A stretch of DNA of 64,000 nt from an uncultured Pelagibacteraceae bacterium. GTDB taxonomy: Bacteria; Pseudomonadota; Alphaproteobacteria; Pelagibacterales; Pelagibacteraceae. The position numbers were made by a program, and so were the translations under genes. Shown piece after piece: positions 1 through 64,000 of the stretch (the stretch's first letter is position 1; each line of letters opens with the position of its first letter). Where the stretch lies: positions 39,311 through 103,310 of the forward strand of contig CACEDU010000005.1 in NCBI GenBank assembly GCA_902558435.1. Reading direction: 5' to 3'. The notes beneath the pieces are model-generated. The model did not search any database. It saw only the letters and a list, made by a program, of their open reading frames with translations, and had not been told where the DNA came from.

Positions 1-2
1 GG

Positions 3-410
3 TTGGCCATTGATGAGGTTACATCTGAAAATGGACCTCTTCAATATATTCCAGGATCACATCTGAACAAAAGCCTTGCTGAGCATAAAACGTTAGACAA
101 GAAAAATATAACCTTAAATCAAACATTAAAAAATATTGATAAATTAAAAGAAAAATCAAAGTATGTTACGTTGCAACCTGGCATGTTCTCAATACATGAT
201 GTTTATTTATTTCATGGATCAAAAGCAAACTACTCTGGAAAAAGGAGAGCTGGCCTAACATATAGGTATATGCCTGCAACAAGTTTGTTTGATCATGAAG
301 GGGCAAGGGAAATTGAAAAAAAGATTGGTTATTCATTACAGCGCCAATTACACTTGGTAAGTGGCACTGATAAAGCTAATAATAAAATTTTTAAAGATCA
401 CACCATATAA
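3..410 (+). CDS. Phytanoyl-CoA dioxygenase (PhyH) family protein, 5'-truncated by window edge
   Basis: Open frame runs off the left edge; PhyH-like C-terminal signature GSHLNKS...PGMFSIHDVYLFHGSKANYSGKRRAGLTYRYMP. Confidence 0.8.
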   Translation: MAIDEVTSENGPLQYIPGSHLNKSLAEHKTLDKKNITLNQTLKNIDKLKEKSKYVTLQPGMFSIHDVYLFHGSKANYSGKRRAGLTYRYMPATSLFDHEGAREIEKKIGYSLQRQLHLVSGTDKANNKIFKDHTI

Positions 411-416
411 TTTTAA

Positions 417-2012
417 GTGCAAAAGTTAGATTGTATAATAATAGGTGCCGGATTTTCAGGCTTATATCAACTTCACTGTTTAAGAGATAAATTAAAATTA
501 AATACTTTAGTTATCGAAGAAGGAAAAGATATTGGTGGCACATGGTATTGGAATACATATCCAGGTGCTCGTTGTGATTCTGAGAGTTTTACCTATGGTT
601 TTACCTTTTCTGAAAAAATTTTTAAAAATTGGACTTGGAAAGAAAGATATCCAAAGCAAAAAGTAATTTTAAAATATCTAAAATATTTTTCAAATGAACT
701 AAAATTAAAAAAAAATATAGTTTTTAACCAAAAAGTAATTTCAGCAAAATATATAGAAAAAAATAATTTATGGAAAATTCAAACAAATAATAAAAAAAAA
801 TATTACACCAAATATTTAATATGTGCTGTAGGATCTTTGTCATCTATAAATCTTCCAAAAATAAAAGGAATTAATCAGTTTAGAGGTCAATTACATCACA
901 GTGGAAGATGGCCTAAAAAGAAAATAAACTATAAAAACAAAATTGTAGGACAAGTAGGAACGGGTTCCACTGGAATCCAGATAGCGCCTGAAATTGCAAA
1001 AAAAGCTAAAAAATTAATTTTATTTCAAAGAACACCAAACTTTAGTATTCCAGCTAGAAATAGAAAACTAACTAAAGAAAATATTAAAAATTATAAAAAA
1101 AATTTCAAAAAACTTAGAAATTTTTTAAAAAGAACTCCTGGAGGACATCCTTTTGAATTTCCTAAAAAATCTGCCTTTGATTATAACGAGACAAAAAGAA
1201 ATTCACTTTATGAAAAATCTTGGCAGTATGGAACTTTATCTTTTAGAGCAACATTTAATGATATAGTTAAAAATCTCAAAGCAAATCAAACAGCAGTTAA
1301 CTTTATAAAGAATAAAATATATTCAACAGTAAAAAATAAAAAATATGCTGATATATTAACTAATTTTGACCATCCTTTTACAGCTAAAAGACCTACTTTA
1401 AATACAAATTATTATGAGATGTTTAATAAAAAAAATGTCGAATTAGTTGACTTAAAGCAAAGCCCAATAGTTAAAATAACTAAAAAAGGCATTAAAACTA
1501 AAAAAGGCGAATACATTTTAGATAAAATTATTTTTGCAACAGGTTTTGATGCATTAACTGGATCAATTTTGAAACTAAATATAATTGGTAAAAAAGATAT
1601 ACATTTATCTAAATTTTGGAGCAAAGGTCCTAAAAGTTTTTTAGGCCTTCTTGTTCCGAATTTTCCAAATTTATTTATTGTGAGTGGACCTGGCAGCCCA
1701 TCAGTTTTAACAAATGTTCCAGTACAAATAGAACAACATGTTAAATGGATTACAAATTGCATTAAATATTTAGAAAAAAATAAAAAAAAAAGCATTGAAA
1801 CTACCAATCTTGCAGCAAAAAAATGGCAAAAAGAAATTATGAATTCAGTTAAAAAAACATTATTTATGAAAGCTAAAAGTTCTTGGTATAAAGGCGACAA
1901 TATACCTGGTAAACCAAAGACTTTTTTACCTTATCCTGGTGGAATGCCAAAATATAAAAGTGAATGCATAAAAGTAGAAAAGAACAAGTATAAAGAATTA
2001 AAAATATCTTAA
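417..2012 (+). CDS. Flavin-containing monooxygenase, Baeyer-Villiger type (GTG start)
   Basis: N-terminal FAD motif GAGFSG, second dinucleotide motif GTGSTG, BVMO fingerprint FxGxxxHxxxWP as FRGQLHHSGRWP. Confidence 0.88.
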   Translation: MQKLDCIIIGAGFSGLYQLHCLRDKLKLNTLVIEEGKDIGGTWYWNTYPGARCDSESFTYGFTFSEKIFKNWTWKERYPKQKVILKYLKYFSNELKLKKNIVFNQKVISAKYIEKNNLWKIQTNNKKKYYTKYLICAVGSLSSINLPKIKGINQFRGQLHHSGRWPKKKINYKNKIVGQVGTGSTGIQIAPEIAKKAKKLILFQRTPNFSIPARNRKLTKENIKNYKKNFKKLRNFLKRTPGGHPFEFPKKSAFDYNETKRNSLYEKSWQYGTLSFRATFNDIVKNLKANQTAVNFIKNKIYSTVKNKKYADILTNFDHPFTAKRPTLNTNYYEMFNKKNVELVDLKQSPIVKITKKGIKTKKGEYILDKIIFATGFDALTGSILKLNIIGKKDIHLSKFWSKGPKSFLGLLVPNFPNLFIVSGPGSPSVLTNVPVQIEQHVKWITNCIKYLEKNKKKSIETTNLAAKKWQKEIMNSVKKTLFMKAKSSWYKGDNIPGKPKTFLPYPGGMPKYKSECIKVEKNKYKELKIS

Positions 2013-2013
2013 A

Positions 2014-2757
2014 ATGAGAACTATAAAATTTTTAATAGTATATTTATTTCTAACAACTAATTTAATTTCAGCAGAGATAGAAATTTTAGTTGATAAACCA
2101 GGTGAAGGAAAAAAAATTATTAATCATTCCTGGGTACAAATTGAATATACTGGTTCATTTATTGATGGAAAAGTTTTTGATACTAACGTCGGAAAAGATC
2201 GACCTTTAGTAGTTCAAATAGGAATGAGAGAAGTTATACCTGGTTTTGAAATGGGTATAGTTGGTACAAATAAAGGAACAATCAGAAAAATAAAAATTCC
2301 CTCAGAATTAGCATATGGCTCTTCTGGAGCTGGAGACGTAATACCACCAAATTCAGATCTTATTTTTGAATTTAAGATTATTGATGTTTTAGATCCAAAT
2401 TATAATTTAATTTCATCTGATGAATTAAAAAATTTGTTAGATAATAATGCAGTTGTTTTAGATATTAGAACGGACGATCAATGGAAAAAAACTGGAGTAA
2501 TTAAAGGATCATTTCAGGAAACTGCGTTTGATAAAAATGGAAAATTTAATGTTTATTTAATGGATAGAGTTAGAGCTTTAGCTGGCGCCGAGTCTCAAAA
2601 TATTGAAATTATTTTTGTAAGTAATGATGGAGAGACCGCATCAATTTTAGGCAATGCCTTTGCAGAAGATTTAGGTTTTAAAAATGTATATGTTTTAAAA
2701 GGTGGAATTAAAGCTTGGATTAATGAGGAAAAAGCATTAGTTTCCTTCTTAAAATAA
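2014..2757 (+). CDS. FKBP-type peptidyl-prolyl isomerase fused to a C-terminal rhodanese-like domain, with signal peptide
   Basis: FKBP core (VQIEYTGSFIDGKVFDTNVG...VIPGFEMGIVG...LAYGSSGAGDVIPPNSDLIFEFKIIDV), then rhodanese-like LLDNNAVVLDIRTDDQWKKTG...VYVLKGGIKAWINE. Confidence 0.85.
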   Translation: MRTIKFLIVYLFLTTNLISAEIEILVDKPGEGKKIINHSWVQIEYTGSFIDGKVFDTNVGKDRPLVVQIGMREVIPGFEMGIVGTNKGTIRKIKIPSELAYGSSGAGDVIPPNSDLIFEFKIIDVLDPNYNLISSDELKNLLDNNAVVLDIRTDDQWKKTGVIKGSFQETAFDKNGKFNVYLMDRVRALAGAESQNIEIIFVSNDGETASILGNAFAEDLGFKNVYVLKGGIKAWINEEKALVSFLK

Positions 2758-2775
2758 CATCAAATCATTTAAAAA

Positions 2776-3555
2776 ATGAAGCTTAAAGATAGAGTAGCAA
2801 TAGTTACAGGCGGAGGTAAGGGCATAGGTGAAGAAATTTGCTTAGGCCTTGCAAAAGAGGGAGCTAAGATTGTTATAGCAGAAATAGATATTGCAAATTC
2901 AGAAAATGCTAAAAAAAAGATTTTAGATACGGGTAGTGAAGCAATAATTGTAAAAACTGACGTTTCAAAAAAAGATAGTATTAATGAAATGGTAGAAAAA
3001 GCCATTCAAACATTTGGAAAAATTGATATTCTTATAAATAATGCAGGCATAAGGCATGTAAAAAAATTATTAGATCATACCAAACAAGACTGGGACGATA
3101 TGATTTCAGTAAACCTTACAGCACCATTTCTTGCAAGTCAGGCAGTTATTCCTCACATGATTAAAAATGGTAAGGGAAAAATTATTAACTTTGGTTCTAT
3201 AGCTAGTTTTATGGGCAGACCTGATAGAGTAGGTTATGTTGCAGCTAAAAGTGGAGTATTAGGTTTAACAAGAGCATTGTCAGTTGATCTTACCGGAAAA
3301 AACATAAACGTAAATACGATTTGTCCTGGATTGATATCAACACCTTTCAACCAAAAATATGCTGAAGACCCAAAACATGGAGAAGCTTGGGGAAAAGAAA
3401 CCGTTGTTGGAAGATGGGGACAACCAAAAGATATTGTAGGAGCAGCAGTATTTTTATCAAGTGATGAATCTGATTTTATAAATGGATCTGAAATAAAAAT
3501 AGATGGCGGATGGCTCTCTTCTAAAGTTAGAAGAGGAGAATTAGATAATGAGTAA
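2776..3555 (+). CDS. Short-chain dehydrogenase/reductase (SDR)
   Basis: TGGGKGIG cofactor motif, NNAG, YVAAK catalytic motif, 259 aa. Confidence 0.93.
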   Translation: MKLKDRVAIVTGGGKGIGEEICLGLAKEGAKIVIAEIDIANSENAKKKILDTGSEAIIVKTDVSKKDSINEMVEKAIQTFGKIDILINNAGIRHVKKLLDHTKQDWDDMISVNLTAPFLASQAVIPHMIKNGKGKIINFGSIASFMGRPDRVGYVAAKSGVLGLTRALSVDLTGKNINVNTICPGLISTPFNQKYAEDPKHGEAWGKETVVGRWGQPKDIVGAAVFLSSDESDFINGSEIKIDGGWLSSKVRRGELDNE

Positions 3556-5065
3556 CTTTGAAAAAAATCTTGAACAGGCACTTAATAACGCAAAAAGATT
3601 AACGGATAAAATTTTAATTGATGGCAAATTAATATCTGCTCAAACAAATAATAAGATACCGGTATTAAATCCAAGCACAGGTGACAATATTGGATCTGCT
3701 CCTCAGTGTGATAAAAATGATGTAAATATTGCAGTTGAGTCAGCATACAAAGCTTTTCAAAAATGGAAAAAAATACCAGCAAGAGAAAGAGGAAAAATGG
3801 TTGCTGCTGGTGCAAAAAGATTAGAGGAAAGAAAGTCTGAAATTGAAACTTTATTATCATTAGATACAGGTAATGCTTTAAGAACACAGGCTATACCAGA
3901 AACGGCTGCTTCCATTGAACTTACAAATATGTTTGCAGGTTTATCTGGAGAGCTAAAAGGAGAAAATTATCCTACCAATATTCCAAACAGTATTCATTAT
4001 ACTACCAGAGATCCAATAGGGGTTGTTTGTGCAATCGTCCCTTGGAATGCACCATTATTTTTAACAGTTGCAAAAATCGCTCCAGCTATTGTAGCAGGAA
4101 ACAGTGTTGTTTTAAAAACTGCTGAACAAGCTCCATTTTGCGCACTTTTATTATCAGAGATATTTCAACAAGAACTTCCTCCGGGTGTTTTAAATGTAAT
4201 CTCAGGTTATGGAGAAGAGTGTGGTGAACCTTTGGTAACTCATGAAAAAGTCAGAAAAGTAACGTTTACAGGATCTTTTGCTGTTGGAAAGATTATAGCA
4301 CAAAAAGCTGCCCCTAAATTGTGCCCAGTTACTCTAGAACTTGGAGGAAAAAATCCAAATATAATAATGAGTGATGCAGATTTAGATATTGCAATTCAAG
4401 GGGTTATTGATGGAATGAGATATACTCGACAAGGACAAGCATGTACTGCTGGATCAAGAGTTTATATTCAGGAAAAAATTTATGACAAAGTACTAAATGG
4501 AGTTGTTGAAAAATTAAGTAAATTAAAAATGGGAAATGCTCTAGATGAAAGTTCTGATATTGGAGCAATTATTTCTGAAGAACAGCTTAAACGAACTTTA
4601 CATTATATGAATATTGCAAAAAAAAACTCTACAACCAAAGTTGTACACGGTGGCAATCAATCAACAGGTGGTGATTATAAAAACGGATTCTTTTATGAAC
4701 CTACATTGATGTCAGGTGTTCCAGTAAGCTCTCCAGTTTGTCAAGAAGAAATATTTGGTCCTGTTGCTTGTGCTATACCATTTAAAACATTTGATGAAGT
4801 AATGAACAGCGCAAATAACACACCGTTTGGATTATCAGCAGTATTGTGGACACAAAATTTATCTAGAGCTTTACAGTTTGTTGAAGAAATTGAAGCAGGT
4901 TTTGTCCAAGTAAATCAATGTGTAGCGCCTAGAGCAAATGTTTCATATGGTGGTTTAAAAATGAGTGGGCTAGGAAAAGAGTACGCCTTTGATAGTATGA
5001 TAAATCATTTTACTCAAAGTAAAACGGTTTTGATTAATAGAGGAAAATCAAATATAGATATTTAA
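3548..5065 (+). CDS. NAD(P)-dependent aldehyde dehydrogenase
   Basis: ALDH signatures VTLELGGKNP and GQACTAGSR; 505 aa; overlaps the SDR by 8 nt. Confidence 0.93.
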   Translation: MSNFEKNLEQALNNAKRLTDKILIDGKLISAQTNNKIPVLNPSTGDNIGSAPQCDKNDVNIAVESAYKAFQKWKKIPARERGKMVAAGAKRLEERKSEIETLLSLDTGNALRTQAIPETAASIELTNMFAGLSGELKGENYPTNIPNSIHYTTRDPIGVVCAIVPWNAPLFLTVAKIAPAIVAGNSVVLKTAEQAPFCALLLSEIFQQELPPGVLNVISGYGEECGEPLVTHEKVRKVTFTGSFAVGKIIAQKAAPKLCPVTLELGGKNPNIIMSDADLDIAIQGVIDGMRYTRQGQACTAGSRVYIQEKIYDKVLNGVVEKLSKLKMGNALDESSDIGAIISEEQLKRTLHYMNIAKKNSTTKVVHGGNQSTGGDYKNGFFYEPTLMSGVPVSSPVCQEEIFGPVACAIPFKTFDEVMNSANNTPFGLSAVLWTQNLSRALQFVEEIEAGFVQVNQCVAPRANVSYGGLKMSGLGKEYAFDSMINHFTQSKTVLINRGKSNIDI

Positions 5066-5067
5066 AT

Positions 5068-5994
5068 ATGACAGATCAAATAGCTTTTATTGGTGTTGGA
5101 AACATGGGTAACCCAATGGCAGATCAATTAGTTAAAGCTGGTAAAAAAGTTAAAGTCTACGATGTTTCACCAGAAATGATAAAAAAAGCCAAAGATGCTA
5201 ATTTAGATGTGGTTGATACATTAGATGAGGTCCTTGAGGGTGCAAATTTTGTAATCTCAATGTTACCTGAAGGCAAACATGTAAAATCTCTTTTTTTAGG
5301 AGACAAAGGTATTATTGATAAAATTTCAAAGGATGCTCTCATAATTGACTGTTCAACAATTGATATTGAAACTTCTTTATTACTAGGCAAGGAAGCAAAA
5401 AATAGAGGAATTAAAATGATTGATGCGCCCGTTACAGGAGGTGTTATGGGAGCAAGAGTAGGTAAATTAAATTTTTTAGTTGGTGGAGATGATGAAGCTG
5501 TAAATTTAGCTAAACCATTAATGGATATTATGGGGCAAAAAATTTTACATGCTGGACCACAGGGAAGTGGAGTTGGAGTAAAAATTTGTAACAATATGTC
5601 TTTAGGAATTTCAATGATAGCAGCATCAGAGGCACTAATGTTGGCAAAAAGACTAAAGATGGATTTAAAAAAAGTTCATGAAATTATGAAAAATGCTTCT
5701 GGAAATAATTGGGCTTTATCAACTTATACACCGCTGCCAAATTTAACAGATGGCGTTCCCTCTAATAACAAATATAGACCAGGCTTTTCTGCGGCCATGA
5801 TGACTAAAGATTTAAAGTTAGCTAATGATGCTGCAAAATCTGTAAATGCGTCAACACCTCTAGGAAAACATGCCTTAGATATATTTAATGAATTTTGTGA
5901 GGGTGGTGATAGCGAAACAGATTATTCAGGTATATCAAAAAAAATTGGTGGAGATGCTTGGGATTATCCCTTTGATCCTAAGGGTAAGAAATAG
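5068..5994 (+). CDS. 3-hydroxyisobutyrate dehydrogenase-like NAD(P)-dependent oxidoreductase
   Basis: GVGNMGNPMA Rossmann motif, DAPVTGGVMGA, GSGVGVKICNN, FSAAMMTKDLKLA. Confidence 0.9.
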   Translation: MTDQIAFIGVGNMGNPMADQLVKAGKKVKVYDVSPEMIKKAKDANLDVVDTLDEVLEGANFVISMLPEGKHVKSLFLGDKGIIDKISKDALIIDCSTIDIETSLLLGKEAKNRGIKMIDAPVTGGVMGARVGKLNFLVGGDDEAVNLAKPLMDIMGQKILHAGPQGSGVGVKICNNMSLGISMIAASEALMLAKRLKMDLKKVHEIMKNASGNNWALSTYTPLPNLTDGVPSNNKYRPGFSAAMMTKDLKLANDAAKSVNASTPLGKHALDIFNEFCEGGDSETDYSGISKKIGGDAWDYPFDPKGKK

Positions 5995-6109
5995 TTACTA
6001 TTAAACTTCAGGTTGTAAATGCAACAATTTATCGTTTTACATTTGTATCTCAATGAGTTTTACTCCCTTCATTATTAAGTCTTAATAACAATAAAGAGAG
6101 GGATATATA

Positions 6110-7198
6110 ATGAAAAAAATCACTTCAATGATTTTAGCTTTAGTATTTGCAGTTTCAGTAATTGGATCTGCTTCTGCTAAAACATTAAAAATCCAACTTA
6201 CTTTTCCTAAAACATCATACGATGGACAAATCGTAAAAATGTGGACTGACAGAGTAACAAAATTAACTCGTGGAGAGTTAAAATTTGAGCTTCTTTCAAA
6301 AGGTGAAGTTGTTGGTATGAAAGAAACACTAGAAGCTGTTGACAAAGGTCTAGTAGATGGTGGTGCAGCATGGACTCACTACTGGTCAAACTATCACCCA
6401 GCTGCGATGTTATTTGGTTCGCCAGTTGCTGGTGGAGGAATTGGCTTAAGTACTAAATCTTGGTTAGCATGGTACTTCGACAATGGTGGTAAAGAGTTAT
6501 ACGACCAATTGTGGAGCGAGATGGGAATGAATGTTAAAGGTTTCGTGATGGCATCATCTGGACCAGAAGCATTAGGTTGGTTTAAAGAGCCGATCAAGAA
6601 TATGGATGATTTCAGAAAATACAGATTTAGAACTCCTCCAGGAATTCCAGGACAAACATACAAAGATATCGGAATTGCATCAGTATCTCTATCAGGTGGT
6701 GATATTTTACCAGCGCTTGAAAAAGGAACAATTGATGCTGCAGAGTGGTGTTGTCCAAAACCAGACTCAGTATTTGGTTTCCAAAAAGTTCTTAAAAACT
6801 ATTATCTACAAGGTCTTCACCAAAACGTTGTAAATGGAGACATTTACATAAATGGTGATGTTTATAATTCTTTAACGGATCATCAAAAATATGCAATGGA
6901 AGTTGCATCTGAAGCTATGATCACAAGAAATATTACAAACAGAGCTGTAGAAAATGGAAAAGCGTTAATTGATCTTACTCAAAATCATGGTGTAAAACTA
7001 TGGGATACACCAGCTGATTATTTCACTGAGTACATGAACGCTGCTCAAGCTACTCTTAAAAAGAATGCAGCAGAGAATGCTTTCTTTAAACAAGTTTACG
7101 AGCACATGACTGAGCACGCAAAAGTTGTAGTACCTTTTATTGCACAAATGGAAACATCTGATGCATCAATTGGATCTGCATTTGCAGCACAACAATAA
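6110..7198 (+). CDS. dctP: TRAP transporter periplasmic solute-binding protein (DctP family)
   Basis: Signal peptide, DctP-like fold sequence (LTFPKTSYDGQIVKMWTDRV..., RFRTPPGIPGQTYKDIG); followed by dctQ and dctM. Confidence 0.93.
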   Translation: MKKITSMILALVFAVSVIGSASAKTLKIQLTFPKTSYDGQIVKMWTDRVTKLTRGELKFELLSKGEVVGMKETLEAVDKGLVDGGAAWTHYWSNYHPAAMLFGSPVAGGGIGLSTKSWLAWYFDNGGKELYDQLWSEMGMNVKGFVMASSGPEALGWFKEPIKNMDDFRKYRFRTPPGIPGQTYKDIGIASVSLSGGDILPALEKGTIDAAEWCCPKPDSVFGFQKVLKNYYLQGLHQNVVNGDIYINGDVYNSLTDHQKYAMEVASEAMITRNITNRAVENGKALIDLTQNHGVKLWDTPADYFTEYMNAAQATLKKNAAENAFFKQVYEHMTEHAKVVVPFIAQMETSDASIGSAFAAQQ

Positions 7199-7208
7199 GT
7201 AACTTTAT

Positions 7209-7242
7209 AAAAAACGGGGATTTTACTAATCCCCGTTTTTTT
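7209..7242 (+). terminator. Intercistronic GC-core hairpin with U tract between dctP and dctQ
   Basis: AAAAACGGGGAT-TTTACTA-ATCCCCGTTTTT perfect inverted repeat, then T-run. Confidence 0.85.
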
Positions 7243-7274
7243 AATAATTTAAATTTAAATAATATACTTGTTCA

Positions 7275-7931
7275 ATGGTTGATAAAGATACAGAACCAAA
7301 AGTTAAAGAAAATCTTGATATTACTGACGAATTAATTGCTGAAAGAAGAACAAGTACAAAAATGCCTGAGGACATGACTCCTTGGATGGCAAAAACAGTC
7401 GAATTTATTGATTCAAAAATGCTTTTATCAGGCAAAATAATAATGTGGATCACAATTCCACTTATTTATGCAATGATACATGAAGTAATTGGAAGACATT
7501 TTTTTAATAGACCTACACTTTGGTCTTTTGATATTAGCAGAATGCTAGCAGGGGCTTTGTTCATGCTTGGTGCAGCATATACATTATCAAAAGGTATTCA
7601 TATAAGAGCTGACTTTCTCTACAGAAATTGGACAGTTAAAAATCAGGCTAGAGTTGATCTATTTTTATATCTTTTATTTTTTATACCAGGTTTCTTAGTA
7701 TTTTTTTATGTAAGTTTTGATTATGCTTACACATCAATTTGTGGAAGATCAAATCTTGAAGAATGTTTAGGTGGAAAAGTAAGAATTCAAAGAGCGATGG
7801 ACACTACATGGATGCCAATAATGTGGCCATTAAAAAGTTGTATGCCAATTGGAGCCTTTTTACTTTTAGTTCAAGGTTTTTCTGAAATACTTAAAACATA
7901 TTATGCTTTTGTGAAAGGAAGATGGCCTTAA
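7275..7931 (+). CDS. dctQ: TRAP transporter small permease subunit (DctQ family)
   Basis: Four hydrophobic segments, position between DctP and DctM, HIRADFLYRNW motif. Confidence 0.88.
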   Translation: MVDKDTEPKVKENLDITDELIAERRTSTKMPEDMTPWMAKTVEFIDSKMLLSGKIIMWITIPLIYAMIHEVIGRHFFNRPTLWSFDISRMLAGALFMLGAAYTLSKGIHIRADFLYRNWTVKNQARVDLFLYLLFFIPGFLVFFYVSFDYAYTSICGRSNLEECLGGKVRIQRAMDTTWMPIMWPLKSCMPIGAFLLLVQGFSEILKTYYAFVKGRWP

Positions 7932-9262
7932 TGGAATTCTTTTCACCAGAAATAATCGGCGCAATAATGATTGGTTGCATGTTGTTTGCAATTTTTGTTG
8001 GATTTCCTATTTCATTTACGTTGATTTTTTTAGGTCTTGTTTTTGGTTATTGGGGCTTTGGAAAGTTAGTTTTCTATTTAATGACCTTGCAATTTAATAT
8101 GATAATGACCGAGAATACTCTGGCCGCCGTTCCACTCTTTATATTTATGGGAATTTTGATGGAGCAAGCTGGATTGATGGAAAGATTATTTAACGCGGTA
8201 CAATTAATGCTCTCAAAAACTAGAGGTGCATTATTTTATGCTGTTATGTTTGTATCAACTATTTTTGCAGCAGCAACTGGGATTGTTGGAGCATCTGTCA
8301 CAATTTTGGGAATTATGGCTGGAAAAACTATGATCAGGACAGGATATGACACCAGACTTTCAGCGGGTCTAATTTGTGCTGGAGGTACGTTAGGAATTTT
8401 AATTCCTCCAAGCATTATGTTAGTTGTTATGGGTCCTGTATTAGAAATACCAGTTACAGATTTATTCGCAGCAGCAATCATCCCAGGAATTCTTTTAGCA
8501 TTTTTGTATGCCGCTTACACAACGTTAAGATGTTTTTTAAATCCTAAACTTGGTCCTGTATTGCCAGCTTCAGAACGACCAAAAAATATGGCTAAGGTTT
8601 GGTATGAGTTTTTAATGGGTTTAATTCCTCCTGCAGGTTTAGTTTTCTTTGCCTTAGGAAGTATTTTATTTGGTCTTGCAACTCCAACTGAAGGTGCCGG
8701 CATGGGAGCTTTTGGAGCAATACTTTTAGCACTGGCATATAAAAAACTTACTTATCATGGTCTAAAAGAAGCTCTATTGAAAACATTAGAGATAACAGCA
8801 TTAATTATGTTTTTAGTTGCGGCCTCAAATTTCTTTGGTGCCGTATTTTCAAAATTAGGAACTCCATCTCTATTAACAGACTTCTTATTAAATCTTGATG
8901 TAAATAAATATGTGATTTTAGCGATTATAATGGCTGCAATATTTTTACTAGGTTGGCCTTTAGAATGGGTTCCAATAGTATTAATTGTTTTACCAATAGT
9001 TCTACCTTTAATTTTAGAATTAGGTTTTAACTTAACTTGGTTTGCTATTCTTGTAGCTGTCAATTTACAAACCGCCTGGCTATCTCCACCTGTAGCTTTA
9101 TCAGCTTATTTCTTAAAAGGTGTCGTTCCTCAATGGGATTTAAAAGATATATATTTAGGTATGATGCAATTTATGGTTATTCAATTAATTGGCTTAATAT
9201 TAATTATTATATTTCCCCAAATAGCATTATGGTTGCCAAGTATAATGTATCCTAGCCCTTAG
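7922..9262 (+). CDS. dctM: TRAP transporter large permease subunit (DctM family)
   Basis: 446 aa polytopic protein; LAAVPLFIFMGILMEQAGLMERLF, GTLGILIPPSIMLVV, ATPTEGAGMGAFGA. Confidence 0.95.
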   Translation: MALMEFFSPEIIGAIMIGCMLFAIFVGFPISFTLIFLGLVFGYWGFGKLVFYLMTLQFNMIMTENTLAAVPLFIFMGILMEQAGLMERLFNAVQLMLSKTRGALFYAVMFVSTIFAAATGIVGASVTILGIMAGKTMIRTGYDTRLSAGLICAGGTLGILIPPSIMLVVMGPVLEIPVTDLFAAAIIPGILLAFLYAAYTTLRCFLNPKLGPVLPASERPKNMAKVWYEFLMGLIPPAGLVFFALGSILFGLATPTEGAGMGAFGAILLALAYKKLTYHGLKEALLKTLEITALIMFLVAASNFFGAVFSKLGTPSLLTDFLLNLDVNKYVILAIIMAAIFLLGWPLEWVPIVLIVLPIVLPLILELGFNLTWFAILVAVNLQTAWLSPPVALSAYFLKGVVPQWDLKDIYLGMMQFMVIQLIGLILIIIFPQIALWLPSIMYPSP

Positions 9263-10151
9263 CTTTTTTATTAAGTTGAGGAATAATTGTTCCTACTAAA
9301 ATAATTATTAAGGATATAAATATATTAATGGATATTGTAGAACCCAAAACTATCCATGACATTGTAGCACCAATAGGACCAGTTAAAGGATACATTAAAC
9401 TAATTCTACCGATAGGTGCTCTTCTTAAAGCAAAGTTATAAAATAAATAAGCTCCAAAAGTTATAAAAGATAATGTTATGGCTGCAAGAACTGGAGGACT
9501 TAAATTTAGATAATTATTATATTTAAAACTACTATCAGGCCACAATATAAAAAGTATTAGAACAGATAAGATTGCTCCAATCATGTATTGAAAAGTATTA
9601 ACACCCAATTGATTTACTTTGGTTTGCATAAAACGTCTTCCAAGTACTTCATTAATAGAAACACACATCATTCCTAAAAATATAATAAAATCCCCTAAAT
9701 AATTTCCGCCTCCAATTTTCTTTTGGGTTGATAATAAAATTAAAGTTCCAATAATTGTAATAAATGCTCCAATTATTACTTTAATTTCAATTTTTTCTTT
9801 TAAAAAAATTCTTGCTACAAAAGGCTGCCAAATAGGAAGTGTACTTATTAAAGCAACACCACTTACCGGAGAAGTTAGCAACAGTCCTATATGAAAACTA
9901 AGAGTTACCAAAAAAGGATTTAGTAGACCCATTAAAAAAGGAGTTAATCCAATTTTTTTAATAGATAAATCTACTCTCATTAAAAGTGCAAATATTAACA
10001 TTAAAATAAATGCTAAAGAGAATCGAACTGCCATTAAATCCATTACATAAAACTCTTGTAGTGCTAATTTTACAAATGGAGGACCAGAGCCAAAGCCTAT
10101 AACAGCAATGAACATTGAAATGTAACCAATATTACTTTTTAAAAAACTCAT
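9252..10151 (-). CDS. DMT superfamily transporter (EamA domain)
   Basis: 10-TM-like hydrophobic pattern with EamA repeats; ~300 aa. Confidence 0.88.
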   Translation of the reverse strand: MSFLKSNIGYISMFIAVIGFGSGPPFVKLALQEFYVMDLMAVRFSLAFILMLIFALLMRVDLSIKKIGLTPFLMGLLNPFLVTLSFHIGLLLTSPVSGVALISTLPIWQPFVARIFLKEKIEIKVIIGAFITIIGTLILLSTQKKIGGGNYLGDFIIFLGMMCVSINEVLGRRFMQTKVNQLGVNTFQYMIGAILSVLILFILWPDSSFKYNNYLNLSPPVLAAITLSFITFGAYLFYNFALRRAPIGRISLMYPLTGPIGATMSWIVLGSTISINIFISLIIILVGTIIPQLNKKAKG

Positions 10152-10215
10152 GTATTAATATCTTACTGTTATCACTTTTATAGACATATAAAAATATTAG
10201 TTTAGAATCTTTAAA

Positions 10216-11667
10216 GTGAGTCAAAATATAGAATTAAAAAATTTTGAATTAGCTACAGTTAATCCAAGTAACAAAACATGGACTTCGGCAGATTTATTCT
10301 GTTATTGGGCAAATAGTATTCAAACTATTGCTGGATTTGCTCTTATATCTTCTTTGTATTTAATCTATAATTTAAGTTCTTATTTAGTTTTATCTTCCTC
10401 AATAGCTGCATCAATTCTTGTATATTTTTTTATTTCTTTAATTGGTCACCCATCCCAAAAACACGGATTACCTTTTCCAGTTTTGATGAGAATGTCCATG
10501 GGCCTAAATGGTGCTAGATATTTAAGTTTATTAAGATCAATTGTTGGAATTTTTATGTTTGGAATACAAACATACTTTATATCCAAATCTATAACATACC
10601 TAACAAGAATTATTATTTATTACATATTCGACCCACAAATTTTAGAAAGTGAATTTGTTTTAGAATTTTTTCTAGGCTTAAATGTTATAGATTGGTTTTC
10701 ATTAATAGTAACATTTTTCATTCAATTTTTTTTATTTACGAATGGTCAAAGATATAATCAAGGATTTTTAAAATTCTCTGCAATATTTGTTTACTTCGGT
10801 TTAATTTTCTTTTTTGTTATGCTTATTGCTGAAAATAGCACTCAAATATTTCAATCACTAAAATCTAATACAACTAGTGCAAATTTGATTTCTAAATCAA
10901 ATGTAATGCCCTTTTTTATTCTCACAGGGACAATTTTTTCATATTTTTCCATTGTGCTTTTGAATTATGGAGATTTTTCAAGATATGTAAAAACTAGCAG
11001 AGATCTTAAAATAGGAAATTTATTTTTATTTTTGAATATGATTATCTTTTCCTTTCTTGCGACTACTATTGTAATAGGTGTTGATGTTTTATTGAATCAA
11101 AAGCTAATCGTAGTTGATCAAATAATGACAAGGCCGATGGATATAATAGGAAAGATTGATAATGTATATCTAACAGTTTATGCATTAATTTTTATAATAT
11201 TCTCGTCACTTTCGACAAATTTAATAACTAATTATGTTCCAACACAAAATAGTATAATTAATTTTTTACCTAAAAACTTAGACCTTAAAAGTGCAGGAAT
11301 ACTAATTTTAATATTTGGACTAATTACAGGCAGTTTGTGGCCACCAATACTAAGCCAAATAGAAATAATAAAATTAATTGATAGTTTAGCTGCATTTTTT
11401 GGACCAATTTTTGGAGTTATCATTGCAGACTACTATCTTGTTAAGAAAGAAAAAGTTAATCACAAAGATCTTTTTTTTATCAGATTAGAAAACGAGTACA
11501 TTTATTCAGGTGGATGGAATTATAAAGCGGTATATGCTGTATTAATAGGTTTTATTTTTTCATTTTCAATTATTTGGAATATTAATTTCGAAGATTTTAA
11601 AACATTTTCATGGATTATAGGATTTGTCGTTTCATATATTATGTATTATCTTCTAAATGAAAAATAA
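10216..11667 (+). CDS. NCS1 family nucleobase:cation symporter-like permease (GTG start)
   Basis: NCS1-like sequence (SADLFCYWANSIQTIAGFALI, GLNGARYLSLLRSIVGIFMFGIQTYF, GPIFGVIIADYYLVKK). Confidence 0.87.
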   Translation: MSQNIELKNFELATVNPSNKTWTSADLFCYWANSIQTIAGFALISSLYLIYNLSSYLVLSSSIAASILVYFFISLIGHPSQKHGLPFPVLMRMSMGLNGARYLSLLRSIVGIFMFGIQTYFISKSITYLTRIIIYYIFDPQILESEFVLEFFLGLNVIDWFSLIVTFFIQFFLFTNGQRYNQGFLKFSAIFVYFGLIFFFVMLIAENSTQIFQSLKSNTTSANLISKSNVMPFFILTGTIFSYFSIVLLNYGDFSRYVKTSRDLKIGNLFLFLNMIIFSFLATTIVIGVDVLLNQKLIVVDQIMTRPMDIIGKIDNVYLTVYALIFIIFSSLSTNLITNYVPTQNSIINFLPKNLDLKSAGILILIFGLITGSLWPPILSQIEIIKLIDSLAAFFGPIFGVIIADYYLVKKEKVNHKDLFFIRLENEYIYSGGWNYKAVYAVLIGFIFSFSIIWNINFEDFKTFSWIIGFVVSYIMYYLLNEK

Positions 11668-11669
11668 TT

Positions 11670-12677
11670 ATGAAAGCTTTAGTTTATACTGGTGTACAAG
11701 AACTTACTTATAGAGATGAACAAGACCCAACAGAAGTAAGTGGAGAAAGTATTCTTAAAGTTCATGCTTCAGGAATTTGTGGATCTGATATGCATGCTTA
11801 CCATGGTAAAGATGAAAGAAGAATCCCGCCCTTAATTCTAGGTCATGAGGTAAGTGGAAAAATACAAAATGGTAAATTCAAAGATAAAAATGTTGTATTA
11901 AACCCATTAATAACTTGTGGAAAATGTGAATACTGCATGAATGGACGCGAGCATTTATGTCCTAACAGAGTTTTATTAGGCATGAATAGACCTTATGAAA
12001 GAAGTGGAGTTTTCGCTGAATATGTCTCTACTCCAAATCAAAATATTTATGAAATACCTGATCGTCTAGATTTAAGTGAAGCTACAATTGCTGAACCTAC
12101 AGCTGTATCTTTACATGCTGTATTGATGGGTGAGACATCATTAAAAAAACCGCTTAAAGAGTGTCGAACTTTGGTACAAGGTGCTGGAGCTATTGGATTA
12201 TTGTGTTCATTAATTCTATCTAAAATAAAGGGAAATAAAAATATTATAATGTCTGATCCAAACAAACTAAGGCTAGATGTTTGTTCAAAATACTTCGATG
12301 GCAAATTTGTTAGTCCAAATGATAAAGAAGTAAAAGAAAATAGTTTCGATATTGTTTTTGATACAGTTGGATTAGAGGTATCTAGACAACAAGCTATTTC
12401 TGTGATTAAGCCTGGTGGTAGCATTATTCATATTGGTTTAACACAACCTTCTGGTCATTTTAATTTTAGAAAAGCTACACTTCAGGAAGTAACATTTATA
12501 GGCACTTATTGTTATACTAATAAAGATTTTGAAAAAACAATTAAAATTTTGGCTGATAAAGAAATAGGAGATCTATCTTGGATTGAATATCGGGAATTAA
12601 AAAAAGGAGCTGAAGCTTTCAAACAAATTCATGATGGCAGTTGTTCTGCTCCAAAAATAGTCTTATTGCCAGAGTAA
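11670..12677 (+). CDS. Zinc-dependent alcohol dehydrogenase (MDR superfamily)
   Basis: GHEVSGKI, structural zinc Cys cluster CGKCEYCMNGREHLC, GAGAIGLL. Confidence 0.92.
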   Translation: MKALVYTGVQELTYRDEQDPTEVSGESILKVHASGICGSDMHAYHGKDERRIPPLILGHEVSGKIQNGKFKDKNVVLNPLITCGKCEYCMNGREHLCPNRVLLGMNRPYERSGVFAEYVSTPNQNIYEIPDRLDLSEATIAEPTAVSLHAVLMGETSLKKPLKECRTLVQGAGAIGLLCSLILSKIKGNKNIIMSDPNKLRLDVCSKYFDGKFVSPNDKEVKENSFDIVFDTVGLEVSRQQAISVIKPGGSIIHIGLTQPSGHFNFRKATLQEVTFIGTYCYTNKDFEKTIKILADKEIGDLSWIEYRELKKGAEAFKQIHDGSCSAPKIVLLPE

Positions 12678-12722
12678 ATACGTAATATTGAAAAAATAAT
12701 AAAATTGTCTATAAAAGTTTTA

Positions 12723-13373
12723 ATGAAAAATATTTTATCATCAATAATATTCTCAATTTTTCTTTTTTCATTATCTAATGCTAATGAAAAAGTAGTATTT
12801 GATTTTACTGAAAATGAACTTTCTACTTTAGAAGTGAGGAAAGTAAGAGGCGCTGATGCAAAAACTATTTATACAATTGGAAAAAACAAGAATGGAAATT
12901 ATCTAAAAGCAGTAGCAGATAATGCAGCTTCTGGTCTTGGTAAAGAAATAAAAATAGATTTAGACGTCACCCCTTATATTTACATTACATGGAAAGTCGA
13001 AAAAGATTTAAAAGGAATTAAAGAAAATACAAAAAAAGGACATGATTTTGCTGCAAGAGTTTTTGTTATTAAAAAAACAGGTGCTACGCCACTATCAAAT
13101 AGAGCTATTAATTATGTTTATTCTAGCAACTTAAATATTGATGATTATAAACGAAACCCATATACAAAAAAGTCGATAGATTATGTTTTATCCACCACAA
13201 AAAATAATTTTGATGAGTGGATTACAGTTAAAGCAAATGTAAAAGAAGATTTTAAAAAACTCCATAAACTAGACGTTAAAGAGTTAGATGGAGTTGCTAT
13301 TATGGCAGATACTGATAATTCAAAGATGAAAGCTATAAGTTATTTTCAAAATATTTATTTTTCCTCTGAGTAA
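12723..13373 (+). CDS. DUF3047 family protein with signal peptide
   Basis: Signal peptide from the internal ATG at 12723; DUF3047-like body (ITWKVEKDL...GHDFAARVFVI...NYVYSS...DGVAIMADTDNS). Confidence 0.75.
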   Translation: MKNILSSIIFSIFLFSLSNANEKVVFDFTENELSTLEVRKVRGADAKTIYTIGKNKNGNYLKAVADNAASGLGKEIKIDLDVTPYIYITWKVEKDLKGIKENTKKGHDFAARVFVIKKTGATPLSNRAINYVYSSNLNIDDYKRNPYTKKSIDYVLSTTKNNFDEWITVKANVKEDFKKLHKLDVKELDGVAIMADTDNSKMKAISYFQNIYFSSE

Positions 13374-13374
13374 T

Positions 13375-13512
13375 TTATTTTATATATTTTTTAAGTACTA
13401 AACTTAAAAACGAGAGCAAAATTGCAGCAATTACATCAAGAAGTGGTGTTGCTTGAGGATAACCAAAGTTCCACAATACAACCCCTATAAGCCAAATTAT
13501 ATATATTTTCAT
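13375..13512 (-). CDS. Small (45 aa) predicted membrane protein, not in the supplied ORF track
   Basis: My minus-strand translation: MKIYIIWLIGVVLWNFGYPQATPLLDVIAAILLSFLSLVLKKYIK*; two hydrophobic segments; fills the gap exactly. Confidence 0.55.
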   Translation of the reverse strand: MKIYIIWLIGVVLWNFGYPQATPLLDVIAAILLSFLSLVLKKYIK

Positions 13513-13566
13513 AAACAAATAATCATTAGTATATATATTCCTTGTCTTTGATAATATATTTTTAAT

Positions 13567-13959
13567 ATGGAATTTAAATCAAACTTTAAAGTTTACTATG
13601 AAGACACTGATAGTGGAGGAGTAGTTTATTATGCTAATTATTTGAAATTTTTGGAACGAGCTAGAACAGATGCAATCACATCTTTAAATTTTAGTAATAA
13701 AAATCTTATAGAAAAATTCGGGATTTATATAATAGTTAAATCTTGCAACTTAAATTTCAATAAACCTGCAAAACTTGAAGACAATTTAAATATTATTTCT
13801 AAAGTGTTAGAAGTTAAAAATGTATCAATAAGAATGAAACAGCATATTTTTGTGAATGATAGTATGATTGTTGAGGCTGAAATATTATTAGCTTCAGTAG
13901 ATGAAAAGGGTAAACCATCAAAACTTCCAGTAGAATTTAAAAATCAATTGATTAAATGA
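13567..13959 (+). CDS. ybgC: YbgC/4-hydroxybenzoyl-CoA thioesterase family (hotdog fold)
   Basis: YYEDTDSGGVVYYANYLKFLERARTDA signature. Confidence 0.93.
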   Translation: MEFKSNFKVYYEDTDSGGVVYYANYLKFLERARTDAITSLNFSNKNLIEKFGIYIIVKSCNLNFNKPAKLEDNLNIISKVLEVKNVSIRMKQHIFVNDSMIVEAEILLASVDEKGKPSKLPVEFKNQLIK

Positions 13960-14626
13960 CTTTTTTAACCTTAAGAAATAAATTAGTCATTTTATTAACA
14001 TCAATTCTTCCAGTGTTAACATTTCTAGGACTTGGGTGATAAGATCCGACTAATAAAATGTTATTTGGCAGCTTAAAAAATTTACTGTGTCCAAATTTAA
14101 TATTATTTTCTATTTTAAATTGTTTTTTATAAAACTCTATACACGCATCAAAAGCTATTTTTCCAAGAGCAATAATAATTTTTAAATTATCTAAGTTTTC
14201 AATTTCATTTTTAAAATATTTAAAACAATTATTAAGTTCATTTCTAGTTGGCTTATCTCCTGGAGGAACACATTTTAATGCAGTAGTTATAAAACTATCA
14301 TTTAGTATCAAGCCATCATTTCTGTGAACTGAATTTGATTTGTTTGATAGTTTAGCTTTATGGAGGCATTTATACAAAAATTCAGATGATCTATCACCTG
14401 TAAAAACTCTTCCAGTTCTATTCCCACCGTGAGCAGCAGGGGCTAAACCAACTAATAAAATTCTTGCTTTTCGGTCACCAAAACCTGTTATTGGTTTTCC
14501 CCAATATTTCTCATTGATATATTGTTTTCTTTTATCTTTTGCTATCTGGGTTCTAAAGCTTACAAGTCTTGGACATTTCTTACAATTTATTATTGAGTTT
14601 TCAAGTTTTTTAAAACTTTTTTTCAT
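13952..14626 (-). CDS. Uracil-DNA glycosylase, family 5 (UDGb)-like
   Basis: GLAPAAHGGNRTGRVFTGD active-site motif, Fe-S cysteines (CKKC...), GSYHPSPRNVNTGR. Confidence 0.87.
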   Translation of the reverse strand: MKKSFKKLENSIINCKKCPRLVSFRTQIAKDKRKQYINEKYWGKPITGFGDRKARILLVGLAPAAHGGNRTGRVFTGDRSSEFLYKCLHKAKLSNKSNSVHRNDGLILNDSFITTALKCVPPGDKPTRNELNNCFKYFKNEIENLDNLKIIIALGKIAFDACIEFYKKQFKIENNIKFGHSKFFKLPNNILLVGSYHPSPRNVNTGRIDVNKMTNLFLKVKKVI

Positions 14627-14674
14627 AAATATTAATTTTTAATCAAAGAGTCTTATACTATATTATTTAAAATT

Positions 14675-15529
14675 ATGAATGTAGGTTTTATTGGTGTTGG
14701 CTATATGGGTTATGGAATAGCCAAAAATATTTTAAAAAAAGGAAACAATTTATTTGTTATCGCAAATAAAAAAAGAGCACCTATTGATAAGATTGTAAAA
14801 GATGGAGCAAAAGAGGTTAAAAGCTACAATGAGTTATGTGAAAAGAATTTAGATGCCTTATTTCTTTGTGTAACCAATACACCCATAGCTATAAGTATTG
14901 CAGAAAAATTATCTAATTTATTAAAAGACAGTACATTAATTGTTGACGTTACAACACATAACCAAAATGGATCAATTAAAATGGAACAAATTTTTGCAAA
15001 ACAAAAAATTAGTTATGTTGAATGTCCTGTAATGGGAGGACCTGTTCAAGCAGAGGAAGGCGTTTGTGGAGGAATTGTTGGTGCTTCTGATGAAAATTTT
15101 AAAAAGGCCGAAATTTATTTAAAAACTTTTTGCAAAGATTATTTTCATTTTGGTGAGGTAGGCAAAGGAGCAAAGTCAAAGTTATTAAATAATTTTTTGT
15201 CACTAGGCACAGCTACAAATGTTATAGAGTTCATCAAGAGTGCAAAAAAATTAGATATTAATTTAAAAAAACTTTTCGCAGTAGCAAAATTAGGATCTGG
15301 AAACTCAACAGCCTTAAATAGAATTTTCGATAATGTCCTTAAGGACGATTATACTGGATTTAAATTTTCAACTTCCAACACTTTAAAAGATCTTACCTAT
15401 ATACATGAAATGCTCAAAGATTTAGGTAATGCAGAAAAATTAGCTGATGTAAAAAAGTCTATTTACAAAAAAGCAGTAGATGACGGTAATGGAGATCTTT
15501 TCATAAGTGAACTAATACAAAAAGATTAA
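14675..15529 (+). CDS. NAD(P)-dependent beta-hydroxyacid dehydrogenase (3-hydroxyisobutyrate DH family)
   Basis: GFIGVGYMGYGIAKN, CPVMGGPVQAEEG, GKGAKSKLLNNFLSLG. Confidence 0.88.
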   Translation: MNVGFIGVGYMGYGIAKNILKKGNNLFVIANKKRAPIDKIVKDGAKEVKSYNELCEKNLDALFLCVTNTPIAISIAEKLSNLLKDSTLIVDVTTHNQNGSIKMEQIFAKQKISYVECPVMGGPVQAEEGVCGGIVGASDENFKKAEIYLKTFCKDYFHFGEVGKGAKSKLLNNFLSLGTATNVIEFIKSAKKLDINLKKLFAVAKLGSGNSTALNRIFDNVLKDDYTGFKFSTSNTLKDLTYIHEMLKDLGNAEKLADVKKSIYKKAVDDGNGDLFISELIQKD

Positions 15530-15700
15530 TTATTCATTTTTTTTATCAGCAAATACAATAGCTATAAGCAATAATGCAGTCCAAAACATTGCCGCTAAAC
15601 TTTTGATAGCACTCGTTTCAGCACCCCATAAATCAAAAACAAATGCTCCAATAAGAATTCCAATTATATAAATTATTACTACTAATCTAGTCTGAGTCAT
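15530..15700 (-). CDS. Small (56 aa) predicted membrane protein, not in the supplied ORF track
   Basis: My minus-strand translation: MTQTRLVVIIYIIGILIGAFVFDLWGAETSAIKSLAAMFWTALLLIAIVFADKKNE*; ATG start; two hydrophobic segments. Confidence 0.65.
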   Translation of the reverse strand: MTQTRLVVIIYIIGILIGAFVFDLWGAETSAIKSLAAMFWTALLLIAIVFADKKNE

Positions 15701-15944
15701 TTAGTTGTTTCTTTTTAAATAGTGATATTCCATTATTTTTTTTATGATCATAAGATTCTCTAAAACTTTCCAACTGCCATCCTAGCATCCTCTTTTGAAT
15801 ATCTTCTAAATTTTGTTTTTTCCACTCATCACTTGTATTTTGGTCTTTCCAAATCTTCTTTTCATCATTGTCTCTTCCACAGCCATAGCAATATCCAGTT
15901 ACAGGATCCATTTTGCAAATACTTATACAAGGCGAAATTATCAT
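15687..15944 (-). CDS. DUF1289 domain protein (Cys-rich N-terminus)
   Basis: SPCISICKMDPVTGYCYGCGRDNDE signature. Confidence 0.88.
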   Translation of the reverse strand: MIISPCISICKMDPVTGYCYGCGRDNDEKKIWKDQNTSDEWKKQNLEDIQKRMLGWQLESFRESYDHKKNNGISLFKKKQLNDSD

Positions 15945-16025
15945 TTTTTTATATATTTATATCTTTTTACACTATTATTCTGATTGGACAAATTAGATCA
16001 ATACTATATAAAACACCATAAATTT

Positions 16026-16110
16026 GGGCGAGTGGCGGAATTGGTAGACGCGTTGGTCTTAGGAACCAATAGTGCAAGCTGTGAAGGTTCGAGTCCTTTC
16101 TCGCCTACCA
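16026..16110 (+). tRNA. tRNA-Leu (anticodon UAG), encoded CCA
   Basis: 7-bp acceptor GGGCGAG/CTCGCCT, TGGCGGAATTGGTAGACGCG D-arm, anticodon loop CTTAGGA, variable arm, GGTTCGAGTCC T-arm. Confidence 0.95.
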
Positions 16111-16120
16111 TATAAAAAAT

Positions 16121-17578
16121 ATGAAAGTAACAGTAGAAAATAAAAAAGGTTTAGAAAAAGATCTTAAAGTATTCATAGACAAAAAAACTATCTCAGGCTT
16201 TATGGATGAGAAGTATGAAGAAATAAGAAAGGATGTTGTAATAAAGGGTTTCAGACCTGGTAAGGTACCTACTGAAATATTAAAAAGACAATTTGGTAAA
16301 GCTGTTTACGGTGAAGTAATTGATAAGTTGCTAAAAGATACAACAACAAAAGCTTTAGAAGAAAATAAGATCAAACCAGCCGGACAACCTAAAATAGATT
16401 TAAAGTCTTTTGGTGAAGGTAAAGATTTAGAATACATTATTTCAGTTACCGAACTACCCAAAGTTTCTGCTAAAGGATTAAGCTCAATTAAAGTAATTGA
16501 GTATGTTGTAAAAATTGATCCAAAAGAAACAGATAAAAGAATTAGTGAAATTGCAAAAAGTCAAAATAATTTTAAAGATGCAGAAGCAAATTATAGCTCA
16601 AAATTGAATGATCTTGTAATTTTTGATTATAAAGGAACTATTGACGGCAAAGAATTTAAGGGTAACGAGGGTAAAAATACTCAATTAGTTCTTGGAAAAG
16701 ATTTGTTTATAAAAGGTTTTGATAAACAATTAGAAGGCGTTAAATCAGGTGACACAAAAAATGTAGAAGTAAATCTTCCTGAAAATTTTCCTGAAAAAGA
16801 CCTTATTAATAAAAATGCTGTGTTTGAATGTAAGATTACAGCAGTGAGGATTCCAGAAGAAGTAAAAGTTAATGATGATTTTGCTAAAAATATGGGTGCC
16901 AAAGATTTAGCAAATTTAAAAGAACTGATCTCAAAACAAATTAATGATGAATATAAAAACTCATTAAATATGATTACAAAGAAAAGTATTCTTGAGCAAA
17001 TAGAAAAAGAAAAACTTGAACAATTACCTCGTAATCTAATTGAACAGGAGATTAAAATATTATCTCAAGGAATGAAGGAAGATGAAGTTAAAAAAAACCA
17101 AAAATCATTAGAGGACCAAGCTAAAAAAAGAATTAAAACTGGATTAATCTTAAATGCTTTTGGTGAAGAAAATAAAATTAACGTTTCCCAAGAGGAAATA
17201 AATGTAGAAATACAAAAACAATTTAGAATGATGCCAGGTCAAGAAAAGATTGTCAAAGATTATTATGAACAAAATCCAGCAGCCATAGATAGTTTAAGGG
17301 GACAAATTTACGAAGAAAAAATAATAGAAGAAATAAAGAAAAAAGCAAATATTACTAAAAAAGAAATTACCAAAGAAGAAGCTGAGAAAATTTTAAAACA
17401 AGAAAATGAAAATAACATTAAAGAGCAAGCTAAACTTGCTAAAGAAGATGGAGATGAAAAAAATAAGAAAAAAACAGATCCTAAAAAAAAAGAGGTAAAA
17501 ACAAAATCTAAAGAAACTAAAAAAACTAAAACTCCCGCATCAAAACCTAAAAAAGCAAAAAAGGTTAGCAAAAAGTAA
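16121..17578 (+). CDS. tig: Trigger factor with long Lys-rich C-terminal tail
   Basis: N-terminal ribosome-binding domain with [21 protein letters not shown] domain, SurA-like C-terminal domain; followed by clpP-clpX-lon. Confidence 0.96.
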
Positions 17579-17610
17579 TCACAAGTTGTATAAGATTAAT
17601 CGAATCGATT

Positions 17611-18222
17611 ATGACTAATAAAATTCCAGAACAGCTAAATACTCTTATACCTATGGTTGTTGAACAATCCAGTAGAGGAGAAAGAGCTTATGATATTTAT
17701 TCAAGGCTACTTAAAGAAAGAATAGTATTCGTGGTTGGTCCGATTAATGATGCAGTCGCATCATTAGTCACCGCACAATTATTATTTTTAGAGTCTGAAG
17801 ATCCAAAAAAAGAAATTTCTTTATACATTAATAGTCCTGGAGGGCTTGTAACAGCTGGACTTGGTATTTATGACACTATGCAATACATCAAACCAGAAAT
17901 AAGTACTTTGTGCATTGGACAAGCAGCAAGTATGGGTTCATTTTTATTATCGGCAGGGTCTAAGGGAAAAAGATTTTCATTACCAAATTCAAGAATAATG
18001 GTACACCAACCTTCAGCTGGGTTTCAAGGACAGGCTACAGATATAGAAATTCATGCTAATGAAGTTTTGTCTTTGAAAAAAAGACTAAATGAAATTTATT
18101 CAAAACATACTGGAAAATCTGTAGATGAAATTAAATCTGCGTTGGAGAGAGACAACTTTATGACGCCAGATAATGCAAAAAATTTTGGTTTAATAGATAA
18201 AGTAGTAGAAAAAAGAGAATAA
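17611..18222 (+). CDS. clpP: ATP-dependent Clp protease proteolytic subunit
   Basis: [14 protein letters not shown] (Ser) and [22 protein letters not shown] (His). Confidence 0.98.
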
Positions 18223-18310
18223 GTCACAATATATAGCTTCTTCACAACCTCTACTTGATTACATCATACTTAATGTATTAAAGTATATATATTGATTCGA
18301 ATTAGAAATT

Positions 18311-19570
18311 ATGAGCAACAATAAAAATATTCTTTACTGTTCCTTTTGTGGAAAAAGCCAACATGAGGTAAGAAAATTAATCGCTGGACCAACAGTATTC
18401 ATTTGTGATGAATGTGTTGAACTATGCATGGATATCATAAAAGAGGAAAGCAAAGATAATTTTGTTAAACATCAAGATGGTCTACCTTTGCCAAAAGAAA
18501 TTTGCAAAGTTCTTGACGATTATGTAATTGGACAATCTCATGCAAAAAAAGTTTTATCTGTTGCAGTGCATAATCATTATAAAAGATTAAATTACGAAAA
18601 TAAGACAAGTAAAAATGTTGAACTTTCAAAATCAAATATTTTACTAGTTGGACCTACTGGTTGCGGAAAAACTTTGCTTGCACAAACTCTTGCAAGAATA
18701 CTAGATGTACCTTTTACAATGGCTGATGCAACCACCTTAACTGAGGCTGGTTATGTAGGTGAAGATGTTGAAAATATAATATTAAAATTATTACAAGCGG
18801 CTGACTACAATGTTGAAAAAGCTCAAAGAGGAATTGTTTACATTGACGAAGTTGATAAAATTAGTAGAAAATCAGAGAATCCATCTATAACTAGGGATGT
18901 CTCTGGAGAAGGTGTTCAGCAAGCTTTATTAAAAATAATGGAAGGCACAGTTGCAAGTGTTCCGCCTCAAGGAGGCAGAAAACATCCACAACAAGAATTT
19001 TTACAGGTTGATACAACCAATATTTTGTTTATTTGTGGAGGGGCCTTTGCTGGCTTGGATAAAATAATTTCTCAAAGAGATAAAGGATCGTCAATTGGAT
19101 TCGGTGCTGAGGTAAAAACTATAGAGGACAAGAAAACTGGAGAATGGATGAAAAATTTGGAGCCAGAAGATTTATTAAAATATGGTCTTATTCCAGAGTT
19201 TATTGGTCGACTCCCAATCACAGCAACTCTAGAAGACTTGGATGAAAAATCCTTAGTAAAAATTTTAATAGAACCAAAAAACTCACTAATAAAACAATAT
19301 CAAGAATTATTTAGGCTAGAGGGTGTAAAATTAACTTTTAAAGACCAAGCTGTAAAAGATATTGCAAATAAAGCTATTAGTAAAAAAACTGGTGCAAGAG
19401 GATTAAGATCAATCTTAGAAAACTTATTGCTAAAAACTATGTTCGATTTACCAGGGCAGGAAAATATTGAAGAAGTGATTATAGATGCTGGTGCTACTAA
19501 AGGTATATCGCAACCAATAATTGTTCATACAAAGAACAAATCAAAAACAGAAAAGACCACTGCGGCTTAA
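18311..19570 (+). CDS. clpX: ATP-dependent Clp protease ATP-binding subunit ClpX
   Basis: N-terminal zinc-binding CSFCGKSQ...CDEC, Walker A GPTGCGKT. Confidence 0.98.
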
Positions 19571-19633
19571 ATAAGAGTTAATAAGCAAAAGTTTCCTATT
19601 GCATTATAAGATATAATATCCATATTTACAAAT

Positions 19634-22021
19634 ATGGAAGTTAAATTAACACAACCTTTATTACCTTTAAGAGACATAGTTGTATTTCCAAGTATGGTAA
19701 TACCTCTGTTTGTTGGAAGAGATAAGTCTATCACAGCATTAAACGAGGTGATGAAGAGTGATAAAAAAATAATTTTAGTTACACAAAAAAATTCGGAAGT
19801 GGATGATCCTAGAAAAAACGATGTTTTTTCTTATGGATGTGAAAGTAATATATTACAACTATTAAAATTGCCTGATGGAACAGTTAAGGTTCTTGTAGAG
19901 GGAATTAAAAGAGTAAAAATTGTTGATTTCAAGGATGATGAAAAATTTATAACATGTACTTATGAGCATCAAAAAGATATTATTAATAAAGATGAGGATC
20001 TTTTACCCTTAGCATTAACAGCAGTTAGAAGATTGGAAAAACTTACTTCCGTTAATAAAAAAATTTCTTCAGAAACTATAAATAATATAAAACAACTGAA
20101 AGACCCATCAAAAATTGTTGACAACATAGTTTCTAATTTGAACGCATCGATATCAGAAAAACAACAAATATTTGAAACTCTAGATGTAAAGAAAAGGTTA
20201 AATGCAGCTATTAAAATGATGGAAAGCGAGACAAGTATTATTGGTGTTGAAAAAAGAATTAGAGGAAGAGTTAAAACTCAAATGGAGAAAACCCAAAGGG
20301 AATATTATTTAAATGAGCAATTAAAAGCTATTCAAAAAGAGCTTGGAGAAATTGAAGATGGCAAGGATGAAACAACAAACCTTAAGAAATCAATTCAAAA
20401 AGCTAAAATGCCAAAAGAAGTTGAGAAGAAATGTATGTCTGAGCTTAAAAAGCTAAAAAATATGAGTCCAATGTCTGCAGAGGCAACAGTTGTAAGAAAT
20501 TATTTAGATTGGATGATAGATCTACCATGGTTTAAAAAGGACAATGTTGATATCGATTTGAACAAAGGTCTTAAGATTTTAGATGAAGATCATTTTGGCC
20601 TTGAAAAAGTAAAAGAAAGGATTATTGAATTTCTAGCAGTTCAAAAAAGAATGGAAAAAATAAAAGGTCCAATTTTGTGTTTAGTAGGACCACCTGGTGT
20701 AGGAAAAACTTCATTGGGAAAATCCATGGCTAAAGCAACCAATAGACAGTTTATTAGAATGTCTTTGGGTGGAGTAAGGGATGAAGCAGAAATTAGGGGT
20801 CATAGAAGAACATATATAGGATCTTTGCCTGGAAAAATTATTCAGATGATGAAGAAAGCTGGAACAAAAAATCCATTATTCTTATTGGATGAAGTTGATA
20901 AAATTGGAAATGATTATAGAGGAGACCCTTCATCAGCGTTATTAGAGGCTTTAGATCCTGAGCAAAATACTGCATTCAATGATCATTATTTAGAGGTTGA
21001 TTATGATTTGTCAGATGTAATGTTTGTAACTACTGCTAATACCTTAAATATATTACCACCGTTATTAGACAGAATGGAAGTCATTAGAATTCCTGGTTAT
21101 ACTGAGGATGAGAAAATAAATATAGCCAATAAATACCTTTTGCCTAAACAGGTAAAAGAAAATGGTGTTAAAGAAGGTGAACTAGACTTAGCAGATGGCA
21201 CAATTAAAGAAATCATTAGAAGCTATACAAGAGAGTCAGGTGTACGAAATTTAGAAAGAGAAATTTCAAAAGTAACAAGAAAGGTTGTAAAAAAAGTAGT
21301 AAGTGGAGAGGTTGAAAAGGTAAAAGTGAGTGATGAAAATATTCCAGACTTTTTGGGAATAAAAAAATTTAAATTTGGTGAGGTAGAAGAAAAGAATAAA
21401 ACTGGAATTGTAATAGGATTAGCTTGGACTGAAGTAGGAGGAGAAATTCTTAAGATAGAAACTGTAAATATGCCAGGGAAAGGTAGAATGCAGATAACTG
21501 GCAAACTTGGTGATGTGATGCAAGAGTCTGTCAAAGCGGCAAAATCATTTGTTAGATCAAAAAGTTTAGAATATGGAATCATACCACCATTTTTTGAAAA
21601 AAAAGATTTCCACATTCACGTGCCTGAGGGAGCAACCCCAAAAGATGGACCGTCAGCTGGTATAGCGATGGTTACCTCTATTGTCTCATCTATAACAAAT
21701 ATTCCAGTAAATAGAGAAATTGCAATGACAGGTGAAGTAACTATAACAGGCCAAGTTTTACAAATTGGAGGATTAAAGGAAAAATTATTAGCAGCTCATA
21801 GGGCTGGAGTTAAAAAAGTATTAATTCCCAAAGAAAATGAAAAAGATTTAGTTGATATACCAAAAAAAGTAAGAGAAGATATTAAAATCATACCTGTTGA
21901 GACTGCTGACGAAGTGTTAAAAATTGCCCTTACAAAAGAGTTAAAACCAGTAGAATGGACTGAAGTTGATAAGATTTCAGATACAAAAAAGGATGATAAA
22001 TCACAAGCTAGTATCCAGTAA
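19634..22021 (+). CDS. lon: ATP-dependent protease La
   Basis: GPPGVGKTSLGKS, catalytic PKDGPSAGIAM, 795 aa. Confidence 0.98.
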   Translation: MEVKLTQPLLPLRDIVVFPSMVIPLFVGRDKSITALNEVMKSDKKIILVTQKNSEVDDPRKNDVFSYGCESNILQLLKLPDGTVKVLVEGIKRVKIVDFKDDEKFITCTYEHQKDIINKDEDLLPLALTAVRRLEKLTSVNKKISSETINNIKQLKDPSKIVDNIVSNLNASISEKQQIFETLDVKKRLNAAIKMMESETSIIGVEKRIRGRVKTQMEKTQREYYLNEQLKAIQKELGEIEDGKDETTNLKKSIQKAKMPKEVEKKCMSELKKLKNMSPMSAEATVVRNYLDWMIDLPWFKKDNVDIDLNKGLKILDEDHFGLEKVKERIIEFLAVQKRMEKIKGPILCLVGPPGVGKTSLGKSMAKATNRQFIRMSLGGVRDEAEIRGHRRTYIGSLPGKIIQMMKKAGTKNPLFLLDEVDKIGNDYRGDPSSALLEALDPEQNTAFNDHYLEVDYDLSDVMFVTTANTLNILPPLLDRMEVIRIPGYTEDEKINIANKYLLPKQVKENGVKEGELDLADGTIKEIIRSYTRESGVRNLEREISKVTRKVVKKVVSGEVEKVKVSDENIPDFLGIKKFKFGEVEEKNKTGIVIGLAWTEVGGEILKIETVNMPGKGRMQITGKLGDVMQESVKAAKSFVRSKSLEYGIIPPFFEKKDFHIHVPEGATPKDGPSAGIAMVTSIVSSITNIPVNREIAMTGEVTITGQVLQIGGLKEKLLAAHRAGVKKVLIPKENEKDLVDIPKKVREDIKIIPVETADEVLKIALTKELKPVEWTEVDKISDTKKDDKSQASIQ

Positions 22022-22069
22022 TAAACAATTTACTTTATTAACCTGTTGATGTAAGAGTACCTTGATTTT

Positions 22070-22145
22070 GGGTGGTTAGCTCAGTTGGTAGAGCATCTCG
22101 TTTACACCGAGGGGGTCAAAGGTTCGAGTCCTTTACTACCCACCA
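22070..22145 (+). tRNA. tRNA-Val (anticodon UAC), encoded CCA
   Basis: Cloverleaf GGGTGGTTAGCTCAGTTGGTAGAGCATCTCGTTTACACCGAGGGGGTCAAAGGTTCGAGTCCTTTACTACCCACCA. Confidence 0.96.
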
Positions 22146-22156
22146 TTAACACCTGT

Positions 22157-22233
22157 GGGGGTGTAGCTCAGTTGGTTAGAGCACCTGCCTGTCACGCAGG
22201 GGGCCGAGGGTTCGAGTCCCTTCACTCCCGCCA
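22157..22233 (+). tRNA. tRNA-Asp (anticodon GUC), encoded CCA
   Basis: Cloverleaf GGGGGTGTAGCTCAG...CCTGCCTGTCACGCAGG...GGTTCGAGTCCCTTCACTCCCGCCA. Confidence 0.96.
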
Positions 22234-22312
22234 TTATTTAAGTAAAATCGCGCTTAAAAATGTGACATATCTCCACTTTTAGTTGATATAATAGTTGTTA
22301 CATAGGAATCAT

Positions 22313-22681
22313 ATGATTGCGGAATTTTTACAAGAATATCTACCGATAATATTATTTTTGATAATAGCTCTAGGGTTAAGCCTTGCTTTTGTTGCAATAA
22401 ATTATATCGCAGCTCCAAAAAGACCTGATCCAGAAAAGCTTTCAGCCTATGAATGTGGTTTTGAACCTTTCAATGACTCTCGTATGGAATTTGATGTAAG
22501 ATTTTATTTGGTAGCAATTTTATTTATAATATTTGATTTAGAAATTGCATTTTTATTCCCATGGGCAATTTCACTTGGTCAAATTGGTTTATATGGTTTT
22601 TGTTCTATGATGTTATTTTTATTTATTTTAACTGTTGGATTTATTTATGAGTGGAAAAAAGGAGCCTTAGATTGGGAATAA
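22313..22681 (+). CDS. nuoA: NADH-quinone oxidoreductase subunit A
   Basis: [47 protein letters not shown] at 22313 preferred over the upstream TTG. Confidence 0.96.
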
Positions 22682-22682
22682 G

Positions 22683-23204
22683 ATGAATTTAGAAAATAGA
22701 AAAAAAGATATCCCTGAAGAGTTTAAACAACTGGCTCAAGATTTTAGTGATAACGGTTTTATAACAACATCATTAGACAATCTTGTTACTTGGGCAAGAA
22801 CTGGTTCATTACATTGGATGACATTTGGTTTAGCTTGTTGTGCCGTAGAAATGATGCAAACATCTATGCCAAGGTATGATCTTGAAAGATTTGGTGCAGC
22901 ACCAAGAGCTTCACCACGTCAATCTGATGTTATGATAGTAGCAGGAACCTTAACAAACAAAATGGCTCCAGCCTTGAGGAAAGTTTATGATCAGATGCCA
23001 GAACCTAGATATGTCATATCAATGGGTAGTTGCGCTAACGGTGGAGGTTATTATCACTATTCATACTCTGTAGTTAGAGGGTGTGATCGTGTAGTACCAG
23101 TAGATGTATATGTTCCTGGATGTCCTCCTTCTGCTGAAGCTTTATTGTATGGGATATTACAATTGCAGAAAAAAATTAGAAATAAAGGTTCCCTGGAAAG
23201 ATAA
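22683..23204 (+). CDS. nuoB: NADH-quinone oxidoreductase subunit B
   Basis: LACCAVEMM...[36 protein letters not shown]. Confidence 0.98.
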
Positions 23205-23206
23205 AA

Positions 23207-23797
23207 ATGAAAAATCTTGAGGACCTGGAAAAATTTATTAATTCTGAATTAGCATCAAAAATTAATAATTCATTTATAAATCATGATAGTATTAATTTAA
23301 ACATAGATCATGATGAATTGATTGATGTTGTAATTTTTTTGAAAACTAACAAAGAAACAAAATTTAGACAATTAATTGAAATTACCGCTGTAGATTATCC
23401 AGAAAATGAAAATAGATTTAAGATGGTTTACCTTCTTTTAAGCCACGAATATAATAAAAGGATTATTATTGAATATGCGATAAAGGAAAAAGACATAATC
23501 TCATCAATAACTTCAATATTTCCCTCAGCGAATTGGATGGAAAGAGAGGTATTTGATATGTATGGTTTAAATTTTAAAAATCATCCTGACTTGAGAAGAA
23601 TTTTAACTGATTATGGTTTTGAGGGATACCCTTTGAGAAAAGATTTTCCTCTTACTGGACACAATGAGGTTAGGTATAGTGAGGAAGAAAAAAAAGTGAT
23701 CTATGAACCTGTAAAATTAGAACAAAATTATAGAAATTTTGATTATGAAAGTCCCTGGGAAGGTACAAAATATATTAAAGAAATTAAGAAAAGTTAA
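23207..23797 (+). CDS. nuoC: NADH-quinone oxidoreductase subunit C
   Basis: [42 protein letters not shown]. Confidence 0.97.
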
Positions 23798-24972
23798 TGG
23801 CAAAAGAAAAAAAAACATTAAATTTAAATTTTGGACCACAACACCCTGCAGCACATGGTGTCTTAAGACTAATTCTTCAACTAGATGGAGAAGTTGTTGA
23901 AAAAGCTGATCCTCATATAGGATTATTACATAGAGGTACAGAGAAATTAATAGAAAATAAAACATATATACAGGCAGTTCCTTATTTTGATCGTCTTGAT
24001 TATGTGGCTCCAATGAACCAGGAACATGCTTTCGCATTAGCTATAGAAAAAATTCTTAAACTTAAAGTGCCTGCTAGAGCGAAATATATAAGAGTAATTT
24101 TCTGTGAAATAGGGCGAATATTAAGCCACATATTAAATGTAACGACCCAAGCCATGGACGTTGGAGCATTAACACCAACCTTATGGGGTTTCGAAGAAAG
24201 AGAAAAATTAATGGGATTTTATGAAAGGGTATCTGGATCTAGGTTACATGCTAATTATTTTAGAGCTGGCGGAGTACATAAAGATCTGCCCGCTGGACTT
24301 GAAAATGATATTGATGATTTTTGTAATAAATTTCCAAAAATTATAGATGATTTAGAAACTTTACTAACAGACAACAGAATATTTAAACAGAGAAATGTAG
24401 ATATAGGAATTGTTTCAAAGCAAGATGCATTAGATTATTCTTTTTCTGGCGTAATGCTAAGAGGTTCTGGTGTGGCTTGGGATCTAAGAAGAAGCCAGCC
24501 TTATGACTGTTATGATGATTTAGAATTTAAAATTCCTGTAGGAAAAAATGGAGATTGTTATGATAGATATCTTTGCAGAATTGAAGAAATGAGAGAAAGT
24601 GTAAAAATCATTAAACAATGTTTACAAAATCTTCCAAAAGGCCCAATTAAAACAGAGGATGGAAAAATTTCACCACCACCTAAGAAGGAAATTAAACAGT
24701 CTATGGAGGCTTTGATTCATCATTTTAAGCTATTCACAGAAGGATATAGAGTTGAAAAGGATGAAATATATACTGCAGTTGAAGCTCCTAAAGGTGAATT
24801 CGGTGTTTATTTAATATCAGATGGCTCAAGTAAACCTTACAAATGCAAAATTAGAGCTCCTGGATTCACGCATCTTCAAGCAATGGATCATTTAATAAAA
24901 GGTCATATGCTTGCTGATGTTCCTGCTGTTTTAGGGTCAATGGATATTGTTTTCGGAGAGGTTGATAGATGA
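23797..24972 (+). CDS. nuoD: NADH-quinone oxidoreductase subunit D
   Basis: [22 protein letters not shown]; 391 aa. Confidence 0.98.
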
Positions 24973-25577
24973 GCATAAAAAAAATTCACAAAGATCAACC
25001 TGAGACTTTTGAGTTTAATGAAAAAAGTATGCAAGCTGCAAATAAAATAGTTTCAAATTATCCAGATGGAAAACAACAAAGTGCAGTAATGGCATTGCTA
25101 TATATTGCGCAAAGACAAAATGATAATTGGATACCATTAAAAGCAATGAAATACATAGCTAAATTTTTAGGTATGCCTTATATAAAAGTTTATGAAGTGG
25201 CAACTTTTTATTCAATGTATAATTTATCTCCAGTAGGTAAATATTTTTTTCAAGTTTGTACTACAACCCCTTGTATGCTTCGTGGTGCTTATGATTTAGT
25301 TAAAGTTTGTAAAAAAAAAATATCTAAAAAAGAAAATGAATTATCTCAAGATGGAAAAATATCTTGGATGGAGGTCGAGTGCCTTGGTGCATGTGTAAAT
25401 GCTCCAATGATGCAGGTAAATGAAGATTATTATGAAGATTTAAATGACAAAAAACTTGAGGAAATAATAGACACGATATATCAAAATAAAATTCCGAAAC
25501 CAGGATCTTACACAGGAAGAATTAATGCAGAGCCAGTGAATAATCGAAAAACTTTATTAGGAAACAAAAATGCTTAA
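24969..25577 (+). CDS. nuoE: NADH-quinone oxidoreductase subunit E
   Basis: 2Fe-2S thioredoxin-like CTTTPC...[14 protein letters not shown]. Confidence 0.97.
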
Positions 25578-26901
25578 AGACGAAGATAGAATATTTCAAA
25601 ATTTATATAATGACAATGGTGCAGATTTAGAGTCTGCTAAATTAAGAAATGATTGGAGTGGAACAAAAGAAATTTTAGAAAAAGGGAGAGATTGGATTAT
25701 TAATGAGGTTAAATCTTCTGAACTTAGAGGTAGGGGTGGAGCTGGTTTTCCAACTGGTCTAAAATGGTCTTTTGCACCAAAAGAAGTTGTATCTAGACCA
25801 CATTATTTAGTGATTAACGCTGATGAGTCCGAACCTGGGACATGTAAAGATAGAGACATATTAAGATTTGAACCTCACAAATTAATAGAAGGTTGCTTAA
25901 TAGCTTCATATGCAGTTAACGCTCACAAATGTTATATTTATATTAGAGGTGAATATTTTAATGAAGGACAAAAACTTCAAATAGCTATTGATGAGGCCTA
26001 TAAAAATAATTTAATTGGTAAAGATTCATTAAATTCGGGATGGGATTTAGATATCTATATTCATTATGGAGCTGGTGCCTATATTTGTGGGGAAGAAACC
26101 GCTTTACTTGAAAGCTTGGAAGGTAAAAAGGGACAACCAAGATTAAAACCTCCATTCCCTGCATTAATCGGATTATATGGATGTCCCACAATCATAAATA
26201 ATGTTGAAACTGTAGCAGCAGTTCCTACAATTTTAAGAAGAGGTGCTAAATGGTTTAGTTCACTTGGAAGACCTAAAAATACTGGTACAAAAATTTATTG
26301 TATTTCTGGAAATGTAAATAATCCATGCAATGTTGAGGAAGAAATGGGAATTCCACTTAGAGAATTAATTGAAACTCATGCTGGAGGTGTTGTTGGTGGT
26401 TGGGACAATCTTAAAGCTGTGATACCAGGTGGTTCCTCGATGCCAATGTTACCTAAAGAAATTTGTGACAATATGAAAATGGATTTTGATTCATGTGTGG
26501 AGAATAAAACAGGACTTGGAACAGCTGGAATTGTTGTAATCAATAATGACCAAGATATTATTAAATGTATGGCAAGAATAGCTAGATTTTATAAACATGA
26601 AAGCTGCGGTCAGTGTACACCATGCAGGGAAGGATCTGGATGGATGTGGAGAATGTTGGAGAGAATGGCTGCAGGTGAGGCAACCCCTGACGAAGTAGAT
26701 ATGTTATTTGATGTAACGAAACAAATAGAAGGTCATACCATTTGTGCTTTTGGTGAAGGATCATCTTGGCCAGTTCAAGGGTTAATTAGACATTTTAAGG
26801 ATGAAATATTAGATAGAAATAAATTTGACCCAGTTGTAAAAAAACAAAAAAATATTCCATACCTAGTAGATCAACATTTATTAGAAAAGGAAAATGCCTA
26901 A
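25570..26901 (+). CDS. nuoF: NADH-quinone oxidoreductase subunit F
   Basis: [40 protein letters not shown]. Confidence 0.98.
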
Positions 26902-28921
26902 ATTAAAAGTAAACGATATTGATATTGAAGTTGAAGATGGTCTAACAGTACTTCAAGCTTGTGAGCAAGCTGGTGCTGAAATTCCAAGATTTTGTTATCA
27001 TGAAAAACTTTCTATAGCTGGAAATTGTCGTATGTGTTTGGTTGAAATGGAAAAATCACCAAAACCTATAGCCTCATGTGCAATGCCTGCAGCTGAAGGC
27101 ATGGTAATTAAAACAAATACAGAAAAAGTTGAAAAAGCAAGAAAAGGAGTGATGGAGTTTTTGCTAGCTAACCATCCTTTGGATTGTCCTGTTTGTGATC
27201 AGGGTGGTGAATGTGATTTACAAGATCAATCTATGTTTTATGGAATTGATAAATCACGATTTAAGGAGAATAAAAGACATGTACCTGAAAAATATATGGG
27301 TCCATTAATAAAAACGCAAATGACGAGATGTATTCACTGTACTAGATGTATTAGATTTGCTACTGAAGTAGCAGGAGTGCCAGAATTAGGTGCGATTGGA
27401 CGTGGAGAAAATATGGAAATTACCACATATTTAGAGAAATCTATGGACTCTGAAATGTCAGCAAATGTAATAGATTTATGTCCGGTTGGTGCATTAACTT
27501 CAAAACCTTATGTGTTTGAAGCAAGACCTTGGGAATTAAAAAAGACTGAAACAATTGATGTCATGGATGCAGTTGGGTCAAATATTAGAGTGGATACTTA
27601 CGATTGGGAAGTAAAAAGAGTCTTACCAAGAATTAATGAGGAAATTAATGAAGAGTGGATTTCGGACAAAACAAGATATGCATGTGATGGATTAAAAAAT
27701 CAAAGACTAGACACTCCATTTATAAAAAATAATGGAATTTTTGAAGAAATAAATTGGCAGGATGCATACACAAAAATTAAAGAAAAAATTTCAAAAACAT
27801 CACCTGAAAAAATAGTTGGTTTAACTGGTGACATGACAAATATGGAAACAATGTTTGCTGTTAAAAAATTATTTCAAAAAACTTTAAATTCAAGTTATTT
27901 GGACTCTAGAGCAAACCATACTTACATAAATTTTGAAAACAGAAATAATTACCTTTTTAATTCTAGTATAGAAGGGATTGAAGAAAGTGATCTTATATTA
28001 TTAGTAGGCACAAATCCCAGATTTGAGGCAACTATATTAAACTCAAGAATAAGAAAAACTTATTTAAAAAATAAAACTGAAATATTTTCTTTAGAGGATG
28101 TGGGTGATTTAACTTATCCTTACACAGTTTTAGAAAATAATTCAAAAGTAATTAATAAAATAATTATGAATGAACACGATATTTCAAATAAAATTGCTAA
28201 TGCAGAAAAACCTATAATTATCATTGGTCAATCTATTCTAAATAGTAACAATGGTGCATATATATTTGAGGAGTTGAAAAAGTACTTAACTAGTATTAAT
28301 AAAATTGATGATAATTGGAATTCACTAAACATTTTATCAACTGACGCATCAGCTGTTGGTTCTTATGATTTAGGAATTTTTTCCTCAAATGATGGAAGTA
28401 ATAAAACTCTTAAAAAAATTGAGGATGGTGACGTAGAAGTTGTTTTTTTATTTGGTCAAGACAATCTCAAAATTAAAAAAAAAAACGAATTTATAATTTA
28501 TATTGGAAGTCATGGCGATAAAGGTGCAGGTATGGCAGATCTTATATTGCCTGGTGCTGCATTTACTGAACAAGATGGTTATTTTACCAACTTAGAGGGA
28601 AAGCTTCAAAAAGCTTATAAAGCTTCATATCCACCAGGAGAAGCTAAAGAAGATTGGCAAATAATTAATGAATTATCTTCTACTATCTATGGAAATTTTT
28701 TATTTAATAATAAAGATGAACTATTAAAATCTATGCAAGACCATTTAAATAATAAAAATATTAAAACTTTTGAAGTGCCTAAATATAATCTGAATGATGA
28801 AAAAATATTAGTTAAAGATATAGATTATTACTACTCTAATACGATTGCCCGTGCATCCAAAACAATGTCAGAGTGTAGATATGCAAGATCTAATTTAAAA
28901 AAAACTGGAACTGAGGGATAA
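26894..28921 (+). CDS. nuoG: NADH-quinone oxidoreductase subunit G
   Basis: 2Fe-2S ferredoxin N-terminus, [38 protein letters not shown]. Confidence 0.97.
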
Positions 28922-29922
28922 TGGAATCTTATTTTTCAATATTACTTACTGAAGTTTATAAAATTTTATTTTTATTAATACCTGTTTTAGTTTCTGTAGC
29001 AATGATAGTATGGCTTGATAGAAGAGTTTGGGCTTTTGTTCAAAAAAGGAGAGGACCTAATGTTGTTGGTCCATTTGGTTTATTTCAATCATTGGCCGAT
29101 GCATTAAAATATATCTTTAAAGAAATAATAATACCTGCAAGTTCAAACAAGCTTGTATTTGTATTAGCTCCAGTCGTAACTATGACATTAGCATTAATAT
29201 CATGGGCTGTTATTCCATTTGATGAAGATTTTGTTTTAGCTGACATAAATGTTGGTATTTTATATCTTTTCGCAGTTTCATCGTTAGGTGTCTATGGAAT
29301 AATTATGGGAGGGTGGGCTTCCAACTCTAAATATCCTTTTCTAGGTGCAATCAGATCTGCTGCACAAATGGTATCATATGAAGTTTCAATAGGAGTTATA
29401 ATAATCAATGTTCTATTGTGTGTTGGTTCTTTGAACTTAAGTGACATAGTTATGGCACAACAAAATTTATGGTTTGTTATTCCATTGTTTCCAATGTTTG
29501 TAATTTTTTTTATTTCTGCACTGGCAGAAACAAATCGTCCTCCATTTGATTTACCAGAGGCAGAAGCTGAACTAGTGGCTGGATATCAAACTGAATATTC
29601 GGGAATGATGTATGCTATGTTTTGGTTAGGAGAGTATGCAAATATTTTATTAATGTGTGCAATGGGATCAGTTTTGTTTTTAGGTGGCTGGTTATCTCCA
29701 ATAGATATCTTCCCATTTAATGCTATTCCAGGTCCATTTTGGTTAATCTTTAAAATATTGTTTTTATTTATTTTATTTGCGTTGGTTAAAGCAACTGTTC
29801 CTAGATACAGATATGACCAATTAATGAAGCTTGGTTGGAAGATATTTCTCCCATTTTCACTGTTTTATGTTGTTTTAACTTCAAGTTTTTTACTATATTT
29901 TGACTTACTGCCAGGAAAATAA
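28921..29922 (+). CDS. nuoH: NADH-quinone oxidoreductase subunit H
   Basis: [49 protein letters not shown]. Confidence 0.98.
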
Positions 29923-30408
29923 ATGAAAATTTCAAGATTATTAAAAACCATATTCATGATTGATTTTGTGACCGGTTTATTAATTGCAATAAAAGAGACT
30001 TTTAAGACAAAAAAGACAATCAATTATCCTTTTGAAAAAGGATCTTTAGGAACAAGGTCTAGAGGGGAGCACGCTCTTAGAAGATATCCTAATGGTGAAG
30101 AAAGATGCATAGCATGTAAGCTTTGTGAAGCAGTATGTCCAGCCCAAGCTATTACAATTGAGTCAAAGGAAAGAGATGATGGTAGTAGAAAAACAGTAAG
30201 ATACGATATTGATATGCTTAAGTGCATATACTGTGGTCTTTGTGAAGAGTCATGTCCTGTGGATGCAATTGTCCAAGGTCCAAATTTTGAATTTGCAACA
30301 GAGTCGAGAGAAGAGCTTTATTATACAAAAGAAAAACTCTTGGAAAATGGAGATAGGTGGGAAAATATTTTAGCTGCTAATATAAAGGCTGATAGTTCTC
30401 ACAGGTAA
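29923..30408 (+). CDS. nuoI: NADH-quinone oxidoreductase subunit I
   Basis: Two 4Fe-4S motifs [14 protein letters not shown] / [15 protein letters not shown]. Confidence 0.98.
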
Positions 30409-30412
30409 TCTT

Positions 30413-31048
30413 ATGATTGCACACACAGTTTTCTTCTATATTTTCTCTTTAATAGCTATTGTTTCTGCAGTCATGGTAACAGTCTCAAAAAATACAGTTC
30501 ACTCTGTATTTTTTTTAATCCTCGATTTTATTAGCATTTCCTGTTTATTTATTATGATTGGTGCAGAATTTTTAGGAATGATCATGCTTATTGTCTATGT
30601 TGGAGCTGTGGCAGTTTTATTTTTATTTGTTGTAATGATGTTAAATGTCGCTGAACAGAAAGGTCAGTGGTTTAGCTCAAGATGGGATGGCGGAACCCAT
30701 ATACCAGTTGGTTTGCTAGTTAGCTTAATTATTTTTTTTGAACTGATAATTGTAATTGGAGGATGGAAATATAAACCTGATTTATTAAATAGTCTTTCTA
30801 TAAATATATCTACCGATGTCACTAATACTAGATCTATTGGAAATGTTTTATATACTGATTACATACACCTATTTCAAATCTCAGGCATGATACTATTAGT
30901 TGCTATGATAGGAGCAATCGTCTTAACTTATAGAGAAAGAGCCGGAGTCAAAAGACAAAGTTATGTTAAGCAAATTTCTAGAGAAAGAGATGAGGGTGTT
31001 GATTTAGTTGAAGCTGAGAGAAATAAAGGAGTTAAAATAGATGCTTAG
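30413..31048 (+). CDS. nuoJ: NADH-quinone oxidoreductase subunit J
   Basis: [51 protein letters not shown]. Confidence 0.96.
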
Positions 31049-31352
31049 CATAGGTTTAGGACATTATTTAACATTAGCTGCAATTATATTCACTATTGGT
31101 GTAGTAGGTATTTTTCTTAATAGAAAAAATGTAATAGTTATTTTGATGAGTATTGAACTAATTTTACTTGCTGTAAACATAAACCTTGTTGCATTCTCTA
31201 TATTTATCAATGATTTGAGTGGGCAAATATTTACATTATTTATTTTAACAGTTGCTGCTGCCGAGGCTGCTATCGGGTTAGCTATAATTGTAGTTTATTT
31301 TAGAAATTCAGACACAATAAGAGTTGAAGAGATTAAAAATTTAAAAGGATAA
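31041..31352 (+). CDS. nuoK: NADH-quinone oxidoreductase subunit K
   Basis: [18 protein letters not shown]...[11 protein letters not shown]. Confidence 0.96.
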
Positions 31353-31353
31353 A

Positions 31354-33267
31354 ATGGAATACCTAATTTTATTTCTACCTCTAATAGGATCTGTAATTAG
31401 TGGTTTTTTTGGAAAGAAAATAGGAGACAGAAAATCTCAAATTTTGACAAGTTCGTTTGTCAGTATTTCAGCAATACTCTCTTTATTTATTTTGTATAAA
31501 GTTATTAGTTCAGATTATTCTAATAATCTTCTTATAGCTACCTGGATTAATTCTGGAACATTAAATGTTAATTGGTCGATAAAAATTGACTCCTTATCAG
31601 CAGTTATGTTTGTTGTGGTAAATTTTGTTTCAGCTTTAGTTCATATTTACTCAATTGGTTATATGTCACACGATCCCCATAAAACAAGATTCATGGCATA
31701 CTTATCAATGTTTACTTTTGCAATGTTAACTTTAGTAAGTTCAGACAACTTTATTCAACTATTTTTTGGTTGGGAAGGCGTAGGTTTATGCTCATATTTT
31801 TTAATTGGATTTTGGTTTAAAAAAGAGAGCGCGAACAAAGCTGCAATAAAAGCCTTTGTTGTTAATAGAGTTGGTGATTTCGGTTTAGCGCTTGGAATTT
31901 TTCTGATTTTTTACGTTTTTGGTACAGTTAATTATGATGGGGTTTTTGAACAAATCCCAAATGTTTTAGATAAAAAAATAAATTTTATTGGTATTAATAT
32001 AGAAATTATTGATTTGATTTGTTTACTTTTATTAATTGGAGCAATGGGTAAATCAGCTCAATTTTTGTTACATACATGGTTGCCTGATGCTATGGAAGGT
32101 CCAACGCCAGTATCTGCATTAATTCACGCTGCAACAATGGTAACTGCTGGAGTATTTCTCATTGTGAGATGCTCGCCTATATATGAATACTCTCAATTAG
32201 CTTTAACAGTTATAACCATAATTGGAATGACTACTGCATTCTTTGCTGCAACAGTTGCACTTGTTCAAAATGATATTAAAAAAATTATTGCTTATTCTAC
32301 TTGTAGTCAATTGGGCTATATGTTTTTTGCTGCCGGAGTAGGTGCTTACAATGTTGCGATGTTTCATCTATTTACACATGCTTTTTTTAAAGCTTTGCTA
32401 TTTTTAGGAGCTGGTGCTGTAATTCATTCATTTCATGATGAACAAGATATAAACAAAATGGGTGGAGTGATAAAGAAACTTCCATACACATATGTATTAA
32501 TGATTATAGGAACTCTTGCTTTAACAGGTTTTCCTTTTTTGTCAGGTTTCTATTCCAAAGATGCAATAATAGAATTTGCGTACCTAAGAGGAAATAGTGT
32601 TGGAATACTTGCAGCTTTTGTAGGTATTATTACAGCTTTATTAACATCAATTTACTCTTGGAGACTTATTTTTAAAACATTCCATGGAAATTTTAACAAT
32701 AAAGAGCTCAGTGTTGATAAAATACATGAGTCACCTTTGGTTATGATTGCTCCTTTAATTGTTTTAGCAATAGGAGCTATATTTGCGGGCATGTTTTTTA
32801 AAGGTTTGTTTATAGGGCATGAAATAGCATATGAATTTTGGGGTCAATCAATAAAATTTTTAGAACCACTCAGCACAGATCATCCACCAACATGGTTTTT
32901 GTTGTTAACACCTATACTTGTTACTGCTGCAATTCCATTTTCTTATTATTTATATTTAAAAAATAAAAATATAGTTAAAGAATTAAAAGAAATGAATGAA
33001 CCAATTTATACATTTTTAGTTAAGAAATGGTACTTTGATGAAACATATGATTATTTATTTGTTAATCCTTCAAAAAGAATTGGAAAGTTTTTATGGAAAA
33101 AAGTTGATGGATCAATAATAGATAAATTTGGTCCTGATGGGATTTCAAGTGTAATTAAAAATTTATCAATAAAAGCAGTCAAATTTCAATCTGGATTTAT
33201 TTATCAATATGCATTTGTTATGTTGATTGGATTTTCAGTCTTACTAACAATACTGATATTAAACTGA
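31354..33267 (+). CDS. nuoL: NADH-quinone oxidoreductase subunit L
   Basis: FFGWEGVGLCSYFLIGFW, LPDAMEGPTPVSALIHAATMVTAGVFL. Confidence 0.98.
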   Translation: MEYLILFLPLIGSVISGFFGKKIGDRKSQILTSSFVSISAILSLFILYKVISSDYSNNLLIATWINSGTLNVNWSIKIDSLSAVMFVVVNFVSALVHIYSIGYMSHDPHKTRFMAYLSMFTFAMLTLVSSDNFIQLFFGWEGVGLCSYFLIGFWFKKESANKAAIKAFVVNRVGDFGLALGIFLIFYVFGTVNYDGVFEQIPNVLDKKINFIGINIEIIDLICLLLLIGAMGKSAQFLLHTWLPDAMEGPTPVSALIHAATMVTAGVFLIVRCSPIYEYSQLALTVITIIGMTTAFFAATVALVQNDIKKIIAYSTCSQLGYMFFAAGVGAYNVAMFHLFTHAFFKALLFLGAGAVIHSFHDEQDINKMGGVIKKLPYTYVLMIIGTLALTGFPFLSGFYSKDAIIEFAYLRGNSVGILAAFVGIITALLTSIYSWRLIFKTFHGNFNNKELSVDKIHESPLVMIAPLIVLAIGAIFAGMFFKGLFIGHEIAYEFWGQSIKFLEPLSTDHPPTWFLLLTPILVTAAIPFSYYLYLKNKNIVKELKEMNEPIYTFLVKKWYFDETYDYLFVNPSKRIGKFLWKKVDGSIIDKFGPDGISSVIKNLSIKAVKFQSGFIYQYAFVMLIGFSVLLTILILN

Positions 33268-34763
33268 TGAACTTTCCGATTTTATCGTCCTTAATTTTGC
33301 TACCTACAATAGGTGCTTTATTTATATTATTCACAAAATCATCAAGCGGAAAATATCAAAGTTCCAAATATGTAGCTTTATTTATTTCTTTAGTAAATTT
33401 TTTATTATCTTTATATCTTTGGTATGTTTTTGATAAAAATTCAATAGACTTTCAGTTTGTAGAAAATAGAGAGTGGTTATCAGGATTTATAAATTATAAA
33501 GTTGGGATAGATGGTATTTCAATTTTATTTATAATATTAACAACTTTCATAACTCCAATTTGCATTATTTCAGTTAATGCTACAATCAAAAATAGACTTA
33601 AGGATTTCTTAATTGCTATATTAATAATGGAAACATTTATGATTGGTGTTTTCTGCTCACTTGATCTAATAGTATTTTATTTATTTTTTGAGGCAGGTCT
33701 TATACCAATGTTTTTAATTATTGGTATTTGGGGTGGAGATAGAAGAGTCTATTCGGCATTTAAATTTTTTCTATACACTTTATTAGGATCAGTTCTTATG
33801 TTAGTTGCTATTATTTCAATATATTGGATAACAGGAACCACAGATGTTGAAAGACTTTATGAGCTTGGTATTCAAACAGATTACCAAAATTTATTATGGC
33901 TAGCATTTTTCAGTTCTTTTGCAGTTAAAACTCCTATGTGGCCTGTTCATACTTGGCTACCAGATGCTCACGTAGAAGCTCCGACTGTTGGCTCAGTCCT
34001 GCTAGCAGCAATATTGCTTAAAATGGCTGGATATGGATTTATTAGATTTTCGATAGGATTATTTCCCATAGCCTCTGAAAATTTCACAATGTTAGTTTAT
34101 ATCTTGAGTTTAATTGCAATTATTTACACTTCTCTTGTTGCCTTAATGCAGGAAGATATGAAAAAACTCATAGCATACTCCTCAGTTGCACATATGGGAT
34201 TTGTAACACTAGGCATCTTCACAATGACCCAGCAAGGTATTGAAGGAAGTATTTTCCAAATGATTAGTCATGGACTTGTATCAGCTGCACTTTTCTTGAG
34301 TGTTGGGGTTGTCTATGAAAGGCATCACACAAGATTAATTAATAAATATGGCGGTTTAGTCTCAATAATGCCAAGATATGCAATAGTTTTTATGGTATTC
34401 ACACTAGGAGCATTAGGACTACCTGGAACAACAGGTTTTGTTGGTGAATTTTTAATTTTGATGGGCGCATTTGAGAAAAATATCCTAGTAGCAATGATTG
34501 CAAGTTTAGGTGTAATTTTAGGAGCAGCATATATGTTATGGCTTTTTAAAAGGGTTATATTTGGAGAAATAACTAATCAACAGCTAAAAAGTATGAAAGA
34601 TTTGAAAACTTTTGAGATTATCACATTATCAGCTTTAGTAATACCAATTTTATTTTTTGGTTTTTATCCGGAACCTTTAATGAATTCAATTGAAGCATCA
34701 GTAGAGAATACTTTAAACATGTATAATTTTGATTTAATTAACAATCTTGCATCAAAGGACTAA
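33267..34763 (+). CDS. nuoM: NADH-quinone oxidoreductase subunit M
   Basis: FFEAGLIPMFLIIGIWGG, WLPDAHVEAPTVGSVLLAAILLKMAGYG. Confidence 0.98.
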   Translation: MNFPILSSLILLPTIGALFILFTKSSSGKYQSSKYVALFISLVNFLLSLYLWYVFDKNSIDFQFVENREWLSGFINYKVGIDGISILFIILTTFITPICIISVNATIKNRLKDFLIAILIMETFMIGVFCSLDLIVFYLFFEAGLIPMFLIIGIWGGDRRVYSAFKFFLYTLLGSVLMLVAIISIYWITGTTDVERLYELGIQTDYQNLLWLAFFSSFAVKTPMWPVHTWLPDAHVEAPTVGSVLLAAILLKMAGYGFIRFSIGLFPIASENFTMLVYILSLIAIIYTSLVALMQEDMKKLIAYSSVAHMGFVTLGIFTMTQQGIEGSIFQMISHGLVSAALFLSVGVVYERHHTRLINKYGGLVSIMPRYAIVFMVFTLGALGLPGTTGFVGEFLILMGAFEKNILVAMIASLGVILGAAYMLWLFKRVIFGEITNQQLKSMKDLKTFEIITLSALVIPILFFGFYPEPLMNSIEASVENTLNMYNFDLINNLASKD

Positions 34764-36178
34764 TGGAAAATTTTCAGTATATATTACCTGAAATCTTTAT
34801 ATCGATAGCTATAATGTTATTTTTATTGGTTGGAGTTTTCAAAAAAAATAGTTCAATTTTAATTTATAATTTATCTACTATATCTTTAGTTATTTTGTTA
34901 GCATTAATAATAAATCTAAGCTCATTAAATAAAATTTACTTATTTAATAGTTCATATCAAATAGATAATTTATCAAATTACATGAAAATAATACTTGTTG
35001 GTTCTGGAGTTTTTGTAATGTTAACTGGATCAAAATATATACAAGTGATCAATTTAAATAAAATAGAATATCCAATTCTCATTCTAAGTAGCATTTTGGG
35101 AATGATGATAATGATCAGTTCGAATGATTTAATTGTTTTTTACATGGGGCTAGAACTTCAATCATTAGCTTTGTATGTTCTTGCATCATTCAACAGAGAT
35201 AATTTACTTTCTACAGAGTCTGGGCTTAAATATTTTGTTCTTAGTGCACTATCATCAGGTTTACTCTTATATGGCTGCTCATTAATTTATGGATTTTCTG
35301 AAAGTACTAATTTTGATCAAATACTTATAAATTCCACTGTATTTAATTATGGTAAAACATTCGGGATAGTCTTTATTTTAGTTGGTCTTGCATTTAAAAT
35401 TTCTGCTGTACCATTTCATATGTGGGCACCAGACGTCTACCAAGGCTCTCCGACATCTGTAACACTGTTCTTTGCTATACTTCCAAAAATAGCAGCTCTA
35501 TCTGTATTTATTAAATTTTTATATACACCCTTTGCTAATATGAATGATCAATGGCAAACAATTATTGTATTTATTTCAATAGCTTCAATGATATTTGGTG
35601 CTGTAGCAGCTATAGGTCAAAAAAATTTAAAAAGGTTAATTGCTTATAGTTCTATTAGTCATATGGGTTATGCTTTGGCTGGTTTAGCAACAGTTAGCAA
35701 TCAAGGAATACAAAGTTCTATTACTTATATATCTATATATTTGGTAATGAATTTAGCCTTTTTTAGTTGTTTATTTATGCTTAAAAGAAATGATAACTAT
35801 TATGAGAATATAGAGGACTTGTCTGGACTTTCAAAAAAACATCCAATTTTATCTTTCTCATTTTTGATAGTCCTATTTTCTTTAGCAGGAATACCACCGC
35901 TTGCAGGTTTTTTTGCTAAATTTTATATATTCTTGGCTGTCATAGAGCAGTCGATGTATTTTTTAGCAATTGTAGGATTATTAGCAACCGTCGTAGCAGC
36001 ATTTTATTATCTTAGAATTATTAAAATTATATATTTTGATCAAGAAAAAGATGGATACGAAACGTCTCATAATTTAGGATTAAAAATTACATTAGCTATT
36101 TCAACGATATTTATTTTAGCATACTTTATATATCCAAGTGGCATAACAGAAATAGTATCTAAAATTACTATGATCTAA
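34763..36178 (+). CDS. nuoN: NADH-quinone oxidoreductase subunit N
   Basis: YMGLELQSLALYVLASF, MWAPDVYQGSPTSVTLFFA. Confidence 0.97.
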   Translation: MENFQYILPEIFISIAIMLFLLVGVFKKNSSILIYNLSTISLVILLALIINLSSLNKIYLFNSSYQIDNLSNYMKIILVGSGVFVMLTGSKYIQVINLNKIEYPILILSSILGMMIMISSNDLIVFYMGLELQSLALYVLASFNRDNLLSTESGLKYFVLSALSSGLLLYGCSLIYGFSESTNFDQILINSTVFNYGKTFGIVFILVGLAFKISAVPFHMWAPDVYQGSPTSVTLFFAILPKIAALSVFIKFLYTPFANMNDQWQTIIVFISIASMIFGAVAAIGQKNLKRLIAYSSISHMGYALAGLATVSNQGIQSSITYISIYLVMNLAFFSCLFMLKRNDNYYENIEDLSGLSKKHPILSFSFLIVLFSLAGIPPLAGFFAKFYIFLAVIEQSMYFLAIVGLLATVVAAFYYLRIIKIIYFDQEKDGYETSHNLGLKITLAISTIFILAYFIYPSGITEIVSKITMI

Positions 36179-36702
36179 TGAAATTAAAAAAATATTTATA
36201 CAAAAAAGTTGAAAGCACTAACAACGTAGCACTAAGATTAATTAAGCAAGGCAATCAAAGAGGAATAATTTTAACAGATCGACAAACTAAAGGTAAAGGA
36301 CAAAGAAATAATAATTGGATATCTATAAAAGGTAATTTATTTTTATCAGTCTTCTTTGAAATTAGTAGAAAAATATCCTTATCAAAAATAACAAATTTAA
36401 ATTTAAAAATAATTAAAAAAATAATCCATAAAAAAATAAATACTTTAATTCTAATAAAAAAACCTAATGATATATTAGTAAATAAAAAAAAGGTCTGTGG
36501 AATTTTACAAGAAACAATTTTTAAACAGAATAGAAAATACCTAATTGTAGGAATTGGAATTAATGTTTCTAGTAGTCCAAAAATTAATAATTATCCAACT
36601 ACATTTTTAAACAATTACACAGATAAAAAATTAAATAGACTTGAATTATTTAAGGAGATTAAATTGCTGTATGAAAAAAACTTACACTCATTTGGAGTTT
36701 AA
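36178..36702 (+). CDS. birA: Biotin--[acetyl-CoA-carboxylase] ligase, short form
   Basis: VESTNNVAL, DRQTKGKGQRNNNWIS, KPNDILVNKKKVCGILQE, VGIGINV. Confidence 0.92.
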   Translation: MKLKKYLYKKVESTNNVALRLIKQGNQRGIILTDRQTKGKGQRNNNWISIKGNLFLSVFFEISRKISLSKITNLNLKIIKKIIHKKINTLILIKKPNDILVNKKKVCGILQETIFKQNRKYLIVGIGINVSSSPKINNYPTTFLNNYTDKKLNRLELFKEIKLLYEKNLHSFGV

Positions 36703-36705
36703 TAT

Positions 36706-37446
36706 ATGTATTTAATTGGAGATATTGGAAATACTGCTATTAAAATTTGTTTATTCAATAACAACTTAAAATTGATAAAAAATATTAAAATACATAAGAA
36801 AAACCTAAACAAAAATTTTATCAACAAAAAACTATTATTTTTAAGAAAATATAATTCTAAATTTAGAAGAGTACTCTTTAGCTCAGTCGTCCCTAATTCT
36901 TATAAAATTATTAAAAAAACTATTAAAGAAATTACTAAATTGGATTGTGTTGAGTTAAAATCATGTGATTTAAAAAAATTTATAAATATAAAAGTCAATA
37001 GAAAACAAATCGGTTCTGATCGTTTAGCTAATGCGATTGCAGTTATTGATAGTAGGTTTAATTATATTATAGTTGATTTTGGAACGGCTACCAATTTTGA
37101 TATTGTTATTAAAAAAGATTATATTGGTGGTGTTTTAGCGCCAGGCGTAGAACTTTCTTTGAAAAATTTAATAGACAAAGCCTCTTTAATATCTAAAATT
37201 AAGCTAGAAAAGACAGCAAATGTCATTGGAAAAAACACAAAAAGTGCTGTAAGAGCCGGTTTTTATCATGGTTATACTGGTTTAATTGAAAATATAATTA
37301 AACTTATTTTAAAACAAACCAGAAAGAAGTTTAAAATTATACTTACAGGTGGATTTGCGCACTTATTTAAATCATCAATTAAAGGTATTAGAACGGTTGA
37401 TAAAAATTTAACAATTAAAGGTATCTTAAGAGTTGCTATAGATTAA
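36706..37446 (+). CDS. coaX: Type III pantothenate kinase
   Basis: IGNTAIKICLF, IGSDRLANAIA, VDFGTATNFD, GGVLAPG. Confidence 0.93.
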   Translation: MYLIGDIGNTAIKICLFNNNLKLIKNIKIHKKNLNKNFINKKLLFLRKYNSKFRRVLFSSVVPNSYKIIKKTIKEITKLDCVELKSCDLKKFINIKVNRKQIGSDRLANAIAVIDSRFNYIIVDFGTATNFDIVIKKDYIGGVLAPGVELSLKNLIDKASLISKIKLEKTANVIGKNTKSAVRAGFYHGYTGLIENIIKLILKQTRKKFKIILTGGFAHLFKSSIKGIRTVDKNLTIKGILRVAID

Positions 37447-37453
37447 AAAAAGT

Positions 37454-39112
37454 ATGAAAGAGGAATTATTGTTTTGTCCCCTAGGTGGGTCTGGTGAAAT
37501 AGGAATGAACATGAACCTATTTGCATATGGTAAGCCAGATAATCAAAAATGGATTATAGTAGATGTTGGTGTAACGTTTGCAGATGATACAGTTCCTGGT
37601 GTTGATATAATTTATCCAGATCCAGGATTTATTATTGACAAAAAAGATGACTTACTAGGTATAATCCTTACACATGCACATGAAGACCATATTGGAGCAA
37701 TTGCTCATGTGTGGCCGAAATTAAAATGTAAAATTTACGCTACACCTTTTACCTCTGTTTTAATTACTGAAAAATTTAAAGAAAAAAAAATTGATATAAC
37801 TGGTTTTTTAAAAGTAGTGGATTTAAATAGCACAATTAATTTAGATCCTTTTAAAATTGAATTTGTTACACTTACTCATTCAATATTGGAACCAAATGGC
37901 CTTAGAATACAAACACCAGTAGGAAATATTTTACATACTGGTGATTGGAAATGTGATCCAGACCCATTGATAGGAGAAAATATAAATTCTGAAAGGCTTA
38001 AGGAAATTGGAAATGAGGGAGTTTTGGCAATGATATGTGACTCTACAAATGTCTTTAGTGCTGGTAGAGCTGGATCAGAACTAGATGTTCGTAAAAATTT
38101 ACTAAAAGTATTCGAAAGATTAAAAAAAAGAATAATAGTTACTTCTTTTGCTTCTAATGTAGCTAGAATGGAATCTGTTTTTCATTGTGCAGAAAAAACC
38201 GGTAGACATATCTCTCTAGTTGGAAGATCGATGCATAGAATTTTTAAAGCAGCAAGACAATGTGGTTATCTTAAGAATGTTATTGATCCTATAGACTCAA
38301 GAGATGCAAAAAATATATCTAGAGAAAAAATTGTTTATTTGTGCACTGGAAGTCAAGGCGAACCAATGGGAGCTATGAATAGGATAGTTAAATATACTCA
38401 TCCAGATGTTTATATAGAAAGAAATGATGCTGTAGTTTTTTCCTCGAAAATTATACCAGGAAATGAGAAGAAATTATATAAGTTACATAATAATTTAGTC
38501 AAAGAAGGTATTGAGGTTATATCTGAAGACAATGAATATATTCACGTTTCTGGACATCCTAACCGTGAAGACCTTAGAGATATGTATAATTGGATTAAAC
38601 CAAAAGCTGTTATCCCAGTTCATGGAGAACATAGACACATGATAGAGCACATTGAATTTGCAAAAGAAATGCAAGTTAAATACCCAGTTCAAGTAGAGAA
38701 CGGTGATATTGTTAAGTTGTATCCTGGAGAAAAACCAGAAGTCTATGACAAAGCACCAAGTGGAAGAGTTTATTTGGATGGAAATGTTGCAGTAGAGGAA
38801 GACTCAAGATCAATAAAAGAAAGAAGAAATATTTCATCAAATGGATTTTTAGAAGCTACAATTATGATTACACCAAAAGGCAACATTCACAACAAACCTT
38901 TGGTAACTTTTAGAGGTCTACCAGTGTATGAGAATGACGAGTTTATTTATGGACTAGAGGAAGAAATAGAAAGAACTATTAAAACATTTTCATTAAACAA
39001 CACAAAACAACAAGATAATCTCATAGATGCTCTTAAAATAACTTGTCGTAAATTTTCAAAAGAAAAAACTGGGAAAAAACCACTAACAAATATAAACTTG
39101 GTAAGGATTTAA
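37454..39112 (+). CDS. rnj: Ribonuclease J
   Basis: Metallo-beta-lactamase THAHEDHIGAI; beta-CASP domain; IPVHGEHRHM. Confidence 0.95.
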   Translation: MKEELLFCPLGGSGEIGMNMNLFAYGKPDNQKWIIVDVGVTFADDTVPGVDIIYPDPGFIIDKKDDLLGIILTHAHEDHIGAIAHVWPKLKCKIYATPFTSVLITEKFKEKKIDITGFLKVVDLNSTINLDPFKIEFVTLTHSILEPNGLRIQTPVGNILHTGDWKCDPDPLIGENINSERLKEIGNEGVLAMICDSTNVFSAGRAGSELDVRKNLLKVFERLKKRIIVTSFASNVARMESVFHCAEKTGRHISLVGRSMHRIFKAARQCGYLKNVIDPIDSRDAKNISREKIVYLCTGSQGEPMGAMNRIVKYTHPDVYIERNDAVVFSSKIIPGNEKKLYKLHNNLVKEGIEVISEDNEYIHVSGHPNREDLRDMYNWIKPKAVIPVHGEHRHMIEHIEFAKEMQVKYPVQVENGDIVKLYPGEKPEVYDKAPSGRVYLDGNVAVEEDSRSIKERRNISSNGFLEATIMITPKGNIHNKPLVTFRGLPVYENDEFIYGLEEEIERTIKTFSLNNTKQQDNLIDALKITCRKFSKEKTGKKPLTNINLVRI

Positions 39113-39120
39113 ATAATAAA

Positions 39121-40449
39121 ATGTATTTTTCAAAATCGTTTGTACCAATTCTTAAAAATAATCCTACAGAAGCCAAAATTAAATCTCATCAGCTAATGTT
39201 AAGAGTTGGAATGATAAAACAATCATCAGCTGGAATCTATTCATGGTTACCACTCGGTTTCAAAGTTATGAAAAAAATAGAGCAAATTGTTAGAGAAGAG
39301 CAGGATAGAATTGGCGTTCAGGAAATTCTAATGCCAACAATTCAATCATCAGAAATTTGGAAAGAAAGTGGAAGATATGATGATTATGGAGAAGAGATGT
39401 TGCGTATTAAAGATCGTCAAAATAGAGAAATGTTGTATGGACCTACCAATGAAGAGCTTGTAACAGAAATTTTTAGATCAAGTATTAAATCTTATAAATC
39501 ACTCCCACAGCTATTATATCATATTCAGTGGAAATTTAGAGATGAACTAAGACCAAGGTTTGGAATTATGAGATGCAGGGAATTTTATATGAAAGACGCT
39601 TACTCTTTTGATTTAAATGACGATGAAGCTCTTTTTTCATATAATAAATTTTTTCTCTCATACTTAAGGACTTTTAAAAGATTAAATTTATCAGCAATAC
39701 CAATGGCAGCTGATACAGGACCTATTGGTGGAAATCTTTCCCACGAATTCATAATTCTTGCTGATACTGGGGAAAGTAAAATATACACAGATAAAAGAAT
39801 ATTTGATGTGAATAGCTCATCTACTTTATTAGAAAAAAATTCGCTTACTAATTTACGACAACAATATGAAAAATTTTATTCTGTTACAGACGAGAAGTTT
39901 GACCAGAAAGAATTTGAAAAAGTAGTTCCGGAGGAATTTAGAGTAAATACAAAAGGAATAGAGGTAGGTCATATATTCTATTTTGGAGATAAATATTCAA
40001 AACCTATGAATGCTGCGGTAGATTTTAATGGTAAAAAAGAATTTGTTAAAATGGGATCTTACGGAATAGGTGTATCAAGACTAGTAGGTGCCATAATTGA
40101 GGCTAAATACAACGATAAAGATGGAATAATGAAATGGCCAATATCAGTTGCTCCTTATCATTGTGCAATAATTCCAATGATTAAAAAAAATGATACATCA
40201 AATTTAGAAAAATCGAATAAAATATTTGAATATTTAAAGTCTAAAAATATAGATGCCATCATAGATGATACTGATGAAAATATTTCTGCAAAAATTAGGA
40301 AATTGAATTTAATTGGTATTCCTTATCAGTTGATTTTAGGAAATCAAACTGATGGAGATTTATTTGAGTTTAAAGAAATTAACGGAGAAACTCAAAAATT
40401 AAATATCGAAGAAGTTGCGTCACAAATTTTAAAAGCTAAATCAAATTGA
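39121..40449 (+). CDS. proS: Prolyl-tRNA synthetase, alphaproteobacterial short type
   Basis: SAGIYSWLPLGFKVMKKIE, class II aaRS motifs; 442 aa without the ~180 aa insertion domain. Confidence 0.96.
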   Translation: MYFSKSFVPILKNNPTEAKIKSHQLMLRVGMIKQSSAGIYSWLPLGFKVMKKIEQIVREEQDRIGVQEILMPTIQSSEIWKESGRYDDYGEEMLRIKDRQNREMLYGPTNEELVTEIFRSSIKSYKSLPQLLYHIQWKFRDELRPRFGIMRCREFYMKDAYSFDLNDDEALFSYNKFFLSYLRTFKRLNLSAIPMAADTGPIGGNLSHEFIILADTGESKIYTDKRIFDVNSSSTLLEKNSLTNLRQQYEKFYSVTDEKFDQKEFEKVVPEEFRVNTKGIEVGHIFYFGDKYSKPMNAAVDFNGKKEFVKMGSYGIGVSRLVGAIIEAKYNDKDGIMKWPISVAPYHCAIIPMIKKNDTSNLEKSNKIFEYLKSKNIDAIIDDTDENISAKIRKLNLIGIPYQLILGNQTDGDLFEFKEINGETQKLNIEEVASQILKAKSN

Positions 40450-41657
40450 TCTCACAGCTAGAAAGAGAAGTTACATTTAGATTTTTAAGAACTAGAAAAA
40501 ATGATGGTTTTTTAAATATCATCTCAATTTTTTCTTTTATAGGTATTTCATTAGGTGTTGCAGTTCTAATTATTGTTATGTCAGTGATGAATGGTTTTAG
40601 AACTGAATTAATAAGTAAAATTGTAGGTTTTAATGCTCATGCAGTAGTTCAAACAGCAAATAAACCACTGGAATATATTCAAGATTTAAATTTGACAAAA
40701 AATATAGTTTCAAATGATGGAGAAGCAGTAATATTGAATAAAAATATTACTAAGGGTGTCTTCTTAAAGGGATATTTAGAAAGTGATTTTATAAACCTTC
40801 AAATAGTAAAAAATAAAGAATTTTTTGGATCGCAAAACTTAAATGATAATAATATTTCAATTGGTAAAGAATTAAGCTTTAAATTAAATGTTGATGTTGG
40901 TGATACAATTACAGTTATGTCTCCTGCAGGAATACAAACTTTAGTTGGCACACTTCCTAAACAAGAAAACTTTAAAATAGTATCAATTTTTGATAGTGGT
41001 TTGTCAGACTATAATGAAAATATTGCATATATTAATTTACAAACACTTGAGAGTTTTTTTAATAAAAATAAAGAAGATAGGTTTTTAGAACTCTATTTTA
41101 AAGATCCAAAAAATATAGAAATTCATAAAAAAAATTTAACAGCTCTATTTCCAGATGGATTAGTTTATACTTGGTCTGATATGAATAAATCATTATTTTC
41201 AGCTTTGAAAGTGGAAAGAAATGTTATGTTTATAATTTTATCTTTGATAATTATTGTTGCAGCATTTAATATAATATCTGGACTTACAATTTTAGTTAAA
41301 AATAAAACAAGAGATATAGGCATACTTAAATCAATTGGGGTATCAAATAAATCTATAAAAAAAATCTTCTTTTTAGTGGGTTTTTTTATAGGAACATCAG
41401 CGACAATATTCGGAGTAGCTGTTGGCACTCTTTTCTCTATTTATGTAGAAAATATTAGACAATTTATCTCAAATTTATTTGGTATTTCTCTTTTCCCAGA
41501 AGATATTTATATTTTAAATTCTATGCCTTCTGAAATAAACATAAGTTCAATAATAATAATCTCTCTTTGTTCAATATTTGCAACAATTTTAGTATCTATA
41601 TATCCAGCTTCGAAGGTATCTTCGTTAGATACAGTTAAAACACTTAAATATGAATAA
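40446..41657 (+). CDS. lolC: Lipoprotein-releasing ABC transporter permease (LolC/E), TTG start
   Basis: FRFLRTRKNDGFLNIISIFSFIGISLGVAVLIIVMSVMNGF; adjacent to lolD. Confidence 0.92.
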   Translation: MISQLEREVTFRFLRTRKNDGFLNIISIFSFIGISLGVAVLIIVMSVMNGFRTELISKIVGFNAHAVVQTANKPLEYIQDLNLTKNIVSNDGEAVILNKNITKGVFLKGYLESDFINLQIVKNKEFFGSQNLNDNNISIGKELSFKLNVDVGDTITVMSPAGIQTLVGTLPKQENFKIVSIFDSGLSDYNENIAYINLQTLESFFNKNKEDRFLELYFKDPKNIEIHKKNLTALFPDGLVYTWSDMNKSLFSALKVERNVMFIILSLIIIVAAFNIISGLTILVKNKTRDIGILKSIGVSNKSIKKIFFLVGFFIGTSATIFGVAVGTLFSIYVENIRQFISNLFGISLFPEDIYILNSMPSEINISSIIIISLCSIFATILVSIYPASKVSSLDTVKTLKYE

Positions 41658-42333
41658 TTTTATTAAAATAAAAAACATTACAAAAAAATATGAGAAAAAT
41701 AAAACTATAAAAGTTTTAAATGATATTTCATTTAATTTTGAATCTGGAAAAACTTACTCTATTATGGGGCCATCTGGATCGGGAAAATCAACATTAATCA
41801 ATTTATTATCATTGATCGATAAACCCACTATAGGTTCAATCGAAATAAGCAATAATAAGATAAAGTCAAATAATAAAGTTGAAAATGATTTAATTAGAGC
41901 AAGAAAGATAGGAATTATATATCAAGACAAAAATTTATTGTCAGATTTTACAGCCTTAGAAAATGTTTACTTGCCTAACTTGCTAATTTCTAAAGAAAAA
42001 CAAAAGTCTATAGAACTTGCAAAAAAATTAATAAAAAATGTTGGCATGTCATCCAGAATAAACCATTTTCCTAATGAATTATCTGGAGGTGAAAACCAAC
42101 GTATTGCCATAGCAAGGGCATTAATTAATAATCCTGACATTATATTAGCTGATGAACCAACAGGCAGTCTAGACTCTGATAATGCAAAACTTATATTTAA
42201 AATCTTATTTAATTTAAAAAATAAAAATAGGATTATCATTTTTGCAACTCACAATAGATATTTTGCAAATATGGCAGATTGTAAAATTATGATGAATGAT
42301 GGTAATATACAAATCATCAATGCCAGAACTTAA
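41650..42333 (+). CDS. lolD: Lipoprotein-releasing ABC transporter ATP-binding protein
   Basis: Walker A GPSGSGKST, LSGGENQRIAIARAL, DEPTGSLD. Confidence 0.94.
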   Translation: MNNFIKIKNITKKYEKNKTIKVLNDISFNFESGKTYSIMGPSGSGKSTLINLLSLIDKPTIGSIEISNNKIKSNNKVENDLIRARKIGIIYQDKNLLSDFTALENVYLPNLLISKEKQKSIELAKKLIKNVGMSSRINHFPNELSGGENQRIAIARALINNPDIILADEPTGSLDSDNAKLIFKILFNLKNKNRIIIFATHNRYFANMADCKIMMNDGNIQIINART

Positions 42334-45300
42334 AAAATCTTTTAATCAAATTAAAATTCACTCTCAATACTCAATTTGTGAAGGTGCATTAAAAATTGAA
42401 AATCTTAAAGAGTATTGTAAGAAAAATAAGATACAATCTGTAGGTTTAAGTGATACTTATAATTTATCAGGAGCTTTAGAATTTTCTGAAAGTATTTCAT
42501 CAGTAGGTACACAACCTATTATAGGATCTCAAGTTCAATTTAGATTTAAAAATACTTATGGACTTATTCCACTTATCGCCAAAAATTATATTGGCTATAA
42601 AAATATAATCGAACTTTCTTCAAAAGCTTATTTAGAAATAGCCGATACAGATGATCCACATTGTTTGATAGATGATTTAATAAAATATAGTGATGGAATA
42701 ATTGTTCTTTCTGGAGCAGTTAATAATTTGATAGGTAATATTTTTAATAAAGGATTAACTGATGAAATAGACGAATTAATAAAACTTTTAAAAAATAATT
42801 TTAAAGAAAATTTTTATTTAGAAATTCAAAGACATGGTGACAAAAATGAAAAAGAATTTGAAATCTTTAATCTTAATCTTTCAAAAAAATATCAAATACC
42901 AATCATAGCCACTAATGAAGTTTACTATTTGAATAAGGAGATGCATGAAGCTCACGATGCATTGATGTGTATTGGTCAAAAAACTTACATAAATGATCAA
43001 AAAAGGTTAAAACTAACAGATAATCATTACTTCAAATCTTCAGCAGAAATGTCAGAGATTTTTAAAGATCTGCCCGAGGCATTAGAAAATAATTATAATT
43101 TACCTTACAGATGTGATTTCAGACCTATTACTTCTAAACCTATACTGCCCAATATTAGCACAAATATAACAAGTGTTGATGATAAGTTAAAAAAGGACTC
43201 TTTTGATGGACTGGAAGAAAAATTTAAAAAAGATCCAGAGCTTATAAAAAAAATATCAAATAATATTGACATTATAGAAAACTATAAAGATAGGTTAAAT
43301 CATGAAATAAAAATCATAACTGAGATGAATTATTCAGGATATTTTTTAATTGTTTCAGATTATATAAAGTGGGCAAAAGATAATAATATACCAGTTGGTC
43401 CTGGAAGAGGATCAGGAGCAGGTTCACTTGTTGCTTGGTGTTTGTCTATAACTGATGTTGATCCAATAAAATTTAATTTAATCTTTGAGAGATTTTTAAA
43501 CCCTGACAGGATTTCTATGCCTGATTTTGATATAGATTTTTGTGAGGAAAAAAGAGATCAGGTTTTTAAATATTTGACAACCAAATATAAGGATAGTGTC
43601 GCTCACATTATAACATTTGGAAAACTTAAAGCTAGAATGGTTATAAGAGATGTTGGACGTGTGTTAGGATTACCATATGGTTTTATAGATAGCATTTGTA
43701 AAATGATTCCATTTGATCCATCTAGACCATTAACTCTACAAGAAAGCATCAATGTAGAGCCAAGATTACAAAAATTAATTAATGAGGATAAAAGGGTTAG
43801 TCGTCTAATGGAGCTATCTTTAAAACTTGAAGGGTTAAATAGAAATGTTGCAACTCATGCAGCTGGCGTTGTTATAGCAGACAAAAAGTTAACAGAAACC
43901 GTCCCTTTGTACAGGGATTCGTCTGCAGATTTATTACTACCTTCTACACAATTTGACATGTATTCAGCTGAGAATGCTGGATTAGTTAAATTTGACTTTT
44001 TGGGCTTAAAAACTTTAACAGTAATTAATAAGTCTCAAAAACTTATAGAAAAAAAACACCCAAATTTTAAAATTGAAACTATTAATTACGAGGATCAAAA
44101 AGTATTTGATCTTTTATCTAGTGGCAAAACAGTCGGATTATTTCAATTAGAGAGTTCTGGAATGAAGGATGCTCTAATCAACATGAAACCTAACCACTTG
44201 GAGGATATTATTGCATTAGTTGCATTATATAGACCTGGTCCTATGAGTAATATTCCTATTTATAACGATTGCAAACATGGAAAGAGAGAACCAGACTATT
44301 TACATCCTAAATTAGAGGAAATTTTGAAACCAACTTATGGTGTGATTATTTATCAAGAGCAAGTTATGCAAATTGCTCAAGTTTTATCTGGATTTACAGC
44401 AGGTGAAGCAGACATATTAAGAAGAGCTATGGGTAAAAAAAAAAGAGCAGAACTTGAAAAGCAAAAAGAAAGATTTATCGAAGGAGCACATAATAATGGT
44501 ATTAGTAAAGATATTGCAGCTGGAATTTTTTTAAAAATTGAACCATTTGCTGAATATGGATTTAATAAAAGTCATGCAGCTGCGTACGCAATAATAGCAT
44601 ATCAGACAGCATTTTTAAAAACATACTATCCACATGAGTTTTTTGCCGCTTCTATGTCAATGGAGCTTTCAAACCAAAAAAAATTGAGTGAATTTTATGA
44701 AGAACTTAAAAGATTGGATATAAATATAATCCGTCCAGATATTAATAAATGCTATGCTGATTTTTCTTCAGACGGTAAAAATTTTCTATACGCATTAGGA
44801 GCAATTAAAAGTGTTGGATTTGAAGCAATTTCAAATATTGTAAAAGAGAGAACAAAAAATGGGAAGTACAAAGATCTAACAGATTTTATAAATCGTGTTA
44901 ATCCAAAAGACATAAATAAATTGCAGTTGGAGGGTCTTGTGAAAGCAGGAGCTTTTGATAATTTGAATAAGAATAGACAATCCTTATATAATTCAATACC
45001 TAACATTATTTTAAAGTCAAAAAATATTTTTGAAAATAATTCTGCAAACCAAATAGATTTATTTAAAGAAGAAAACGATATGACTTATTTAGAAATAGTT
45101 CAAGATTGGAATATAGATATTAAATTGTCAAAAGAATTTGAAACCCTGGGTTTCTTTATTTCTGACCATCCTCTACATCAGTATAAATCACTTTTTAATC
45201 AATATAATATTATTGATTACGAAGAGTTTAATTCAAATGAAAATATTTTAAGTTCAAATATTGCATCCACAATACTAAAGGTTCAAGAAAAGAAAACACA

Positions 45301-45721
45301 AAAAGGAACTTCTTATGCAATTATTAAATTTTCTGATTTATCTGGTGTTTTTGAATTATTTGTATTTTCAGATGTATTTGAGACAAATAGAGAAATATTA
45401 ATTGAAGGTAATTCTGTAATGGTTACTTTAGTTAAAAATTATCAAGATGAAAACAAAATACAAAAAAAAATTAATATAAGAAAAATTATTTCTATGAAAG
45501 AAGTTATTGACAAACCATTAGATGAAGTAACAATCAAAATTAAAAAGATAGATGATATTGCAAAAATTAATAAATTAAGTTTAGAAGCAGGCAAAACTAA
45601 AGTGATAATAGATGTTGAGGTTGATAAAAAAAGGATGTCTTTTCAATTGAATGAAAAAAGAAAAATAGATCACAAAATGCTTAATTTAATGAGAAATGAG
45701 GAAAATATTGATGTTCTCTAA
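42320..45721 (+). CDS. dnaE: DNA polymerase III alpha subunit
   Basis: PHP domain, VGPGRGSGAGSLVAW, PDFDIDFCEEKRDQV; start MPELKKSF at 42320 preferred. Confidence 0.97.
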   Translation: MPELKKSFNQIKIHSQYSICEGALKIENLKEYCKKNKIQSVGLSDTYNLSGALEFSESISSVGTQPIIGSQVQFRFKNTYGLIPLIAKNYIGYKNIIELSSKAYLEIADTDDPHCLIDDLIKYSDGIIVLSGAVNNLIGNIFNKGLTDEIDELIKLLKNNFKENFYLEIQRHGDKNEKEFEIFNLNLSKKYQIPIIATNEVYYLNKEMHEAHDALMCIGQKTYINDQKRLKLTDNHYFKSSAEMSEIFKDLPEALENNYNLPYRCDFRPITSKPILPNISTNITSVDDKLKKDSFDGLEEKFKKDPELIKKISNNIDIIENYKDRLNHEIKIITEMNYSGYFLIVSDYIKWAKDNNIPVGPGRGSGAGSLVAWCLSITDVDPIKFNLIFERFLNPDRISMPDFDIDFCEEKRDQVFKYLTTKYKDSVAHIITFGKLKARMVIRDVGRVLGLPYGFIDSICKMIPFDPSRPLTLQESINVEPRLQKLINEDKRVSRLMELSLKLEGLNRNVATHAAGVVIADKKLTETVPLYRDSSADLLLPSTQFDMYSAENAGLVKFDFLGLKTLTVINKSQKLIEKKHPNFKIETINYEDQKVFDLLSSGKTVGLFQLESSGMKDALINMKPNHLEDIIALVALYRPGPMSNIPIYNDCKHGKREPDYLHPKLEEILKPTYGVIIYQEQVMQIAQVLSGFTAGEADILRRAMGKKKRAELEKQKERFIEGAHNNGISKDIAAGIFLKIEPFAEYGFNKSHAAAYAIIAYQTAFLKTYYPHEFFAASMSMELSNQKKLSEFYEELKRLDINIIRPDINKCYADFSSDGKNFLYALGAIKSVGFEAISNIVKERTKNGKYKDLTDFINRVNPKDINKLQLEGLVKAGAFDNLNKNRQSLYNSIPNIILKSKNIFENNSANQIDLFKEENDMTYLEIVQDWNIDIKLSKEFETLGFFISDHPLHQYKSLFNQYNIIDYEEFNSNENILSSNIASTILKVQEKKTQKGTSYAIIKFSDLSGVFELFVFSDVFETNREILIEGNSVMVTLVKNYQDENKIQKKINIRKIISMKEVIDKPLDEVTIKIKKIDDIAKINKLSLEAGKTKVIIDVEVDKKRMSFQLNEKRKIDHKMLNLMRNEENIDVL

Positions 45722-45738
45722 AAAAAACTTGTTTTTTT
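45721..45738 (+). terminator. All A/T-stem hairpin at the dnaE stop codon (possible terminator)
   Basis: A7-CTTG-T7, then CTCC and another T7 run. Confidence 0.35.
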
Positions 45739-45798
45739 CTCCTTTTTTTGTAAATAGTTCCATAAATTAATACGCACACAATTTCTGGTTTTATACCT

Positions 45799-45840
45799 CC
45801 GGTCCTTTTTAGGCAGTAATTGTGGTGGCACAACCGGGAA
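45799..45840 (+). promoter_or_regulatory. rpsB (ribosomal protein S2) 5' leader structured RNA candidate
   Basis: Nested stems: CCGGT(45799-803)/ACCGG(45833-837), CCT-TTTT-AGG (45804-813), TGTG-GTGG-CACA (45821-832); GGGA lies in the closing 3' strand, 7 nt before the rpsB ATG. Confidence 0.75.
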
Positions 45841-45845
45841 AAAAT

Positions 45846-46634
45846 ATGAAAATACCAAATCTTACAATAGAACAATTATTAGAAGCTGGCGTACATCTAG
45901 GCCACAAAACATTGAGATGGAATCCAAAAATGAAAAAATTTATTTTTGGCAAAAGAGACTCTATTCACATTATAGATTTAACTCAAACTCTAGAACTAAC
46001 TAAAACTGCACTTGAAAAGGTTTATTCAACTATCTCATCTGGTGGTAAAATTTTATTTATTTCTACTAAAAAACAAGCATCTGAGGCAATAGCTGATTTA
46101 GCAAAAGATACAGATCAATTTTATGTAAATTATAGATGGTTAGGTGGAATGTTAACTAATTGGGGAACAATATCTAATTCAATAAAAAAATTGGATAAAA
46201 TTGAGTTAGACCTTCAATCTGAAAACAGAGGATTTACAAAAAAAGAATTATTGAAAATGAGTGGGCAGAGAGATAAATTGCAAAGATCGTTAGGTGGAAT
46301 TTCATCCATGAAAAAAATTCCTGATCTTGTATTTATAATTGACACAAACTATGAGTCACTAGCAATAAAAGAGTCTATAAAATTAGGTATACCAATTATA
46401 GCAGTTTTGGATACAAATTCAGATCCTGATGGTATTGATTTTCCTATACCAGGAAATGATGATGCGAGAAGATCAATTGATTTATATTGTAATTTGTTAA
46501 AAGAAACAATTTTAAATGCAAAAAAAGAAAATCCTCAAAATAATAGCGTTGAAAATCCAATAGCTGAAGAAAAAAATGATATTTCAAAAGAATTAAAAAA
46601 AGAGGAAATTTCAAAAGATGCAAAATTAAATTAA
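45846..46634 (+). CDS. rpsB: 30S ribosomal protein S2
   Basis: LLEAGVHLGHKTLRWNPKMKKFIFGKR...VDNRWLGG-like; ATG at 45846. Confidence 0.97.
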   Translation: MKIPNLTIEQLLEAGVHLGHKTLRWNPKMKKFIFGKRDSIHIIDLTQTLELTKTALEKVYSTISSGGKILFISTKKQASEAIADLAKDTDQFYVNYRWLGGMLTNWGTISNSIKKLDKIELDLQSENRGFTKKELLKMSGQRDKLQRSLGGISSMKKIPDLVFIIDTNYESLAIKESIKLGIPIIAVLDTNSDPDGIDFPIPGNDDARRSIDLYCNLLKETILNAKKENPQNNSVENPIAEEKNDISKELKKEEISKDAKLN

Positions 46635-46657
46635 ATTGATAATTTATCAAAAAAATA

Positions 46658-47509
46658 ATGAGTGAAATTGAGAAAGTTAAACAATTAAGAAAATCAACTG
46701 GTGCAGGTTTTAAAGACTGCAATTCAGCATTAAAAGAGTCAAATGGAGATCTGGATAAAGCAGCAGAAATTTTAAGAGTTAAAGGTATTGCAAAAGCTTC
46801 AAAAAAAATGTCTAGAAATGCAAATGAGGGGGTAGTTGTAGTTTCAGGTAATGAAAAGAAAATGTCCATCATTGAAGTTAATTGTGAAACAGATTTTGTT
46901 GCAAAAAACGATGATTTTATTGAATTCGTAAAAGAACTTAGCGAATTAAACAATACTCACTCATCAAGTATTGAAGATGTTAAAAAAGCCTCAATGAAAA
47001 ATAAAAAAACTGTTGATGAAAATCTAGTAGCATTAATAGCAAAGATTGGAGAAAAAATAACAATTGGGAGATCGAAAACTTTTAATAAAGAAAATTCTAA
47101 AAATTATTTTTACCAACATTCTGTAATAAAAGATAATGTTTCTAAATTAATAGTTATCGTCTCTTTAAATACAACTGAAAAATCTGAAAAAATTGATTTA
47201 TTTGGCAAACATTTATCTATGCATATTGCTGCCTCTAATCCGATTGCTTTAACATCAGATTTAATTGATAAAGAATTATTGAATAAAGAGGCTGATTTAA
47301 TAGCTGAAGAATTAAAAAATTCTGGAAAACCAGAAGAAATTGCAAATAAAATAAGTTTGGGTAAGATTAATAAATTTAAAGATGAAAATAGCTTATTAAC
47401 ACAAGATTGGGTGATGGATACTAAAATGAAAGTGCATGAAGTATTAAAAAATTTAGAAATTCCAAATTTAAGTATCGGTGAATTTATTAGATTAAAAATA
47501 GGTGAATAA
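46658..47509 (+). CDS. tsf: Elongation factor Ts
   Basis: [32 protein letters not shown]. Confidence 0.97.
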
Positions 47510-48060
47510 TGTTTGATGAAGCTAAATACAACAATAAAATGTTGAAAACATATGATGTATTTAATCAGGAATTAGGATCCTTGAGAACTGGTAGAGCTAA
47601 TACTAATATGCTGGATATTGTTAAAGTAGATGTATACGGGCAAAAAATGCCAATAAATCAGCTAGGGAGTGTTACAACACCCGAACCTAGAACAATAAAT
47701 ATTCAAGTATGGGACTTGAATAATGTAAATCTAATTGACTCTGCAATAAAAAAATCTGAATTGGGTCTTAATCCACAAATTGAAGGCCAATTAATTAGAT
47801 TACCTATACCTGATTTAAGCGAGGAAAGAAGATCAGAAATGAAAAAAATAATAAAATCTATGGGTGAAAAATGTAAAGTATCAATAAGGAACATTCGAAG
47901 AGAAGCAAATGATGAACTCAAAAAATTATTAAAGGATAAAAGTATTTCTGAAGATGATGTAAAAAAAAAAGAAAAAGTAATTCAAGATTACACAGATAAC
48001 CAGGTAAAAATCATTGATGAAAGAGTAATTTCTAAAGAAAATGAAATAATGACAATATGA
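47509..48060 (+). CDS. frr: Ribosome recycling factor
   Basis: ELGSLRTGRANTNMLD, SMGEKCKVSIRNIRREAND. Confidence 0.97.
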   Translation: MFDEAKYNNKMLKTYDVFNQELGSLRTGRANTNMLDIVKVDVYGQKMPINQLGSVTTPEPRTINIQVWDLNNVNLIDSAIKKSELGLNPQIEGQLIRLPIPDLSEERRSEMKKIIKSMGEKCKVSIRNIRREANDELKKLLKDKSISEDDVKKKEKVIQDYTDNQVKIIDERVISKENEIMTI

Positions 48061-48737
48061 AATCTCCAAAACATGTTGCCATAATTATGGATGGAAATGG
48101 CAGATGGGGATTAAAAAAGAAAAAATCAAGAAATTTTGGTCATAGTGAGGGAGTAAAAACTGTCGAAAAAATTATCGAGGAATCAATTTTAAATAAAATC
48201 AAGTATTTAACACTTTATACCTTTTCAACAGAAAATTGGAAAAGACCAAAAAAAGAGATATCTTTTTTAATATATCTTCTCGAACAATACATTGACCAAC
48301 AGCTATCAAAACTTGTAAATAAAAATATTAAATTAAAAATTATTGGAAACATCAATAAATTTCCAGCTTCTTTAAAAACAAAACTTATTAAAGCAGAAAA
48401 ACTAACAAGCAAAAAAAATAAGATTCAAATTAATATAGCTCTTAATTATGGTTCAAAAGAGGAAATAATAAATTCTGTAAAAAAGACTATTAATCTATCT
48501 ATACCCATCAATGAAAAAAATATTTCACAAAATCTTTATACAAAAGATATTCCAGATCCAGAAATACTGATTAGGACTGGAAATAGATTTAGACTTAGTA
48601 ACTTTTTATTATGGCAATCTTCTTATGCTGAGATCTTTTTTGTAAAAAAATTATGGCCTGATTTTAATAAAAAGGATTTTAGAAATATTTTGGACAAATT
48701 TAAAAGTACAAGAAGAAACTTTGGTGCTCTAAAATGA
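48057..48737 (+). CDS. uppS: Isoprenyl transferase (undecaprenyl diphosphate synthase)
   Basis: HVAIIMDGNGRWG, TLYTFSTENWKRP, DPEILIRTGNRFRLSNFLLWQSSYAE. Confidence 0.97.
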   Translation: MKSPKHVAIIMDGNGRWGLKKKKSRNFGHSEGVKTVEKIIEESILNKIKYLTLYTFSTENWKRPKKEISFLIYLLEQYIDQQLSKLVNKNIKLKIIGNINKFPASLKTKLIKAEKLTSKKNKIQINIALNYGSKEEIINSVKKTINLSIPINEKNISQNLYTKDIPDPEILIRTGNRFRLSNFLLWQSSYAEIFFVKKLWPDFNKKDFRNILDKFKSTRRNFGALK

Positions 48738-49381
48738 GTGAATTAAATAAAAGATTAATTACATCGTTCTTTCTAACAATCACTATTTTAGTATCTTTTA
48801 GTAATATAATTTTTTTATATGTTATTATTTTTTTAATTAACTTACTTGTTATTGATGAATTTTTTAAAATGATAAAAAAAATTCATATAAAAAAAATTTC
48901 AAAATTTTTAACAATGTTAATTGTTTTAATCTATATGGTATATTTCTCTTTAGTAGTTATCTATTTTATAAATCAATCATTTGAGGTAAATAAGTTTAAA
49001 GTTTTATTTCTTTTAATTATATGCATATCAAGTGATATTGGAGGATATACATTTGGAAAAATCATAGGTGGGAAAAAACTTACAAAGATAAGCCCCAAAA
49101 AAACATATTCAGGTCTAGTGGGTTCATTAGTTTTATCAGTGATATTTGGTTATTTGTTTTATATTTCTAGCACTGATTTAATATTAATAAACCTTAATAT
49201 ATTTCTTTTTATAATCTTAATATCAATATTGTCCCAAGCAGGTGATCTATTAATTTCTTATTTTAAAAGAAAAGCAAAAGTAAAAGATACAGGTTCATTT
49301 TTGCCAGGACATGGAGGGGTTCTTGATAGGATAGATGGAATATTATTGGCATTACCAATTGGTATATTTATTATAAATTAA
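48734..49381 (+). CDS. cdsA: Phosphatidate cytidylyltransferase
   Basis: SDIGGYTFGKIIGGKKLTKISPKKTYSGLVGS...KVKDTGSFLPGHGGVLDRIDGI. Confidence 0.95.
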   Translation: MSELNKRLITSFFLTITILVSFSNIIFLYVIIFLINLLVIDEFFKMIKKIHIKKISKFLTMLIVLIYMVYFSLVVIYFINQSFEVNKFKVLFLLIICISSDIGGYTFGKIIGGKKLTKISPKKTYSGLVGSLVLSVIFGYLFYISSTDLILINLNIFLFIILISILSQAGDLLISYFKRKAKVKDTGSFLPGHGGVLDRIDGILLALPIGIFIIN

Positions 49382-49384
49382 CTT

Positions 49385-50548
49385 ATGACTAAAAAAATTA
49401 TTTTGCTAGGGTCTACGGGTTCAATTGGAGAGTCAACCCTCAACGCTATAAGTAAAAAAAAAACAAAATTTAAAATTAAACTTCTTACAACTAATAGAAA
49501 TGTAAAAAAAATTTATAAACAAGCAATAAAATATAACGTAAAAAAAATAGTAATTAACGATAAAAATTTATTTTATAAGTATAAAAATATATTTGATAAA
49601 AAAAAAATAAAAGTATTTTTTAATCTAAAAGATTTTTTGATAAGAAATAAAATCAAAGTAGATTTTGTTGTTAGTGCTATATCGGGACTTGATGGATTAG
49701 AACCAACAATTAAAATTATTAAACATACAAAAAATTTATGCATGGCAAATAAAGAGTCTATTATTTGTGGTTGGATGTTAATTGACAAGGAATTAAAGAA
49801 AAATGAGACAAACTTTATCCCAATAGACTCAGAGCATTTTTCTGTCTGGAATTTAATAAAAAATGAAAATAAAAAAAATATTAAAAAAATATATTTGACA
49901 GCCTCAGGTGGACCTTTTTTAAAAAGAAAATTAAAGAATATTGAAAATATAAAACCTAAAATAGCTTTAAAACATCCAAACTGGAAAATGGGTAAAAAAA
50001 TATCAATCGACTCAGCTACAATGATGAATAAAATATTTGAAGTTATTGAAGCAAGAAAAATTTTTAATATGAAAAGTGAAGATTTTAAAATATTAATTCA
50101 TCCAAAATCATATATTCATGCAATAGTTCATTTTAAAACAGGATTAACAAAATTTTTAGCTCACAACACAACTATGGAAATCCCAATTATAAATTCATTA
50201 TATTCCAAGCAGGAACTACTTACATATGAAAATCAAGATTTAAATTATAAAAAATTAAATGGTTTAAACTTTATTACACCAGATATTAAAAATTTTCCTT
50301 TACTAAAAATTTTGAACTATAAATATAATAACACTTATTTTGAGGTAATATTAGTGACAGCCAATGATATATTAGTTAAAATGTATTTAGAAAATTCTAT
50401 TAAGTACATTGACATTCATAAACAGTTAATAAAAGTATTAAAAAACCCTTATTTTGTAAAATATTACAAACAATCTCCAAAAAATATAAATGAAATAAGA
50501 AATATGGTAAAAAAAGTAAAAATATTTTTTAATAAAAAATTAAAATGA
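49385..50548 (+). CDS. dxr: 1-deoxy-D-xylulose 5-phosphate reductoisomerase
   Basis: LLGSTGSIGESTL, MANKESIICGW, TASGGPF, HPNWKMGKKISIDSATMMNK. Confidence 0.97.
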   Translation: MTKKIILLGSTGSIGESTLNAISKKKTKFKIKLLTTNRNVKKIYKQAIKYNVKKIVINDKNLFYKYKNIFDKKKIKVFFNLKDFLIRNKIKVDFVVSAISGLDGLEPTIKIIKHTKNLCMANKESIICGWMLIDKELKKNETNFIPIDSEHFSVWNLIKNENKKNIKKIYLTASGGPFLKRKLKNIENIKPKIALKHPNWKMGKKISIDSATMMNKIFEVIEARKIFNMKSEDFKILIHPKSYIHAIVHFKTGLTKFLAHNTTMEIPIINSLYSKQELLTYENQDLNYKKLNGLNFITPDIKNFPLLKILNYKYNNTYFEVILVTANDILVKMYLENSIKYIDIHKQLIKVLKNPYFVKYYKQSPKNINEIRNMVKKVKIFFNKKLK

Positions 50549-50572
50549 ATGAAATTTCTAAGTTATAAATTT

Positions 50573-52810
50573 ATGAAAAAGTATTTTTATATATTAATAT
50601 TTTCGTTTTTTCTGAATATTGTTAATGTTAATGCACAGATTTTTGATGAAATTGAGGTAAAAGGAAATAAAAGACTATCTGTAGAAACTATTTTAATGTT
50701 CTCTGGTCTTAGAACCAACGTAGATTATGAAGCTGACGATTTAAATTTTGCAATTAAAAGTCTTTATGAAACTAATTATTTTAAAAATATAGAAATTAAT
50801 ATTTTTGAAAACAAATTAGAGTTACAAATCGAAGAAAATCCAATAATACAATCTACAACTATTAATGGAATAAAAAATAAATCACTTTTAAAACAATTAA
50901 CAAATATTACAAAAAAAAGTGAAAAATACCCTTTCTTAAAAAGTAAAGTTAAAGATGAAAAAAATATTTTATTAAATTTAGTAAGATCTGCTGGTTTTTA
51001 TTTTTCTGATATAGAAGCTAAGGTAGTAGATAATAAAAATAACTCTGTAAATTTAATATATAATTTTAATCTAGGTGATCGTGCAGTAATTAAAAATATA
51101 AATTTCCAAGGAAAAAAAATATTTAAAGACACAAAACTAAGAAATGTAATTAAATCAGAAGAAGGGAAGTTTTGGAAATTTTTAACTCAAAACAAATATT
51201 TAGATGAAAGAAAAATTCAATTAGATGAAAATTTATTAACTGAGTTTTATAAGAACAAAGGTTACTTTAACGTTAAAGTTAAATCATCATATGCAAAAAA
51301 TATAGAAAATAAATTTTTTGAACTAAATTATAATATAGATGCAGGGATCAAATATTATTTTAAAGAAATAAATATCAATTTAAACGATTCATTTGATAAA
51401 ACAAATTTCAAAAATGTTATTGTCACTAAAAATAAACTAATTGGAGAAAAATATTCAAAAAAAGAACTGGAAAAAATGCTTGATGAAATCAATCAAGTAT
51501 CACTTGAAAAGGAATTTGTATTTGTCGATGTAAATTATGATTTAACAGTATTCAATAAAGACCAAATTAAAATTGACATTAATTTTAAAGATTTAGACAA
51601 AATATATGTTGAAGAAATTAATATTTTAGGAAACTTTATTACAGAGGAAAAGGTAATTAGAAACTCACTAATTGTTGATGAAGGTGATCCCTACAACGAA
51701 TATTTATTTCAAAAGTCTATTTCAAACATTAAATCAAGAGGAATATTTAAAAGTGTAAAACCAAATGTAATGATATCAAAAAAAGATAATCAAATGAGAA
51801 TTATTGACATAAATGTTGAAGAACGGCCAACTGGTGAAATATTTGCTGGAGCTGGGGCAGGTACTACAGGATCTACTTTAACCGCTGGTATAAAAGAAAA
51901 TAACTATTTAGGAAAAGGTATTGGTTTATCCACTTTTTTATCATTATCTGAAGATCAAATTAAAGGTAAATTTTCAGTTGAGAATCCTAATTATAAAAAT
52001 ACAGATCGTTCTTTAAATACAGTTATAGAGAGCACAAGTTCAGATTTTCTAAGCACTGGAGGATTTAAAACATCAAGAACTGGTTTTGGGATTGGTACTG
52101 GATTTGAGCAATATTCAGATCTTTATGTAAATCTCGATATTTCTGCTTATTATGAAAAATTAGAAACAGCTTCTACAGCTTCAGCTCATAAAAAAAGACA
52201 GGAAGGTGATTATTTAGAAAATTTACTTTCTTACAACATTTCACTAAATAAATTAGATCAAAATTTCCAACCAACTGATGGTTACAAAATTGGATTTAAA
52301 CAAGTTTTACCGATATATTCAGATGATTTATCCATAGCAAACACTCTAAATTTTTCTAAGTATACTTCAATAAGTGATAATTTAATTCTTTCAGGAAATT
52401 TTCTATTTATGGCAGTAAATTCAATCGACGATGATGTTAGGGTCTCAAGACGAATTTACATACCAAGTAGCAAATTGAGAGGTTTTGAGTCAGGAAAATT
52501 TGGACCAAAGGATGGAGATGAATATGTTGGAGGAAATTATGGTTCAGCAATTAATTTGAATACAACTTTACCAAGCTTTTTTAGTGGAAATGAGGATCTA
52601 GATCTTAGTTTATTCTTAGATGCTGCAACAATAAGAGAAGTTGATTATGATAGCTCATTAGAATCAAGTGAAATTAGATCAGCAACTGGTATAGCGGTAA
52701 ATTGGTACACTATTGTTGGTCCTCTATCTTTTTCATATGCTATTCCATTAAGTAGCGAGCCCTCAGATAAAACAGAAAAATTTAGATTTAGAATTGGAAC
52801 ATCTTTCTAG
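50573..52810 (+). CDS. bamA: Outer membrane protein assembly factor BamA
   Basis: Signal peptide, POTRA repeats, C-terminal beta-barrel ending FRFRIGTSF; ATG at 50573 fits the signal peptide better than 50549. Confidence 0.95.
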   Translation: MKKYFYILIFSFFLNIVNVNAQIFDEIEVKGNKRLSVETILMFSGLRTNVDYEADDLNFAIKSLYETNYFKNIEINIFENKLELQIEENPIIQSTTINGIKNKSLLKQLTNITKKSEKYPFLKSKVKDEKNILLNLVRSAGFYFSDIEAKVVDNKNNSVNLIYNFNLGDRAVIKNINFQGKKIFKDTKLRNVIKSEEGKFWKFLTQNKYLDERKIQLDENLLTEFYKNKGYFNVKVKSSYAKNIENKFFELNYNIDAGIKYYFKEININLNDSFDKTNFKNVIVTKNKLIGEKYSKKELEKMLDEINQVSLEKEFVFVDVNYDLTVFNKDQIKIDINFKDLDKIYVEEINILGNFITEEKVIRNSLIVDEGDPYNEYLFQKSISNIKSRGIFKSVKPNVMISKKDNQMRIIDINVEERPTGEIFAGAGAGTTGSTLTAGIKENNYLGKGIGLSTFLSLSEDQIKGKFSVENPNYKNTDRSLNTVIESTSSDFLSTGGFKTSRTGFGIGTGFEQYSDLYVNLDISAYYEKLETASTASAHKKRQEGDYLENLLSYNISLNKLDQNFQPTDGYKIGFKQVLPIYSDDLSIANTLNFSKYTSISDNLILSGNFLFMAVNSIDDDVRVSRRIYIPSSKLRGFESGKFGPKDGDEYVGGNYGSAINLNTTLPSFFSGNEDLDLSLFLDAATIREVDYDSSLESSEIRSATGIAVNWYTIVGPLSFSYAIPLSSEPSDKTEKFRFRIGTSF

Positions 52811-52811
52811 C

Positions 52812-53318
52812 ATGAAAAGATTATTTTTAATATTCTTAATAAGTTGTTTGCCAAGCACCGTTAATACAGAAATTGTTTATATAGATCTAAATTTTATTTT
52901 AAACAACTCAGAGATTGGAAAATCATTGAATATTCATCTTTCTAAATTGCAAAAGGAGCAATCAGAAAAATATAAAAAAATTCAATTAGATTTAATTGAA
53001 AAAGAAAAAAAATTACTTGCTCAGCAAAATATTCTTGAAAAAAATGAATTTGATAAAAAAATTAAAAAACTATCGGATGAAATTAATGAATATAGATCAG
53101 ATAAAAATAATTCAAATGATGAGCTTAACCAGAATAAAATTAATCAAACAAAACGAATATTAAAAATTTTGAACCCAATTATTACTAGTTATGTAGATGC
53201 TAACTCAATTTCCCTTGTTATACCAAAAAAAAATATAATAGTTGGAAAAAAAAAACTAGATATTACAGACGAAATAATTAAGTTACTAAATAATAAATCT
53301 CAAAAGCTAGATTTTTAA
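52812..53318 (+). CDS. skp: OmpH/Skp family periplasmic chaperone
   Basis: Signal peptide, coiled-coil Lys/Glu-rich body, position bamA-skp-lpxD; start at 52812 follows the bamA stop. Confidence 0.85.
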
Positions 53319-53319
53319 A

Positions 53320-54291
53320 ATGACAAATGTTTTTTTTGAAAAAAATAATAATATTAAGATTAATGATATATTTAATTGTTTAAAATTAAAAAAATCGTCT
53401 AAAGATATAAAGGTAAATGACATAAACGATTTGATCGATGCAGATGAAAATGACATTACTTTCTTTCACTCAAAAAAGTACTTAGACTCTGTTAAAAGCA
53501 CTAAAGCTAAAATAATTATAACAAATAGTAAACTCAAAAATATGTTGCCTAAAAACTTATTTATAGTTGAAGTAAAAAATGTTTTATTGTCTGTAGCAAA
53601 AGTTACAACTTTATTTTATCCAAATGCTTTAAATGACACATTTGACAACAATGTTTCAGTTATAAATCAAAATAAATTTACTAATATAAAAATTGGTCAA
53701 AATATATTATTAGGAAAAAATGTTAAAATAGGTAAAAATTGTTCAATCGGTCATAACACAATAATTGAGTCCAATGTAATAATTGGTGATAACTGTAAAA
53801 TTGGAAATAATGTTCTTATAAAATATTCAATAATTGGAAATAATACTACTATACTTGATGGTGCTGTTATTGGTAAGAAGGGATTTGGTTTTTATCCAGG
53901 TGAAAATAAGAATGTAAGATACCCGCATATTGGAAAAGTGATAATTGGCGATGATGTTGAAATTGGGTGTAACAATACGATTGATAGAGGGTCTTTATCA
54001 AATACCGTTATAGGAGATGGAACTTTTTTAGATAATCAAGTTCATATTGCACACAATGTCAAAATAGGAAAAAAATGCATAATAACTGGACAAGTGGGGT
54101 TTGCAGGTAGCACATCAATTGGCAATAGAGTAATGATTGGTGGTCAAGCAGGTATTTCTGGTCATTTGAAAATTGGAGATAATGTTCAAATTGGGGGTGG
54201 TAGTGGAGTTATTAAAGATATACCATCAAATTCTAAAATCATGGGTTATCCAGCTAAAAATATAAAAGAATTTTTAAGAGATAATAAATAA
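53320..54291 (+). CDS. lpxD: UDP-3-O-acylglucosamine N-acyltransferase
   Basis: Hexapeptide repeats, [37 protein letters not shown]. Confidence 0.96.
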
Positions 54292-54741
54292 ATGTCTAAT
54301 CTTAATAAAAAACAAATAATGGAACTGTTACCTCATAGGGAACCAATGCTACTTATTGATGAACTAAAAAATATTAAAAAATTATTTTCAGCTACAGCAA
54401 TTGTGAATGTTAAAAAAGATAGTTTTTTTGTGAACGGACATTTCCCCGGTGAACCTGTTATGCCGGGTGTTCTTATAGTAGAGGCTTTTGGTCAGGCTGC
54501 AGCCGCTCTTACAGCAAATGGACTAGATAAAGCAACTTATAATAACAAACTTGTATTTTTAATGACTATTGAGAAAGCAAGATTTAGAAATCCTGTAATA
54601 CCTGATTGTATTTTGGAGTTAAACATAGAAGCTGTTAGATCTCATGGAAGAGTTTGGAAATACAAAGGTACGGCTTTTGTTGGTGATAAAAAAATGGCAG
54701 ACGCTCAGTGGTCAGCTACTATTGTAGATCGAAAGAAATAA
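54292..54741 (+). CDS. fabZ: 3-hydroxyacyl-ACP dehydratase FabZ
   Basis: LLPHREPMLLIDEL, GHFPGEPVMPGVLIVEAFGQAAAAL. Confidence 0.97.
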   Translation: MSNLNKKQIMELLPHREPMLLIDELKNIKKLFSATAIVNVKKDSFFVNGHFPGEPVMPGVLIVEAFGQAAAALTANGLDKATYNNKLVFLMTIEKARFRNPVIPDCILELNIEAVRSHGRVWKYKGTAFVGDKKMADAQWSATIVDRKK

Positions 54742-54793
54742 TTAGTAGTAATAGTTGATAAGAAAAAAATAATAAATTTGTTATCAATTAATT

Positions 54794-55579
54794 GTGATCC
54801 ACAAAACTGCAATAATCGATAATAAAGCAAAAATTTCACAAAGTGTAAAAGTAGGTCCATACTCTATCATTGGACCTAATGTTGAAATAGAAGAAAATAC
54901 AATAATTCATTCACATGTAAATTTAACTGGATACACAAAAATTGGAAAAAATAATCAAATATTTCCTTTTTCATCTATTGGAACTCCACCTCAAGATCTT
55001 AAATACAAAGGTGAGAAGAATTCACTAGTTATAGGAAACAATAATAAATTTAGAGAATATGTAAATATAAACCCTGGAACCGAGCAGGGCGGAGGTATAA
55101 CCAGTATTGGTGATAATAATCTACTTATGGTTTATTGTCATGTTGCTCATGATTGTAAATTATCAAGTAATATAGTTTTAGCTAACAATGTACAAGTTGG
55201 TGGTCATGTCATAATAGAGAAAAATGCTATTGTTGGTGGAAGTTGTGCCATACATCAATTTTCAAGGATTGGTGAGTCCTCTATGATTGGGGGAATGACT
55301 GGTGTCTTAAGTGATGTAATTCCATTTGGTTTATCTATGGGTAACAGAAATAATTTAATGGGGTTGAACCTTATAGGACTTAGGAGATCAAAAGTTTCAA
55401 ATGAAAATATAAAAAAAATACAATCTGCATATAATAAAATATTTAAATCTACTAAATTTAGAGAAAATATTGATAGTCTTGATATTGATTTAAAAGAAAA
55501 TGAATTTATTAAAAAAATTATAAATTTTATTAATTCAGATAAAAAAAGACCAATCTCTCTACCTTCAGATATTAGATGA
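54794..55579 (+). CDS. lpxA: UDP-N-acetylglucosamine acyltransferase (GTG start)
   Basis: Hexapeptide repeats, PQDLKYKGE, VGGSCAIHQFSRIGESSMIGGMTGV. Confidence 0.96.
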   Translation: MIHKTAIIDNKAKISQSVKVGPYSIIGPNVEIEENTIIHSHVNLTGYTKIGKNNQIFPFSSIGTPPQDLKYKGEKNSLVIGNNNKFREYVNINPGTEQGGGITSIGDNNLLMVYCHVAHDCKLSSNIVLANNVQVGGHVIIEKNAIVGGSCAIHQFSRIGESSMIGGMTGVLSDVIPFGLSMGNRNNLMGLNLIGLRRSKVSNENIKKIQSAYNKIFKSTKFRENIDSLDIDLKENEFIKKIINFINSDKKRPISLPSDIR

Positions 55580-56367
55580 TAGGATTATTTTTAGGAGAAA
55601 ATGACCTTCCTACAGAAATATTGAAAAAATTAGAAGAAAAAAAAATTAATTATTTTATTTTAGATCTTACAAAAAATAATAAATTTAGAAAAAAAAAAAA
55701 TTCCTTCTTTATAAATATTGGAAAATTTGGGGAAATTTTAAATTTAATAAAATCAAAAAAATGTAAAAAAGTGATATTTGCTGGAAATATAGTTAAACCT
55801 AAAATATCAAAACTTAAATTAGACTTAAGAGGGGTATTTTATATTCCAAGAATAGTTAAAGCATCAAAAAAAGGTGACGCAGCAATATTAAGAGTTTTAA
55901 TTAAAATTTTGTCTGAAAATAAAATTAAAGTTATTAAATTAAATACTTTCAACCCTGAGTTAACATTAAATAAAGGAATTTATACAAAAACTAGACCAAC
56001 TTTATTTGAAAAGGAAGATATAGTTCAAGGAATTAAAGAATTAAAAAAGATAAATTCGCATAATCATACTCAAGCAGTGATTATAAGAGACAATAAAATC
56101 ATTTCTAGAGAAACAAGAAAAGGCACAAAAGTAATGATAAAATCAGTTACTAAGTCTAAAATAAAAAAAGGTATTTTAATAAAACTACCTAAAACAAAAC
56201 AAGATTTAAGGGTAGATTTACCCACAATAGGAATTGATACATTTAAAGATTGTAATGAGGTTGGCATCAAGGGAATTGTTATTAAATCAAATCAAAATAT
56301 TATATTAAATAAAGAAGCCTGTATTAAATATGCTAATCAAAACAAACTCTTTCTCATCGCAATATGA
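55576..56367 (+). CDS. lpxI: UDP-2,3-diacylglucosamine diphosphatase LpxI
   Basis: LpxI-like protein between lpxA and lpxB; TRKGTKVMIKSVTKSKIKKGILIKLPKTKQDLRVDLPTIGIDT. Confidence 0.92.
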   Translation: MIGLFLGENDLPTEILKKLEEKKINYFILDLTKNNKFRKKKNSFFINIGKFGEILNLIKSKKCKKVIFAGNIVKPKISKLKLDLRGVFYIPRIVKASKKGDAAILRVLIKILSENKIKVIKLNTFNPELTLNKGIYTKTRPTLFEKEDIVQGIKELKKINSHNHTQAVIIRDNKIISRETRKGTKVMIKSVTKSKIKKGILIKLPKTKQDLRVDLPTIGIDTFKDCNEVGIKGIVIKSNQNIILNKEACIKYANQNKLFLIAI

Positions 56368-57494
56368 AAAAAATTTTTGTTATTACAGGTGAACCTTCGG
56401 GGGATAAATTAGCGTCAGAAGTTATATCGCAAATAAAAACAAAAAAAGCTGATTTAGAGTTCTTAAGTGTTGGTGGAAAAAACTTAGAAAAATTAGGTAT
56501 AAAGACAATCTATGACCAAAAAGAAATAACCTATATAGCTTTTACCGATATTTTATTTAACTTTTTTAAAATAAAACGTAAAATAAAAGATACAGTTAAT
56601 GAAGTCTTAAAATTTAACCCTGATATTTTATTTAGTGTTGATAGTCCGGATTTTACACTAAGAGTTGCAAAACTAGTAAAAGAAAAAAACCCAAAAATAA
56701 AAATAATTCATTTTATTGCTCCTAAAGTTTGGGCATGGAGAGAGGGCAGGGTAAAGAAAATGAAAGAATTTTTGGACCATATTTTATTACTTTTTAAGTT
56801 TGAAAAAGAATATTTTGATAAAGAAAAACTAACCAACACTTTTGTTGGTCACCCATTGTTAGACAAAAAAATTAATGAAAATATCAAAATAGACCAATTT
56901 TTAGATAAAAAAAAAATTATATCGATTTTTCCTGGAAGCAGAACTTCTGAGATAAACCATCATATGCCAATTCTAATTAATTTTATTAAAAAAATGAATA
57001 TTAAGGACCCCAGTTATAATTTCATATTTCATGGAACTGATCAAAATAAAGAACTTATATCAAATTATATTTCAAAAGAACACATGAAAAATCTAGAAAT
57101 TATTAATGACGATAAAATTAAAACTGCAGTTTTAAAAAAATCAATTTTTGCGGTAGTAAAATCTGGAACAGTTTCTTTGGAAGTTTGTAAAATGAATGTT
57201 CCATCAATAATTATATATAAAATGAATTTTGTTAATTTTTATTTAGCAAAATTTCTATTAAATATAAAATTTGTTAATATGATAAATATTATCAATAATA
57301 GAGAAGTTATTCCAGAATTGATACAATCCGAATGCAATGCTGAGGAAATATTTAAAAGTGTTTACTATTTTTTAAAAAAACCAGATTTAATTGCCAAACA
57401 AAAAGATGAAATAAAAAAAACTCTTGAAACTTTGACTTCTCCCAGCTCATCGTCTGAAGAGGCATCAAATATTATCTTATCCTATATTTCCTAA
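56364..57494 (+). CDS. lpxB: Lipid-A-disaccharide synthase
   Basis: TGEPSGDKLASEV, APKVWAWREGRVKKM, FPGSRTSEI. Confidence 0.97.
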   Translation: MKKIFVITGEPSGDKLASEVISQIKTKKADLEFLSVGGKNLEKLGIKTIYDQKEITYIAFTDILFNFFKIKRKIKDTVNEVLKFNPDILFSVDSPDFTLRVAKLVKEKNPKIKIIHFIAPKVWAWREGRVKKMKEFLDHILLLFKFEKEYFDKEKLTNTFVGHPLLDKKINENIKIDQFLDKKKIISIFPGSRTSEINHHMPILINFIKKMNIKDPSYNFIFHGTDQNKELISNYISKEHMKNLEIINDDKIKTAVLKKSIFAVVKSGTVSLEVCKMNVPSIIIYKMNFVNFYLAKFLLNIKFVNMINIINNREVIPELIQSECNAEEIFKSVYYFLKKPDLIAKQKDEIKKTLETLTSPSSSSEEASNIILSYIS

Positions 57495-58871
57495 TCTTGT
57501 TATTACCTCGTTTTTTCCAAGAGATAATATTATATCATATATTCCTGGACCAAATTTAGATCCTGTTAACATTATTCGTAACGGCTGTCCAACACCTTTG
57601 AAATTTGTATTGTTCAATTTTATTAATTCATTAATGACTTGTTCTAAATTTTCTCTATCAAAAACTTCTAATTCTGAAATCTTATCTTTAAATAAATGTA
57701 TTATTTTTTTTGCTTCATCGTTTATCAGCTCTTTATCATTTTCGTTAAAAATAACTTTATCATTTAATATGTATTTAGAATTGTTAAATATATCCTCAAG
57801 TGTTTTTGCTTTATTTTTTAAAAATATTAAAGAGCTCTTTATTGTGTTTTCTTTATCTTCTTTAATTCTATCTTTATACATCTCACAATATTCTTTTAAC
57901 TTTTTGTACAATATATTTTCATCACTATTTTTAATGTAATATTCATTCAAAGAAAGAATTCTACTCATATCAAGTTTTGAAGGTGATTTACCTATTCCCT
58001 CTAAATTAAAAAGTTTTATACTTTCATCTAAGTTAAAAATTTCCTTATCTTTATAAGACCATCCTAACCTTAGTAGGTAATTTCTAAGTGCTTCAGGTAG
58101 AATTCCAATTTTTGAGTAATCTTCTAATGTTGAGGCATTGTCTCTTTTTGATAATTTCTTACCATCTATTGTATGAATAAGAGGTATATGAGCAAATTGT
58201 GGAATATCCCATCCTAGTGCTTCATATATTTGTATTTGTTTGAAAGTATTAATTTTATGATCATCCCCTCTTATAATATGAGTCATTTCCATATTATGAT
58301 CATCAACTGATGCAGATAAATTATATGTTGGTGTTTCGTCATTTCTTAAAATAACAAAATCCTCAATAGTATTATTTTCAATCTCCACGTTTCCTTGAAC
58401 TAAGTCTTTTAGTAGAGAAGTGCCTTCTATTTTACTTTTAAATCTTATAACTGGTTTTATCCCCCTTGGGGCTTGATCTTCAGAAATATCACGCCATTTT
58501 CGATTATACACATAAGGAATTTTTTTTTGTTTAGCTCTTTTCTTTTGTTCCTCTATTTCCTCTGCGCTACAAAAGCATTTATAGGCATTTCCATTTTCTA
58601 ATAATCTTTTAGCAATAGTTACGTGTTCGCCAATCATTTTTGATTGAATATACTCTTCACCATCGTGTTCAATTCCCATCCATTTTAGAGAATTAATTAT
58701 TTGAATTTTATGTGCTTCCTGAGATCTTTCTTTATCAGTGTCTTCAATCCTTAAACAAAATTTACCTGATTTATTTTTTGAATATAACCAATTAAATAGA
58801 GCTGTTCTTACTCCACCAATATGAAGAGGACCGGTAGGAGAAGGAGCAAATCTAGTTGCTACTTTTTTCAT
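57477..58871 (-). CDS. gltX: Glutamyl-tRNA synthetase
   Basis: RFAPSPTGPLHIGGVRTALFNWL, KLSKRDNA. Confidence 0.97.
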   Translation of the reverse strand: MKKVATRFAPSPTGPLHIGGVRTALFNWLYSKNKSGKFCLRIEDTDKERSQEAHKIQIINSLKWMGIEHDGEEYIQSKMIGEHVTIAKRLLENGNAYKCFCSAEEIEEQKKRAKQKKIPYVYNRKWRDISEDQAPRGIKPVIRFKSKIEGTSLLKDLVQGNVEIENNTIEDFVILRNDETPTYNLSASVDDHNMEMTHIIRGDDHKINTFKQIQIYEALGWDIPQFAHIPLIHTIDGKKLSKRDNASTLEDYSKIGILPEALRNYLLRLGWSYKDKEIFNLDESIKLFNLEGIGKSPSKLDMSRILSLNEYYIKNSDENILYKKLKEYCEMYKDRIKEDKENTIKSSLIFLKNKAKTLEDIFNNSKYILNDKVIFNENDKELINDEAKKIIHLFKDKISELEVFDRENLEQVINELIKLNNTNFKGVGQPLRIMLTGSKFGPGIYDIILSLGKNEVITRLGNIG

Positions 58872-58890
58872 GGAATTTATTTAGACTATT

Positions 58891-59574
58891 TTACTGAAAG
58901 TTTCTATATAAAGATACAAGAATTCCTTGAACTTTCACTCTATCTGGGCCAAAAATTTTTGTTTCGTAATTTCTATTTGCACTTTCTAATGCAACAGTTT
59001 TACCTTTTCTTCTAATTCTTTTCAACATAGCCTCATGATCATCAATTAAAGCTACTACAATTTTTCCATTATCTGCAGTATCTGCTTTTTTCACAATAAT
59101 AGTATCACCATCATTAATTCCAGCTTCAATCATAGAATCTCCTTGGACCTTTAAACCAAAAAATTCTCCATCTTTTTCAATATTTGCTGGAAGTGGAATT
59201 CTTGAAACTTCATTCTGTATAGCTTCAACCGGAGTTCCTGCAGCAATTTTTCCAAGAACAGGGATTTCTGTATTGTTAGAATTATTTGAATTTTCCTCAT
59301 CTAATCCTCCCTTAATAATGCTTGGAGAAAAACTGTTATAAATATCGTTTGCAGATGCAGTTTCAGGTAACTTAATTACTTCCAATGCTCTCGCTTTATG
59401 GGCTAATCTTTTAATAAAACCTCTTTCTTCTAATGCACTAATAAGTCTGTGAATGCCAGATTTAGATTTTAAATTTAACGATTCTTTCATTTCCTCGTAT
59501 GAAGGGGACACACCTGTAGATCTCAACTTTTTGTTGATAAAGAGAAGAAGGTTTTTTTGTTTTTTAGTTAACAT
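58891..59574 (-). CDS. lexA: LexA repressor
   Basis: [17 protein letters not shown]..., Ala-Gly cleavage region [11 protein letters not shown], catalytic GDSM; start 59574 preferred over 59625. Confidence 0.95.
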
Positions 59575-59596
59575 AGAACAAATTAAGTACATTGAT

Positions 59597-59611
59597 GTTC
59601 TATAAAAGTTC
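59597..59611. promoter_or_regulatory. LexA (SOS) box of alphaproteobacterial type upstream of lexA
   Basis: GTTC-TATAAAA-GTTC, exact GTTC-N7-GTTC, 23 bp upstream of the lexA ATG. Confidence 0.85.
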
Positions 59612-59658
59612 CTCAATTTATACAACAGCTAAAAAGCATTATAAATCCTAGAAAATTT

Positions 59659-60450
59659 CTACAAAAGAGAAAAAATATTATTATTTTCTAAATCTTTTAA
59701 AAGTGATTCACCAATTAAAAAAGTGCTTATTGAGGTCCTGTTTTTTATATCAAGCAATTCACCTTTTGTTTTAAGACCACTCTCAGAAATTAGTGGGGAA
59801 GAGTGATTTGAAACAACATCATATATATCATAAGTTGTATTTATCTCAGTTTTAAGAGTTTTTAGGTTTCGATTATTTATACCAATTAATGCATCCGAAT
59901 ATTTTACTGATTTTTCTGCCTCTTCAACTGTATGAACTTCGACAATTACACTCATATTAAGCTTTAAAGCCTCATCATAAATTTCATCAGCAGTTTTTTC
60001 AGAAATACCGGCTAATATAATCAGGACTGCATCAGCCCCGTAACTTTTTGCTAAAGGTACTTGAAATTTATCAACAAAAAAATCTTTACAAAGAATGGGT
60101 AATTCAATTTTTTTTTTTATTTCAGATATATGAGATAGATTTCCTAAAAAAAAATCTTCTTCGGTTAATACAGACAAACATGTTACATTCTTAGAATTAT
60201 ATATATTGGCAATTTTAACTGGGTCATAGTCATCTATCAAAATACCTGCAGACGGACTTGCTTTTTTTATTTCAGCAATTATGGATATTTTATTTTCTGA
60301 GTTTTTCGTTTGTATTTTCTTTTTAAAATCAAAAAAAAAGTGCTTCTCACTTATTGAATCCAATAAGCTGTTTACATCAATTTCAAGTTTTAATTTTTCA
60401 ATTTTAGTTTTCTTTTGATCAATTATTTTCTGAAGGATATTTTCAGACAT
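59659..60450 (-). CDS. trpC: Indole-3-glycerol phosphate synthase
   Basis: IAEIKKASPSAGIL, LCKDFFVDKFQV, ALIGINNRNLKTLK, SESGLKT. Confidence 0.97.
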   Translation of the reverse strand: MSENILQKIIDQKKTKIEKLKLEIDVNSLLDSISEKHFFFDFKKKIQTKNSENKISIIAEIKKASPSAGILIDDYDPVKIANIYNSKNVTCLSVLTEEDFFLGNLSHISEIKKKIELPILCKDFFVDKFQVPLAKSYGADAVLIILAGISEKTADEIYDEALKLNMSVIVEVHTVEEAEKSVKYSDALIGINNRNLKTLKTEINTTYDIYDVVSNHSSPLISESGLKTKGELLDIKNRTSISTFLIGESLLKDLENNNIFSLL

Positions 60451-61435
60451 TTTGTAAACTTTTTATATATTTGAATGCTGCACCAGACTTAATAAAACCT
60501 CTAGTATAATTATAAGCAATTTTAAAATCATCATATTTTTCAGATATCATTAATCCTGCTGCAGCATTTAAACATACAGCTTTTGAAAAATCATTATCTT
60601 CACCTTCAAAAATATTTAAAATTTTATCAGAATTAAATTTAGCGTCATCTCCAATTAAATTTTCAAATTTATCAGCATTAATATTTAATTCATCTGGGTC
60701 AATTATAAACTCAGATATTTCATTATTTTTTAATTGCACAATATTAGTTTTGGCATAAGGTGATATTTCATCTAGACCATCTTCACTATTTACGATCCAA
60801 GCAAATTTTAAATTTAAATTTTTAAGAGCATTCGCAAAAATTTTAAGAAGTTTGTTATCAAAAACACCAATTATCTGCCTCTCAACAAGTGCTGGACTGC
60901 TTAATGGACCTATCATATTAAAAATTGTCCTTTTTCCTATTTTTTTTCTTGTTGGACCAACATATTTCATTGCCGAGTGGTAATTTGGTGCGAACATAAA
61001 ACCAAAATTGTTATTTTTAATTTGTTCCTCGATTTGTTTTGGTTGTAAGTTGATATTTATATTTAAGGCTTCAAGAACGTCAGCTGATCCACATTTTGAT
61101 GAAACTGCTTTATTTCCATGCTTTGCTACTTTAACACCCATACTTGCTAACAACAGCGCTGATGCAGTTGAAATATTAAGAGTATCTTTTCCATCTCCTC
61201 CAGTACCACAGGTATCAATGCAATTTTCAACCTTCACTCTTTTTGATTTATCTCTTAATATATAAACACCTCCAGCTATTTCATCTGAAACCTCACCCTT
61301 GTCTGATAATAAAGTCAAAAAATCATAAATTTGTTGATCGCTAGCTTCACCATTCATTAAAATCTTAAATGCATTTTTACTTTCATCAAAATTTAAATTT
61401 ATTTTGTTTCTAAGCTTTTCTAAAAATTGATCCAT
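60443..61435 (-). CDS. trpD: Anthranilate phosphoribosyltransferase
   Basis: DTCGTGGDGKDTLNISTASALL, KHGNKAVSSKCGSADVLEAL. Confidence 0.97.
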   Translation of the reverse strand: MDQFLEKLRNKINLNFDESKNAFKILMNGEASDQQIYDFLTLLSDKGEVSDEIAGGVYILRDKSKRVKVENCIDTCGTGGDGKDTLNISTASALLLASMGVKVAKHGNKAVSSKCGSADVLEALNININLQPKQIEEQIKNNNFGFMFAPNYHSAMKYVGPTRKKIGKRTIFNMIGPLSSPALVERQIIGVFDNKLLKIFANALKNLNLKFAWIVNSEDGLDEISPYAKTNIVQLKNNEISEFIIDPDELNINADKFENLIGDDAKFNSDKILNIFEGEDNDFSKAVCLNAAAGLMISEKYDDFKIAYNYTRGFIKSGAAFKYIKSLQNV

Positions 61436-61437
61436 TT

Positions 61438-62001
61438 TTACTCTTTTACAAAGTTCTCTAAAATTTTTAAACCATATTTAGTTTTGATACTTTCAGGATG
61501 AAATTGAACTCCATGAATTTTATATTCCCTATGCATAATACCCATAATTGTCCCATCAGATGTACTAGATGTAATTTTTAAATCTTTAGATAAGGATTTT
61601 CTATCAATTATTAAACTATGATATCTGGTAGCTGTGAAATTTTTTGGTAAATTATTAAGAATACCAATTTTCTTATTTAGAATATTACTTGTCTTTCCAT
61701 GTACAAGTTCTTTAGCTTGCGTTATCCTTGAACCAAATATTTGACCAATGATTTGATGACCTAAACAAACGCCAAGGATTGGGATTTTTTTATACAAATT
61801 TTTTACTATCTTTAAACAATTTCCAGATTGATTAGGATTTCCAGGACCTGGAGATATTACAATTTTATTATACCTTTTTTTTAAAATAAAATGATGATCT
61901 ACTTTATCATTTCTAAAAACATCTACTTTAGCAAATGATGAAAGATAGTGATATAAATTAAATGTAAAACTATCATAATTATCAATTAAAATTATTTTCA
62001 T
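61438..62001 (-). CDS. trpG: Anthranilate synthase glutamine amidotransferase component
   Basis: DNYDSFTFNLYHYL, VISPGPGNPNQSG, GVCLGHQIIGQ, GVQFHPESI. Confidence 0.97.
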   Translation of the reverse strand: MKIILIDNYDSFTFNLYHYLSSFAKVDVFRNDKVDHHFILKKRYNKIVISPGPGNPNQSGNCLKIVKNLYKKIPILGVCLGHQIIGQIFGSRITQAKELVHGKTSNILNKKIGILNNLPKNFTATRYHSLIIDRKSLSKDLKITSSTSDGTIMGIMHREYKIHGVQFHPESIKTKYGLKILENFVKE

Positions 62002-62006
62002 AATCC

Positions 62007-63464
62007 TTATTCCAAAGCCTTAATTAAAGCTTTTGCTTTATTTACAGTTTCATTAAACTCATTAATTGGTTTGCTATCTGCTACAATTCCTGCACCTGAT
62101 TGCACGTAAAATTTCTTATTTTTAGAAATTGCTGTTCTAAGTGCTATACAAGTGTCAAAATCGCCATTCGCTGAAAAGTAACCAATTCCACCGGCGTACA
62201 CCTTTCTTCTTGTTGTTTCTAACTCATCAATAATTTCCATTGCTCTTATTTTTGGTGCACCTGAAACAGTTCCAGCAGGAAAACCAGCCAGCAAGGTATC
62301 AAATTTACCAAATTTTTTATTGAATAAACCCTCAACATTGGAAACTATATGCATCACATGAGAATATCTCTCAATTTTAAAACTTTCAGTTACTTTAACA
62401 GAGTTTATTTTAGAAACTTTCCCAGTATCATTTCTTCCAAGGTCAAGAAGCATTAAGTGTTCAGAAAGCTCTTTTTTATCTTTTAAAAGATCCTTTTCAT
62501 AGAATTTATCTTCATTTTTATTTTTACCTCTAGGTCTTGTACCAGCAATAGGTCTTATAGTTATCTTATTGTCTCTAAGTCTCACAAGTATCTCAGGGCT
62601 TGCACCTATAATTTGGAAATCTTCAAAGTTAAAAAAATACATAAAAGGGGAGGGGTTAGTAATTCGTAATTTTTTATAAATATCTATTGGTTCTTTATTA
62701 AGTTCAGTTTCGAACCTTTGACTTAGAACAACTTGAAAAATATCTCCTATTTTAATGTAATTTTTAGCTTTTATAACATTGTCTAAAAATTTTTTCTTTG
62801 AGATATTTGATTTAATTTTAGGTCTAGAGATATTTGCATTTGATGATTTAATCTTCAAATTATAGTTTGATAAAAAAATCATCTCCTCAATTTCTTTTTG
62901 AATTTGATCATATTTTGCCTCATAATTCTTGATTTTTTCATCGGAAAAACAGTTAACTATAAAAAATAATTTTTTTTCAGCATTATCAAAAACTATAAGG
63001 TTCCTAGGCCTTAATATTCTTGCATCAGGAATTTGAAGATCATTTTTTGTACTATTCGGAATTCTTTCAATATATCTTATTATATCATAAGAGAAGTATC
63101 CCGAAATAATTGAACTAATAGGTGGTAATTCTTTAGGTATTTCAAACTTAAAATCTTCTATTATTTTTTCAATATTATTCTTTGGTTTTCCTTTAAGTTT
63201 CTTTTTTTTGTTTTCATAATTTAAAACGCAGTTATTATTATTAAATTCCCATATTTTATCAGGATTTTTCCCAAAAATAGTATATCTGCCTTTTATAAAA
63301 CCCTTTTCAACCGACTCAAAAATGAAACTATTTCGTACATTTAAAAAGTTATTTATTAAATTCTCTATTTCTTTTAATCCGTTAGATTTGAATGAATAGT
63401 AAAGAACCTGGTTTTTATTCTTTAAGTGATTTTTCTTGAATAATTTTAGACCAATATTCAACAT
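62007..63464 (-). CDS. trpE: Anthranilate synthase component I
   Basis: SPFMYFFNFEDFQIIGASPEILVR, IRPIAGTRPRG, DLGRNDTGKVS, AGFPAGTVSGAPKIRAMEII. Confidence 0.97.
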   Translation of the reverse strand: MLNIGLKLFKKNHLKNKNQVLYYSFKSNGLKEIENLINNFLNVRNSFIFESVEKGFIKGRYTIFGKNPDKIWEFNNNNCVLNYENKKKKLKGKPKNNIEKIIEDFKFEIPKELPPISSIISGYFSYDIIRYIERIPNSTKNDLQIPDARILRPRNLIVFDNAEKKLFFIVNCFSDEKIKNYEAKYDQIQKEIEEMIFLSNYNLKIKSSNANISRPKIKSNISKKKFLDNVIKAKNYIKIGDIFQVVLSQRFETELNKEPIDIYKKLRITNPSPFMYFFNFEDFQIIGASPEILVRLRDNKITIRPIAGTRPRGKNKNEDKFYEKDLLKDKKELSEHLMLLDLGRNDTGKVSKINSVKVTESFKIERYSHVMHIVSNVEGLFNKKFGKFDTLLAGFPAGTVSGAPKIRAMEIIDELETTRRKVYAGGIGYFSANGDFDTCIALRTAISKNKKFYVQSGAGIVADSKPINEFNETVNKAKALIKALE

Positions 63465-64000
63465 TATCTAAAATAATTTTTTACTCTATCAATTGTTTGA
63501 TTAAAGATTTTTACTTTATATTTTGAATTTAATGAAAGATCATACGATTTGTAAATATCGTTGATTATATCATTGTTTGATTTAGTTGAATATTCTTTGA
63601 TATTATCAGCATTTTTATCTATATCAGAGTAATAAATACTATTTATTCTTGATAAATAAACTTTATCTTTTTCTCCAGTAACTAACGTAAAACTTTTATT
63701 TGGCAATGTATAAATAAGATTAACCGACTCTGAGTCAAAAACTTGATTATCATTAAGACTTTCTAATGTTACAGATTTAATATTTTTTTTATCTTTTGAT
63801 ATTTTAATAAATTCATCGTCATTAAATTTTTTCTCATCAATTTTTTCATAAATATTTTTATTAAACTCAAATTTCTTTTTCAAAACTATGTTTTTTTTTA
63901 AACTTTCCAAAAAATAAGGATCATTGAAATTTGGTATTTTTTTTTTGAGATTTGAAATTTCAAATATTAAATAATAATCATCTTTATCGATTAATTGTAT
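63464..64000 (-). CDS. Peptidyl-prolyl isomerase/SurA-PpiD-like periplasmic chaperone, N-terminus beyond window
   Basis: Frame stays open past the track ORF start (63910 is TTG inside ...NDPYFLESLKKN) to the window edge; position upstream of trpE matches alphaproteobacterial ppiD-trpE linkage. Confidence 0.6.
   Translation of the reverse strand: MQLIDKDDYYLIFEISNLKKKIPNFNDPYFLESLKKNIVLKKKFEFNKNIYEKIDEKKFNDDEFIKISKDKKNIKSVTLESLNDNQVFDSESVNLIYTLPNKSFTLVTGEKDKVYLSRINSIYYSDIDKNADNIKEYSTKSNNDIINDIYKSYDLSLNSKYKVKIFNQTIDRVKNYFR

Follow-up and report, generated by a model that had tools for sequence, protein, structure and literature searches.

The leader that precedes rpsB in the window (the whole stretch of 64,000 nucleotides that was analysed) is very probably the rpsB motif, RF01815, a probable operator in the mRNA for ribosomal protein S2. 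Meyer et al. described this motif in 2009 from Candidatus Pelagibacter ubique (PMC2704228); the element in the window is an orthologue of that first described example, and the leader element itself is already known for SAR11. In the published fold, P2 and P3 sit on top of a helix P1, and J2/3 forms a pseudoknot with the 3' extension that follows P1 (PMC2704228). The short, lineage-specific spacing between this pseudoknot and the start codon, described below, is one modest twist on a known element.

Position and identity of the leader

The genome that hosts the window comprises 1.32 Mb and is 91% complete. Its S2 protein is most similar, among named genomes, to those of uncultured Pelagibacteraceae (SAR11). 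The leader lies between dnaE (stop at 45721) and rpsB (ATG at 45846), which is followed by tsf, frr and uppS; in the rpsB-tsf-frr-uppS order over 46658-48737, no gene separates tsf and frr, and pyrH, the gene found between these two in E. coli, is absent from the gap. The start of tsf is 23 nt downstream of rpsB, and the two genes are likely cotranscribed. No sigma-70 promoter or terminator pattern was found in 45650-45860. A dnaE-rpsB neighbourhood is likewise described for Ca. P. ubique (PMC2704228). The features of the locus are the following:

45773-45854, + strand: leader RNA of rpsB, matching Rfam RF01815 over its full length (model positions 1-132; cmscan)
45773-45783, + strand: 5' strand of P1, CGC-A-CACAATT, with A45776 bulged (RF01815 alignment; compensatory changes on the S2-gene tree)
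45787-45797, + strand: P2 hairpin, GGT-TTTAT-ACC, 3 pairs (read by eye in the sequence, uncounted; agrees with the 3-pair P2 given for Ca. P. ubique in PMC2704228)
45799-45803, + strand: predicted 5' strand of the pseudoknot, CCGGT, in J2/3 (invariant in 99 SAR11 leaders; compensated in gammaproteobacteria)
45804-45813, + strand: P3 hairpin, CCT-TTTT-AGG, with CCT at 45804-45806 and AGG at 45811-45813 (sequence)
45818-45827, + strand: 3' strand of P1, AATTGTGGTG (RF01815 alignment; compensatory changes on the S2-gene tree)
45833-45837, + strand: predicted 3' strand of the pseudoknot, ACCGG, ending 8 nt before the ATG and overlapping GGGA 45836-45839
45846-46634, + strand: rpsB, ribosomal protein S2, 262 aa, starting at ATG 45846 (TIGR01011, 315.6 bits, above the cut-off)
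46658-47509, + strand: tsf, elongation factor Ts (TIGR00116, 242.5 bits)

The earlier note had proposed that rpsB is preceded by a structured leader whose class is known from Ca. P. ubique, with a covariance-model scan as a check. Both the class and the presence of structure are borne out by the RF01815 match, although its score of 33.2 bits (E 3.6e-5) does not reach the gathering score of 40. The match is on the + strand and its 3' limit falls around the start codon of rpsB, which places it immediately 5' of the gene. A scan of Rfam at the gathering threshold reported tRNAs only and left the leader out. At E <= 0.01, RF01815 was found in 236 of the 397 genomes of the order, only 2 of them above the gathering cut-off, and in 241 of the 385 genomes of the class, 95 of them above it. 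Since a mere 2 of 397 pass in the very lineage that yielded the first description of the motif, SAR11, the cut-off is strict for this lineage; it is a curation threshold and not a defining feature of the RNA, and its application misses nearly all SAR11 copies. The leader shares with that of Ca. P. ubique the gene, the placement between dnaE and rpsB, the P1 helix and the pseudoknot, along with putative P2 and P3 hairpins.

An open reading frame in frame with rpsB extends upstream to GTG 45822, and automatic ORF calling lengthened rpsB to this codon, that is, to a position inside P1. Were this start genuine, the region could be conserved as codons for the N-terminus of an extended S2, for which the frame is indeed open in the window. 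This explanation is hardly credible, since 55 of the 75 same-genus leaders carry an in-frame stop within the 24 nt between the position of GTG 45822 and the ATG. The extension is spurious because of these stops in relatives, and it would mask the leader in an annotation.

Fold of the leader

To compare folds, 99 SAR11 leaders (94 of them distinct) were anchored on the S2 start codon and aligned, and co-changes were counted on a tree built from the S2 coding sequence and not from the leader. P1 is paired in 95.9% of cells across the 94 distinct leaders, against 24-65% when its strands are shifted by 1-3 columns. For three P1 pairs, both sides change together on the tree in 7/7, 8/8 and 6/6 possible coincidences. 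When 1035 pairs of variable columns were scanned without preselection, the median co-change ratio was 0.25, and a ratio of 1.0 was reached only by these three pairs and by one artefact, a trivial pair inside the aligned ATG. The helix is not uniform, the innermost pair being poor (73% paired) and the second from the outside mixed (86%). One further pair of positions, 45798 (the base preceding the 5' strand of the pseudoknot) and 45816 (just 5' of the 3' strand of P1), corresponding to alignment columns 40 and 65, co-changes in 6 of 7 steps and is paired in 89% of the SAR11 leaders; it is possibly an extra pair in the junction, or mere linkage.

The CCGGT/ACCGG pairing is unchanged, and 100% paired, in 99/99 SAR11 leaders (94 distinct), with the longer CCGGTC also invariant across SAR11, and CCGGU/ACCGG recurs in 30/30 leaders of other alphaproteobacteria. 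Being invariant, the helix has no covariation support inside the SAR11 lineage, and covariation, which the earlier note had offered as a check of a closing stem, is undecidable at that level. Between classes the check succeeds, with CCGGU/ACCGG in alphaproteobacteria and GGGGU/ACCCC, UGGGU/ACCCA and CGGGU/ACCCG in gammaproteobacteria. Among 29 gammaproteobacterial leaders, collected via the t44 family (RF00127), the strands are GGGGT/ACCCC in 16, TGGGT/ACCCG in 8, CGGGT/ACCCG in 3 and TGGGT/ACCCA in 2, the E. coli leader carrying GGGGT/ACCCC. At two of the five pairs both partners differ, whether between the classes or within one of them. This comparison of sequences supports the helix as real, in the form of a predicted pseudoknot.

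P2 and P3 are both readable in the sequence but very short, too short for covariation; by eye, the CC..GG of P3 is retained in most relatives, and its loop is variable.

A different fold had been drawn in the earlier note, namely a compact three-way junction at 45775-45848 in which CCGGT/ACCGG is the closing stem, CCT-TTTT-AGG and TGTG-GTGG-CACA are the enclosed hairpins, and GGGA is hidden. Two of its three helices are common to the published fold: the CCT/AGG hairpin corresponds to the short P3, and CCGGT/ACCGG is a real helix, which in the published model links J2/3 with the strand 3' of P1 as a pseudoknot (PMC2704228) and is not a closing stem. The second hairpin is contradicted by the alignment. 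Its strands can be read in the sequence (TGTG 45821-45824 and CACA 45829-45832, with the ATG at 45846-45848), but only 74% of cells are paired, its 3' side underwent 41 changes of which one is matched, and it is incompatible with P1, the helix that covaries. P1 and P2 were missed in that drawing, and the first two bases of P1, which starts at 45773, fall outside its bounds. When 45797-45840 is folded in isolation, the three-way junction has the lowest energy, -11.5 kcal/mol; 47 of 200 shuffles reach or better this value (z -0.71), so that on energy the pairing is no better than chance. When a longer segment, 45722-45870, is folded, P1 appears and the three-way junction does not. Minimum free energy is uninformative for the fold of this leader, and RNAalifold, a method incapable of showing a pseudoknot, pairs CCGGTCC/ACCGG alone on the alignment. 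Taken with the loss of P1 that it entails, the three-way junction is very unlikely, and the fold of RF01815, P1 with the pseudoknot, is retained.

Distance from the pseudoknot to the start codon

The 3' end of the pseudoknot lies 8 nt before the ATG in 67 of the 75 same-genus leaders and 7-10 nt before it in all 75; elsewhere in the family the distance is 4-12 nt, and the sister family shows 8-10 nt. It is 7-9 nt in 80/80 SAR11 loci found by the S2 protein, some of which may belong to the same genomes as the first set of leaders. In 30 other alphaproteobacteria, drawn by RF01815 matches and thus possibly biased to the standard spacing, the distance is 13-23 nt, and in a further 19 with lower scores or small genomes it is 10-23 nt; small genomes of about 1.4 Mb from another alphaproteobacterial family (L248-L250) retain the spacer. 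Gammaproteobacteria show 11-25 nt, bar one outlier at 80, a leader that did not parse. The 8 nt of the window is thus typical of SAR11 and unlike other alphaproteobacteria. In the other alphaproteobacteria and in gammaproteobacteria, the gap is usually filled by a Shine-Dalgarno sequence such as AAGGA. Calculated with a generic anti-Shine-Dalgarno, the pairing energy 3' of the pseudoknot has a median of -5.8 in these outgroups and is about 0 or worse in SAR11. SAR11 leaders thus lack the Shine-Dalgarno spacer and, because of this, the predicted pseudoknot sits at the ribosome-binding position. The short SAR11 spacing was not encountered in the texts consulted, and the running text of PMC2704228 mentions neither a Shine-Dalgarno sequence nor a ribosome-binding site.

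The 16S rRNA of this genome ends in TTACCTCCTTTC. A Shine-Dalgarno signal of -4 or better precedes 13 of the 55 genes of the window, against 3 of 55 control positions; the system is used in this genome but is generally weak. The GGGA at 45836-45839, which the earlier note took for the only Shine-Dalgarno-like sequence, gives -4.3 kcal/mol. The observation that CCGGT/ACCGG extends into the sole candidate site for a Shine-Dalgarno is confirmed, and the distance of GGGA from the ATG, given as 7 nt, was nearly right, there being six bases between them. Nevertheless, a G after ACCGG is missing from 33 of the 99 SAR11 leaders (9/75 in the genus, 19/19 in other genera and 5/5 in the sister family), and the same place reads GGA elsewhere in the family and GGAG in the sister family, so GGGA is not a conserved feature of the leader. 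The idea that the TACCTCC of the leader imitates the 3' end of 16S rRNA (that of this genome ends in GGATTACCTCCTTTC) was also considered and was rejected, because outside the genus the sequence is CCCTACCGG, CCCTCCCGG or TGTCCGG.

Probable regulation by S2

In E. coli, S2 represses translation of rpsB-tsf through the 5' UTR, with S1 helping (PMC10931766; Aseev 2008, as cited in PMC2704228). The operator of E. coli, represented by t44 RNA (RF00127), and the leader of the window have in common the position upstream of rpsB, a P1 that continues on its 3' side into GTGGAGG, and a pseudoknot at the equivalent place, formed in E. coli by GGGGU/ACCCC. They differ in that gammaproteobacterial leaders usually have a Shine-Dalgarno after the pseudoknot, and RF00127 has no covariance-model match in this genome. 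A homologue of S1 is present; its 411.8 bits fall short of the curated cut-off of 577, a score exceeded in only 2 of 14 control genomes.

By analogy with E. coli, autoregulation by S2 through the leader is probable in SAR11. With P1 capped by the short P2 and P3, the joining strand CCGGU would pair with ACCGG just 3' of P1 to form the pseudoknot; surplus S2, probably with S1, would bind and stabilise this fold, and initiation on rpsB-tsf would be halted. In SAR11, the 3' strand of the pseudoknot covers roughly positions -13 to -9 relative to the ATG, at the site of Shine-Dalgarno pairing, so the folded state might exclude the 30S subunit. S2 as the ligand, repression as the outcome and direct occlusion as the means are all three what we infer for this lineage. 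Direct occlusion is plausible because the strand occupies the Shine-Dalgarno position, and may be suggested with some reserve; it finds no support in the best studied case, since the ribosome-binding site of E. coli is reported to lie outside the operator (PMC10931766). In the same tentative spirit, the SAR11 leader could be seen as a compacted S2 operator that has lost the Shine-Dalgarno spacer and in which, unlike in E. coli, repression would be an either/or choice between the pseudoknot and the 30S subunit. The mechanism of the E. coli operator is still described as unclear (PMC10931766); with the spacer absent throughout the lineage, SAR11 offers a naturally simplified form of it, and so a small system for testing direct occlusion by the pseudoknot.

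The leader might instead be a passive enhancer of translation or stabiliser of the transcript, and not a sensor of S2, as could be expected of streamlined genomes, which shed regulators, and of a leader whose Shine-Dalgarno spacer is absent. Such a passive role is unlikely, given the invariance of CCGGTC and ACCGG across SAR11 at a constant position before rpsB and an architecture like that of the E. coli operator, which responds to S2.

Elsewhere in the genome (L001:1501-1629; G000:C7:56320-56448), a sub-threshold match to Phe_leader (RF01859, 34.7 bits) falls at the junction of two genes, apparently for the binding protein and the permease of a sugar ABC transporter, and is probably due to chance or to an intercistronic hairpin.
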